Source of the DNA: Homalodisca vitripennis
Taxonomy: Eukaryota; Arthropoda; Insecta; Hemiptera; Cicadellidae
NCBI RefSeq assembly: GCF_021130785.1
Contig: NW_025776240.1
Location: 124,001-188,000, forward strand
Direction of reading: 5' to 3'
Length of the DNA: 64,000 nucleotides
Both the position numbers and the translations under genes were made by a program. Positions 1 to 64,000 of the stretch are shown in pieces. Numbering within the stretch: position 1 is the first letter of the stretch; each line of letters opens with the position of its first letter. The notes under the pieces were generated by a model, which did not search any database, was not told the DNA's origin, and worked only from the letters and a program-made list of their open reading frames with translations.

Positions 1-1079
1 CAAATAGAAAACTGATACAATCTTCATTATTATTTATATATTTTGTGATATACCATAAGAATGGCTGATATTGCTCTTAAATGTTTGTCAGCAATAAAAT
101 TTTGATTTTGCACTTTTTTTTGTTCTCTTAGGACAAGAAGCTTATAAATTGCACTTATTCCTGTAAGAACCTTTGCGCTGCTTCCGGAGTGATAGGATAT
201 TCAGGATGGGTAAGGTTAGGGAGTAGGGGCCGCCTCCTATCGAGATACATGAGGAAGAATTAGGGCACTACATCTCAAAGTCATCCCGGAATTAGGGAGG
301 GTAGCTGTGAACCAGCCTCTCCAGTCAAAGTAGGCAGGGGGACACCCTAGTTGATGTTAACAAGAGCCTCTGAGGTAAGGGAACAAACCCCACCAACTCC
401 AACAGCCATTTCCACAGTAGGCTAGACCTATCGAATTGCCCATGAATCCCAGAATCTCAACATTTGCGGTTAGTGATGTGCCGCTCGCTACTGGACATCC
501 ATAAGGTTGCCCAGATTGAAGTGGTACATCGGTTTTTGCTGTGCCCAGTGGTGAGTTCAACTGGTAGGTATAAACCAGCCAGAAGTGATCCCTGCTGGGT
601 ATGATTGATTTTGAACTTACTAATATAAGCCTACGGTTTAATCTAAAGTGTGTCTCAACAAGTGAACTCTTTCACATTTCCCTAAATTAATTTTTTCCAA
701 CATCATTAAAACACTTATTTGCACTTAGTTACTCGCAGTTTAAAGATTATTTTACAAAGTATATTTTAATTAGTAAATTTCCACCGCTATAATTTTCTAG
801 AGAAAGGGGCATCGATAAGGTCTTCTAATGAAATTAAAAATTTAGTTAATAATCAATCAATATTACAACATTACAAGACGAAATAGTATTCTGAATATTA
901 CTACTTGAACATTTTAAATACTTTCTATAAACAATTTTATGTTTTGTAAACTAATCTGACATAATATTTATAAATTTTTATATTTATTGAAAAACTAACA
1001 AAGCCTATGATAGGTTAATTCTAAAGTCTGTCTCAAGCTTAACATGTTTGTTCTGCACGATCCAAACTCTCATTCACGT
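1..1079. other. Spacer with an unclassified GC-richer block (about 128-600)
   Basis: No gene is recognised here. From about 128 to 600 the base composition is clearly more GC-rich than the AT-rich surroundings, which suggests an inserted repeat. The only open frame in it is a 67-codon minus-strand one (357-560) with no motif I know. The rest, 600-1079, is AT-rich with no structure I can name, apart from the ACGT at 1076-1079 that serves as the left target-site copy of the adjacent retrotransposon. Confidence 0.3.
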
Positions 1080-1958
1080 TGTACCGTAAATTAGTTAATT
1101 AAATTTCATACAATGTAAATTTCGCAACCTAATCAGCCAGTATAATATAATATTATTTTACATCCAATGTTCCGGAACTAAATTATTGGGCGGAGTAACT
1201 ACCTAATTGGCACGCGTATGAATTTTTTTCTTCTAACCCTTTGTAGCAGCCCAACTACGTAACCCATCAGACCTCGCGCGCTTTGTCCGTAAGTAAAATT
1301 TATCTTTTCGTATTATTAAATTAGCCCTTTGATGCCAAACGTATAAAATGAATGTAACGTAAAGTAAAGATGTGAATAGTAAAGTAACTTACCCTTGAAG
1401 ATCTTTTATTTGCTTGATGGAGATAGATAAAGGTTGTGGCGTCGTCCTTATGGCGACGAGCACATTGTTATAAATAGTAATTTGTATCATTAAATGGCTA
1501 ATACCGTCGCGAATTTGTTTTAGGCGAGTTTACGTAGCTGATGTATCTCACGTGTTGTTTGAATAGATGGCTACCACTTCCTAACTTCTACTCCTCTTCT
1601 AGAAATAACCGTTCTTAGACTACAGCTTCAATGTCTCGTGCCAAGACGCCGACACCCGGGTTGTGAGTCTACCTATTGCGAAGGGAAGTGAAATATTATT
1701 GTTTTGTAAAGTAAAACGTCGTACGCATAATTCAATAGAACATTGGATATTTTAGGCCCACCTAGAAGATATACTTTTTAGTTATTATATTCTAATTGGC
1801 AGCAACGTGGCATTACATAACTTTTCCTTTACCATCTAAAAGTGGTGCTTTTAAGTTTTCGTAATTAAACTGAACTTATAAGTAAACTTTGTATTTCTAG
1901 TATTTATTACTACGACCTCAGAAGTCACCACCCCTATGTGTTATCGTCATACGGTACA
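1080..1958 (+). repeat. 5' LTR of the Gypsy-type element
   Basis: This is the 879-bp left LTR, with TG...CA ends inside TGTACCG/CGGTACA. A TATA-rich stretch at about 1141-1160 could be the core promoter, placing transcription start upstream of the intron-like segment at 1289-1523. A block near 1630-1665 with the motif CCGACACCCGGGTTGTGAG is strongly conserved in the old solo LTR at 8908-9586, which hints at a functional element. No clear AATAAA polyadenylation signal was found. Confidence 0.95.
1289..1523 (+). other. Intron-like segment inside the 5' LTR
   Basis: This 235-bp segment begins GTAAGTAAAA, has a CTAAT branch-point-like motif at 1498-1502 (22 nt before the 3' end) and ends TTTGTTTTAG. 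The related LTR at 8908-9586 lacks precisely this segment: its sequence runs from TTTGTCC straight into GCGAGTTTACG, the product expected from splicing. There is a one-base ambiguity because G occurs at both edges. I infer a spliceosomal intron in the transcribed 5' leader, upstream of gag. A coincidental deletion is possible but would have to hit both splice-site boundaries. Confidence 0.75.
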
Positions 1959-1990
1959 CATAATTTTATTGCGCAACTCTGCTATTGATG
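1959..1990 (+). promoter_or_regulatory. Leader start with possible non-standard primer-binding site
   Basis: The sequence straight after the 5' LTR does not start with TGG, so no ordinary tRNA 3'-end primer-binding site is present. About 14 nt downstream, the stretch TTGCGCAACTCTGCT (1970-1984) matches, at 13 of 15 positions, the complement of the 5' end of eukaryotic initiator tRNA-Met as I recall it. This may be an auxiliary or unusual tRNA-pairing site, or chance. Confidence 0.3.
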
Positions 1991-2036
1991 TGCCTACTCT
2001 GCCATCAACTGGGTGAAACTGAGTGAAAACGCCACA

Positions 2037-3356
2037 ATGCCTGCCATTAAAATAGAATATTTGTCTAAAGATGAGTTGGTATTTGAACTGATATCTAGAG
2101 GTATTAAATTAAATAGTGACAGTACAGTAAATGAACTCAGAAAGTCCTTAAGACAGTGTTTGAGAAACAATATTTTACCTACTCCTAGTAGCCTATTAAA
2201 AATAGACCACAATCAGGAAGTAAAACTTCTCAGTGAAAAAGTGATATTATTAGAACATGGGTGCAGTGAATTGAGCAGTGCTAGTTCACCTTTAGAAATC
2301 ACCAAATTCCAAGAAAAGTGTAAACATTTAATAAACCGTTTATTTTTGGACAACCAGCTAGAACTAAGTTCTGTACATAGTGAAACTTTATCAGCTTTAA
2401 AGTGTAGGCTAGTAAATGTTGAACAACAGTTAGCTAAAAACTTGCTACCTACAGTGAACCTAGAACAGCTTAAAGTGTTAGAAGCCAATTTAAATGAATC
2501 ATTAGAACAAGATGAGGCTATGGAACAGGCAGTGAAAGAACAAATAGGCCCTATTTCTGTACAACCACCAACAATATCACAGCCTACTGCCAGTACCCCC
2601 ACTTTGCCTATAATGCCTATTTATAATGCAAACAATGATTGTATTAGTCAACCTATGTCTGGTTTAAATATGTTTAATAAGTTAAACAACCCTGTAGAAT
2701 GTTATTTACAAAATTTTACAGTAACAAATGGCTTAGTAGTACCTGAGCTAATAAACTTTTTGAAAACTTTGTTAAAACTAAAATGTGAAACTAGCCTATC
2801 AGAAAATGAAATTTTAGCATTGTTACCATGTTATGCAAAAGGTCCACTTTTAGCCAAAATAATACAGTGTAAGTCTATCATGCCCAATGTCAACTATCTA
2901 CACAGGGAATTAATTAGTGCTTTTATCCCTGTAGGCCTAATTGAAAGACTTAGACTAGATTTAGTTTATAGGCCACAAAGGTTTGATGAGCCACTGTATG
3001 AATACATCTATGACATCAAAGAGCTCAGTCAAGTTTTATTGTGTAACATAAGTGAACAGGACTTGGTAACTTGTATAAAAAGAGGTATTAAGCCTACAGA
3101 TAGAAATAAGTTAATTTTTGAAAACAATCCCATTTGTTTTACAGATTTGGAAAATGTGTGTATAGCTAGTAACAATATAACCTTTAATGATAACTTAAGG
3201 GACAATTTAAGTAAGACATATTATGTTAACAACATGTATCCACCACATGTTGAACCTAGGAATAGTAGGCCTACTATCAAAAACCCAAAGTTATGTTTCA
3301 ATTGTAATAGGCCTGGTCACTTAGCAAAAAATTGTTTTAGGAATCCAAAAAACTAG
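2037..3356 (+). CDS. gag: Gag polyprotein of the Gypsy-type element
   Basis: The frame encodes 439 residues from the first ATG at 2037, which has A at -3. The open frame extends to a GTG at 2013, but eukaryotic initiation favours 2037. Gag forms the virus-like particle and packages element RNA in the cytoplasm. The N-terminal half is charged and predicted helical, with leucine- and glutamate-rich stretches like a coiled coil. The middle resembles a capsid-type region. The C-terminus holds one CCHC zinc knuckle, CX2CX4HX4C (CFNCNRPGHLAKNC), typical of nucleocapsid RNA binding. It ends at TAG 3354-3356 immediately after a slippery heptamer, so pol is reached by -1 frameshifting. The frame has no internal stop. 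Confidence 0.92.
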   Translation: MPAIKIEYLSKDELVFELISRGIKLNSDSTVNELRKSLRQCLRNNILPTPSSLLKIDHNQEVKLLSEKVILLEHGCSELSSASSPLEITKFQEKCKHLINRLFLDNQLELSSVHSETLSALKCRLVNVEQQLAKNLLPTVNLEQLKVLEANLNESLEQDEAMEQAVKEQIGPISVQPPTISQPTASTPTLPIMPIYNANNDCISQPMSGLNMFNKLNNPVECYLQNFTVTNGLVVPELINFLKTLLKLKCETSLSENEILALLPCYAKGPLLAKIIQCKSIMPNVNYLHRELISAFIPVGLIERLRLDLVYRPQRFDEPLYEYIYDIKELSQVLLCNISEQDLVTCIKRGIKPTDRNKLIFENNPICFTDLENVCIASNNITFNDNLRDNLSKTYYVNNMYPPHVEPRNSRPTIKNPKLCFNCNRPGHLAKNCFRNPKN

Positions 3357-3404
3357 TTGACAGGGGAGTGGTATTACACACAACACCTAAAAATATCTCT
3401 CCCC
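3347..3404 (+). promoter_or_regulatory. -1 programmed ribosomal frameshift signal (gag-pol)
   Basis: The heptamer A AAA AAC lies at 3347-3353 in the gag frame, directly before the gag TAG stop, and matches X XXY YYZ. The pol frame is -1 relative to gag and is open from 3341, so the two frames overlap by 16 nt. After a 9-nt spacer, GGGGAG (3363-3368) can pair with CTCCCC (3399-3404), a 6-bp GC-rich stem with a 30-nt loop that could also form a pseudoknot. This is the standard layout for a frameshift that sets the Gag to Gag-Pol ratio. No assay supports it here. Confidence 0.85.
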
Positions 3405-4882
3405 GGTTTCATAAGTTTAAGAATAATAATTTTATAAATAGTAATACAGTAAGAAAAGAAAAACACTATTTTGTGAGAGTCTATGGTAAGGTAATTAAAA
3501 ATTGGAGTAAATTAAACTATAGAAAACCTAATTTAAGACTAAATGTTAGACAGTGTAACAATATGCCTTTAATTGAAGCTATAGTGGGTAAAAATGTAAA
3601 AACAAACTGCTTATTAGATACTGGTGCTACAAGAGATATAATTAGTAAAGAATTTTATGATAGCCTATTGTTGAATAAAAATGTTTCTAAATTAATGAAG
3701 TCAGATGATAGAATGTTTGGTGCAAATAACACTGAAATAAAATGTTTTGGTTACTGTTATGCTAAGATAAAAATTTCTAAATTTTGTTGGAAAGTAAAAT
3801 GTATTGTATTGGATAATTTAAAATGGGACATTGTATTGGGAAACCCATTTATAACTAATAGCAAATTAATTTTAGATCTTGATGGAGATTCATGTTATTT
3901 TAAATTCAATTGTAATGAGAAAATAACTATTGTCAGACAACAGCCTTTTGAACATGAAGTAAACAGCATTGATGTAAAAATAGGGTGCACTAGAGCTGAG
4001 GCTGTGATACAAAACCTTATAGGGGATTTTCCAAATGTTTTTACTCCAAAATTAGGAGAGGCTCTAGATTTGGAAGTGAAATTAGTTCTCAATGACCCCA
4101 CACCTGTAAATATTAGGCCTTATTTTATGAGCCCTCCTACTGTAAATAAGATGAAAACAATAATACAGGATTGGTTGGACCAAGGAATAATTGAACCCAG
4201 TACTTCAGCCTACTCCAGTCCAGCCTTTTTAACCAAAAAGGACAGACTTGTAGTCAATTATACCGAATTAAATAAAAAGTTACAGAAAATTGATTTTCCC
4301 ATTGGTGATTTAAATAATTATTATCAACATCTTAGTGGAGCCAAATATTTTTCAATAATAGATTTAAGAAAAAGTTTTTTGCAATGTCCATTATCACCTG
4401 ATAGTCAAGATCTTACCTCATTTAGCACTATATTTGGTAAATATAAATTTAAACGAGTACCCTTTGGTTTACATGTTGGTAGTGCTGTATTGTCCGCCTA
4501 TCTGGATAAAGTCCTAGACAATATAAAATTTAAATATGTGATAAATTTTTGTGATGATATCTTAGTGTACAGTAAAGACCTTGATTCGCATTTAGTACAT
4601 GTCAGAGAGATTGTAAATAGACTAAGCAAACATGGCTTAACGGCAAACCTAGAGAAAGCAAAGTTCTGTTTTGAGGAAATCTCCTTTTTGGGGAATTTAA
4701 TTAAAAATAATACAGTAACTATAGATCCCGAGCGAACAAGGAGTATAAGAGAATTTATGCCGCCTAAGAACGCCAAACAAATTTCACAGTTTTTAGGTAT
4801 GACTAATTTCTTTTCAAAATTTATAAATAATTATGCCGAATTATGTAATCCTTTAAATCGTTTTAAGAAGGAAAAACGCTAA
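3350..4882 (+). CDS. pol: Pol, part 1: aspartic protease and reverse transcriptase
   Basis: Positions count from the codon at 3368. The protease has the active-site DTG at residues 84-86 (LLDTGAT) and a later WDIVLGNPF segment near 153-161. The reverse transcriptase runs from about residue 245 to the end. It shows the substrate-binding SPAFLTKKD region (284-292), the first catalytic Asp in SIIDL (D332), the PFGL motif (365-368), and the catalytic pair D396-D397 in FCDD. Ty3/Gypsy enzymes normally have Y-(L/I/V)-DD there, so Phe-Cys-Asp-Asp is unusual. There is no start codon of its own: expression depends on the frameshift at 3347. The frame ends early at TAA 4880-4882, in the connection to RNase H, because of a one-base phase change. 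Homology resumes in another frame at once. Confidence 0.9.
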   Translation, partial: KLVDRGVVLHTTPKNISPRFHKFKNNNFINSNTVRKEKHYFVRVYGKVIKNWSKLNYRKPNLRLNVRQCNNMPLIEAIVGKNVKTNCLLDTGATRDIISKEFYDSLLLNKNVSKLMKSDDRMFGANNTEIKCFGYCYAKIKISKFCWKVKCIVLDNLKWDIVLGNPFITNSKLILDLDGDSCYFKFNCNEKITIVRQQPFEHEVNSIDVKIGCTRAEAVIQNLIGDFPNVFTPKLGEALDLEVKLVLNDPTPVNIRPYFMSPPTVNKMKTIIQDWLDQGIIEPSTSAYSSPAFLTKKDRLVVNYTELNKKLQKIDFPIGDLNNYYQHLSGAKYFSIIDLRKSFLQCPLSPDSQDLTSFSTIFGKYKFKRVPFGLHVGSAVLSAYLDKVLDNIKFKYVINFCDDILVYSKDLDSHLVHVREIVNRLSKHGLTANLEKAKFCFEEISFLGNLIKNNTVTIDPERTRSIREFMPPKNAKQISQFLGMTNFFSKFINNYAELCNPLNRFKKEKR

Positions 4883-6773
4883 ATTTGTTTGGACAAGTGA
4901 ATGTCAAGATTCGTTTGTAAAGTTAAAAGAAGCTATAATGAATCCTCCTGTACTCCAGTTAGCCGATTTTTCAAAGCAATTTATAGTAATGACAGATGCT
5001 AGTGGAATAGCCGCAGGTGGTTGTTTGTTACAGGAAAACGACCAAAATGAATTAATGCCAATAGCCTATTACTCTAGGAAATTTACTGATGCCGAATTAA
5101 AATATACTGTTTATGAAAAAGAAGCTTTGAGTGCACTAATTTGCATAGAAAAATGGCACGAATTTTTAGAAGTAAGAACCTTTAAATTAATAACTGATAA
5201 CCAAGCTTTATCCTATGTCCTCAATCACAAAAGGAAGGTAGGAAGACTTGCCCGGTGGATCGAGAGGATTTTGAATTTGCCATTTGAGGTTGAATTTAAA
5301 AGTTCCACCGATAATGCACTGGCAGATGCCCTATCACGTATGTTTGAGGGCGAGTCGACGGGAACAGCTGATCCGAGCCCCAGTGACTGCCGGAACGGTC
5401 CAGACCAGGATAAAAATAGATTATCGATTTCCTTCTGCCATTCAAACTCCTCCCGAAGGCAAAAATGTAAACCAACATCTAATGTAAAGCCTAAAATGCA
5501 GATAAATAATAAGTGCAATAACAAGGATAATTTGTGGTTATTAATTAATGATTTGCCATTAGCGTTTAAAGATTTAGAAAAATATCAACTTCAGGATAAA
5601 GAAACTCAGCAAATCATTCAATCTGTAAAAAGCAATAGTAACAATTTATGTTATTTTATAAAAAACAATTTACTGATGTACAAAAGGAATGTAAAAAGTA
5701 AGAGTAAGATATTTTTGCCTCTACAGTTAGTTGATTTAGTATATGAATTCTTCCACAGTTCTTTAATAGGAGGTCATTTAGGCATTGCTAGAACGCAAAG
5801 AAAAATTAATCAGTATTTTTATAGACCTGATTTAGACGAAATTATAAAGGCAAAAGTCAAAGAATGTAATGTTTGTAAAATGAGTAAAGTGTGCCAAAGA
5901 AAATATGAAGGCGAATTAGTATCTGTGCCATTTAAGAACAATATGGATTGTTTATTCATAGATCTTTTAGGTCCCTTAGTGAGAACTAGAAACAGCAATG
6001 TATATTTACTTGTAGTTGTAGATGCCGCCAGTAAATTTCTATGGCTAATCCCTTTGAGGGAATGTAAGAGTGCTGAAATATGTAATAAATTAGATCGCAT
6101 AATTTTTAACAACTTTTCTGTACCTAAAATAATAGTGTCAGACAATGCCGCATATTTTACATCACTGTATTTTAAGAAGTTCTTATTTAAGAATTTTATT
6201 GAACACCGTAGACTAGCGCCTTACAGGGCTAATGGAAATCAATCAGAAAGGCATATTAGAAACATATCTACATTATTACGTAGTTTCTATCACAACTGTC
6301 ATAGTAATTGGGATAATGACCTAGGCTATATACAATTAAGTTTAAACACCGCCCATAATGAAAGCACAGGTTTTGCTGTCTTTGATTTAATGTTTAATCA
6401 TTCCTGTAATAATGCTTTATCTAATTTATGGAAGCTAAATGATCTAATTGGTGAGAATTTGTCCAAGGAAACTGTTGTAAACAATTTAAAGAGAGCTGTG
6501 GTGAATGTAAAAAGGAGTATAGCACATAACAGTAATAGACAAAAGTACTCAGAGCAAAATGTAAAACATCCCTTTAAGTTGCATTCCTTAGTATGGATCA
6601 GAACCCACTATTTAAGCAATAAGGTAGAAAAGTTTTGTGCAAAATTAGCACCAAAATATGTAGGAATTTATAGAATTTTATATTTTTTAAGCCCTGTAAC
6701 TTGTATTGTACAACACACTGAAAATGTTTTGAATGTAAAAAAGGTTCATATTGTAGATTTAAAATTAAATTAA
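4872..6773 (+). CDS. pol: Pol, part 2: RNase H and integrase
   Basis: This frame continues pol after the phase break. Positions count from the Met at 4938. RNase H shows TDAS (D20), YEKEAL (E60/E62), TDNQAL (D87) and ADALSR (D130), consistent with the DEDD set. Integrase has the zinc-binding H273, H280, C310 and C313, then the catalytic triad D342 (FIDLLGP), D402 (VSDNAAYF) and E437 (GNQSERH) with DD35E spacing. Near the C-terminus, LAPKYVGIYRI resembles the GPY/F module of Gypsy integrases with Ile in place of Pro. No chromodomain is present. The frame ends at TAA about 795 bp before the 3' LTR. Because part 1 stops upstream, these domains would not be made as a normal Gag-Pol protein in this copy. 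Confidence 0.92.
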   Translation, partial: KNAKFVWTSECQDSFVKLKEAIMNPPVLQLADFSKQFIVMTDASGIAAGGCLLQENDQNELMPIAYYSRKFTDAELKYTVYEKEALSALICIEKWHEFLEVRTFKLITDNQALSYVLNHKRKVGRLARWIERILNLPFEVEFKSSTDNALADALSRMFEGESTGTADPSPSDCRNGPDQDKNRLSISFCHSNSSRRQKCKPTSNVKPKMQINNKCNNKDNLWLLINDLPLAFKDLEKYQLQDKETQQIIQSVKSNSNNLCYFIKNNLLMYKRNVKSKSKIFLPLQLVDLVYEFFHSSLIGGHLGIARTQRKINQYFYRPDLDEIIKAKVKECNVCKMSKVCQRKYEGELVSVPFKNNMDCLFIDLLGPLVRTRNSNVYLLVVVDAASKFLWLIPLRECKSAEICNKLDRIIFNNFSVPKIIVSDNAAYFTSLYFKKFLFKNFIEHRRLAPYRANGNQSERHIRNISTLLRSFYHNCHSNWDNDLGYIQLSLNTAHNESTGFAVFDLMFNHSCNNALSNLWKLNDLIGENLSKETVVNNLKRAVVNVKRSIAHNSNRQKYSEQNVKHPFKLHSLVWIRTHYLSNKVEKFCAKLAPKYVGIYRILYFLSPVTCIVQHTENVLNVKKVHIVDLKLN

Positions 6774-7567
6774 GACCTGTTCTGTATTAAAAAAAAAAAT
6801 TGTAGCATCCCTAGCTTAAGGAACCACTTGCTGCCAAATTTAAAAGATAAGATAAAATCCAGGAAGTTAACTGTTTGGTGAATTCTTAACGAATGTGTCA
6901 ATGGAAATAAAATATAGAAAAAGAATTTGTAAATAGACTTAGTGTAAAGAAATGTTGAATTTTGAATTTTGTAGATATATTTGAAGTGTTAAAATTCATG
7001 TAGATGTAAGATGTATAGGATGTTGTATGTAAATATATATAGTAAGAGTGATGCAGTATTAATACGAAATGTGAGACTTAGCTTCTCGTGAGGGGACGTT
7101 TCATTCCAAAGTATTCGATCCATATTGGTAACTTGTCCGCAAGTCTCAGAGTATTTAATGGCACAACACTATACAAAAAACACTGGTATGAATGCAAAAA
7201 AGAAGTATGAATGTGGCGCCTATATAACAAAACACTAAACTACACTTGTTTACGATTTAATCGCCTTAAATGCCCTTATTCTTGCAACGACCCGCAAATT
7301 CTAAAACGCTGCAACGTGCACTGCATGAAAATAGTTTGCCTAAATTGATTTTTCTATTTTTGGTCCCTAAGCGAGCAGTCATAGAACTGCATTGGCATGC
7401 GATCTAGCGGATTTCATAGGAAACTTTTGAAACCCCGCGCTATCGTATTGTTATGGTTGAATTTGAATTTATGTAATGAATAAAAAGTTGAATTAAGTTT
7501 GTTATTTAGAATATGTTTAAAGTAAAGCGACTAACTAGGTTGCGAAATCAAAACAGGGGGGATATTC
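6774..7567 (+). other. 3' untranslated region with polypurine tract
   Basis: The 794 bp between pol and the 3' LTR have no credible reading frame, so no env gene is present. The purine-rich AAAACAGGGGGGGA-like run at about 7550-7562 lies five bases before the LTR and is the likely plus-strand primer (polypurine tract). Confidence 0.7.
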
Positions 7568-8446
7568 TGTACCGTAAATTAGTTAATTAAATTTCATACA
7601 ATGTAAATTTCGCAACCTAATCAGCCAGTATAATATAATATTATTTTACATCCAATGTTCCGGAACTAAATTATTGGGCGGAGTAACTACCTAATTGGCA
7701 CGCGTATGAATTTTTTTCTTCTAACCCTTTGTAGCAGCCCAACTACGTAACCCATCAGACCTCGCGCGCTTTGTCCGTAAGTAAAATTTATCTTTTCGTA
7801 TTATTAAATTAGCCCTTTGATGCCAAACGTATAAAATGAATGTAACGTAAAGTAAAGATGTGAATAGTAAAGTAACTTACCCTTGAAGATCTTTTATTTG
7901 CTTGATGGAGATAGATAAAGGTTGTGGCGTCGTCCTTATGGCGACGAGCACATTGTTATAAATAGTAATTTGTATCATTAAATGGCTAATACCGTCGCGA
8001 ATTTGTTTTAGGCGAGTTTACGTAGCTGATGTATCTCACGTGTTGTTTGAATAGATGGCTACCACTTCCTAACTTCTACTCCTCTTCTAGAAATAACCGT
8101 TCTTAGACTACAGCTTCAATGTCTCGTGCCAAGACGCCGACACCCGGGTTGTGAGTCTACCTATTGCGAAGGGAAGTGAAATATTATTGTTTTGTAAAGT
8201 AAAACGTCGTACGCATAATTCAATAGAACATTGGATATTTTAGGCCCACCTAGAAGATATACTTTTTAGTTATTATATTCTAATTGGCAGCAACGTGGCA
8301 TTACATAACTTTTCCTTTACCATCTAAAAGTGGTGCTTTTAAGTTTTCGTAATTAAACTGAACTTATAAGTAAACTTTGTATTTCTAGTATTTATTACTA
8401 CGACCTCAGAAGTCACCACCCCCATGTGTTATCGTCATACGGTACA
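7568..8446 (+). repeat. 3' LTR of the Gypsy-type element, with intron-like segment 7777-8011
   Basis: This copy is 879 bp and, by eye, differs from the 5' LTR at one base (near 8423). It carries the same GTAAGT...TTTTAG segment at 7777-8011. It is followed by ACGT (8447-8450), matching the left flank. Confidence 0.95.
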
Positions 8447-8907
8447 ACGTTTCTCTACATAGAATTCTTTCCATCACCATTAAAAAACTTAATCTACACC
8501 AATATTTGCCAGTTTCAAGGTTCTCTTACATTGTATATTTTAACTCTTCAAATCCTATCGTAATGTGTTTGTATGAAACAAAAACTAATTCTGAAGAAAC
8601 TACTGAATACCCACCAATATGGTTTTTTAATTCGTACTCGAAATACAAAAATTATACTATTTGATAATTAGAGAATATTGCCTACTTAAGTATTTTTCAT
8701 ATTATATTAATTAGTAGGACTCAAGTTTGAGATTCTAAAATCACATTAATTGAATATACATATTGATTAATTTTAACGTTGATTAGGGAATAGAAATAAA
8801 CTTCGAAACGTTTGGTAAACCCTCTTAACTTTTAAACGTAATAAATTTGTAATAGTTGATTTGCAATGGTAAAACAATGTTTTCTAGTTATCTCTCGATC
8901 TCTATTC
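8447..8907. other. AT-rich spacer between the full element and the solo LTR
   Basis: No gene, repeat unit or regulatory motif is recognised in this stretch. Confidence 0.4.
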
Positions 8908-9586
8908 TGTAGCCTACCGTAAATTAGTTAATTCAATTTCATATAATGTAAATTTCGCAACCTAGTCAGCCAATATAATTTAATATTATTTTTATCCAAT
9001 ATTCCGGAACTAAATTATCGGCGGAGTAGTTACTCGCCTAAGTGGCACGCGGATGAATATTTTCTTCTAACCCTTTGTAGCAGCCCAACTATGTGACCGA
9101 GCAGACCTCGCGCCCTTTGTCCGCGAGTTTACGTTTCCCACGTGTCTCACGGCTCACAGGGCACATATTATTTGAGTAGATGGCTACCAGTTTCTTAACT
9201 TCTACTCATCGTCTAGTAACCACCGACTAGACATAACCCTTCTTAGACTACAGCGCCATTGTCTTGTGCCAAGACGCCGACACCCGGGTTGTGAGTCTAC
9301 ACATTGCGAAGGGAAGTAAAATCTTAATGTCTTATAAGGTAAAACATCGTAGGCATAATTTCAGAGAACATTGGATATTTTAGGCCCACCTAGAAGATAT
9401 ACATTTTTAGTTCTTACGTTCTAATTGGCAGCAACGTGGCATTACATACTTTTCCTTTAATATCTAAAAGTGGTGCTTGTAAGTTTTCGTAATTAAACTG
9501 AACTTATAAGTAAACTTTGCATTTATAGTATTTATTACTACGACCTCAGAAGTCACCACCCTCATGTGTTATCGTTCAACGGTACA
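8908..9586 (+). repeat. Diverged solo LTR of the same family, lacking the intron-like segment
   Basis: The 679 bp align along their whole length with the 879-bp LTRs, with many substitutions and small indels. The start is altered (TGTAGCCTACCG against TGTACCG) and the end is CGGTACA. No internal coding sequence is attached, so it is a solo LTR from LTR-LTR recombination. The flanks ATTC (8904-8907) and CTTC (9587-9590) match at 3 of 4 bases, a weak target duplication. Near 9121 it passes from TTTGTCC directly to GCGAGTTTACG, which removes exactly the intron-like 235 bp of the other LTRs. Confidence 0.9.
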
Positions 9587-12500
9587 CTTCTAAGGTATCC
9601 TGTCACCTTTTAATTGTTATTTGTGTTCGGAATAGATATAATAAAGAAACTTAGCTTCAGTAAGTTTTAATAACGGTTATAACCACTAGAGTTCAGGAGG
9701 CTACTCATTTCTCTCAAATGCAAGACTACACTTTTTAAACTTCAGGAGATTAGAGGGGAGAAGTAATAACAATTGTGGGTGACAGTTAAAGTGTTATGTG
9801 TAGAAAGTTCTAACGTTCCACATCCATAATGTCATGCAAACTGTTATTTTATGCAACGTGTTTGTTTGTGATTTGACAAACATACGTATAAAGAATAAAA
9901 CTTTCATCACTCCTCAAACTCTAGTACGAACGTATTTCAATTTAGCTTCTCAACTGTTTCACTTTGTCTTTATAAATGAAAGTCCTTTAATTTGAATAAT
10001 TACTTCAAACTTTATATAGAACAACATCAAATTTAGGTGTAATGTATTTTGTGTTCTATGTTGTATACTGAGCAAACATTACAATTATTAATTAAATTTT
10101 GTTTATATAATTTTTATTTACTTTAGTGAATTTTATTACTATTTATATCTAACTTTATACTTCAGTTCTTAGTGATTATTAATTCAGTGCAGCCCGAAAG
10201 CTTTCTGTTTTTTTTTATTTAAGCGTTATTAATTAGTATTTGTTTATTTAAGTTAATTTATGTTTTGGAGATAATGTCTGTAGAGTTGTCACACAACATG
10301 GTTAGTGTGATTCCTGACTTAAGATTGTACAACTCTCTTGTGTGGTTTGCTTATTTTAACTTAGTTATGTGTTGTTAGTAATTCACTTGAGGAAGACATT
10401 ATATTACAGACTAGTATTACTGATTTCTACATAAAGCAATAGCTAATGTCCGGGAAGTTCTGTTTCTTTACAATTTTTCCCTTGGCAAAGACAAACTTAA
10501 AATAAGGTAATAATGTATACATTTTTAATATTTATTTTAATTGAAGCTTTCGATAAAAACCCGATTTGAACAAACATACATGATTTTTAATCACATACTC
10601 GTGAGCCTTTTGAAGATACCATTAGCATCAAATGTTTTGGCGTTAGGCATTGCCATAAGACTCAGAGAACGTTAGGTACCAAGATTAATTATAGAAGTAG
10701 CTCTTTTATAGTTACTGTTCATATTTACGTAAAATAAAATACCATGATCTATAAAACAGTTGACTAAAACAGGTCGTAAAACAGTAGACTATAAAAAACT
10801 TATTCTAGAAGAGCATCTTCTTCAATAAAAGTGAGTATAAAAAAGTCCGGTGGAAATAAAGCGATATTTTCTACCCTTCAGGATTCTATTTATATCTATT
10901 CTTTTCTATTCAAAGGCACCCAGAATCTCTCTATACAACAATGGTGTTGAACTATTGTCTGTTATTAATTACAATAATTGTTACCTGAATTTCCTCAGGT
11001 AACCTTCACTAGTATACACTTTTCGTCATTGTTGAAAAGTACAATGCGATGGAAAAGTGTAATAAAGTACACAGAAGAAACTTCTGCCTTATCACACGGT
11101 TTAAATTAATTTCTTGGACCTATTAACAGGCTGTTACGAATGGATACAAAAAGGCATGGTTGTGTGAAAATACAGTTGCAATTTAAATAATTTATTATTT
11201 TTTGGTATTATGTGACTAACACGCCGAAAGATGTATTCAAAAAGAAACAATTCCAGCGCACTCTGTGAGTACATTTCAATAGCTATTTGATCCAATAACA
11301 CCATATTTTGAAATACAGTAGTATGAAGATTAATACAATGTTGCACAAAATAGTAAAATTTTTGAATTTAAACAATATACTATAGATCTGACTTTGCCAG
11401 ATCAAAATCGCGAAATATAAAATATTCCTAGTTGAATCTTAACTCACGTTGCTTATCATGTTCCGTTCTAGAAGACTGCTTTAAACAATCTTTTAAGCCT
11501 AAAATAAAGGAATGATAACAAATAATTATGAACGGGACAAACAGAAATGTTACCTTTAAACGAGTTCAGGATAGGAAAATACTAAGAACTCTCATGTCCT
11601 TAGACCACGTACAAATGAAAAGTATTAGCAGTATATTGAATTTATTTTTGAATGTACAAAAGTCATATTTAACTCTATTATATTCTTCTAGCAAATAACC
11701 TACACATCTGTTACGAATGAGGAATTACAGAATAATATTCATATTTATGAATCTTGGATTATTTACCATTGATTTTAAACTTAATTAGTGTGTGCAGGAA
11801 TAACCTGTTTCATGTTACTATGCTGTATCTGTAACGGTAATACAAATGTAATTCAAAAATAAAAATGGCTTGTCTGACGTAACGGTCTTTGAATCCATGT
11901 TAATAACTGGAAACAGCTCCAGACACACAGACAAGACCACATCAGCAGTTACTAGACTCTCAGTTATAAATATTCATTCACTTTACCAGCTGACAAGAAG
12001 GGTACAAGCCACCAATAACTATATTCTAGAATATAAAAACTTTAGTCACTATCTCAAACTTTAGCTCTAACCCCTCTGTCTACAAAATATTCTTATTCTA
12101 TAAAATGTTTCGCGTCACTTGTTTTGAATAATTATTTTATTCAAGTCGAAATTGAAAATATTTACGACTTAATATCTTTAAAAATATAAGACATTTTATT
12201 TAGGAGGAGCTTGCGTATCATTTACGGCATACCGGCTGGATGGCAGACATTGACTAAAGGGACATAGACCTATCCTGTGCAGAAATAAAGTTTAAACTCC
12301 AAGCTCGTATAGCAATTTGTGCTCTAACTGTATTTCGTAAGACTTTGCTAACGCTCTGTCAAACTCATTAAAATGTTTAATCAGATATCGAGATTTTACC
12401 TTACCTAATATCCTTGACTAATGGTCAAAGTTGAAGTTTTTATTACAAACAGTTGAAGCGAGATCTGCCATCTTCGTTTCCTATTTTGCATCAGTAATAA

Positions 12501-14368
12501 AACATCTAAGATATCTCAGTCCGTTTGGTATATATCCAGGCGTATGAGGACTTATTTTACACCTTGTAATACAATTGTTATATGTAATTGTTTAGCGTTA
12601 AATGACTTACTAAATTTTACTTTATTATATTTTTATGGAGGATTAAAATTTACCTCTGTTAAGGTATCACAGAAGTATATGTATAAGACTAAAAGTATTC
12701 TGTTTAAAGTTTGGATAAAATTCTTCTCTCGAGTTGAAGATCCTTATAGCTTGTATCATAATATAGAGTAATGCATTAGTAAAACACTGCATAATATTGT
12801 ATGTTTGTTGACCACTTAAGGAAGCAATATAGTTTTTTTACTCTAAAACAAGTCTCATAATATTAACAAAAGTTGATGACCTAGTTAAATATATGGTTGA
12901 CACAAAGTAATTGGAATTTCTATTTGAGAATCTACTGCACTGATTTGTTCATAAATAATTATTGGATTTAAATAAGATAGCTGGTTTTTATACTTTTAAA
13001 TATTTATTTGTATTTATTTTTCTAATGTAATCTTACTTAGACATGATAGGAGAATGTGATTACAAGTATAATATTTTATAAATATATTAATGTAATTTCT
13101 TCCTCTGCATAATTAGAGAATTAGGCTCATAAACAACTCCATGAGAACGGTCTAAGCACTCTACATGTTAAATTATTAAATAAATGAGGAACAGGATATC
13201 CTTTGATGTCTTTCTCCCGTTACACTGTTGATTGGTTTATAATTAAATTCCTGAATCTCAATTAACATATCAAATCAGTATATTTACATCGCGAAACTGC
13301 AGTTATGTTTTCATTAGGGATTGAATTAGTGGTTAGTTTATCTCTTTAAAAGCATTTTTATAACAAATGCATTTATGTTATTCATAACAAATATATACGT
13401 TTAAGTGTAATACATTTACCTTCTATGGATTATTTACTAATTTCATTAATGAATTAATAAATTTCAATCCAAAATTTTAATTTTTTTCAACGAGATGCAA
13501 TAAACTTTAATTTTAAATAATTAATAATGAAGTATACAACAAATTTTATTAATTGTAGTTACGCATTATCATTAATAATATACTAATTAAAAAAATAAAA
13601 ACACCTTTGATGCATTTATATTCTCAGTTGTTTCGATTAATCTTAATCAAGAGAAGATGTGTTATACTTGGAAAGGTATTAATTGAAAATCAGTAATAAA
13701 TTTAATCAACTGTTTTATTTAAACATTATAATATGATTACTGTATCATATGTTATATGATACATGTCATATATACACATATCTGTATATGTGTTTTTGAG
13801 TGTGTTATAGCAGTTACCCGCGGCTTCACACGCAAGGTAAATTATAGTTTCTGAAAGATATTTAATCTCCTGATACGTATTGATTTCAGTTGTACTTCGC
13901 GAAGTCAGAGAGTTAAATAGTTTTTATAATTAGTGGAAAAAACCACACGAATATTTAATGGATATTGACTGAATAGCTACAAAGTCTTCAGTAAAGATTG
14001 AACTATTTTAGGCTATGGTTCTCTAAACTCGAAATCGTTAGATTTACAGGTGACGCAAGTATGACGTAATAAATGGTTAGGCTCTGTATAGCTTCTAAAG
14101 GATATAGGCACATTTGCGATACATATTAACATACATATACATATTACAGATTAAGAGCTTCATTTGGTAAGTGAAATCACGAATAATTTTCATTTAAGGA
14201 TATGAGCATGTACAACTCTTTTTCAATTGAATGATGTTTCCGACATTATGGTCGCATTATTAATTTTATCCCGATCAAGAATATTTATGTATTGGAACCG
14301 GCTGAAAAACCTACATAGAACATCTTAGCAATACAATCCAGAGCGTATAATTACTTCCAGTATAAGGT
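9587..14368. other. AT-rich intergenic sequence
   Basis: I see no gene in this 4.8 kb. Open frames are short, AT-rich and without motifs. Small hairpins occur: GTTACCTGA/TCAGGTAAC at 10980-11003 (9-bp stem, 6-nt loop), GTATCATAT/ATATGATAC at 13742-13762 and ACACATAT/ATATGTGT at 13774-13793. They are simple AT-rich palindromes with no assigned role. Confidence 0.5.
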
Positions 14369-14572
14369 ATGACTAGTGTAATAGATGAGATTGCTATTTT
14401 GAATAGACACGTCAAAAATGTACAAACACATTATGGGTCGAGTATCGTTGTTGTATTTGATGGTTACTCAGACTACACTAAGAACATTAAAGCAATGGAA
14501 CAATTAAGAAGAACTGCTGGTTTTCAAAATCTTACGAACTCCGCTCTGATGAAACAATGGAGGTGCCAATAA
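14369..14572 (+). pseudogene. Short fragment of an uncharacterised protein with VVVFDGY motif
   Basis: The 67-codon frame contains SSIVVVFDGYSDYTKNIKAMEQ. The VVFDGY...K...RR pattern resembles, from memory, a stretch in uncharacterised proteins that are multicopy in arthropod genomes. No flanking frame extends it, so it would be a partial, degraded copy. It ends 87 bp before the DD41D element. The similarity is weak and it could be a chance frame. Confidence 0.25.
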
Positions 14573-14658
14573 GTAATAATAATAATAGTAAATGAATAAT
14601 TAACAATATAACTAATTTATTTATTGTATTCTACTGGCTGACCTCGCATTATCGTATA

Positions 14659-16648
14659 TACAGGTAAGCGGTCCCCTACTCTTTGCGCTGTATCTCAAAA
14701 AGGGTTGAACGTAAATAAAATTACTTCAGACGAAAGTTGAAGAATATTTTCCGTTCTACAATTTCTCTAACCGCCTTCAAAGTCATTTAACGTAAGGGAA
14801 ACGAGATATTTGCAAAAAACTGATTTTCGTGAACTTTGACCTTAAATATCTAAAGTCGCGTACACGTGATTATATGAGACTTTTGAGGTAAGTTTTATAC
14901 CATCAAAATAAAGATGTATGCAAATTTTGAGCTTATTATCTTTCATTCCGAGGTTGCATCCTTATTTTACCGGACTATACGGACATGATACTGATTTACG
15001 GCAAAGTTAACAAGAATGGTTTAGCTGCAGTTCAGGAATATCGTGATACTTTTCCACATCGAAGAACACCTGATCGCAAAACATTTGAAGCTGTGGAGAG
15101 ACGACTTAGAGAAACTGGTAGCTTTAAACCGAAGCGAATAGATACTGGTCGTCAACGTAGCGCAAGGAACTATAATAATGAACAAGCAATAATAAATGCT
15201 GTAGAATTATCACCAACCACAAGCACCAGACGATTATCACGTTAGTTAAATATTTGCCAGTCAAGCGTATGGCGGACACTTCATGAAGCACAGTTGTACC
15301 CATTCCATATAACACGTGTTCAAGACTTATTACCGCAAGATCTTAATAAACGGAAGATGTTCTGCCGCTGGTTAAGAAGAAATTGTTTACGACATCAGTA
15401 TTTTCTTCGGCGTATTCTCGTTACTGATGAATCCTGTTTTACTAGAAATGGAATTGTAAATTTTCGTAATACCCATACTTGGGCGTACGACAACCCACAT
15501 GAAACTGCGACGAGGCATTTTCAACATACATTTTCAGTCAATGTATGGCTTGGTGTTCTGGGTGATAATTTGATTGGTCCATTTTTCCTCCCTAATCGAC
15601 TTAATGGAGTAGCGTACTTAAATGTTTTAAGAACAAACCTGCCTACCCTCTTGGAAGATATTCCTGTTCAAAACAGAATAAATGCATGGTTTATGCACGA
15701 CGGAGCACCTCCACATTTTTCTAATGATGTGAAAAACTATTTAAATGATACATACGGTAGACAATGGATTGGTCGAAATGGACCAGTAAAATGGCCACCA
15801 CGTTCTCCTGACCTCACGCCAGCAGACTTTTTCTTATGGGGTTGGCTGAAGTCAATTGTTTATTCAAAACGGATTAACACCATAGAGGAGTTACGTAATC
15901 GCATTACAGAGGCGGCAGAAACTATCAAGAATGCTCCAAACGTTATGAAACGCGCTAGAAAAGAGTGGATTCGTCGTGCGAAAACGTGCATTTCTAACAA
16001 CGGAGGACACTTTGAGCAACTATTATAGGTGATTATTACAGTTTTATAAAGGTAAATACATTTTATGTTAATGTTCAGTCTAGAATAAATGATCAGCTGT
16101 TACTCACAACCTAAACATTAGTTAATATTTTATGCAGATAAGAATATGCATTTTTGTGCGTCTGTTTTATTTTTAAATAAAGCTAAATTTCAATACCTAT
16201 TATTAATTTTTTCCTAAGTAATTCACATGAATCTTTTCAGAATTAAATGTTCTACAAATCTGTTTAAGAAAAAAAATGACCTTTATTTAACATTTATGGA
16301 AGTAATCTTACGTTAAACACAAAAATGTGTTATTTCTTTGCACCAATTCTTGTGTTTTACGTAAGATATCTCTGAAAGTATTGCATTTACAGCTCTGGGA
16401 CGAATTTTAATAAATGTTTCAGATATAAAAACATAAAAAACAATCGTATTTGTATCTTTGTAACTACCTTTACCATTTTTATACGGCCTGACTTCACCAA
16501 GGGTTCTGAAATCCGGGCGAAATCTTTCGCTAGGCGTAACTCGCTAACGAAGCGTTTCCGGGCATATGGTTATATTAACTTTTTTACTTGTTTTTAGCTA
16601 TAGAATAAGCTCTCGAGAGATTGCCGTTTAGTTTTGAATCACCCTGTA
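14659..16648 (+). mobile_element. DD41D IS630-Tc1-mariner transposon (rosa/visitor-like)
   Basis: The about 1,990-bp element begins TACAGG (14659) and ends CCCTGTA (16648), with TA on each side (14657-14658, 16649-16650) as expected for TA target duplication. The right end, read inward as TACAGGGTGATTC, is typical of this superfamily. The left TIR has diverged (TACAGGTAAGCGG). Inside lies a transposase with a DUF4817-like N-terminal domain and a DD41D catalytic triad. About 310 bp upstream and 600 bp downstream of the coding part are non-coding. Confidence 0.8.
14985..16028 (+). pseudogene. DD41D transposase, interrupted by one in-frame stop
   Basis: The frame encodes a cut-and-paste transposase. 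The N-terminal part (14985-15245) has the DUF4817 helix-turn-helix signature, with DRKTFEAVERRLRETGSF. A TAG at 15243-15245 interrupts it. The same frame continues with no phase change and holds the catalytic domain: D45 (LVTDES), D136 (FMHDGAPPH) and D178 (SPDLTPADFF), numbered from the Met at 15294. There are 41 residues between the second and third Asp, which defines DD41D. Homology extends a few codons upstream of 14985 (DYTD), so the true start is upstream or lost. With only one nonsense change the copy is fairly young but inactive, barring readthrough or a sequencing error. Confidence 0.88.
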
Positions 16649-17391
16649 TATACATATAAATAAGGTTTTTAATTTGCATAGTTTTCCTTAAATATTTCCC
16701 CATATTTTGTCTTTTTGGTTAGTACAGTTTGTTGGTGTATGCCTTTCCAAACCATATAAAGTATATAGAATTTAAAAATAATTGGTTTAAAGGTATATTT
16801 TTTCTCTGTTGTAATATTTTGTAAACCAATTATTAGTACAATTATTATTATAGTGGTATTAAAATACCGCTAATAACATTAATGCTGTTCGTAGGTAATA
16901 TATTTGAAAGTTAGTGTACAAAACTTCAAATTTAAACAACAAAGTACAGTACATGATTCGTGAAGTAATAATGTAAAATGAGCATAACTCACTGCCCAGT
17001 TTACTAAAAAAACTGTCAAGGTCCTGCATAATTAGATCCTTCTTCTGTTACTTTAATAGCCAACCTAGTAATAATAAGTTGAGAGAATTATTTTAATTAT
17101 TTTTAATATGCAGAGTTTACAAATAAAAGGTAACGGGAAGATAATTTTTTATCTGACGAGTGGTTTGTGATTTTCTGAACAACTATTCTATTGCGACTGG
17201 AAGGAAATAATCTAATCTGGAAGTCAACAGAGCGTCCGCTTACTGCTGCAACTTCCTTTGTTACAACAAGGGATGTTACGGAGCTTACCGCGTTGCATCC
17301 TGTGAATCCGAAACTTCAACAAACCACCATTTTGTTTATAGTTAACGTAATCAAACCGGATCTATAAAATTGTATGCTACTAATTAACACC
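16649..17391. other. AT-rich spacer
   Basis: No gene or named repeat is recognised. A slightly GC-richer patch lies at about 17220-17340. Confidence 0.4.
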
Positions 17392-17662
17392 TTTAATGTG
17401 ATACGTTGTACTCGACATGTGCTAGCATTACAATCTTTCCTCTGAGTGCTTGCAGACCATCCCCATCGTAGCGTAGCAGTTTAATGTGATACGTTGTACT
17501 CGACATGTGCTAGCATTACGATCTTTCCTCTGAGTCCTTGCGGACCATCCCCATCGTAGCGTAGCAGTTTAATGTGATACGTTGTACTCGACATGTGCTA
17601 GCATTACAATCTTTCCTCTGAGTCCTTGCGGACCATCCCTATCGTAGCGTAGCAGTTTAATG
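17392..17662. repeat. Tandem array of three 88-bp units
   Basis: Units start at 17392, 17480 and 17568, each beginning TTTAATGTGATACGTTGTAC and ending GTAGCGTAGCAG, followed by a 7-bp start of a fourth (17656-17662). Copies differ at only a few positions. The exact 88-bp period and low divergence suggest recent duplication. The array lies just upstream of a retroelement leader relic, so it may belong to that element's LTR. Confidence 0.95.
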
Positions 17663-17724
17663 AATACGTGTTGAATTGGTTTTCTTGTGAACTAATAACA
17701 AGTAAAACTTATATAGCTCACGGC

Positions 17725-18075
17725 AAAATCAATACGAGTGAGCTAATCAGTGACCCTCCTACCTATCGTCTGATGTAACTTTCCCCCGCTCACATTGGTG
17801 GAACTTATCGCCTGGTCCCGTCTTTCTGTCTTTCCGCCGTCAAGGATCGTCCCTTAGACGCCCGATCAGTCATTTTACCTGTATCGCAGCTCCCGTCGGA
17901 GTTGACCTGGTTCGATCGCGGTTACTCGCCCCTTTTCTTCTCGTGATGGTTTCGCTCTAAACTTGTTCCTACCACGATTTCAGTGACTATTCTCAGTAAA
18001 AGCCGAAATTGACCGTTCTTCCGTGGATCCCATTACAGCCCTGAAAGCCCTGGACGAACTGGAACTGGAAACTAG
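17725..18075 (+). mobile_element. Relic 5' leader of an LTR retrotransposon, copy A
   Basis: This block aligns with 21640-22170. Shared landmarks in order are GAGCTAATCAGTGA-like sequence, CTATCGTC, CACATTGGTGGA, a CCCGTCT(T)TCTGTC run, TTCTTCC(G/A)TGGA, and AGCCCT..A.GA.CTGGAA. CACA|T followed by TGGTGGAAC (17796) resembles an LTR end joined to a primer-binding site. The later region (18023 on) looks like a gag start in which ATG is now GTG. Only the leader remains. Confidence 0.5.
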
Positions 18076-20041
18076 AAGTTCCCCCTCAGATTAAGCGAGA
18101 CAAGAAATAACATCGATATCGGTGAGTTGGCATCCCTCCTCATTAAGTGCACTCTTCCCACCCTATTTTTCACCCGTATTTCCAACTCCGGATGTAATTG
18201 TTTAAAGAAATTGTGCTCTCTCAAACTTAAAATTTTTGGCCTCAGAATCAAATTTTCTGTGTCTCTTTCTCATACGAATCATTTTATAATGGTTAAAAAA
18301 TGTTAAATCATCCCGGAATTAATAGGGAGCAGGTATTTTCATTCATTATAATAGAAATTATATGGTCCAATTATAGATTCTACATGTATAGTTAAGATGA
18401 GCTTCAATATTTGATCATACATTAACATTTTGCCAGGTCTAAGCTGAAGGTCAAGTAAAATTTGATATTCTAATTGAATATAAAGTTGATTAGTAGAAAA
18501 TGCGAGTTTTACGTTTGCATTTGAAACCTAGCTCTTTGTTTTACGATGCGCCACAAGCCATCTAAAAATGATTTATATGTATCTGACTTTTTATTAGATT
18601 ATGGGTAAATGATTCTTTTAAATAAACATCAAAGGGCTAAAATGTATATTTCAGCTTCCTGATACATTATAAACTATACATCGAAGTGAGAAGAGTACAA
18701 ATCCTAAAACTCTCTGCAGTTGGATTTATTGTTTGACCTCGCAAAGTGGACAATCTATAGCATTGTAGCGTTACGCTGTAACAAGGGATCAGCCGAAAGC
18801 TCCAGACAAGTGCCATATTTGAGTGTCCTCTTTAGTTTGTGACAGTTCAAACCGTATGTCGTGTATTTCAGTTTCAAATGTTTTTATTCTTTTGTTAACT
18901 TGTTTTATTGAAGTGAAGATGATCAACTCGTGCATGTTGGGTGTATCCCTACCTTACTTATCGCAATGTCTTTTCAAAAGATTCTCAAGCTATAAGGCTA
19001 TGCGTATTGCAGTTTCAATCGCAACTTTTCGTTTTATTTTACATTCTCACGGCAATAAGATTTTTATATTGTTAACAGCAATGACGGGCAGAGGCAGAAA
19101 CAAATAAAAAGTAATGACATAGCATAGTAGAAAAATAACAATAATAGAAAAAAACAAATAAATTGAACAAATATCAAATTTAATATCTGACAGAAACCAT
19201 CAATAACCAATACCTTAGCAAGGTTAATGTTTAACGTGAGTGAGTTTGTGTATAGCGTTCATTCTCAGAGGTTGGAGGTTTTCCATAAGTTCATCTTAAA
19301 TAAGTGAAAGTTCAAATATTCATAAAATTAAAATTTTACAATACAGATAGAAGGTTTATTGCACTTCATGTGTACTGAACTCACATAACGCCCAAGCATG
19401 ACAGAGATGAGGGTTTTAACGTGACTGCGTTTTATACACATTTATCCTTATTTGCAGCTGTTTTTTAACAGAATGGTAAAATGAAATTCATTAATATCTC
19501 CTATTTCAATGATTAAAAAGTAAAAGTAGGGCGCTCTTATTCAAATTGAAAATACACTATACCTACTGCAATTTAAAGGTTATCTTGAGTAAAAATATTC
19601 CTGTTGTATTGTATATGAATATATATGTAATGTTTTGATTATTTTGTGATTTTATAAAGGATATAAAATGTATTAAAGTATATTGTACAGAAACAAGGAA
19701 TAAAAATAAAACATATAATTTTTACTGTTTACCTTCTTAGACATTTTTGTACATTATGGCTACCTAAAGCAAGTACTCATGTAAAGGAAACTATTACCAC
19801 CTACACTATAACAGGTGGCATCCTCTTTACATTAAATATTCTATATTACATGTATAATCTATATACACGTTCCAAATTGAAATAGTATGTATACATTTCA
19901 AACACCATAAATAATAATTGTTTAAAGTTTAATTTTAGCTTGAGTGTACAACATTTCTGTATAATTTGAAATATTCATATTTATGGTACCTTCCAAATAT
20001 TCATCATAGTATTCCAAGTTACTACTTGTAAGTACTTAAAA
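18076..20041. other. AT-rich intergenic sequence
   Basis: No supported gene. The 94-codon frame at 18823-19107 has no recognisable domain. The stretch GAGTTGGCAT near 18124 is still shared with copy B of the leader relic. Confidence 0.4.
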
Positions 20042-20220
20042 GTTACAGTAAAAGTTTTTACAGTATTATTGTTTAAAATTTAGAATAATTCAACTGATGA
20101 AAAACTATTTGATTTGTTATTCCAAGTAGTAAAAAAATTACAGTATAACTTTGTACAGTATTATTGTTTACAATTTAGAATAATTCAGCTGATAAGAAAC
20201 TATTTGATTAGTTTTTGTTA
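20042..20220. repeat. Two tandem copies of a 95-bp unit
   Basis: The stretch with CAGTATTATTGTTTA and TTTAGAATAATTCA(A/G)CTGAT occurs at 20061 and again at 20156, a 95-bp period with few differences. No other copies were seen in the window. Confidence 0.8.
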
Positions 20221-21639
20221 TTTATTTGTAAATATTATAATACGCAGTATTTTATATACAGTTTAAATATTACAACTAGTACGTTTTGTATTTATTACAT
20301 TTTCTCTCTTTATTATAAGAAGCCTTATTGCGTTTATTTTTCCATATTACATATGGGAATGTGTGCCTTACGTAGTTAGTACTAGCATGCAATATGAGTT
20401 AACAATTGTTTCCGAACTTTTCAGATGCAAGAATATTTCGCCTTGACATTTTTTATGTTTCTCCTAAAAACCAAATATGTTACATTTATGTTTTATTGGC
20501 CATGCTATTTAAAATAATAGCCCTTTAGTGACACAACCTTACTGTAACTAGCTGATCTTTAGGGCTGCTTACTTCAAAGAAATCAAATATTTTATTCTTA
20601 CGAGTGTAAAACGAGATTTTCCTGGTAAAAAAATACCATTGGATTCGGAATAAAGCCATCTACGTTATTTAAAACTTGTAAAGTTACATTAACGTGTAGT
20701 TTGTGCTTATTTATTTTAAAAGAATCACTCTAAAGAAAAAGTATCGTGCTAATGCAGGATAAAAAGACCCTAAATAAATGGAACTGATGAACACTATGTG
20801 TATGGTAAATGTTGAAAATATAATCGTGTAATATTATATATAATGCAACATTTAAAAATATTGTGAATATAGTTTGAATGTGAAAGGGGGTTAAATAAGT
20901 AATAAAATATCTGTTATATTGCCGAAAGATGAATGGCGGGTAAGTTTTGGAGTGGGATATGGAAATATGGAAGGGTAAAGTGTCAGTCCAGTCTGTTTTG
21001 TTTTGTTTTACAGTCGAGATGTAACATTAACAATTATTACAAGCCGGGATGGTTTTTTATACATTTTAGTTTCTTCTCTGTATGTTAATTTTTATTAGCA
21101 GCCCTTGTTACCACTGGGTATAAAACATTCATACTTTTCTTGCGATGATGTTTCTTTATATGAGCGTTTTATTAACTGATATTATACAACATCGTTAATT
21201 TCATACACGTAAACGCAATGAGTAAAGCATTTTAATGTTTTATAAAATATAGATATAAACATATGTTTCAGCCTATTTTTCGAACTCCATATGAAAGTGT
21301 CAATAGGTGCTAAGTGTCAAATAAATCTGGATTGTTAAAAATAGTCTAAAATTGTTTTGGATTCCAAAATACTTTAGGTAAATTTTCTTATCTTTCTTTT
21401 ATAACACGAGACAGACACATTGTGGCTAAGTTACACCAATGTAGTTTATATTAAAGAGAAGTAAATGAATATTAGACGTGTAATTTGCAAATGATAAGAT
21501 TTGTTTCTAAGAATAGAATTTTAATGTAAACAAAGCTGTTAAGTATCTATAATAATATCCAGTTAGAGTAAGCATTAGTTTTAGTATTCAAATTAATACT
21601 CCTTGTTATCAGTTAAAAAGTTCAGTGGATTTTATATTG
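20221..21639. other. AT-rich intergenic sequence
   Basis: Nothing recognisable as a gene or element was seen. Confidence 0.4.
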
Positions 21640-22170
21640 AAACGGTCAGCTGACTCAGTGAACCTTGGAGCTATCGTCCGATTTAACGACAGCTTATCAC
21701 ATTGGTGGACTCATCACGTGGCCCCGTCTATCTGTCTGTCTGTCTTCCGACAGCGTCCCTTGGCCTCGCCAGCGACTTAGTCCGGTGGCAGTCAGACCTC
21801 TGGGTCTCGATGTCCTTCTCTTACACGTTTGTTGTGTCAGTCTCATCTCGGAACTCACCGCCTTATGAAGTAGCAGAAGCAGTTTCATTTTTTTATTTAC
21901 CAAATTGGGTGGGTATTGAACCTGTCTTGTATTTCCCATTGCCTATAGTAGTGCATTTAAGGTTCCGATCCCCTTTTTGTTTTGTTCTGAATCTTTTTCG
22001 TTTGCGATAGACGGATGGGGTTGCTTAAAAATTGCTTCCTGCCCCGATGTCTGTGACTGTTGTTAGTTACTAGAGAGAGGTATCCTAATTGGCATGTTCT
22101 TCCATGGAGTCCAACACAGCCATGGGAGCCCTAAACGAGCTGGAAGTGCCCTTGGATGAACCCAAACATG
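21640..22170 (+). mobile_element. Relic 5' leader of an LTR retrotransposon, copy B
   Basis: This is homologous to 17725-18075, but with a different or inserted middle part (about 21870-22000). TATCACAT is followed by TGGTGGACTC at 21713, the possible LTR/primer-binding-site boundary. An ATG at 22104 opens a short frame (MESNTAMGALNELEVPL) that parallels the one in copy A, so it may be a gag N-terminus. No further retroelement coding sequence follows. Confidence 0.5.
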
Positions 22171-22440
22171 AAGCTAGATTGACATTATTGAGTTGGCATA
22201 AATTATGAACTATTCTTTTATATATATATATATTCTGTCATATCAATATTTTTACAATACATACATAGAAATTTAGGTCATAGTTTGAATTTTAACCTAA
22301 ATTCGTAATACACTAAGCTGCTTTCACATCCGGACTATCATGCACTGGACGATATGTAACCCTCCGACTGGTACCAGAAGAAGGAAGAGACTCCACAATT
22401 CCAATGCCAGTGCTCTTTGCCACTCTGCCAGCTACCACAA

Positions 22441-22650
22441 GAGCAACGCCGAGCACGTCTGCTACTTCGATTGGTGATCACTAAGTGATCGTGCCTTTGC
22501 AAGCAGCCCGCCTTCCAAACCATAGGTGGTTTTATATCACCTTTAAGCCCTTGGTACCTGGGTTAATTTTCAGAGAGGACTTCCTAGCTCTAACTTTACC
22601 TGGTAAAGTAAGAAACTCTTTACCTTCAACTTTTTACCTTTTAACTCCCT
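22441..22650 (+). repeat. Diverged 5S-rRNA-derived SINE, copy 1
   Basis: From AGAGCAACGCCGAGCACG onwards it aligns with the clearer copy at 52723-52962. Shared parts are the 5S-like promoter region, a CACCTTTAAGC body motif, a AGAGAGG(A/G)CTTC..TAGC segment, CCTGGTAAA and a TTTAC-type tail. The first half of the 5S-like head is not recognisable here. The copy is old. Confidence 0.6.
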
Positions 22651-23853
<1,203 letters not shown>

Positions 23854-25564
23854 TTTGAAAAAATAAAACATCATTATTATTATGAGGATGATGGTCGGTT
23901 TTTAATGTGTAGAGCTAAAAATATAGTCTGAGAAAATAACTATATCATATTTCTAACTCTTTTAATACTATCCTATGTGGTCTCTACCAATAGTGTAAAG
24001 GAAAATAATTAAGCATTTATTTAGAAAATTCCTTTACCAAGTTGAAGAGAAACACGTTTGTGCGCTTTGACAATAGAAATTCGCTGTCTCTTAGACTACG
24101 GAGTAGTAACATCGAACAAAATGTAATCTTACATTGTTAAATTGTTATAATCAGATGTTATGTGCAGAGTGTTGTAAAACCGTAACATTTCCAGGGTTAT
24201 CATCTCAAAATTCTCAAACTTCAATCTTAAACAAACACCGTATATGGTTTTAAAGCTCTACTAAAAGGAATCATTAAGGTAAAACGTTTTTTACTGAGAC
24301 AATACATTATACTTATTTAAATAGTTTTCTTTCAAAGGAAAACTAATAATTACAACTGAACAAAATGTGTAACATGGCCCACATTTTATTATTTTCATGT
24401 AAAGCTATTATAGCATTAAACACCTTTTAATTTTAGAGTAAACTATTTAAATCATATACCGTACATTATAAATTTCTATACACTTTTGTTTATGTACCTA
24501 TTCTAACTTTGTTATGTAATTAAATATTTTTAAAATGCATAAACAATGCTGTATTTTTGTAATTTGAACCGAAGTAAGATACGTAGTATACATAATGTAA
24601 ATTAAGTAACTAGTAAGTTCCTTGCATAAACCAAAGTTTTAAAGAGTTGTAGCACTATGTGTAGGATTTGTTTTAATATAGAAAACCAGAGAGGGTATGT
24701 AAAGAAGTCCCAGAACAGGTAAAAAAATTTTACAGGATCTGTAGCAATGATAACGCTCAAAGTACAATCAGTGGAAAAGTTCAGTCTGTGGCAACTCATC
24801 TCATTATAACTTTCATTCATTGCGAACGATATTTTCAATAGAGGTTGTTTTCAACAAACTCTGACTCCGTATATAAATATTGATAAGTTTAACTACTGAA
24901 ATAAAAGTGTATTTTTATATTTGTCTGATTTTTACGGTTTGGTAGTTCATAATAAAATAACTACTAACTATAATATGTAGCATAATTTTATGACTCAAGG
25001 AACAATAGATTTATAAAGACACAATCATTGTATGAACAGGAAAACATTGTATATAGACATATCTAATGTACTCAACAAATGGTCTATTATATAAACGAAC
25101 GGATCACTGAATGAAACTAGTAATGGTAATATATGATAACCAAGATATTTGTATTGCTAGGTCCTTAGACTTCCTGTAAACAATGAGTGATTGGCCTGAT
25201 TTCGTACAGCATCGTCTATTAATGACCCTTCCAATATTTGATAAAACTTTCACTAAAATAACCATTACATTGTTTTTAATAACTTTCCAACATAATAGCT
25301 TTGGATCCAAGAGAAACATGTGCACTGTATAAGGAAACAAGCTGGTTTTTTTTAGAGGAAGTTATCCTTTGAAAGATATCAATCATCAGCAATGCAAAGT
25401 AAAACTCCACGATAAAAATGACAAGTAACAAAAGGGTTAAAAATATGAAGCTAATATGTTATATCAGTTTATATTTGTTATGATTAGATGAACTTAAGAC
25501 AGAACGGCATATACATAAAAGATATTTACATGATTTTCAGGTAATATGTAATATTTATATACGC
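23854..25564. other. AT-rich intergenic sequence
   Basis: Nothing recognisable as a gene or element was seen. Confidence 0.4.
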
Positions 25565-26349
25565 GTTTTTAGGTTGATAGAATTTCTTTTAATTTCTTAA
25601 TAATCGTTCCTGTATATCATAGTGTTTGAGTGGATTTGCTAGCGCAGATAATTGCCCAGCTTTATACAAATAAGGCTTTCTCTTATCCATTAGCACCGTT
25701 GTTTTGTTACCATACTACAACGAATATGTGTCAAAAATAATGTTAAATTATACTTCATTAGATGAAATCCAACTGAAATAAAGGAATAAAGGAAGTAAAG
25801 AGGAAAATAATGTGTTTGTCAGACTTCGTGTTACTGCTTCAATGCTATGCCTTAACTACCAATATAGTGTAAGTTATGGCCAATCTCACCTCCTAAACCA
25901 ATCATGACGACATGGTAAACCTTTCATTCATATATAGATGGATCTCACGGAATAGATTAAAATTATAATATGCATAATGGATAAGAGAAAGCATTACTTG
26001 TATTAAGATGGAGAGTATGGCGTTCATCTGCTTCAACCATTATATATAAATATCAAATGTATTATATTCAGTATAATTACATTGATAGTTATATAACTTT
26101 CCACTTAATTATTATTCTTAAATAGAATATATTGCTATAGTCTAATAGGTGTGCAACTTCATAGTTAGCACAGTTAAAACATCTCCAATTAAAATGTTAT
26201 AAATATGCCAAATTTATTAGGGTTATCTAATCTGCAATTATTTAAAGTTGAGAACTATTAATGTAAAATTATATTTGGCATTTATTTTTATATTAATAAA
26301 AAAATCTATGAAATCTAAATTGTTTACGAAAAAAATTTATATATATATA

Positions 26350-26656
26350 CTGTATATATATATTCCCGGCGGAGCAAGTACTTTTTGTGATTCAATGTTT
26401 ATTGAAATTAAATAAGGCTATTGCCATTTATCCAATTTAATGTAAATAAAAGTCGTTTGACAGGTATTTGGTCTTCCGATCATATGTTAGTTTGCTTATT
26501 TAAACCCATATGTGACAGATACGGCCAAATACAAAATAATTGAATCGGAAAAAGTAAGCGCTCTGTGGTGTAATGGTAGCACATTCACCCGGCAAGTGAG
26601 AGATCCGGGTTCGATTCCCGGCGGAGCAAGTATTTTTTGTGATTCAATGTTTATTG

Positions 26657-26695
<39 letters not shown>

Positions 26696-26752
26696 TCTTT
26701 GATGTAGTCCTTTCCAGACTTTGGCAGAAATCGGTAGATTGCAACAGCAAAT
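26350..26752. mobile_element. Insertion in duplicated segment carrying a tRNA-like SINE and an inverted copy of its surroundings
   Basis: Copy 2 of the duplicated segment lacks these bases, so this is an insertion. Within it a 49-bp stretch beginning ATTCCCGGCGGAGCAAGTA occurs twice in direct orientation (26362-26410 and 26614-26662). The part from about 26374 to 26550 is the inverted counterpart of 26975-27151, forming a large imperfect inverted repeat of some 175 bp per arm. The insertion ends in a (TA)n run and a short unique tail. Confidence 0.7.
26559..26629 (+). ncRNA. tRNA-like sequence heading a SINE-like repeat
   Basis: The 71 nt fold like a tRNA: acceptor pairing GCTCTG/CGGAGC, D-arm GTGT..GCAC with an ATGG loop, anticodon stem TTCAC/GTGAG, and a perfect T-arm CCGGG-TTCGATT-CCCGG containing a polymerase III B-box (GGTTCGATTCC). 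The anticodon loop reads CCGGCAA, so U33 is absent and the putative anticodon GGC is doubtful. The 7th acceptor pair is mismatched. A partial second copy and the attached repeat body suggest a SINE head rather than a working tRNA gene. Confidence 0.5.
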
Positions 26753-26915
26753 TTAGACATATTTTAGTTTTAATTTGAAGCCCACTGTGAACCAGGAATA
26801 GATTTAAAAAGCAATTATGGCAAATAAAAATGTTTCAAATTTAACTGAGAACAATAGTTTGTAAAAACAAAATGTATACATATATATAGATAAATAAATA
26901 AATAAGAATAAATAA

Positions 26916-26963
<48 letters not shown>

Positions 26964-26974
26964 TTAAATTATTT

Positions 26975-27151
26975 TGTATTTGGCTTTTTCTTTCACATAT
27001 GTGTTTAAATAACCAAACTAACATATGATAGGGAAATCAAATACCTGTCAAATGACTTTATATATATATTCATTAAATAAATTTGTATAAGTGGCAATAG
27101 CCTAATTTAATTGAATTTCAATAAACATTGAATCCCAAAAAGTACTTGCTC
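26975..27151. repeat. Right arm of a large inverted repeat
   Basis: Reverse-complementary to about 26374-26550, with the shared core containing CAAACTAACATATGAT, ATACCTGTCAAA, GGCAATAGCC and CAATAAACATTGAATC. It is present in both copies of the duplicated segment (also 58605-58812), so this arm is the older one. Confidence 0.75.
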
Positions 27152-27520
27152 AAAAAGTAAAATGTAAAGTGTATCACATATATCACATTAAATGTTACAT
27201 TTCTTTGTAATATGACACTTGTCATATCCAATATTATTTATCATCGTTTCTAAAGACTATCCTAGTTTACGTCAATGTTGTGTATTCATCGCATAATTAA
27301 ATGAAATAGTTAATAACGTTTTAGAGAAGAGAACTGAAATAGTGTATACATGTGCAAATCGTTCCTGGTTATTTAAATTGATTATTCTGAACAAAATAAA
27401 TTAAGGTTAAATCATTTCTAAAAAAGGAAAGGTTAGGATTAAAACGGGTACAAAATTCTATATAAAATACATAAGTATTATAAAAAACACAATGAGTCAA
27501 TTCCATTAGTTGCTGTTATT

Positions 27521-30391
27521 GTCAAGTTCTCAAAGTGATTATCTTGAGAGCGCCACTTGGTGATTTCGAAGATAGCTTCTTGTGTGGATGTTTCAGTTTT
27601 AGTTGCAATGCATGATTTTTGAGCTTGTTAAAAAATTAGTTTCACTTAATTATAATCATTTATTAGAATAAACTGTGTACGTGTAAAATGAGATGCAATG
27701 TATTTTCTTTGACTCTTTCATTACTATGAAGACTAAAGTTTTAGTACAATTTACCGAGACCTGGGGGATAGACTTCTATTATCATTAAAATTACATTACA
27801 ATTAAAATGATATAATTTTGTGTTATTTTCATACTATGTACTGAGTACGTTAATAGCACATTTATTTATATAGTTATTATATACATTTTATTTTTTTGAA
27901 ACCTGATTTTCTTTTTTGTTTAGGTTTATATTTTAATAGCGTAAGTGACATTTAATCCGGTTGTACCGCTGTGGCTTTAAATTAGTGTTTGTTGTTTAGT
28001 TTTGTATTATACTTTTGTGGTCTCTGTTGAATGTTTTTCTCATCGATGGAAAGTTACAACACATCTTGTATAGAGTAAACATCTGTTGTGTAATTTTTAT
28101 AAACATTCTAGAACATATTATCAAACTTTCAATCTTTTTAACATAAAGAAAAATTCTAGAAATTAAATTAAGGCATTTTTCTATAAAATATATAAATATC
28201 CTAAGGTTAAACAAAATTCATTTATAAGACAGAATAATTTCTAAGTACCATTATTATTGTTCGCATTGTATTTTACAGAATGTCTTCTACAAAAGAGGTT
28301 GTTTTAAAATATAACTAAAAAAAATTATGGTTGCCTGTAAAGTCGGTTTTACGGGCGGAGATTTTACTTGTCAACGTCTTTTTCTCGGTAGAATATTTAT
28401 TGATTTGAATATTATTAAATTGCACAATAGGAACAAGGAATTGAATGAAAATAAGAATTTCACAAATTTTAACTATAGAAATATATTTTGTTTACTAAAA
28501 CATTGTACATAATTTGAAATTAATTAAAATTTGTTATTGTAAATGGTAAAGTTGAATAAAACATTTACTAAAATTGGAATTTGAAATTCTTGCTAAACAC
28601 AGTTAAATTCTAACTCCGCGCGTGGTGATTGGTCGGTTTAGTTCGTTTGTTTGGTCGCACTGTTATGACAGGTTAGAGGTTATAATTTGTTATTTTAAAT
28701 GTTTGACTAGCAATACGCGCTGTTTCTTCTCAATCGACTGAATTACGATTGATTGCAGAGTGATTTAAACTAATAATTTACTTAACACTATCAACATTTG
28801 TCAATAGTATGACATAACCTATAAACTCAGTTTCTCAACTTTTGTGTCAATCTAACAATTAATCAATCAATCATAGTTTACGATAATGAAATATCAGTGT
28901 ACAATTATTTACCTTTATTGTTGTAGTTGTTGTAAATGACGAATCTAAGCACTCCACATTTTCACGAATAAACATAGTTATCTGCTTTATCCTGTGCGGA
29001 TCCCGTGCGGCGGACCCACTGGACGGGCATCGTAACGTTACCGGGCGTTACACTTTTTCATGAGTGACTCCGAGCCGTAACCTAATTTAAGACGTTGTCA
29101 CGTAAAAATTGTATATCTTAAAAATCCAAATATACAAGTAAACGCGTAGGAACCATGACACATCAGAATGCTATAAAACTTGCCGAATTATTGTTGCGTA
29201 ATTATTGTTTGCATAAAAGCTACTTATTACTGGCTTAATAGAAATTAGACTAATTTAATGAGGAGATATAAACGTCAAAATTTGTCACCCTGTCTTGTTA
29301 TAGTAGGGGAATCTTCATTATGCTTATCTTATAGTTTATTATCATTACCACAGTAGAAAAAAATAATAACTAGCTATTATGATTAATAGATTTTAAATAT
29401 TACCATTACATTAAAATAAAAGAAATAAATTGCCTTTGAGCAGAAAGCCAATCTGGACAGTATAAAAACAATACTTGACGTTTCTTGAAATCGATACAGG
29501 AAATTTTCTAAGAAAGAAATGGAACTTCAGCCACTCCAGTTATAATTAAAAAAGACTAACTATTATTATATTATATTTATCAAGCTACCGGACATATCAG
29601 AACCGTCGGATAGCTATATTAAGAGACTCAAAACCAGTTAGTATAAAACTCAATATTAAAACATATAGCCTAACTATTCCTACTCATACAACACATTTCA
29701 TGGCTACTTGGTGTGAAGACGTATATTATTTAAACACTGATATGAAACCTAATGTAATGAACATGAATATGACGTATCATGTAGTAAGATATCTCGGTAA
29801 ACATTTCATCTGTTGAAATCTTGCATGAAAATACATTTCTAAATATATATGAATGAGTTCTATGATAGTACATTTCGAATTATGGAATTTGCCTGGCGTA
29901 ATAAAGTATTCTGATAGTTATAATAAATTCAGTAGTAAATGAATGTTTAAAACGTTGGCACTTATCGAATTTACAAACTTAAACCGCTTTCAAGTAGGAG
30001 AAAGGCTAATTTAAATCTTATTACCTTGGATTGTAATTACACAGTAGATAACTGAACTTGAAAGCTATCTACGTTCCTCTCCAACAAGTACGTAATTTAA
30101 CGATAGTATATAAACTCAGTTCTGCGTTAGGAACCGTATTGCTTTTACAATTACAACACAGACAAACCTGTTACAAATTACCCATTAATTCAATTAACAG
30201 GTATCTATTATTTATGTACTTTTTAGTACTAACTATGCAATATATTGCTTGTAGAATTAATTTGGAAGCGCGTTTTGTTATAAAAGTGTTATTAGTTAAG
30301 TATGAATATTATATTTCAAGTAATTCGATCTTACACCACTTAATAGTAAAATAATCTAATAATATTAGTTATTAGATAATATGCAAGTAAT
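27521..30391. other. AT-rich intergenic sequence with two GC-richer patches
   Basis: No gene is supported. The patch at about 28612-28650 (CGCGCGTGGTGATTGGTCGG, including a CCAAT-type ATTGG) and the one at about 28995-29060 (CGTAACGTTACCGGGCGTTAC) stand out from the background. They could be a promoter or ends of an unrecognised element. Nothing coding follows them that I can support. Confidence 0.3.
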
Positions 30392-30414
30392 TTAATGATA
30401 GAGCGTACAAGGCA

Positions 30415-30494
30415 CTGCCGGCAGGACGTTACGTTCTCATTTGAGGACGTAATTCAACTGCTTACACGAAGACGAAAAGTCCTGCTGGCAGGAC
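30415..30494. repeat. Left subterminal palindromic repeats of the piggyBac element
   Basis: The motif GTCCTGCTGGCAGGAC is present at 30479-30494, and a half-related GCCGGCAGGAC lies near 30417. Matching motifs occur in the right end. In this superfamily subterminal repeats commonly bind transposase, which is the likely role. Confidence 0.7.
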
Positions 30495-31120
30495 CGTTCT
30501 TGGTCCCATTAGAAAGAGGGAAATGTAACGAATTAGCGCATGCAAGTCTGAAAGTTGGTAGCTCTCACCGTTCTGAAATGGCGGCCACGCGGCGATTATA
30601 GGAAAGGGTGACCGTGTGTATGTTTTCGCTACTTATTTTGATACTCCAAATAGTGGAAATGCAATGGAGTCGCTCGTTATTTGGTAGTAGTTATGATACC
30701 ACTAAGTGTAATGGTACTGTAATTAAAGTGACGTGTAGTTGGGGCAACAGTTCTGTGGGACATTGAGAAAAACACAACTACATGTTTGCTAAAAGACTTG
30801 TTCTCGAGTGATGGTCGAGCTGTCATCGCTGCCGGTGTGACGCCTGCTGCCAGCGCCGCTAAGGCCTACCCCGCCAGCTCATATCACCTGCAACGCTATC
30901 AGGTAAGAGAAAATAATTTTCACTTTCTACCATTTATTAATAGTTGATAAATTAAAACTGGGTTTCTTAGTATATTTTTGGTCTTACTTTGAATAGTAAA
31001 GGTATTCATTACCAGGATAGTTTCAAAGGAGACAAGTATAGATGACGGACTTTTGGCACACGTAAATCGTAATATTTGTCACATTAACAGTTCGGATAAA
31101 TGTTTGTTTATTATTAAAAA

Positions 31121-31160
31121 GGCATCATCTGAAAACAATTTCTTTGTTTCAGATGATGCC
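31121..31160. repeat. Perfect 14-bp inverted repeat overlapping a putative splice acceptor
   Basis: GGCATCATCTGAAA (31121-31134) pairs perfectly with TTTCAGATGATGCC (31147-31160) across a 12-nt loop. The right arm contains TTTCAG, a good 3' splice site. A donor-like CAGGTAAGAG lies at about 30900-30909, so an intron from 30903 to 31151 in the transposase leader is plausible. Confidence 0.6.
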
Positions 31161-32962
31161 CAGAAAAGTAAAAGGAGGAAGACTATCGTTCAACTGGACC
31201 AGTGCTGAAAAACAGTTCGTCGTCATCATCATCCGATGAATCTAATGATGAAGATGAAGACCTTGATAGCGGATCAAACAATATTATTGATCTACCTGCA
31301 GGCGCAGAGGAAATCTATAATAATTCAAAACTTAGTTTTAGTTAATGACACTGAGTGGGACTTTGGTAAACATGTAAATATTGATCAATTCAAGGACCAT
31401 CAATACAAAACCTCGTTTTCACTTGCTCAATTACTAATGGAAAAATTTCTATCCCTATTTTAGTTTGTTCAAATGCTCATTTGAGGGATAGAAGAAAACC
31501 AATTTCGAGAAATGAGTTTTTCAAGTCAATTGGTATTTTTTACGCCATGAGTATAAATATGTTAGCGGTCCGCCGCAAACTACTGGTCTACGGAAACCGA
31601 CGGCCTCTTTCCTGCTCCAGCTTTTGGTTCTAGGTTTGGGATTGGTCTGCATCGTTTTGAAGAAATTTTAATGGCAATGGCATTTGCCATGCCTGAAGAT
31701 AAAAGGAATGGAGATAGGCGGTATCAATTTAGGCCTCTCATCAACATGTCCATAACACATTGGAGGCAGAGTTTTTCCCCAGGTTTCAAATTAACTGTAG
31801 ATGAATGCATGTTTGCTTGGTACGGGAAAGGCAACAACCGTGAAAATGGCATGCCTGCTGTGATGTAAATTAAAAAGGAAACCTAAAGGAGTTGGTTGTG
31901 AAGAAAAAAACTATTTGTGATAGCACATCAAGAATCATGATTGGGTTGGAAATCAATGAGGAGAAAGAAGAAATGAAAAATAAAAAATATGGCAAAAGGA
32001 CTTTGGTGCCGGAACTGCAACAAACGCTACGATTGACTAAAACCGTGGCATGGAACTGGTCGAATAGTTGTAGGAGATTCTTGGTTTTCTTCTGTAAAGA
32101 CCAGTATTCAGTTAAAGGAAAGAGGTTTGTATTTTTTAGGGATGGTTAAAACCGCCTATAGAAAACTATCCTCTGAAGCAAACTGTCCTGAGGTGCCCTA
32201 AGGAAAAGGGGTCGTTTATATCAGCTACAGCAAGCTCGGAAAATGTAGATCTTTATTTGTGTAGGATGGGAGAGACCGTAAGGTTCATACGTTTGTAGGT
32301 ACCTGCTCTACAACTTTACCTGGAAAACCATGTACAAAAAAAATATTTATGATGACGACGGAAAAACCTTACACCAAAGAAAGTAGTACGTCCAAAAACT
32401 AGTAGAAGCTTACTTCATGGGAGCTCCTGCCATAGACATACATAACCACATTCACCAAGATGGACTAGCACTAGAAACGGTGTGGCAAAACTCAACAGTG
32501 GCATCATAGAATGTTTGCTTGTATATTTGGTATTATAGAAACTAATGCCTTTTTAGCATATAACCTTCACAGACCTGCCCCTTGAAAAGAAGTCTCACAC
32601 AGACTTCACTAAGGCACTAGCCTTGCAATTAATAAAAAACCCAATTTGGCCTTCCACCAGAAACAAGACCTGCAGAACCTTTGTTTAATCGATGAAGTGG
32701 AATTTACCTGTGGAGGTAATCTCGCACGTCCTTGTTAACCTTTCTAAAGAAGACAAACGGAAGCGAGTTCAAAGGAAAGTGTCTAATCTGCTCGAGAGTG
32801 CACGGAAAGCAAGTGAAAGCAAGCTACTTTTGCAATAAATGCAGACCTAATGCTGTCATGTGTAGCCCACAAACTGGCAGAGATTGTTTTGAATACCATA
32901 TAAAAATGGTATACCCTTACGTCGTAAGAACTAGATATGTATTGAAAAATATGACTATATAG
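31152..32962 (+). pseudogene. Degraded piggyBac transposase
   Basis: Pieces in several frames give a piggyBac (DDE_Tnp_1_7) transposase order. First comes an acidic Ser/Asp/Glu N-terminal segment (about 31215-31290). A region with GIGLHRFEEIL leads into LTVDECMFAW (31792-31821), which holds the first catalytic Asp. Next are ICDSTSRIMIGLEI (about 31911) for the second Asp and VVGDSWFSS (about 32064) for the third. A C-terminal cysteine-rich zinc-ribbon-like part (CLIC...CNKC...C...C) lies in 32732-32962. Stops and phase changes separate these parts, for example after 31868 and 32149, so no intact protein is made. Confidence 0.85.
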
Positions 32963-33379
32963 CTATCAAGATAGAAATCATACTTTTTTGAATTTTAGTT
33001 CTTTGAGATAGCTAAACATATTAGAAAATAAGTCCCAAGATTTTCAATATCTTTCCTAAGTATATGAATACATAATGAATTTTACTAATTAATTGAAATA
33101 CTTAATAAAGTTTTCTTGGGTAGATCTTAATTTTTACTTACTTATCTATACTTTTAATTTATTCATGTATTCTCTCTCTGTTGTGTAACGGAACAAGTTT
33201 ATACTTCGTATGTTTATACATTTATTTTTTACATTTATAAAATAGATTACAAGGCAGTTGTTGTATTAGTCAGTAAGAGTCATATTAAACAGTTTTACAA
33301 AAAATTACAGTAGTTTATTGTTCGCCCAACACCACATCTGAAGTATTACTGCCACTAATGCGCTCTGGTTACCAAAAGT

Positions 33380-33507
33380 ACTGCCGGAAGGACGCGTCCT
33401 GCTGGAAGGACAGTTCAAACATTCGCCATAAGTGCCTTAAGTCCTGCTGGCAGGACGCAACGCTGCGTACAAAAAGTACTTCCGGAAGGTCCTTCCAGCA
33501 GGACGTG
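33380..33507. repeat. Right subterminal palindromic repeats of the piggyBac element
   Basis: The zone has CTGCCGGAAGGAC followed by GTCCTGCTGGAAGGAC, then GTCCTGCTGGCAGGAC (about 33440-33455), then CTTCCGGAAGGTCC and CCAGCAGGACG. These are variants of the same palindrome seen at the left end, more numerous here. They probably bind transposase or form cruciforms. Confidence 0.75.
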
Positions 33508-33530
33508 GGACTGTACGCTCTATCATTAAT

Positions 33531-34704
33531 CTATAATAAGCTTTTGGTATTGTATGTACTTACTTGCTTTATTTTGTAAAAAGCAATCATATAATATTTT
33601 AATATTTCATTGCAACTTATTTATGCACATTTATTTTAAATAGTATTTGTATATAATAATATCATATATGGAGTTTTCTTAACACCTTGCCTGCCACCAT
33701 AAGAGATTCTCGAGATTCCTGGATTGCCAACTTGTGCAGTCGTGTTTTTGATTGTGAAATTAGTTTAGGACTATTGGTACTGGTTAATAAAATTGATTTT
33801 CAAAAAACATATGTTAAGGGGATGGGGGGTTAACTTAGACCCGATCGGGTCGGCAACAATATTTTTCAACGAAAATTGCCTTTAAAAAATTTTTGCCGAC
33901 CCGATTGGACCGACGTTTAAATTTCAGTCGACCGTGATATTTTACTTTATACTACTGTGATGACAGAGTGTGCGTGCACTGGCTGACTAGCGCCAGCTGT
34001 TACCAGACACCAGCTGGTGCCAGACACAGTCCCTCACTCGTCCCCCACTCCTTTTCCTTGCCGCTTACAGCTGTAACACGGGTTGTTTCGCGTCTATCCG
34101 TGTGCGTAGGCATTATTGTAATTGTGTTACTGTAACAACTGTAACAAATCGGGTTAGGAATGTTGTAATGTGTTGTAATTATTGTTAGTTGAGAAAATAT
34201 ATTTTTAATTTATAATTGTTTAAAAATACTTCCCTCAAGTCACGACCGCCTGAGTTATAGTCACTTGTAAATTTGGAATTTTTGATTTTGTAAGTAGATT
34301 GAATTGTTATAAAAAATATATTTCAAATTTTAATAAATTTTGCATTTATTTATATTTTTTAATGGTTAGGGAATGTATTACATACACCAATCTCTTATTT
34401 CAAGTAATGATTCTAAATAATAAAATCTCTTTGAGATTTTACATATGCATTTTGTAGCGTGTTCCTTGCTGCCAATGTGATTAAATTTATTATTGCTATA
34501 CAAGAAATTTTATAACAAATGCAAGTAATATGTATAAAACCATAGATAATGGAACTTTGAAATATAGCGAAGTTATGGTTTACCTAATCGAGATTACTTA
34601 AGTATCTCGTAGTCTTGTGACATATTTTTTTGCCTTCGCGTTTGTTTCGTAAACCATGGGTAATAACTGGTACTAGTATGATGGTTCGCAGCTCATTCTT
34701 GAAC
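33531..34704. other. Spacer with a large hairpin and a GC-richer patch
   Basis: CCGATCGGGTCGGCAA (33841-33856) pairs at 15 of 16 positions with 33893-33908 across a 36-nt loop. A GC-richer patch at about 33960-34110 contains a short direct repeat, CAGCTGTTACCAGACAC then CAGCTGGTGCCAGACAC. No gene is recognised. Confidence 0.5.
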
Positions 34705-34795
34705 TGCTGCAAGGCATCATTTACACAATGTTAATGTCCTGCAGTGGATCGTATTTATACCTGCTCGCTCTCCTGATCTCATTTCGTAGGTTTTT
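34705..34795 (+). pseudogene. Possible relic of a Tc1-like transposase C-terminus
   Basis: One frame reads NVLQW, a few residues, then PARSPDLIS. This resembles the conserved VLQWPARSPDL(N/S)P stretch around the third catalytic residue of Tc1/mariner transposases. Only some 30 codons are interpretable and no TIR was found, so the call rests on one motif. Confidence 0.3.
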
Positions 34796-37320
34796 CTTTT
34801 CTTTTTTTGTTTCTTTTTTTGGACTCGGATTACAGTTAGTCTTCAATACATCTGAGTAGGACGAGGAATTTCTTGTTGATAGGATTGATCACATACCTTC
34901 TGAAAGGCTTTGTCTTTCAACTTAATGCTGTGGTTCTCTAGTTCCAGAGGTTGTCATAAACACTGAGTTTGTCTCTTAAAAACCTTTAGTATAATAAACT
35001 AAAATGCTACTGGCATAAATAAAGTTCCTCTTGGAAGGGCTAGTCCGATGTTGTTACATATGTGAGAAAATGAAATAATAAATATGGAGGCAATGTAACA
35101 TGAAAAATTTAAAAAGCTTATTTAATCATAATAATTACAAAAAGACAGAAAACTAGTTTTGAACAGAATAAACGAAATTGTTGGTTTTATAACAAAAACA
35201 GTTACTGAGAACATTGGACAACAGATTGATATTATACATCATAGGTATAAATCTCATAATAAAAAAGATGTAAAACCTCCTAGGATATGAGGTGAGGTGT
35301 TGTGGTTTGTGTAATGGAGACCAGACCATGGTTTATCTCTTAAGTACAGAGCGGTTATAAATTTGTTCACAGCTGGTTTGCCTCCATCTTTTCAGTTTTA
35401 TGTTTGCCTGAAAACGACATTTACAGCGGCAGTAAAAATGACATGTTACTACATTTTAGTATAAAACTGTAATCATGCTATGTTACGAATTCCAACACTG
35501 CAATTTCACATATAATATTGAGTATAGAAAGAAAAATTATTCGAACATTACATGTATATTTAAAACTTGGTATTAGTTTGAACAGATTTCTTCTAGAAAA
35601 ACCTTAGTAACGTTGTGCAAGTTAGGCTAATTGATACATCATCTTTCCTCTATCGTGAGTGTCAACCTTTAATAGAAACTAGATTAAAGTCTGAGAAACT
35701 TAAACTATTTAAATTGACATTTTATTATAGTTTGTATTACATGAGACTGCTTACTTATACATATTTGTGATTTCAAGATTTTGAAAGTTATTCAAACCTC
35801 TTAACGCAGTGTTACACATTTTGTAACATCAAGTGTCCGAAATGAAATTAATATTCCAAACCCTCCACCATCAACTACACATTTTACTTATATATGTTTC
35901 CACATGTCAAGTTGCCGACTATAGTTAATATTGTTAGTTGCCTAGCAGTATTGATTTATTTAATATTTAAAAATTAATTGCCACTGCAGAGTACTGTGAA
36001 TATTATGCTTTGTGAATTAATAATTGAGTTTGAATATTTAATAAAATAGTAATTCATAATATTCTAAAACTTCAAACCTCAGACTGAGTTAGAATATGTA
36101 TGTTGCATTCCCGGAATCTTCCCGTCAAAACGGTTAGGAGCTCACAAGTCAATATTTATCTTTGCTATAAGTGCTCTGAAGAGGTTTTGCTTCATTTTCA
36201 ACAAACTGAAATTATTAAGGGAGTAATCTATCAACGTTGTTTTCCATCATCTTCAGTTACATTTTGACAGATCCTAAACCTCACTAAATAAATTCAGTGC
36301 TCGCAATAGCTTTCGTAAATTTTTGGCAGAAGCTTGAAATTTTCAAGCAGTATTTTTAATATTATAATACAAAATCAATTTACCGGCGGATTCGCAAATA
36401 ATCTCTTTCTTAACAACTTGTGAATCAAAATAAAGAATTTTTGAATGTATACGAAACACTTATTTACCAATACAGATACACTGTGGCCGAAATGACGGGT
36501 ATGTGCTAGTTAATTAATTATTTCCAACAGCTTTTATTTTCCTAAATGTAAAAGAAGAATATAAGCTCATAGAAGAAATTAACAATTGTAGGTAATTAAA
36601 CGGTAGTAGTTAATTAATTAAGTACGGTTAAGTAAACTATATTTGTTATTCTAAGTATTAAGCAAGAAATGAATTTGAAAAGTTTTATTAAGTTACGATG
36701 TTATTAGGGCGCATTCTTGCGTTAGTACACTTCCTACCTCACCGAAACTGTTCGAACATTACTATGAAATATAAATAAATAAATAAAATAAAAATTATTA
36801 TGTGGTAATATATATATCAGGAAAGATGTCATCCGTATACTTTAAACTTTGCACGACTACATTTCTACTGTCAAGAGTATGTTATATAATGGTGGATGCC
36901 TAACCATAAAATATGGCTGAATGAAATTGTTATATACAGTTTGTGTATGGCTGTTTGTTGCTTGCCTGTCCATTTCTCTTCAGAGAACTAAATAATCGTA
37001 TGTTAAAAATTACAAATTTGGCATGCAAACTCAGCGAAGCCTGTTACGCGACATGTCGTGATTGATTACATATATTGTGGGAAGAGTTGATTTCAGTGCA
37101 AATGAATCCTTTTACTTCACAGGATTTGAGTAAAGTTATTGAACACTTTTACACCGGTCTTAAGGATATAACCGATGCTAAAGAAAAAAACCACAGAGTA
37201 AATTCATTTTAAAACAAACTTGAGTACAAGCGAATTGTATTTGAACATGTGGCATGAGTAACACACGTAGCTATTGATTTAAAATTTTGCGAAGCCAGAT
37301 TGCGAGACACTTGGAGTGCC
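34796..37320. other. AT-rich intergenic sequence
   Basis: No gene is supported. At 37013-37043 a stretch, GCATGCAAACTCAGCGAAGC, resembles the one at about 41438-41470, so a fragment of that repeat family probably lies here. Confidence 0.4.
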
Positions 37321-37325
37321 ACACA

Positions 37326-37412
<87 letters not shown>
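37321..37412. repeat. (AC)n microsatellite
   Basis: About 92 bp of AC dinucleotide with one interruption near 37329. Confidence 0.97.
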
Positions 37413-37416
<4 letters not shown>

Positions 37417-40400
37417 CTGGTATGCATGTAGTGGATTTAGTTTATATTTATTTTAATGTTAAATTATTTAAGATATTGTTGATTATTTTTTATGTTTACG
37501 CATGTTACTGATTATTTATCTTTTCTTGCATGTTGCTAATTATTTATTGTTACTTTTGCATGAGTCAAATTTTGTTATCACTTAGTTGTTATTTAGTTCT
37601 TATTATACACCACACATTTATTGCTTATGATTCGTTTTTATATTTAACTATTTATTATTGTTTTTTTTTACCTTATCGTTGATTATTTGTTAACTTATAT
37701 TTCTTACTAATTCGCTGTTTTTTTATTACTTATTTTAACACTGTTTGTTATTTAATTATATTTGTATACATTATATTAGTGCTATTAATAATTTATACCC
37801 TTTTAAACTCTTGTTACATGTACAAGTGGTGTAATTCCGTTGGAAGAATAAATAAATAAACCTTTTAAAACGATAAAATTGGCTGGAATTTGTTGAATGT
37901 TCGAAAATTCACTAAATAAAAACCAATTTAGAATACTTTTTTTAAATAAAATTGTCACAAGAAGTTTTAAATATTAAAACCTATAGAAATAATAGGTTAT
38001 GTAACAATTTAAAAGTGGTGGAAGTAGATTCTAATTCCTATCCATTAGACTAATAATTAAAAACATAGAACAAATGTAATATAATACATTGTTGTGCTCA
38101 TGTTAGTTGTTTATATAATTTCATTCGTACTCTGTTACGTACTGTTTAAATATTTTTATCTTGTATAAACTCCCAGTTAAACCGGAGAGTAAGTAGGCAG
38201 TCTGTTTGGGGACCATATTAAGCACAGTCTTCATATAGGTAATCATGAGAAGATAGATTTAGCTCCTGAATCAATAGGTTCCAATCAGGAGTTTCAATTT
38301 ACAACAAAAGTTATAAAAAGTAACTTTCTAGCCCATTGGGTTGAAAACTTGGAGACAGAAAGTTAAACCCTGTCTCAGTGAACACGATAGAAGTGAGTTT
38401 GTGACAAAATGTACCGAAATTCATATTGTGATATGACCAATAATATAATTGTGTAATTGTTTCTTAGATGTTTACGAGTGATTTATTCCATATTATTTAG
38501 TCTAGTTTTTTTTATATACCATGCCTCAATATGATACGCTGCTCATACATCTCTCGTAATAACATAAAATATGACTGTAAAGTATAAATAATATTCCCAA
38601 AGTTTTAATTTTTGCAGCCACCTAATTATTTATATTTCAGGCATCTAAATCTGTATATTTCTTATAAATGTTCATTTTGGACTACCTTGGATTAATTCAT
38701 TAAGTGGTTATTTTATTAAATACTGTAATACAATTAGAACTTTGGATTGTTTATTAACTACAAACGTATTTGGTGTATTTTGAGAATTCCTTTATTACTT
38801 TTAAGGCAAAAAAGCGTTAAGGAATATAATATTTTAGCTGCACGTCAGTAACAGTATAACTGAAGAGTATATATCGAGAATAAATTGAGCTACACATTTT
38901 TCCTATTTTTAGGGTCTGATTGAACGTTTAAGTAGCCTGACTATCCACAGATTATGTAGAGAACGATTTAATGTGTAGATTTTTTATTTTGTATGAAACT
39001 TTATTTCTACATAGTCAAAAATGGGTTCATTGATGTTACACGCTGTATCTATCACAAAAAGTGTATATAGCAAGAAAATAACAGTAGGTTTCGACTTTTT
39101 TATAAATTTAATACTATACCGAAAATTTAAATTTAATATTTAATAAATTAAGGATTGAACAAGTTATATTTGGTTTGAAATTCACTTTCATTATTAATTT
39201 TAAATTTCGTATCAGAAGTCGACGCATTTTATTTGTACCTCACGATTGTACTACTATACGCGTTGCTTCCAAGCATAACATTCATAACATTTAAATTCGT
39301 CTTTTTGTATTAAAAGTGTTGTATGCGCTTAGCAATTGCCGTCGATTTTTTAAAATAAAATTGTAAACTAGAGATTTCCATTTTATTGAAATGATGATTC
39401 TTTGCGAAATCCGCCTTTAAATACAATCACAAGCTATTATCTTTTATCACAGTTACGTACATTTTGTATCGTGTGTGACTTACACAAGAAACTCATTAAT
39501 GCAAAATATACAATCCACGTGGTGACCTTTCACAATGGGTAATGATCAAGAACTAAAATTGTAAGTGAATTGCCGCCGATTGTATGATTGGATGAAACTG
39601 TCTTCTGCAACAATTCGCCAAGTAGTTGAGAAGCGCTGACGTAGTGAGAGAAAATAATCAAACGTACTGTATGTATGACGTAATATGATTAATACCCATA
39701 ATTGTATTTCTTCACAATTGCAGTACTGTCAACTCTATAAAATATTTTTTGTAACCCTCAGATAAGTATTTCATTCAACTAATCCGTATATCAGAAAAGG
39801 CATTTTAAGTTATTGATTGTTTAAGCCTGAATTCGAGAGGAAAACGATTTCTTTATGTAAAGATTTCAGCAACTTAAATATTAATGCAAGATTGCATGCC
39901 ATTTGGTTAGATATTTTATACAATTCCAGTTGTTTTAATTTGCATGAGGCTTTTTGTGTTAATATAGGGAGAAAACCAAAGTGGTTTCATATTTCGAAAA
40001 TTTCAGTTAGGATGCAATTCTGTACAAAACTAAATGCTTTCGAGCGTTCATATATTTTTGTCAGTTGGCTACTTTCCTACAATCAATGAACACAATAATT
40101 TCTAAAAAAAGTGTCATTATGAGTCATATAACCTAACTATTGCAAAATTTCACAATAAATTGTTGAAAAATTTTGAAATTTTAATTTCCAAACAATGACT
40201 AAATTGCACTAATAAAGTGTGCTCCATGGTACCTAATGAGACAATGAAAATTCTTTTTTTATCTAGATTGCCCTTGATTTTGTTATTAGGTGTCTCTGGT
40301 ATCGAAACGATTTCACAAATTTATTTTGAACTTTATATGTGTCACCTCAATATTTTCAACGCAATATCACCAAATTATTATATCATTGTGATTAATACAT

Positions 40401-40915
40401 TAACATATAATAAATTACAAGGCCTGGTGGGTACAATTCTATAACTTCAATGTTATTTGTTTGAAAGATTAATTAAAAAAATAAGTTATTAGAAATTCGA
40501 ATAAAATATTAAATAAAATTTAATAACAGTTACAAGGAAATCAGTAAAGGCCGACAGTTGAGTAAGTGAAACAAATTTACTGAGTACCGGGTTGGGGATA
40601 TTAGATTACAGGAATATGAAACTCAAGTAAGTTTTCAATCACATTACCTTTGAGGAGTTCCTTATTTAGTAATTGAATAAAAATTATTGAATTCCAATAA
40701 TGTACACTTCTTGAAATATTGGATGAAGTTATATATACATACTTATTACTAAACAGATAACCCGATCATTAATTTTAATTATTTTAAATATTTATTATTG
40801 TATTATCGTATTGATACTATACAAACTAAAGGTCCTACTATAGGATACGTTTAATAAAAATAGTAAACGAGGAGTAGAACAGTTTACATGGAGATTAGTT
40901 ATATTGCTATTCTTG
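37413..40915. other. AT-rich intergenic sequence
   Basis: No supported gene. The frames at 39817-40089 and 40217-40444 lack recognisable motifs. Confidence 0.4.
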
Positions 40916-41470
40916 TCTGAGCGTTAGCAACGATTTTCAGTCTGATTATTTTTGTATGTATGTTCTCACGATGGCTTGAGAACAAACTACAAATAGACTT
41001 GAAATTCTGCATTAGGCATATTATGTATAACCAATAAAATTGATTATAATTAACTACATGTAATTTGACTGAGCGTTAGCGAACATTGGTCGTATAGTTA
41101 ACCATGATTGTAACGTTAATATAAAAGTTTTTTTAAAGAAACTGAGTAAAATCATATGGATTTCACCATTTTACATTGTAAACCATGTAACGAAATGAAA
41201 TTAGCAATAAACTTGAAATTGTGCATTAGGCATCAGTTATGTATAATCAACATGAAGTGCATTTCACTACATGTGATTTGGCTGAGCGTTAGCGAACATT
41301 TTTTCATTGGTCACATAGTTAACCATGATTGCAACGTCAAAATAAATACATTTCTTAAACAATCTGGGTAAAATTATATGGATTTACCCATTAGACATAG
41401 TAAACCATTTAACAAAATGAAATTAGCAATAAACTTGAAATTTTGCAGCAAACTCAGAAAAGCCTGCAAA
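40916..41470. repeat. Degenerate tandem repeat, about 215-220 bp unit
   Basis: The landmark CTTGAAATT(C/G/T)TGCA recurs at about 41001, 41215 and 41437. CTGAGCGTTAGC recurs at about 40918, 41070 and 41283, and GTTAACCATGATTG at about 41097 and 41317. At least two full copies and partial flanking ones are present. The family may extend to 37013 and 53021. Confidence 0.75.
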
Positions 41471-44113
41471 AGTTTTCAAAAGGGTATAATAAAAATAACA
41501 CAGTAAACAAACAAGTCTAATTAATGTTTATCATTGAGCAGCATTCATACGATTTTTGGAATAAATCTTTTAATTTTTTTTTTAATGATATGGCATTAAA
41601 AATACAACCCTAACTTTTCTTCCTTCTACTATCAACTCCAATTTTTAACATCATATTATTAATTAAATAACTTTCAATCCCGGTCGATAACTTGTGAATT
41701 GATCAATTATTCTCGCCAGGCGTCTACCAGTGCCACAGTGGGGTATTTGGCAATGTTATTTGGAAAAAGTCATTTTATGAATATTACGGGAGTTAAAACG
41801 TAAATATGTTTTTTAATACACAAATAGTCAAATATGTGTGCTGCACCTCTTTTATTGTAATGGAATTGTCCATTGGGTATCCACACCACAGGAAATTCTA
41901 CTGATCGTCTAGTCAAGGATTTTCGCTGATCAAACACCTGCATGACCAACATGTATGGGAGATCATTATTTCAGAGAAGTTTAATTTAATCCTGTAACCA
42001 CAATGGATTATGTTTTTGCAGGCAATTAGAATTACTTATAGGTACATGAAGTTATAACTAAATTAAATATTGGATTTTGTAGCTTATCAAAATTGTAGTG
42101 TTATTCAAAGTTTAATTATCTCATAAATAAAAAATAAAATTAGTTTTGTTGTACGGAGTTTCCCTGGAAACGTTTTAGGCTGGTATATGAGACAAATCGT
42201 TTAGTTTTTACTATACAATGTTTCGTTGCAGATTGCCTTATAAAGGGACTATCTACGGGAAAAAATTGTCATATTGACGCGAAATATCTTTGTACTTTTT
42301 GCATATATTTCATGTACACTCAAAGTATGTTCGTCTTTTTATTAATTTAATATGTAATAAAATATAACAATTAAATGTTTTATTTTTAATTTCTTAATTA
42401 CTTATCATAATCTGTGTTAATGGTATCAAACATATGAAGGAAGGAAATTGCGTTTGATTTAAATTGCGATTATTATTACAAACAGGTACAGTTTTACAGC
42501 ACAGCTTCTCTTAGCAAATTTCTCGTACTAACTTGCAGTATTTTCATTCCAAAATTAAAAAACCTGTAGCGTATTGAGTGTGATAAATACTAAGTTGGTA
42601 ATGTACCCATATTAATATTTAATGTCTGCACCAGTTATGTTGGCAGTATGTATTGTCAGGCGATGTATCATACGATGTAGTCTGATACGAATAAAGAATG
42701 CTCATAGGCTGCTCTCCCGTGACGTCACATCACGCCACTACCCTACAACCAACTGTCCAAGCTGGCTAGCCACGAATCCACCACCAGACACCGTCATGTA
42801 AACGTCCCTGTCCCGTCCGTTCATTTATGAGCGGTCTTAGAGCAATGGTACTCTAAATGTAACGTCTTATTATTTATCCCGACCCATATAGTGTACAGTG
42901 ACGACCCGCATATCATCAACATGGACGACCCGCATCCATTATTACATGTACAATGGACCATCTGAACTATGAAACATGATAACTGCCCTCTAGAGTCATG
43001 TTTGACTATTCTTTTGAAGAAGATATATAAATGTAAAATATACAGGAAATATATGAGCCTTTACAGTGTAATTGTATTATGAAACTATGAAGATATTTAT
43101 TTTTATATGGCCAAATATACACATTTTACTTTTATAACTTTATTATTGCATTTTATTTTTTTCTGTATTTATAGAAATTTTAAGAAATCCCATGTTCTTT
43201 ATTAAAAAGCGTAGCGCCATAATTTGTAAAGTCGGGTACTGGTTTTAATACTAGAATATTTTATCTACCACACAAGTCTTCTTTATTATTAACAATTCAT
43301 TCCTTTAATATCATCAAATACTTATTAATCACAAGATCGCATTGTGTTTGAACACGGATTATTATATTTTTTAATTGAGTACAAAAATAACATTAACTTT
43401 TCAAATCAATGTACAGATAATTTAAGTATTTTTAGGTATGAAAACGTTGAAAGAAACATTTTAATTTCCATGAATAAGTTTTAAATTTTCATGTTTTTAA
43501 AACTAAATTCTTTCTAATATTATTGATAAGAAGTGTAATTTTAATATATAATATTATAAATGGTAGTGTATAATTTAGTTATAATGTTTATATAGACTAT
43601 TGTGTTACAGTTTTCATGTTAAATATTATCAACAATCTCGTGTCTTACATTTTACTATTCCTTTTATAACGTACAACTCACTTTTTTACTGTGGAATTTT
43701 AAAGGAACATTCTAGAAATCTCATTTTAAGAATATTATAGGACTTGAAAGAATTATGATTGTCATGATAATTGGTTTTAATCTAATTATCTCAAAATCCT
43801 TGCGGGAAAAACTATCATTCTGGGTCGTTGTGTATATTACAGCAGAATATGCTAAATATCTAAAAAAACCTATATGACATTGGAGGGACACTGTTTAGTG
43901 GCCAACATAATTATCGAACCTTTTTTACTAATGAGATAATTTTTTCCGGGTAATTCAGGCAAATACCTCACTGTGCGGTGACACCTCTCACACAATAAAC
44001 AGTTCGGAGTGGAGATGAGACCGAAGCTGGTCACCTTTCTCTCTGACACATAAAAAGCTATTTACTCTCTCATTCTACTGTTTTCGGTCATTATTATCGT
44101 TTGTGTATCGATC
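41471..44113. other. AT-rich intergenic sequence with a GC-richer patch at about 42655-42960
   Basis: The patch includes the palindrome TGACGTCA (42720-42727, a CRE-like site) and the direct repeat GACGACCCGCAT at about 42901 and 42925. It may be a promoter or a degraded element. No reading frame in the region shows a known domain. Confidence 0.35.
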
Positions 44114-44121
44114 ATAGTAGT

Positions 44122-44999
44122 TAGTGTTGGGCTAAACGACTAGTCGACTACCGGTTTATTTGACTAGTGCCCAAAGTAGTCGATTAGTCGGTTGTTTTGA
44201 CTAGTCTTATTTGAACCACTGGTTGTTAGTAACATGCATTGCGATTTCAATGTATTGCAGCGGTTTTCTAGAGCTTATATTCGAGAAATCGATGAACAGT
44301 AAATTTATTCAACTGACGGTTAGTTATGTATACATTACAGTATAGAGTAAACTTGTTCATTTGCTATTAATGATACCTTTCAGATATCAATACAGTAGAC
44401 CTAAATTAATCGACTAGTTTAATTCAGTATAGATCTTGTTGTTCTTCTACCTGTCAAAGATTATCATTCAATAATTAAAAGTATAAATTAGGAATTTTAA
44501 TGGAAGTGTTTAAGTTTTGTAACACTGTACTTGTATTTGACAATATTAAATTAATTACAAAACACCTAAGTAATTTACAGAAGCCTACATAATTTATTTG
44601 AATTATATTATTCGTACTGAGTATTAGAATACACAAACTTAATTTTATTAACATTTCGTGGCACAAGTCTAATCCTTCTATCATTTGCTACTTGTTCGGC
44701 TACTTGAAAAAATCTTTTAGAAGAAACTGGCATGGCTAGCAAGCACTCATACATTTTCGTAAGTAATAAGTAATCTGAAATAACATCTTTTTAATTTTTT
44801 CATAGTATGGGAGAGGGTTTTTAATCTATCAGCTAAAGGTAGTTATAAATGTTATTGAACTATAAGAGCAAATACGACTGAAATATATAATTATTCATTT
44901 ATTCCATTCGACTACTTTAACGACTAGTCTAGTCGGTTTTTGAATGTAGTCGAATAGTCACTAGTCGGTTGTAAAAAGTAATCAACAGTCCCATCACTT
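44122..44999 (-). mobile_element. Internally deleted hAT-superfamily transposon
   Basis: The element starts TAGTGTTGGG and its other end reads AAGTGATGGG in reverse complement, a hAT-like imperfect TIR. Flanks ATAGTAGT (44114-44121) and GTAGTAGT (45000-45007) match at 7 of 8 bases, the 8-bp duplication expected of hAT. GACTAGT/CGACTAGTCG motifs crowd both subterminal zones. Only a C-terminal scrap of transposase is left inside, so it could move only with help in trans. Confidence 0.75.
44614..44769 (-). pseudogene. hAT transposase C-terminal dimerisation domain fragment
   Basis: The minus strand reads about 52 codons including ECLLAMPVSSKRFFQVAEQV and NDRRIRLVPRNVNKIKFV. These match the hATC dimerisation signature (L.(I/M)P.SS..(R)xFS..G....RR.RL.P.NV). 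The catalytic part is missing. The usual Ser/Glu-Arg of the SSxxSER core is altered. Confidence 0.7.
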
Positions 45000-45007
45000 G
45001 TAGTAGT

Positions 45008-46594
45008 GACGTTTACAGTGATTATTTTACTATTTTGGTGTACTTGTCACGTATGGTTGTTATCAATTTGCAGAGCTGTAGTTATGGCTTCCCATTTATT
45101 AAAAATTATTAAATTATGAGTGTAGTTCTCACGTTTAGATAATTAAGTGATTTCACATAACGTCAAAAGTACTCAACACGTGTCACGAGCTCCTAAAAAC
45201 AACTTCTATTGTGTCATGTACAAATTATTCTTATACACTTATTAATTTTTATTTATTATTTATTAATTTGTTTATAATCAAAACATGCTATGATACAAAC
45301 ATTAATTCCGAAAAATACTTACTTCTAAATAAAAGTTTAAACAACAAAAAGTTTAAAGCTTTTTGAAAGCAACTCTATAGAGCAATATCTAACAAGTATA
45401 GAGTGAGGTTGAAACAGAACAGCGCAAACAGATAAATGGAAATATAATCTGTTCAGTATTTGTAGCTACACGTTTCGAATATCCCTATACAACGCATGAT
45501 ATGAATCAATTTCAGGTAATAACGTTTCTTTCATCAAGTTGTGATATTTTTAATAAATATTACTCCAAAAATATTTGTATATAATACGTGAAATATTGTA
45601 GAAATCGTTTTAATTTGCTACATTATTAAAGTTAATAGCCACATATACAACTAGATGTCACAACTATATTGGAGAATAAAGCGTACAAATTTAGAGCACA
45701 TTAATGACGACGTAAACAAACTTAAGTGAAATGAATCTGAAAAAGAATACTTTGGAGGCAGAGTTCAAAGGAAAGAGGAATAGTGAGTGAGTGAGTGGAT
45801 GAGTTGGGATATAGAGAGGGTGATATAGGATGGAGGGGAAAGAATGTTCCTCATAAATAGTTTTTGAGAAAATGTTCACTTTAAATGATAACATACACAT
45901 TTTGGGCTCTATCTTGCTTGGATATTGCTGTTTTATTCATTAACAAATGACCTTGTTTGTCTTTAAATTTGTTATTTTCGTATTTTGAACATCTGCTGTT
46001 GTCTGGCATGGAAATACAAGGATTGATTTATTGTAATTTATGTTAGGGAACTTGCCCTTTATGTCATCACCCCTTATCTAATAGACATTTTTAAATTTTT
46101 ACCAAACACAATTATGGTAAATTTGATTAAGTATTATTTATATTTTAAATTTACAAAACATAGTGAAATTTCGTGTGCTAAAATATTTTAAAATATCCAC
46201 CTGCAAATATATAGTATTAATTTACAAAGCAGCCGAGCTCTGAAACAAAGATAAACGTGCTACAAGCCCAAATGATATTCTTGAAATAAAAAAAAAACAT
46301 TATAGTCTTTAAAGAATGTTCGCAACTCTCTGGTACTGTCAGTTTTGGACCTCCACGAAAACCAGATCACTTGACTGGCTAACGGCTTCATTGTAGGAAT
46401 TTTACTAAGGAAAAGGTATATATATATATTTTATTTTTCTTTGTCTTTAATTTAAATGCACACCTTTCTTTCTTATGGGTTTGTTAATTATTAGTTTTAG
46501 AATATAAGCCTATTTTACTGAACTAGTAAGTGCTGAAAATTGTTCATCAGAATCATTAACGCAAAATGCAAATGTTACAGAGTGTACTTCGTAT
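45008..46594. other. AT-rich intergenic sequence
   Basis: A short (GAGT)n run lies at about 45782-45798. Otherwise nothing is recognised. Confidence 0.4.
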
Positions 46595-48790
46595 TTGATA
46601 AGACAAGACAAGAATTCCTTTATTTTCACATTCATCAAGAAGAAAATGGCGTCAAATACATAGTATCTTAAAATTTTTCCCAGGATTGTTCTCATTTAGC
46701 TGCCTTGGTCTTCACATTCTCTGCGAGTCAGCTCTCCAATTCAAGAATTCTTTTACTGAGTAAAAGGGTCTCTCTTGGAACCAGGAGTGCAAGTTTTCTT
46801 CAACTTCCTTCTTTCCATTTTCTTCAGCTCATCAGGGAGATTATTGAAGAATTTTGCTTCAGCATTAGTTAACTTGTGGTTCGGCAAAGTAAATTTATTG
46901 GCATACCTAGTATTGTAAGAATGAATGTCTTAGTGCTGTTGAACCTCACATTCACCATGAGTGTATGAGTTTTAGTTATCACAATACACTCTACAATATA
47001 AAGGCTGACTACCGTTGATAACCTCCACTCTTTGAATACCCCTCAATAGCTCTCTCTAAATCCCAAGCCGTCGATGTTTCTTAGAGCCTTTTTTGTAGAA
47101 TTAGGATTCGTGGGAAATTTCTTTCAGTTGAACCACCCCAAACCGCTAAGCCATATCTCATATGGCTTTCAAACATAGCATTATAGGCTGTTATTGTGGC
47201 TTTTGTCGTGCTTATAGCTTTCGTACTTTTATGGCATAAATTGCTGAGCTAAAGCTTAAGGCATAAGTTATCAATATGATTTAGCTAAGAGAGTTTGTCA
47301 TCAACAATGATTCCAAGATAATTAGTTGAGCTGACAGATTGAAGATTTGGTAGATCTGAAATTTCATCCTTCTGGTTCCCAAATGAAATTTGTTTCGTCT
47401 TTTATTAATTGAAAACCAGGTCATTGTTTCTACAGTAGTCCATAACAATGTTAACAGCAATGTATGCATTTATTTCTAGATTTCCCACTGAGCTATTTGC
47501 AGTTAATAGCATAGAATCGTCAGCATACACGAATAAATTACTGTATGAATGTATAACCTTAGGAAAATCATTAGTAAATAATATAAAAAATACAGGCCCC
47601 AACACAGATCCTTGCGGTACACCACGGTCCATTGATAGGACCTCAGATCTTGAAATTGTAGCAACTATTTTTATGGTCTGTCATTTCTACAACCTAGTAT
47701 CTTCCTTCAATGTATGCTGGGAACCATGAAAGTGCTGTTCCTTGGATTCCTAGATGAAAAGTTTTCTTATAATCAAGTCATGGCTTAGACAATCAAATGC
47801 CTTACTCAAGTCAAGTTGCACTCCCACTAAACTATTTCCAGCCTCGATATTGTCAACAATGTGCTTAAACAGATCAACTATTGCAGTCATGGTGGATCGT
47901 CCCTTAATAAAACCATTATTTTTCTCTGTCAAAAGGTTGTTTAATTGAAGATTTTTGAAAAGTCTGGAGATTACAATTTTCTCAATGATTTGGATTCAGT
48001 TGGAGTAAAAAATATTGGCCTAAAATTTTCTATCTGGTGTTTACTGGATATTTCATTTAAGCCAAAAGAGGATTTTGTTTTGAGTGAGTTTATTACTTTA
48101 ATTATTTCTTCAATTGACGTGGGTTCCATAGAGGTCAGTGACATTTCAACAGGTGGGTTTTGAACAAATTGCATTGTTGGGTTGATGCGCAGGTTCTGTT
48201 TGAGAGTTTTATCGGCAATAGTTGAGAAATAGTTGTTAAAATGGTTGGCTATATCTTTGGGGTCGTCAAATTTGTCTCTGTTTTTAATTATGAAGTCAAA
48301 TCCAGAAATTGTGTCCTTGTGCTGATGATTTCTCTCGCTGTTTATGATGTCCCAAACAGCCTTATTTTTGTCAGCAGCATTGTCAATATGAGCAGCACTA
48401 GCCTCTTGTCTTAAGGTCCTTAGTTTTAAGTCGTAAGCCGTTTATAGCTTCGTAGTTTATTTATCCTCTCGGCTGCCATAAAGTCAATATCTCTCATTTA
48501 CTTTAAGAAAATCTTTCTTTAAGTGGAGAGCTTCTTCATCATAGCACGGTTGAGCTTTTGTTCTTGCCACACTCTGACTTTCTTGATTGAACTAGTGAGA
48601 TCTAAAAAGTATGTTATTGTCTCCAAATATTGCCTGTAGGATTCCTCAGCCAAATATCGTTTGAGATTTGTTAAGTTCTCTGGACTTACATGTCGATGAA
48701 AGAAGGTAGTAGTTGTTTTTGATTCAACAGACAGAGGCAGATAACAAAGTTGTCCGAAATGGCTTTGAAATGGATATTGTTATTAAATAA
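46595..48790 (-). mobile_element. Non-LTR retrotransposon (LINE), 5'-truncated, minus strand
   Basis: The element reads right to left. The right end has remnants of an endonuclease C-terminus (ISDNFVICLCL-like near 48760) and a linker; the reverse transcriptase follows to the left. The left end has a short tail, complementary to GATAAGACAAGACAAGAATT near 46598, typical of a LINE 3' terminus. Phase changes and stops break the coding region. The clade looks CR1/Jockey-like but is not resolved. Confidence 0.75.
47281..48174 (-). pseudogene. LINE reverse transcriptase, decayed
   Basis: Three minus-strand pieces appear in order. 47971-48174 has the N-terminal RT region. 47750-47932 contains NNGFIKGRST and VGVQLDLSKAFDCLSHDLI, where the first catalytic Asp lies in LDLSKAFD. 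47405-47632 contains GVPQGSVLGPVFFILFTNDF and the catalytic VYADDSMLL. The frame after NDLVFN continues in another phase through 47281-47400. It would have made first-strand cDNA at the target site by target-primed reverse transcription; this copy cannot. Confidence 0.85.
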
Positions 48791-49416
48791 GTCATTATAT
48801 ACTAGTTTGCTTGATTACTTTTCATCTATCTCAAAACTTTCCTGGGACGTGTAAGTTCATAGGTTAACAAATCCCTAATACCATAATAACAGTTATAATA
48901 TCTCCCTGTATTTCATCTCCGGGAACAAAACTATTGATATTTTGTATAAAGGTTTCACTATTTTAGTGTCGTAACACTTAATCTGGAACTATTTTTAGTT
49001 TCAAATTAAATCAATAAAAAACTATTAATTTAATTTATTATTGCGCGGTTTAAAAGTCAGTTTTTTACTTGCTGCAACAATGGTATTCTTCACTGTGATT
49101 CACTCTCTAAATATCATCGCGGGCGTCATAGAGTATCTAAATATAGCTTTGAGCATTTGCATCCTAAGAAATTATTTCCTCACGACAACTTGCCTTTATC
49201 ACTCCAATATTATCATGTATCTGCTTTTTTTGTCCTACTTCAAAAAGCCTGTATGACTGACTGGCCAATTACCACTCGTACTTTTACAGATTCTAAATCA
49301 TTGCAGAGATTAAAGCTGATTATTGTAAGACTGTTCGGCATTAGCTGGGTTTCGCCTGGAGCGTAATATTGAGTTAAACCCAAAACTAACGGTCCTCCAT
49401 TTCCGTACCCTACGCC

Positions 49417-49417
<1 letters not shown>
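48791..49417. other. Spacer
   Basis: Nothing recognisable as a gene or element was seen. Confidence 0.4.

Positions 49418-49499
<82 letters not shown>
49418..49499. repeat. (CA)n microsatellite
   Basis: About 82 bp of pure CA dinucleotide. Confidence 0.97.
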
Positions 49500-49501
<2 letters not shown>

Positions 49502-51085
49502 TCGGGGCGGAACCTTGATTTTCGACATTAAAAACATATTGAACATCGATGATTTGACATGAATGTATGTGTAAAATGGTCTTTGGTTCGAGTAATTTTT
49601 TAGAATTCCCTATTTCGTTTGCACAAAATTTGTCAGTAAGATAAAAAACTTTACGTTTTTTACTGAAAAAATACTTTAGTACTGACTTATAGCTTTTATT
49701 GGCCAATAGGTGATCGAAGTCTCAGTTACTCAGTGTCGCAGTATTTCACATTGTTATATAAAAAAAACACATTCTTAAATGAGTACTTAAGATACAAAAC
49801 ACTATTGAATTTGAGGAAAGAATTTTTAACACCTTGGTTAGCTCACCATTAACTGTATACTTTAGTGCGTAATTGCTTTTAAAATAGATAACTTTTACAG
49901 TTTATGCGTTTGACAAGTTAATATTTAACCTTGTAACGTAGATTTTGACATACAACATAATCTTAAAAAAATTAAAAAAATAAGATGTACACCAAAACAC
50001 TATACTGTTGTATACTTTAAACACTATACAGTAATTCAAAAGTAAACACGAAAATTAATGTTTTTTGTTTGAATTAGTAAAACAGGGAGACGAATTAACT
50101 GAAAGTTGCATAGTTGATGTGGTGTAGCCTAATAACTTTTCAACAGGTATGATCGGTTAATTAGGTTTCTTATCGCATCGTTGATAGTAATTACTATTAG
50201 TATAATTAGAAAATATTATTTTTAATGTTTAACACGAAACATTGTAACTATATTAGAATGTTCTCATATTATTTACTGATATCAGGAACTAGCATTAGCA
50301 TAAATTATTATTACACCTGACACTAATTTTAAACCAGTAGACTGTGTTAAATGTTTTGCCACATCAATTAGTTGAAATGGACATTCAGGTTTCCATGTTT
50401 TTAATATATTGCTTATTTTACTAATAATAATAAAGATTAAAAATAAAGATAAACCGATTTAAATACTTGTACTAATATGAAGAAACAATAGTGACAAATA
50501 TGATTTTAATTTGACAAAGTTGAGCTTACTAAAAGCGAATACTAAAACTTTTTTAGGTGAAGCCATCCATATTTTATCACACAAATGTATTAGACAAATA
50601 GTTCTATTTTTCGTAAGCTACCAAAAGAAACTTTCAGATTTAGAACTTTGTATCAGAATAAGTGATACTTTCGATAGTCGAATAACTGACAGGTTCTATG
50701 TATTTGTTGGTGTGTCAACGAATATACAACAAAAAGCATTGGTGTATGTGTTTATGTATGTATGAAATTATGAATCATAAGTGCAGGTATTTAATCGTCC
50801 TTGTCTGCGATTTAGTTTATGGCTTCATTTAATTTATAAGACCATTTTCTATAAAGAAAAATTAAACAAAGAAAATTTCCTTTTTAATTATTTCAAATAC
50901 CCATGTTAAATTATAAAATTGCCTAATTTATCACATAATGAATTTTATTATATTAAAAATATGAATCTGCCTTAAAATATTAAGTTTCATTGGGTTAATT
51001 ACGTTGTATTTGGAGTTACCTTAATTTTGTCAAATTAAAATTAGTTTTAATTGTTACAAATAAAAAACTAAAATTAGTAAAAACA
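49500..51085. other. AT-rich intergenic sequence
   Basis: No supported gene; the 84-codon frame at 50511-50765 has no known motif. Confidence 0.4.
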
Positions 51086-51125
51086 CCCCCTAAACCCCCC
51101 CCCTTGGGGGGTATTAACACCCCCC
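51086..51125. other. Homopolymeric C/G tract with hairpin potential
   Basis: Runs C5 (51086-51090), C9 (51095-51103), G6 (51106-51111) and C6 (51120-51125) lie within 40 bp of an otherwise AT-rich region. G6 can pair with any of the C runs, and the C runs could contribute to an i-motif. No function is assigned. Confidence 0.7.
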
Positions 51126-51289
51126 TTAAATTGGTACAAATATTGAAGCCGGGTATTTTTTTATTTAAAATGCTACATTATGTTTAATTTTTAGGAACTA
51201 ATATTGTGTATTTTTGTCTCTCTGCTGCGACCCTAGCAACTATACTCAGTGATTGTTGTTAAAATAAATATATATTTTAATTGCCGCGT

Positions 51290-51709
51290 GCCATGGTTGA
51301 ATGGAAGGTAATTTTAATTTCTAATGTGAACTGAGAAGCTTCCTATTCAACACTGAGATATCAAATGCCGGTGGTTGTTTAAAAATTCCAATCTCAGCAT
51401 TCAATCCTCTTTCATTGCTCCCACTAACAGGAACGAGACACGTGCCGATATTCTAAATAAAGGTAGGTTCCTAGCATTTGTGAAGTAGGATATAATCATC
51501 GGAAGAAAACTCATATGAGTAATTCATTCTGTCTTGTGTTTTCTCATGATTCAAAGGGCACCATTATCTGGAACTCTAAGGTAAACTAGGAAACTTCCTA
51601 CAACTCCTAGATAACATATGGTTATTTTAAAAATTGAAATGTCTACACTCAATCCTGCCTCATTGCTCCAACATAAATTCGCATCTGAGAGATAAGTTAT
51701 CGCCATTTA

Positions 51710-51765
<56 letters not shown>

Positions 51766-52400
51766 ACATCTCGATACCTTATTCCACCTTGTTACTCCGT
51801 GTAATATTTCATTTACAGGACTCCTAGAGGAGAATTTCCATATAATGCCCTGATGTTGAGTAGGAAGCATCTCACACGAAGTCAGATGTAACTTATAACG
51901 ATAGGGAAAATTCGCATATCCACACTCAATTCTGGCTCGTCCACTAAAAGACTGAATTCGACATAGCCTCCAATAGGAACGTCACTAGGATCTTTACCAT
52001 TGTTAATGGTATGTTCCTTAGCCTCTGTGATGTAAGTTGAGGGAATTGGAATAAAACACATCTTATAATGTTATGTTGCTCCATGTCAAGTACTTCTATA
52101 GGAGCGTTTCATGGAACCCTGATATTGGCTAGGAAACTTTTTACAAAAACTATGAGGTAACATATAGTGATTTGGTAAATTTCAAACTCCGCAATCAACC
52201 CTGTCCCGTTTCTTCAGGACTGCTTTCATATATGCCTGCAATAGGGGCGTTATTCAGAAGCCAGGAAAGAAAAGTAAAATTTCTCAGTAATTCAGAGGCA
52301 AGTCGTAGCAATTGTACCACCTCTTTGCAAATTGTTATTGTTGGTATCTCCATATGATTGTATATGTAACATTTTCAAAGTGATTTCATGAGGAGATGCA
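51290..52400. repeat. Degenerate satellite-like array, about 245-275 bp unit, four copies, with a poly(A) tract
   Basis: The landmark (AACC)CTGATATTGGCTAGGAAAC-like sequence recurs near 51330, 51575, 51847 and 52113. Each is followed by (T/A)ACA(T)ATGGTTATTT..AAATT and then CTCAATC(C/T)TG.CTC.TTGCTCC-type sequence. The intervening parts, such as GGTATGTTCCTTAGC(C/A)T, also align between copies. Copies are much diverged. A run of 53 A (51711-51763) interrupts the second copy. Confidence 0.75.
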
Positions 52401-52722
52401 TGTCCAATCGATAAAAATCCTTATTTATAGAACAATCTTCATCCAGATCACTAATTTTGTAAAATAGATCGTTGCACATAAAAAGGAACACAGAAACCGA
52501 TCGAATGTTATAACCTCATCCTTTTTAGAGTCAGTAAAATAAACATCAAATTCACTTTCAAGGCAATAAGCTAGAGGAAACTTATATTCCTCTTTAATCA
52601 AGGCATCATAAGTCTTATCTCAAGATGTGTAAAGTAAGCCAAAACTGCATAGAATAATAGTTTTATATTCCAATGTCTCAAATTTTATTTGATTTATTTA
52701 GGGCCCTACAGGAACTTCTTGG

Positions 52723-52962
52723 CCAATGACGCAGTGTAGCGGGTACAACGGTTATCGCTTGATAACCAGATCAAGCAACGTCGAGCGTGGCGGCTGCTTG
52801 GATGGGTGACCGCTGAGTGATCCTGTCCTTGCAGTGCGCCTGCCCGGCCGTTGGTGGTGGTTCGTAAGTCACCTTTAAGCAGTTGGTCCTCAGGTTAAGT
52901 GTTAGAGAGGGCTTCTTAGCCCTAACTTCGCCTGGTAAAATAAGGTCTCTTTACTTTACTTT
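52723..52962 (+). repeat. 5S-rRNA-derived SINE (SINE3-like), copy 2
   Basis: The first about 120 bp resemble eukaryotic 5S rRNA, most clearly the internal promoter part: AAGCAACGTCGAGCGTGG, then CTTGGATGGGTGACCGC. The body (CACCTTTAAGC, AGAGAGGGCTTCTTAGCC, CCTGGTAAAATAAGG) has no similarity to 5S. It ends in a TTTAC repeat tail. ACTTCTTGG occurs at 52714-52722 and 52963-52971, a likely 9-bp target duplication, although the right copy overlaps the tail motif. The 5S-like part would supply polymerase III transcription. It has no coding capacity and depends on a LINE for movement. Confidence 0.8.
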
Positions 52963-52984
52963 ACTTCTTGGAATAGTTTCGTTG

Positions 52985-53370
52985 TTCGTCTGTTTGAGCA
53001 AAAACTATTAGTAGAATGTAGAGAATTGAAATTTGGTACATGGGTTCCTCTTGCTCCAAAGATGAAAGTTATTTATTTTGGGATTTAAATTTAAATGAGC
53101 TGTATATCTATCTGTACTCCTGCGCGTCTGTGTAATGCTAGAAAGGTCTAAGAGACTTGAAACTTAGAATATAGGATTCTCTTTGTCCATTCAGTAACGT
53201 TATTAATTTTTAGGTTAAAATGTAAAAGGCTCCTGGTCGCCTGCCCGTATGTGCGATAAATCTTGAAAGAAAAGGTCCTAGAGGCTTGAAACTTGGAAAT
53301 TTATCTTGTTCGAAGAATTAGCTCTGTTAATTTTAAACCCAAAAGGAAAAAAGTACGTCCGTCTGTCCTT
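52985..53370. repeat. Degenerate tandem repeat, about 130-bp unit, three copies
   Basis: GAGAATTGAAATTTGG (53021), GAGACTTGAAACTTAG (53152) and GAGGCTTGAAACTTGG (53281) are spaced 131 and 129 bp apart. Each is preceded by a GTCTG/GTATG(T)..GC(G)A motif and followed by a CTTG/CTTTG(C/T) motif. The motif resembles the one in the array at 40916-41470, so both may derive from one repeat family. Confidence 0.7.
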
Positions 53371-56300
53371 GCGTCTACCGATTACTTCTTTCGTTACGAT
53401 ATGTTAGGTTCTTCCTACATTGTCTCGGTATGATACAATATTAACATCTTTAACTGAATAACAGTTACGATTTTGTCATAGATACGATATTATTACACTT
53501 GAACCATAGAGCGTTAGTGGGCTTAAAATATTATTTAATGTAATGCAAGGTAGTAGTTCGCCACACCATGTATCGTGTAAAATTCAGAAGTTTGAAGAAA
53601 GATTTATTGTTTTCCTTTTCTTTAGGCTAGTTATTTTATTATGACATATGCTCAATGTCATACAGTCAATATAAATATTAGCTTTAAATGAATTTATTCA
53701 GTGATTTTGTTGATGCTATTAGGTTACTCTTAAGATTAATGAAAACAAATTTTATGCCACCACATCTAATGCATAGACACGCACTATAATGAACTAGATG
53801 TTGCTTATATAAAAATGATATAAAAATTTCAAGTCTATAGATCTGTTCGATCTCGAGGTATTGCCCTTAGAGACAGACATAGAATTATACATGAATGCAA
53901 TCTTTTCAGTCTCTCGACTGATATGCTTGGCAAACGATCAATCAAAACAGCGTTATAGGATTAACTGTTTGCTATTTTTTAACATTGCATGTCGAGAACC
54001 ATCCATTAAATTTACATATTTAGTAATATAATTTTATAAGATTCATAATAAATAACTGAATTAACGCTAAAAAAACCAATTGTTCCATTCCAAAAAAGGA
54101 GTTTAAAAACTTGTGGGTATTTTGAGGTACAATCTAATTCAGTCAAAATTGTACTAATGAAGAAATTATTTAAAATTGAAAATGCCTAATTACTTAATAC
54201 GTAACAGATATACGCTGGAAGTCCCGTTTAATAAATACGTCACTTGAGAAGTGGAAACACTGCCCTTGGTTAGCTTTTGAAAGTATTACATTTTTCATAA
54301 GAAGAAAGGATAGCTCAGACTATCAGGATAATGGTACAATATAAGGAGTACAATGAGCTTTGAGTGAAGACCACGGGAGTGCTGGTATATGATGGGTTAG
54401 TTGCACATGCCTTATCAAGGTAATATCTCATATGAGTTTCAAATAAGTATTTATTAGAATAAAATGTACTCTAATTGTGTTTCACCCAACATATCTGACT
54501 ATTTAAATAGTTCTATAAGCATAATAAATGGTAACTAAAATTAAATTATTGTACAGAGTTCTGAATATAATAGGAATTTGCAGGAAGCTCAAGACACTAG
54601 CTTAAAATCCTTATTTAACAACGGAGAATTTGTGCACCGTAAAACTGCTATAACATTTTTTGCTTAATTTGGTATTTACGTTGTTCTTACCAAAATTATA
54701 CAACTTAAAAATATCAGTAATAAATTTAAAACTGAAATAAATAGTGCTAAAGTATCCTAAACATTTTTGGTACCAGGCAACTTGTTTTACAATTTCTAAT
54801 TTTTACAATTTTGCATGCAAAATAAAGAAATTAAGTCTATACACGTTATTGACCATAGAATATCCAAAAAAAGTTTAAATCTGTGTGAGAAAGAAACACA
54901 AGGTAATTTCTGAAAAACAATTAAAATTATTTATTGAAACGAAATAAATTGGAATATGAATATTTGGAAAACTGTGTATGACCACAATTTTGAATCTTTA
55001 TATGATGTATATTCAAAATGATATATTTTTCTTAATCAGCCTAAAAATTTGGAAAATTAGTTGCGGTTATTTTATGTATAAAATACAAATTTCAACTAAA
55101 CCCCCAAAGAGCTTTGCGGATCGTAAACAAAGCAGGAAAAAACTGTACTTCATGTCTTCCTTATTTTGAGTTTACGAATTTAAGGTTATTCTGTTGTATC
55201 AAATATCTAATTAATTAATTTCTAATCCTTGTTTAAATCTCGTTAGGATGAAACTATTAGTGAAGTTGAATAGTAATTACTATTAACTGTGCTGATATTG
55301 AATTTAGAATCCGAAGAACATGAAATACTGGTATTAAATGATGGAGTAAGTTAATACACTTTTCGTTCGATTCATTAATGAATACACTTTTAGTTTGTAA
55401 ATGTACTCAAATCAGTATTTTACCACTCATTATAGTCTGTGATTGATTTTATTTACAGTCCGTTATAAGAAGTAGTCACTTCTGTTGGTCAATCCCGCTA
55501 CTGCCTTTGCATTTTTTCCGTTGTGCAAAACGTACAACGCGTAGTTTCTGTAACGGTTTACAAAAAGTCTTTTCATTTGTTTCAAAGTAAAAATAAAATA
55601 GGTCGTATTTATTTTAATTGTATGTACCTGAAAAAGAGTAAACATTAATGATAAAAATATACTTGTCTTGCCAATATAACATTTAAATTCTATCACTAAT
55701 ACAAAAACGTATACAAGTTTTATAACCACTAAAAATTGAAGAACTGAAAAACTATAAAGTAACAATAACATTACTGTATATTATGTAGACGGAAAATTTT
55801 TAAGGAATATATGTTGTGGAATTACACGTATTTTTAAGTTAAATTTAAGTTTTTTTTATGTAAAAGACTAAACCATTATTATTTCCGGCTAAACAATTAG
55901 TTAGAAAAGTTGTTATACTCGTGTAATCGACAATCATTGTTTCTAAACAACGAGTGGACTGTGGAGGAATAAATAAATCATTCAGTGAACATCTTTTACT
56001 TAGTTAAATCTTAAGTTATTAGCAACTTTAATATTTGTTGTATTAACTGTTTATTTTCGCGTAAAGCTATAATTTTAATAATTTAATTCTAAGAATCAAA
56101 TGCCCCACTTTACGAGTATGACATTCCAAAACTATCTCATAAAACCTTTTTCTTGCTAAATTTGGTCAAATCTGGTTAAATATTTTGTTTCTGCTAAAAA
56201 TGAATTTTAAATTTCTATTGGTTTTAAGACATTTTAGATAAACTGCTGTCAGTAGCAGCGATATTTAAGAGATTTACGTACCCTTTACTAAAATCTTACG

Positions 56301-57605
56301 CTGTCCTCACAATTTTTAAATGCTACAGTATTTTACTGACTTAAGTATTAAAGTGACATTAATTACGATACGTCATCTTAAAATAACAAGAATTTCAACT
56401 TTTCTATCGTGTGACAATGTGTGCACATATTACATACACGCACAACACAAAGAATATACGAGACTCCATAAAAAATTTACTCCTTCCACAGTTGAGACTG
56501 CAAGTGACAAAATAGTGAAATCAATCCATGTAACCTCGCTATTAATGTTCAGTGGTGTGAACATGCTACTTGGGGCCACTCCAACAATGTAAGTGACACG
56601 TGACATGTCCCCGTCTAATGTAGAACATTATTCGAAATGTATGAATACGATTTCGTGTCTGCAGATCCTATTCATAGATGAATTGCCATGTGGAACTGCT
56701 GTAAGGGTCGTATATCAGTCTGCTTCATTCTAATTTGTTGTCATCTTTAATTAAACATGTGGCATATTAGACTCATTTTTATTTTCAGATCAGTTCTAAA
56801 GAGTACTGTTCTATATGTTCTTGTTCATCAAAAGTGTCATATTTTAATTTCTTGTGCTTAAAATACTATTTTAAACGAGACCAAGCACTTAATTAAGACA
56901 TAAAATATATTTTTTATATATGTCCATATTTGAACTTAAGGCTCCAGAAAAATACATATGCAAAGGTATCATTTTAATATGTTTCATTTTAACGAATTCA
57001 TTTCAGGTTTTTGAACTATATACGAATTCGAGGGCATTAGGTGAAGGATACACAGTTCTTTATGCAGTGTACTTCACATTTTTAGAGAGAAGTTCTGCCG
57101 CATTTATGACGTAATCACTTATTTCTAGCTAATTATTCTATACTGAAACACTTTTTTTGTAAATCGCTCGGAATTGGCAACGATATGTGCTTCTTCGATT
57201 TAAGAAGCAGATATAATGTCGATTTGACTGGGTGTAGAATGATCTTTTTCGAATTCATACGAACGCTTAAATCGCATAAACCGTCAAAGCTTAAAAAATA
57301 AGCTTCAAGAAGTTGCCGAACCAATCTCTTTAAAACTTACGTTCAACGATTGTATTGTTTATTTTCGGATTGTTTGAATCTAAAGGAATCTAGACCAACA
57401 TTAATTTTCCACTACATTATTTAGTTTTTTTGACCACCAATGGTCTAAATTTCAATGGTAAATACGTATTCGCATTGTGATTTTCATTTCACTAAGTTTA
57501 CTGCAAAGAAACTAAATTCTTTTCTTAAATTTTAAATTATTTCTAAATCCTCTATGCTTCCAGTATACGAAGTATATTTCTATGCCTATAACCATATCTT
57601 GTTGA
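53371..57605. other. AT-rich intergenic sequence
   Basis: No supported gene. The 102-codon minus-strand frame (55463-55771) and the 90-codon plus-strand frame (56320-56592) contain no recognisable domain. Confidence 0.4.
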
Positions 57606-58684
57606 TGCGTTTTTTGGTTGATGGAATTTCTTTTAATTTCTTAATAATCGATCATGTATATCGTAATGTTTGCGTAGAACTGCTGAAGCAGATAATTACC
57701 GCCCTTTCCAGCTTTATACAAATAAGGCTTTCTCTTATCCATTAGCACCGTTGTTTGTTACCACGCTACAACGAACAAAATGTGTCAAAAGTAATGTTAA
57801 ATTATACTTCATTAGACGAAATCCACCTGAAATAAAGGGTAAAGAGGAAAATAATGTGTTTGTCAGACTTCGTGTTACTGATTCAATGCTATGCCTTAAC
57901 TACCAATATAGTGTAAGTTATGGCCAATCTCACCTCCTAAACCAATCATGACGATATGGTAAACCTTTCATTCATATATAGATGGATCTCACGGAATAGT
58001 TTAAAATTATAATATGCATAATGGATAAGAGAAAGAATTACTTGTATTATGATGGACAGTATGGAGTTCATCTGCTTCAACCATTATATATAAATATCAA
58101 ATGTACTATATTCAGTATAATTACATTGATAATTATATAACTTTCCACTTAATTACTACTCTTAAATAGAATATATTGCTATAGTCTAATAGGTGTGCAA
58201 ATTCATAGTTAGCACAGTTAAAAAATCTCCAATTAAAATGTTATAAATATGCCAAATTTATTTGGGTTATCTAATCTGCTATTAGTTAAAGTTGAGAACT
58301 ATTAATGTAAAATTATATTAGGCATTTATTTTTATATTAATAAAAAAATCTATGAAATCTAAATTGTTTACGAAAAAAATTTATATATATAATTGAGACA
58401 TATTTTAGTTTTAATTTGAAGCCCACTGTGAACCAGGAATATATTTAAAAAGCAATTATGGCATATAAAAATGTTTCAAATTTAACTGAGAACAATAGTT
58501 TGTAAAAACAAAATGTATACATATATATATATATATATATAGATAAATAAATAAATAAAAATAAATAAATAAATATATATATATATATAAATAATTAAAT
58601 GATTTTTTATTTGGCTTTTTCTTTCACATATGTGTTTAAATAACCAAACTAACATATGATAGGGAAATCAAATACCTGTCAAAT

Positions 58685-58737
<53 letters not shown>

Positions 58738-58842
58738 TTAAATCAATTTGTATAAGTGGCAATAGCCTAATTTAATTGAATTTCAATAAACATTGAATCA
58801 CAAAAAGTTCTTGCTCAAAAAGTAAAATGTAAAGTGTATCAC

Positions 58843-58844
<2 letters not shown>
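57606..58844. repeat. Long duplicated segment, copy 2, left part
   Basis: This matches 25565-27170 apart from the about 400-bp insertion at 26350-26752, which is absent here. The two copies lie about 32 kb apart in the same orientation. The left part ends at GTATCACAT (58844), where a LINE-bearing insertion begins. (AT)n runs at about 58519-58540 and 58689-58734 lie inside it. Confidence 0.9.
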
Positions 58845-58873
<29 letters not shown>

Positions 58874-59337
58874 TATTTATTTCCAAAATTTATGTACAGA
58901 GTCAAATATAATACATAACAAAAATATTATAGGAAATTATCCCCACATGGGCATCAGCCCTGTGTGTGGGGAAACGAGTTCCTCAGTCTGCACTACCAAT
59001 AACACAAAAAAAAACCTAAATTAAAATAAGGAAATGAACTGTCATCAATAAAAACATTTTTTCATTAACAAATGAAAAAATGAAGATTTAACCTCTAAAA
59101 TAAACCATACAAGGCCAGACCATGGAATACATGAGTAAATCCCAGTTAATAAATAATCTAAAATTTGAAAGGAATATACTTATTTAGAAAATACAATTTG
59201 AAGACTTAAAAATGTAATTTATAAAAACTTGTGACTTACATACATAAAAAAGAGCAATCAGAAAGACTTAATTAAAAATTAGCCGATATAAGTAGAGAGA
59301 GATTTGGACCACACCTGCACACCCACGCACACACACT

Positions 59338-59338
<1 letters not shown>

Positions 59339-59386
<48 letters not shown>
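59339..59386. repeat. (CA)n microsatellite within the LINE 3' region
   Basis: About 48 bp of CA dinucleotide, flanked by imperfect CACG/CACC variants. Confidence 0.95.
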
Positions 59387-59387
<1 letters not shown>

Positions 59388-59619
59388 AATCACGCACCCG
59401 CACACTTGCTCGCACCAACATGTCCTCGTTGGCCTGCAGTAAAAAACGATTGTACAGACTCACAAACACTCAGACTAACATTGATTGTAATACAAAAAAT
59501 ATAACAGAAATTTAATACATAAAAAAGCATATCTAGGTGTAGATTGAGGAAAAATACTGACGAAATCCATCTCGCCCAGCATTTTACTAACCATTTTATT
59601 GACTAATTTTTTGTACGTA

Positions 59620-61320
59620 CTAAATAGTGCAAGGTCTTGGGTTTTTTATAAAGTATGGTAATTTCGAGAAAATTATATGAGCAATATAGTGAGATGATGT
59701 TGAATTAAAGGCTTTAACGAGTCTAGGAACAATAATTCTGTTATGAAGTGAAGAAACGCGTGTAAAATGGCTGTGGTTACTGTGAATGAAAATTGAATCT
59801 CGATGTTGAAAAATGTACAAAACTAATGTTCGGATATATAATTGCGAGACGTTAAAAACTTTAAATTCTTCAAATAATAAATTGGTTGGATAAGTACGAT
59901 TTCGCTTCAGAGCTACTTTTATAATAGTTTTTTTGAACGACTTCTAAGGGAGCAAGGTTATTTTGAAAACAGCCACCCCATGCTAAATTACCATACTGAA
60001 GAATTGATTGCACCATAAGCATAGTATACAGTTTTTAAAAGATCTATTGTAAGTATATTACGCAGATTACAAAATATAAAGATAAATTTACGAAGTTTAT
60101 TCCGCATGTAAGCTACGTGATTACACCACTTCAAACGATTGTCAAAAAAACTACAACCCAAGTATTTATACTCACTCACCCTATCAATACATTCACACAA
60201 AACGCATCCATCCTGGCCACCACAAGTATGCAACCGTAGATTAAAAACAAAAGGATCGCCGTCAGCTCGTATAGAGATTGGCATACATTTAGTTTTGGCT
60301 ATATTAACCGTGAGCCGACATTGATCAAACCAGCGCTTGACAGTGAGTAGACCGCGCTCAGCCACATCCCTCACTTCCTCCCAGCTTTCACCTCAAATAA
60401 CAAAGCGGTGTCGTCCGCATAAAGAAATATCTGTCCTTTACACAGAGTCAATCTTCCTAGATTGTTAATAAAAATTAAGAAAAGCAAGGGTCCCAAGAGT
60501 ACTGCCTTGCAGAACCCCATACTCAATTTTTTGAGGAACGCTTGTATGGCCTAAAACAGAAACAACTTGATACCGATCGGACAAATAACTTTTGAACCAA
60601 TCTCCAAGAGTTCCCTTGTATTCCAATATATTTTAATTTTTGTAGTAGTAATTGGTCTATCAACTGTATCAAAAGCTTTAGCTAAATCTATAAAAAATCA
60701 ATAATGGTTTTTTATTACGGCTAATCGTGTCATGAACACTTTTAGTTAGCAAATATAAATCGTCATTCAAAATTCTTATCTTTTCTGAAACCGAATTGAT
60801 TTTGTACAAGAATATTATTTGATGTTTAAATATGTTTCGAGTTGAATTCTAACACATTTTTCCAATAATTTAGATAAAACACTAGTTAAAGTTATTGGCC
60901 AGCTGAAGCTAACACATCGATTTTTTGGGCCTCCCTTATAGATTGGAATTACTTTACCCATTTTAAAAGATGCTGGGAAAATTCCCTGTGACATACTATT
61001 GTTTATAATATGTAGAAGTGGAAGCTTTAATAAATTAAAAAAACATTTTGATAAGAGTAACCGGGATTCCATCTTCTCCCGGAGCAGACCCGCCTCCAAG
61101 GTTTTGTACAACATGAGCAAGGACATCCTCGGATATCGGCTCCAGCTGGAAGTAAGAATTCGCCCCGTAATCCTCGTCATTCATAACGACTTCAGTCACG
61201 GGAGGCACAGCACTGGCTAAGTTGGCACCTACCCTAACATAGTACTCATTTAATGTGTTAGCTACATTATTTATATCATTTGTCTCAATATTAATTTTGC
61301 CATCCAGAAAACTGTTCAAT
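59620..61320 (-). pseudogene. LINE reverse transcriptase and C-terminal region, decayed
   Basis: 61035-61319 carries GGSAPGEDGIPVTLIK, the start of the RT domain. 60815-61180 carries SQGIFPASFKMGKVIPIYK and PITLTSVLSKLLEKCV, the conserved RT N-terminal motifs. Phase changes follow. The YADDT catalytic stretch is legible near 60410-60430, with a GVPQGS-type region near 60500-60520 damaged. 59988-60374 holds the thumb-like part with WFDQCRLTVNIAKTKCM and EYKYLGCSF. The element is non-functional. Confidence 0.8.
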
Positions 61321-61613
61321 AGGAAAGGAATCTTTTTTTTTTATTCATGTCCATAATTTCAGCAATATTTTTCCACAAGAGCTTATTATTATTTTTTGAT
61401 TCATTTATTTTATTTCTAAAATACATTTCTTTAGCCAATTTAATAGTTTTATTTAAGAGATTTCTGTAGTGCTTGAAACGGGTTTTTAACATTGCATTAA
61501 AAGGCTGGCTTTTGAGCTCTTACTCATTCTATCTCTAACTCGAATTGATTTAATTAGTCCAGCGGTAACCCACGGCTTTAGCTTGACGTGCTTAGAAGAA
61601 ATTGGGTTTCTTA

Positions 61614-62530
61614 TTAATTGAGGATTGTAATAGAATATCTTGCAAAATATTCAACAAACTTAGATGCAGACAGATTAACATCCTCGATCTCTAAAATCGG
61701 TGTCCAATTTCTTTCAGAGACAAGACGGCCAGCAATATCAAAGTCAATATATGTGTTTTTAACGAAAGATGGTTGTTTTCTTTTACTTTTAATGAAACTG
61801 TGTTGACTTTGCGAGACAGTAAAATAGTGATCCGTCATTTCCGCTTTGATGACCGCCGACTTAACACCGTCCGTAGTTTTAATATCCGTAAATATATGAT
61901 CAATACAAACTTTTGGAAAATCCAGTAACTCTGGTTGGCACATTAATGCAACTAATGAAAACCAGCTCCATACATTACATCAAGATATCGTTGTGACAGT
62001 GGATCGTTGGTTTTCAGGTAAAATACAACAATTTATATCACCAATCAGCCAGTGAACCCGATCCCTGGGCCTGGTTTCAAGATAAACCTCGAGATCACTA
62101 ATGAAAGAGTCAAGGTCACCGGACGGGCTACGGTAAATGGCGAGCAACGACATCCGCTCCCTGCCAAACGTTATATCTAGTTTCAAACATGTGGCACCGC
62201 TCAGATTCACTTCCGCATGACATACTGAAAAACATTTATTAACGAAAACAATCACGCCATCATTCTGATTCATACTTTCCTTATTTACGAATCTATCATA
62301 CCCATCCATACTCACATTTACACTGCACTCATCCATCCAAGTCTCTGTTTAAAATAATTATGTTCAAACTTAAACTTATAGTTGTTCAAAATGATAATTA
62401 GCTCATCAAAATTCTTTTTACAGCTACGAATATTCAAGCTAAGGATTGTCACTCGATTTTTCATTTACGTCTTCATTTTCTGAGAAAAAATCAAAACTAT
62501 CAACATAATCATAACACATGCATTCACAGC
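61614..62530 (-). pseudogene. LINE endonuclease domain (EEP family), decayed
   Basis: The domain begins with a TILSLNIRS-like start near 62455, preceded by an acidic leader (about 62520). It includes QNDGVIVFVNK, LLAIYRSPSGDLDSFI, HWLIGDINCCIL (62336-61980) and the MTDHYFTVSQ segment (61614-61943), equivalent to the SDH motif. A stop or phase change separates the two frames near 61945-61980. This enzyme would nick target DNA for target-primed reverse transcription. Confidence 0.8.
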
Positions 62531-63654
62531 TCTAAGAATTGACAATTTCATCCATAAACTCGCCCATTGCGCAACCTGCTCATTGTACACCATGCTCAGC
62601 CCACCCGCTCTCTATATATCTATACAGATACCACTACACTTGATAAAAAACTACAACATCATTTTTTTAAATAAACTAAAACCAAATGTAGCTAATTTGC
62701 ACACCGTACACAATGCAGTAAGACCTGTACAAAAACAATATTAATATAACAAAAACTTATATATAGTTGAAACCAAATACCAATATCATATGATATAATA
62801 ATAAAATAAATAAATATTTTTGTTTAATATATAATACATATAAATAAAATAAAATATATACATGGAAGCAATTATCGGTATAGGTACATTTATGTTATGC
62901 TGCAACTTATGTTTAAAAATAAACCAGAAGCACTTTTACTAATTTATGCAATTAAAACTTTTCAAATATAGATATGCTAAAAATAAATCACGTATCTTAT
63001 ATTACATGCCACAATGAAATGGAACTAGCACAAACAAAAATTATAAATTGTTAATAACATATGAATAACTAATTAAAATTAGAAATATACTTCAGTATAA
63101 ATACTGACATGTGCATGCTTATAATTACGTGTGTCATATATATTCAAAAAACTTACTATAAAAAATTATTATTCCATATATAAAAAAGACATAGACGGAA
63201 ATTAGACCTAATATACAATTAACATCGCACTGACCACGCAAAAAAAACATTATCTGTTAACCTTTGGACAGTAAAGCGCTGTAAAAAATGGTAAAATGAA
63301 AAAAAGTAAAACATTTACATTCTGAAACTTGCAATCTCAATGGCATGAAAATATTTATCAGTTAATATTATTTATAAATTAATTATTGTTTTCTACAGTA
63401 ACTTGCTATTCTTATAATAATAAATAATTATTAATAGAAAGATGAGATAAACTGTTTTATAAAACATTATTTTGATATTTTTTCGTTAGCCCGTGTACAC
63501 ATACACATACATACTCACGTGCATACCACACATACATATCACGTGCATACACACATACATACTCACGTGCATACAATACACACACATACACACTCACATG
63601 CATCACACATACTTCTAACTTCAACCCAATACTCACGTATTTATAATTTAATTA
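62531..63654. other. AT-rich rest of the insertion, with a CATA-type minisatellite (63497-63610)
   Basis: It is absent from copy 1 of the duplicated segment, so it belongs to the inserted DNA, as LINE 5' region or another insertion. At 63497-63610 imperfect units of about 24-30 bp, with ACATACATACTCACGTGCAT as core, occur three to four times. No gene is recognised. Confidence 0.5.
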
Positions 63655-64000
63655 TATGTTATATAAATGTTATATTTCTTTGTAATATGACACTTGTCAT
63701 ATCCAATATTATTTATCATCGTTTCTAAAGACTATCCTAGTTTACGTCAATGTTGTGTATTCATCGCATAATTAAATGAAATAGTTAATCACGTTTTGAG
63801 AAGAGAACTGAAAAGTGTATACATGTGCAAATCGTTCCTGGTTATTTAAATTGTTTATTCTAAACAAAATAAATTAAGGTTAAATCATTTCTAAAAAAGG
63901 AAAAGTTAGGATTAAAACGGGTAAAAAATTCTATATAAAATACATAAATATTATAAAAAACACAATGAGTCAATTCCATTAGTTGCTGTTATTGTCAAGT
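63655..64000. repeat. Long duplicated segment, copy 2, right part (runs off the window)
   Basis: This aligns with 27196-27520 of copy 1, for instance through CATATCCAATATTATTTATC and TTACGTCAATGTTGTG. It is still matching at the last base of the window. Confidence 0.9.

Follow-up and report, generated by a model that had tools for sequence, protein, structure and literature searches.

The exact removal of an intron from marked Ty elements is the classic proof that they move through an RNA intermediate (PMC12786077, PMC3735527). Optional splicing occurs in the natural elements EVADE and BARE1 (PMC12786077, PMC3735527), and the functional introns of Ogre and EVADE give rise to subgenomic RNAs, as described in the available part of the source (PMC12786077). 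Alternative splicing of BARE1, a Copia element of barley, goes together with translation and replication drawing on separate RNA pools, and the available text on this element places its 104-nt intron outside the LTR, with the junction situated 2 nt beyond where the gag domain ends (PMC3735527). In EVADE, splicing removes the protease domain, and the available part of the same paper does not describe the introns of Ogre and EVADE as located in the LTR (PMC12786077).

The window analysed here, a 64,000-nucleotide stretch of Homalodisca vitripennis DNA, contains a Ty3/Gypsy retrotransposon with a 235-bp intron-like segment inside each LTR. Introns or splice sites are known from several other systems. 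The Ogre intron is located in the coding region. The Drosophila Penelope element carries an intron in a 5' UTR that is borne on a repeat. Deltaretroviruses and foamy viruses have a splice donor in R, within the LTR, but the matching acceptors are located beyond its 3' end, and the intron thus extends outside the LTR. Penelope-like elements are likewise retroelements of invertebrates that spread with introns, and their mechanism apparently permits intron retention, but retention there has been proposed to proceed via an antisense template (PMC3846280, available part). They also differ in not being LTR retrotransposons and in having another reverse transcriptase and another endonuclease. The likeness to BARE1 is that of an LTR retrotransposon with optional splicing, but BARE1 is a plant Copia element whose splicing has been demonstrated experimentally (PMC3735527, available part), whereas the present case is an insect Gypsy element with a candidate intron recognised from its sequence. 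Introns in LTR retrotransposons are already known; a location wholly inside the LTR is probably new, since searches of open-licence papers turned up no description of such an intron in an LTR retrotransposon. The phrase 'intron in the LTR1.20 leader' in one open paper refers to the name of a vector.

Structure and relatives of the element

The element occupies positions 1080-8446 on the + strand. Its LTRs are 879 bp long and identical at 878 of the 879 positions, the sole mismatch lying at 1935; each starts with TGTACCGT and ends with the inverted ACGGTACA. The paired 879-bp LTRs with a short target duplication (ACGT), and the order of the Pfam domains, namely protease (24.9 bits, under its cut-off of 28.2), reverse transcriptase, RNase H and integrase, are those of Ty3/Gypsy elements (Metaviridae). 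The parts of the element are as follows.

1076..1079, no strand, left copy of the target site duplication ACGT, flanking the 5' LTR
1080..1958, + strand, 5' LTR, 879 bp, with inverted TGTACCGT/ACGGTACA ends
2037..3356, + strand, gag, with a zinc knuckle
3341..4882, + strand, first part of pol, with a protease-like stretch and reverse transcriptase
4857..6773, + strand, second part of pol in another frame, with RNase H and integrase
7568..8446, + strand, 3' LTR, 878/879 identity with the 5' LTR
8447..8450, no strand, right copy of the target site duplication ACGT, flanking the 3' LTR

A slippery heptamer, A AAA AAC at 3347-3353, lies in phase directly 5' of the gag stop, and a -1 shift leads into the pol frame. 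The coding sequence of pol is further split between two frames by a frameshift, and so the pol of this copy is broken. There is no open reading frame of at least 120 aa between pol and the 3' LTR. ZAM and other insect endogenous retroviruses are likewise Ty3/Gypsy elements with spliced RNAs, but their splicing makes env (PMC12992720, available part). No TGG-type primer binding site was seen by eye directly 3' of the 5' LTR (1959-2040). Self-priming was considered as a locator of the transcription start and set aside, since there was no convincing complement; the match within the element is at most 9 nt and lies away from the LTR. The sequences on either side of the element, 674-769 and 8447-8543, show a weak similarity (75%).

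The gag protein has five matches, of which the only one with an organism name is a protein of H. vitripennis (P0005) with 86% identity over 21% of the query. This protein is named TOM70 and carries an N-terminal gag piece of the same family, and it is either a chimera of gene and retroelement or an annotation artefact. Among the best 120 of 592 matches to pol, the named relatives belong to Homalodisca (45 and 35% identical), Graphocephala (54%), Macrosteles (42%) and other arthropods. The gag and pol matches thus make a sharpshooter or another leafhopper the likely host. A search of viral contigs for copies of the family gave no close relative, with pattern matches in 43 and 213 stretches and none confirmed, and a search of genome contigs by the LTR pattern gave no family copy. 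Four of 22 pattern stretches were confirmed as pol relatives; they are 26-37% identical, too distant for a comparison of LTRs, and all belong to a single record set whose title gives a cyanobacterial MAG.

The 235-bp segment and the LTR that lacks it

The initial annotation reported a 235-bp segment with a GTAAGT start, an internal CTAAT and a TTTGTTTTAG end in both LTRs, and the two copies at 1289-1523 and 7777-8011 are indeed present and identical. The features that bear on its nature are listed below.

1289..1523, + strand, candidate spliceosomal intron in the 5' LTR, GTAAGT...TTTGTTTTAG, missing from the solo LTR
1435..1464, + strand, stable hairpin within the segment, from the fold of 1430-1470
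1498..1502, + strand, branch-point-like CTAAT, its A 22 nt upstream of the segment end
1864..1869, + strand, candidate polyadenylation signal ATTAAA, with a conserved counterpart at 9492 of the solo LTR
7777..8011, + strand, same segment in the 3' LTR, 235/235 identical
8908..9586, + strand, related solo LTR that lacks the segment, with its junction at 9122/9123

The segment has GT-AG ends and consensus sequences at the donor, the branch point and the acceptor, as expected of a spliceosomal intron, and the scores of these sites are moderate. By a splice-site matrix, the donor TCC|GTAAGT is equalled or surpassed by 436 of the window's 7265 GTs and the acceptor by 807 of its 6495 AGs. Six of the ten bases 5' of the terminal TAG are pyrimidines, narrowly below a threshold of 7. 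The GC content of the segment is 0.319, against 0.49 in the 100 bp upstream and 0.41 in the 100 bp downstream, and is close to the host background of 0.314; its T content is hardly higher than that of the rest of the LTR (0.353 versus 0.339). The BARE1 intron shows a comparable GC contrast with its exons, but is strongly enriched in U, according to the available part of that study (PMC3735527). For the stretch 1430-1470, which was picked by eye, the folding energy is -14.7 kcal/mol (z -2.54), equalled or bettered by 3 of 200 shuffles, and the fold of the whole segment is of unremarkable stability (z -0.98, equalled or bettered by 32 of 200). Searches with ARAGORN and with Rfam at gathering cut-offs detected nothing within the segment and one tRNA-Ala in the window. 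Reading frames across the junction, considered as a means of tracing spliced transcripts among predicted proteins, reach no more than 39 aa once the two sides of the LTR are joined.

The solo LTR at 8908-9586 reads CTTTGTCC|GCGAGTTTACG at the position of the segment. With the segment omitted, it differs from the LTR of the element at 63 of 640 aligned positions (K2P 0.106), and the remaining indels in this alignment measure 1-14 bp. The flanks of the junction match at 8/8 and 26/30 bases on the left and at 12/12 and 23/30 bases on the right. Global alignment places one large gap exactly at 1289-1523 in 100 of 140 parameter settings. Among the other 40 settings, 27 give a single shorter gap (at least 50 bases) at 1493-1557, eight give no gap of at least 50 bases and five give other results. 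BLAST pieces stop and restart at the junction, the right-hand piece being weak when taken alone (E 0.57), and a three-way MAFFT alignment missed the clean gap and aligned bases of the solo LTR with the start of the segment. Since the 8 bases before and the 12 bases after the junction all match without the segment, a clean gap at 1289-1523 is the simplest reading of the alignment, in agreement with the earlier claim that this diverged LTR lacks exactly the segment. A G shared at the junction permits a second placement of the gap one base to the right, and so the GT-AG placement is one of two equal ones. Exact absence from a spliced or reverse-transcribed form is a mark of an intron, and an exact absence is seen here in one lineage, the solo LTR. 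The flanks of 8908-9586 show no perfect target duplication (ATTC versus CTTC), and hence this sequence is probably, but not certainly, a solo LTR by origin.

TATAAA occurs at 1342 and 1469, both within the segment. The solo LTR has nothing that corresponds, at that place, to an initiator-like TCAGA at 1267, the motif from which a transcription start at 1269 is assumed. Counted from this assumed start, seven of the 12 upstream ATGs before gag fall in the segment. Among the AATAAA and ATTAAA motifs sought, ATTAAA at 1864 is the one common to both LTR types, and it sits in a 40-base identical block, 1852-1891.

Eight blocks of at least 18 bases are identical between the two LTR types, which are diverged by about 10%. 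Five of them measure 29-40 bases each, at 1638-1672, 1737-1774, 1790-1818, 1852-1891 and 1898-1933. The block at 1638-1672 holds a second donor-like sequence, GTGAGT at 1663, with its counterpart in the solo LTR at 9291.

A candidate leader intron inside the LTR

With a probability that we place just above an even chance, 1289-1523 would be a weak leader intron lying wholly inside a Ty3/Gypsy LTR, and the solo LTR would descend from a copy of the spliced RNA. From the observed anatomy of the segment and its observed absence from the solo LTR, we infer splicing, the start site, the roles of the two RNAs and the direction of change. Transcription would begin in the LTR upstream of 1289, and cleavage of the RNA would occur close to the ATTAAA at 1864, which is conserved. 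An RNA that starts before 1289 and ends after 1864 carries the segment within R, and the segment would lie in the untranslated leader. Splicing may be optional because of the weak exon side of its donor. The unspliced RNA would serve as the genome, which would explain why both LTRs of the element still carry the segment. The spliced RNA would have a shorter leader freed of seven of the 12 upstream ATGs and may serve for translation. Occasional packaging and reverse transcription of the spliced RNA would produce a copy whose LTRs exactly lack the segment, and 8908-9586 may descend from such a copy.

In the standard model of reverse transcription of LTR elements, cDNA synthesis begins with the 5' end of the RNA, and this cDNA is then transferred to the 3' end. 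Both new LTRs therefore take the state of the RNA 5' end. If the segment lies in R, two LTRs with the segment point to a last genome RNA that was unspliced at the segment, and an exact absence points to the use of a spliced one. A leader intron in R is thereby expected to vanish whenever the spliced RNA is copied. If this reading is true, an intron-keeping element beside a relative with an exact loss would allow replication through spliced RNA by LTR retrotransposons to be counted from genome data, and the locus would be a natural version of the experiment with intron-marked Ty elements. The initial annotation had proposed both an intron and its exact loss, and the proposal gains from the fact that the very segment that is missing has splice-like ends and from the lack of a target duplication. 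The drop in GC content relative to both flanks, the seven upstream ATGs inside the segment and the conserved polyadenylation-like signal downstream of it also speak for an intron. Its wider claim, that the family moves with and without splicing, goes further than a single solo LTR diverged by about 10% can carry, no full-length element without the segment having been seen.

Several points argue against the intron. Its splice sites are only moderate and its pyrimidine count falls short, its T and GC contents barely differ from those of the rest of the LTR and of the host background, respectively, 40 of the 140 alignment settings and the MAFFT alignment do not yield the clean gap, the initiator-like TCAGA is missing from the solo LTR, and a single lineage lacks the segment. 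Free packaging of the spliced leader RNA should moreover erase the intron quickly. Upkeep of the intron needs either weak splicing or a packaging signal within the intron; weak splicing agrees with the weakness of the donor on the exon side, and the hairpin at 1435-1464 makes an internal packaging signal no more than conceivable. A further point is that TATAAA at 1342 or 1469 could place the transcription start inside the segment. With a promoter at either position, the donor would lie outside the 5' leader, and the scheme would fail in that form.

A more elaborate form of the scheme, which we regard as unlikely, makes the intron a built-in switch. The intron would contain the packaging signal, which may be the hairpin at 1435-1464, so that only intron-retaining RNA would be packaged, and splicing would yield an RNA for translation with a cleaner leader. 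Rare packaging of the spliced RNA would found lineages without the intron. Such lineages would have to live without the packaging signal or parasitise intron-bearing elements, and the LTR would record, cycle by cycle, whether the genome RNA had been spliced.

Chance of splice-like ends and competing explanations

The leader-intron reading has to be weighed against an ordinary indel, caused by a small mobile element or by a template-switch pickup during reverse transcription, with splice-like ends that arose by chance. Large indels are frequent in LTRs, the splice sites of the segment are only moderate and its pyrimidine count falls narrowly short, and the one other aligned repeat pair in the window, which serves as a comparison, differs by a 403-bp segment whose ends are not splice-like. 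Against this stands the rarity of such ends. GTAAGT...TAG at a spacing of 235 occurs at 3 of 127,530 position-strands in the window, two of which are the LTRs of the element. A matrix score as good is found at 18 of 127,514 position-strands at this spacing, both LTRs included, and at 1137 of 12,800,000 for other lengths. When two strands and two gap placements are allowed for, the strict rule puts the chance of such ends at a random 235-bp indel at ~3e-5, whereas the matrix puts it at ~4e-4 to 5e-4, and the window offers few opportunities for such a coincidence. There is also no target duplication at the segment beyond the one shared G. A TTTGT direct repeat near both segment ends fits neither a target duplication nor deletion homology, since the following bases differ in the solo LTR. 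A small mobile element should show a target duplication and/or terminal inverted repeats, and was rejected for want of these; the closest inverted match sits 31 and 21 nt in from the ends and falls short of significance, with 51 of 1000 shuffles doing as well. An ordinary indel is therefore possible but doubtful.

The segment may instead be a true intron that was gained, by reverse splicing into the element RNA or by an introner-like insertion, the intron-less LTRs being ancestral. Since a single lineage lacks the segment, loss and gain are indistinguishable, and presence and absence in two lineages carries no polarity. The young element has the segment in both LTRs and the diverged solo LTR is without it, and the exon junction CC|GC differs from the usual AG|G site, both of which favour a gain. 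However, an exact gain without target duplication would be a rarer event than an exact loss through reverse transcription, which is part of the life cycle, and gain is judged unlikely. Finally, the segment could be a promoter module of U3, with TATAAATAG at 1469, gained or lost en bloc and not spliced in the 5' leader. The two TATAAA motifs inside it agree with this, but a TATA-like match in 235 bp of such base composition is estimated to be unsurprising, and the splice-like ends would be left unexplained. This is a very improbable explanation.

The comparison pair consists of 25563-27179 and 57607-58844 (93 and 87% identical), of which the first copy has the 403 extra bp at 26347-26749. This extra stretch contains the tRNA-Ala gene at 26559-26629, and 26372-26545 matches 26963-27151 in inverted orientation at 83%. 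The similarity of the pair continues past an extra sequence of ~4.8 kb in the second copy, which was left out of the repeat-pair alignment, with 27189-27527 and 63664-64000 being 97% identical. Open reading frames at 59988-62348 inside the ~4.8-kb sequence look LINE-like by eye. The open reading frame at 15246-16028 matches the DDE_3 transposase at 21.8 bits, below the Pfam cut-off of 28.6, and is mariner-like by appearance.
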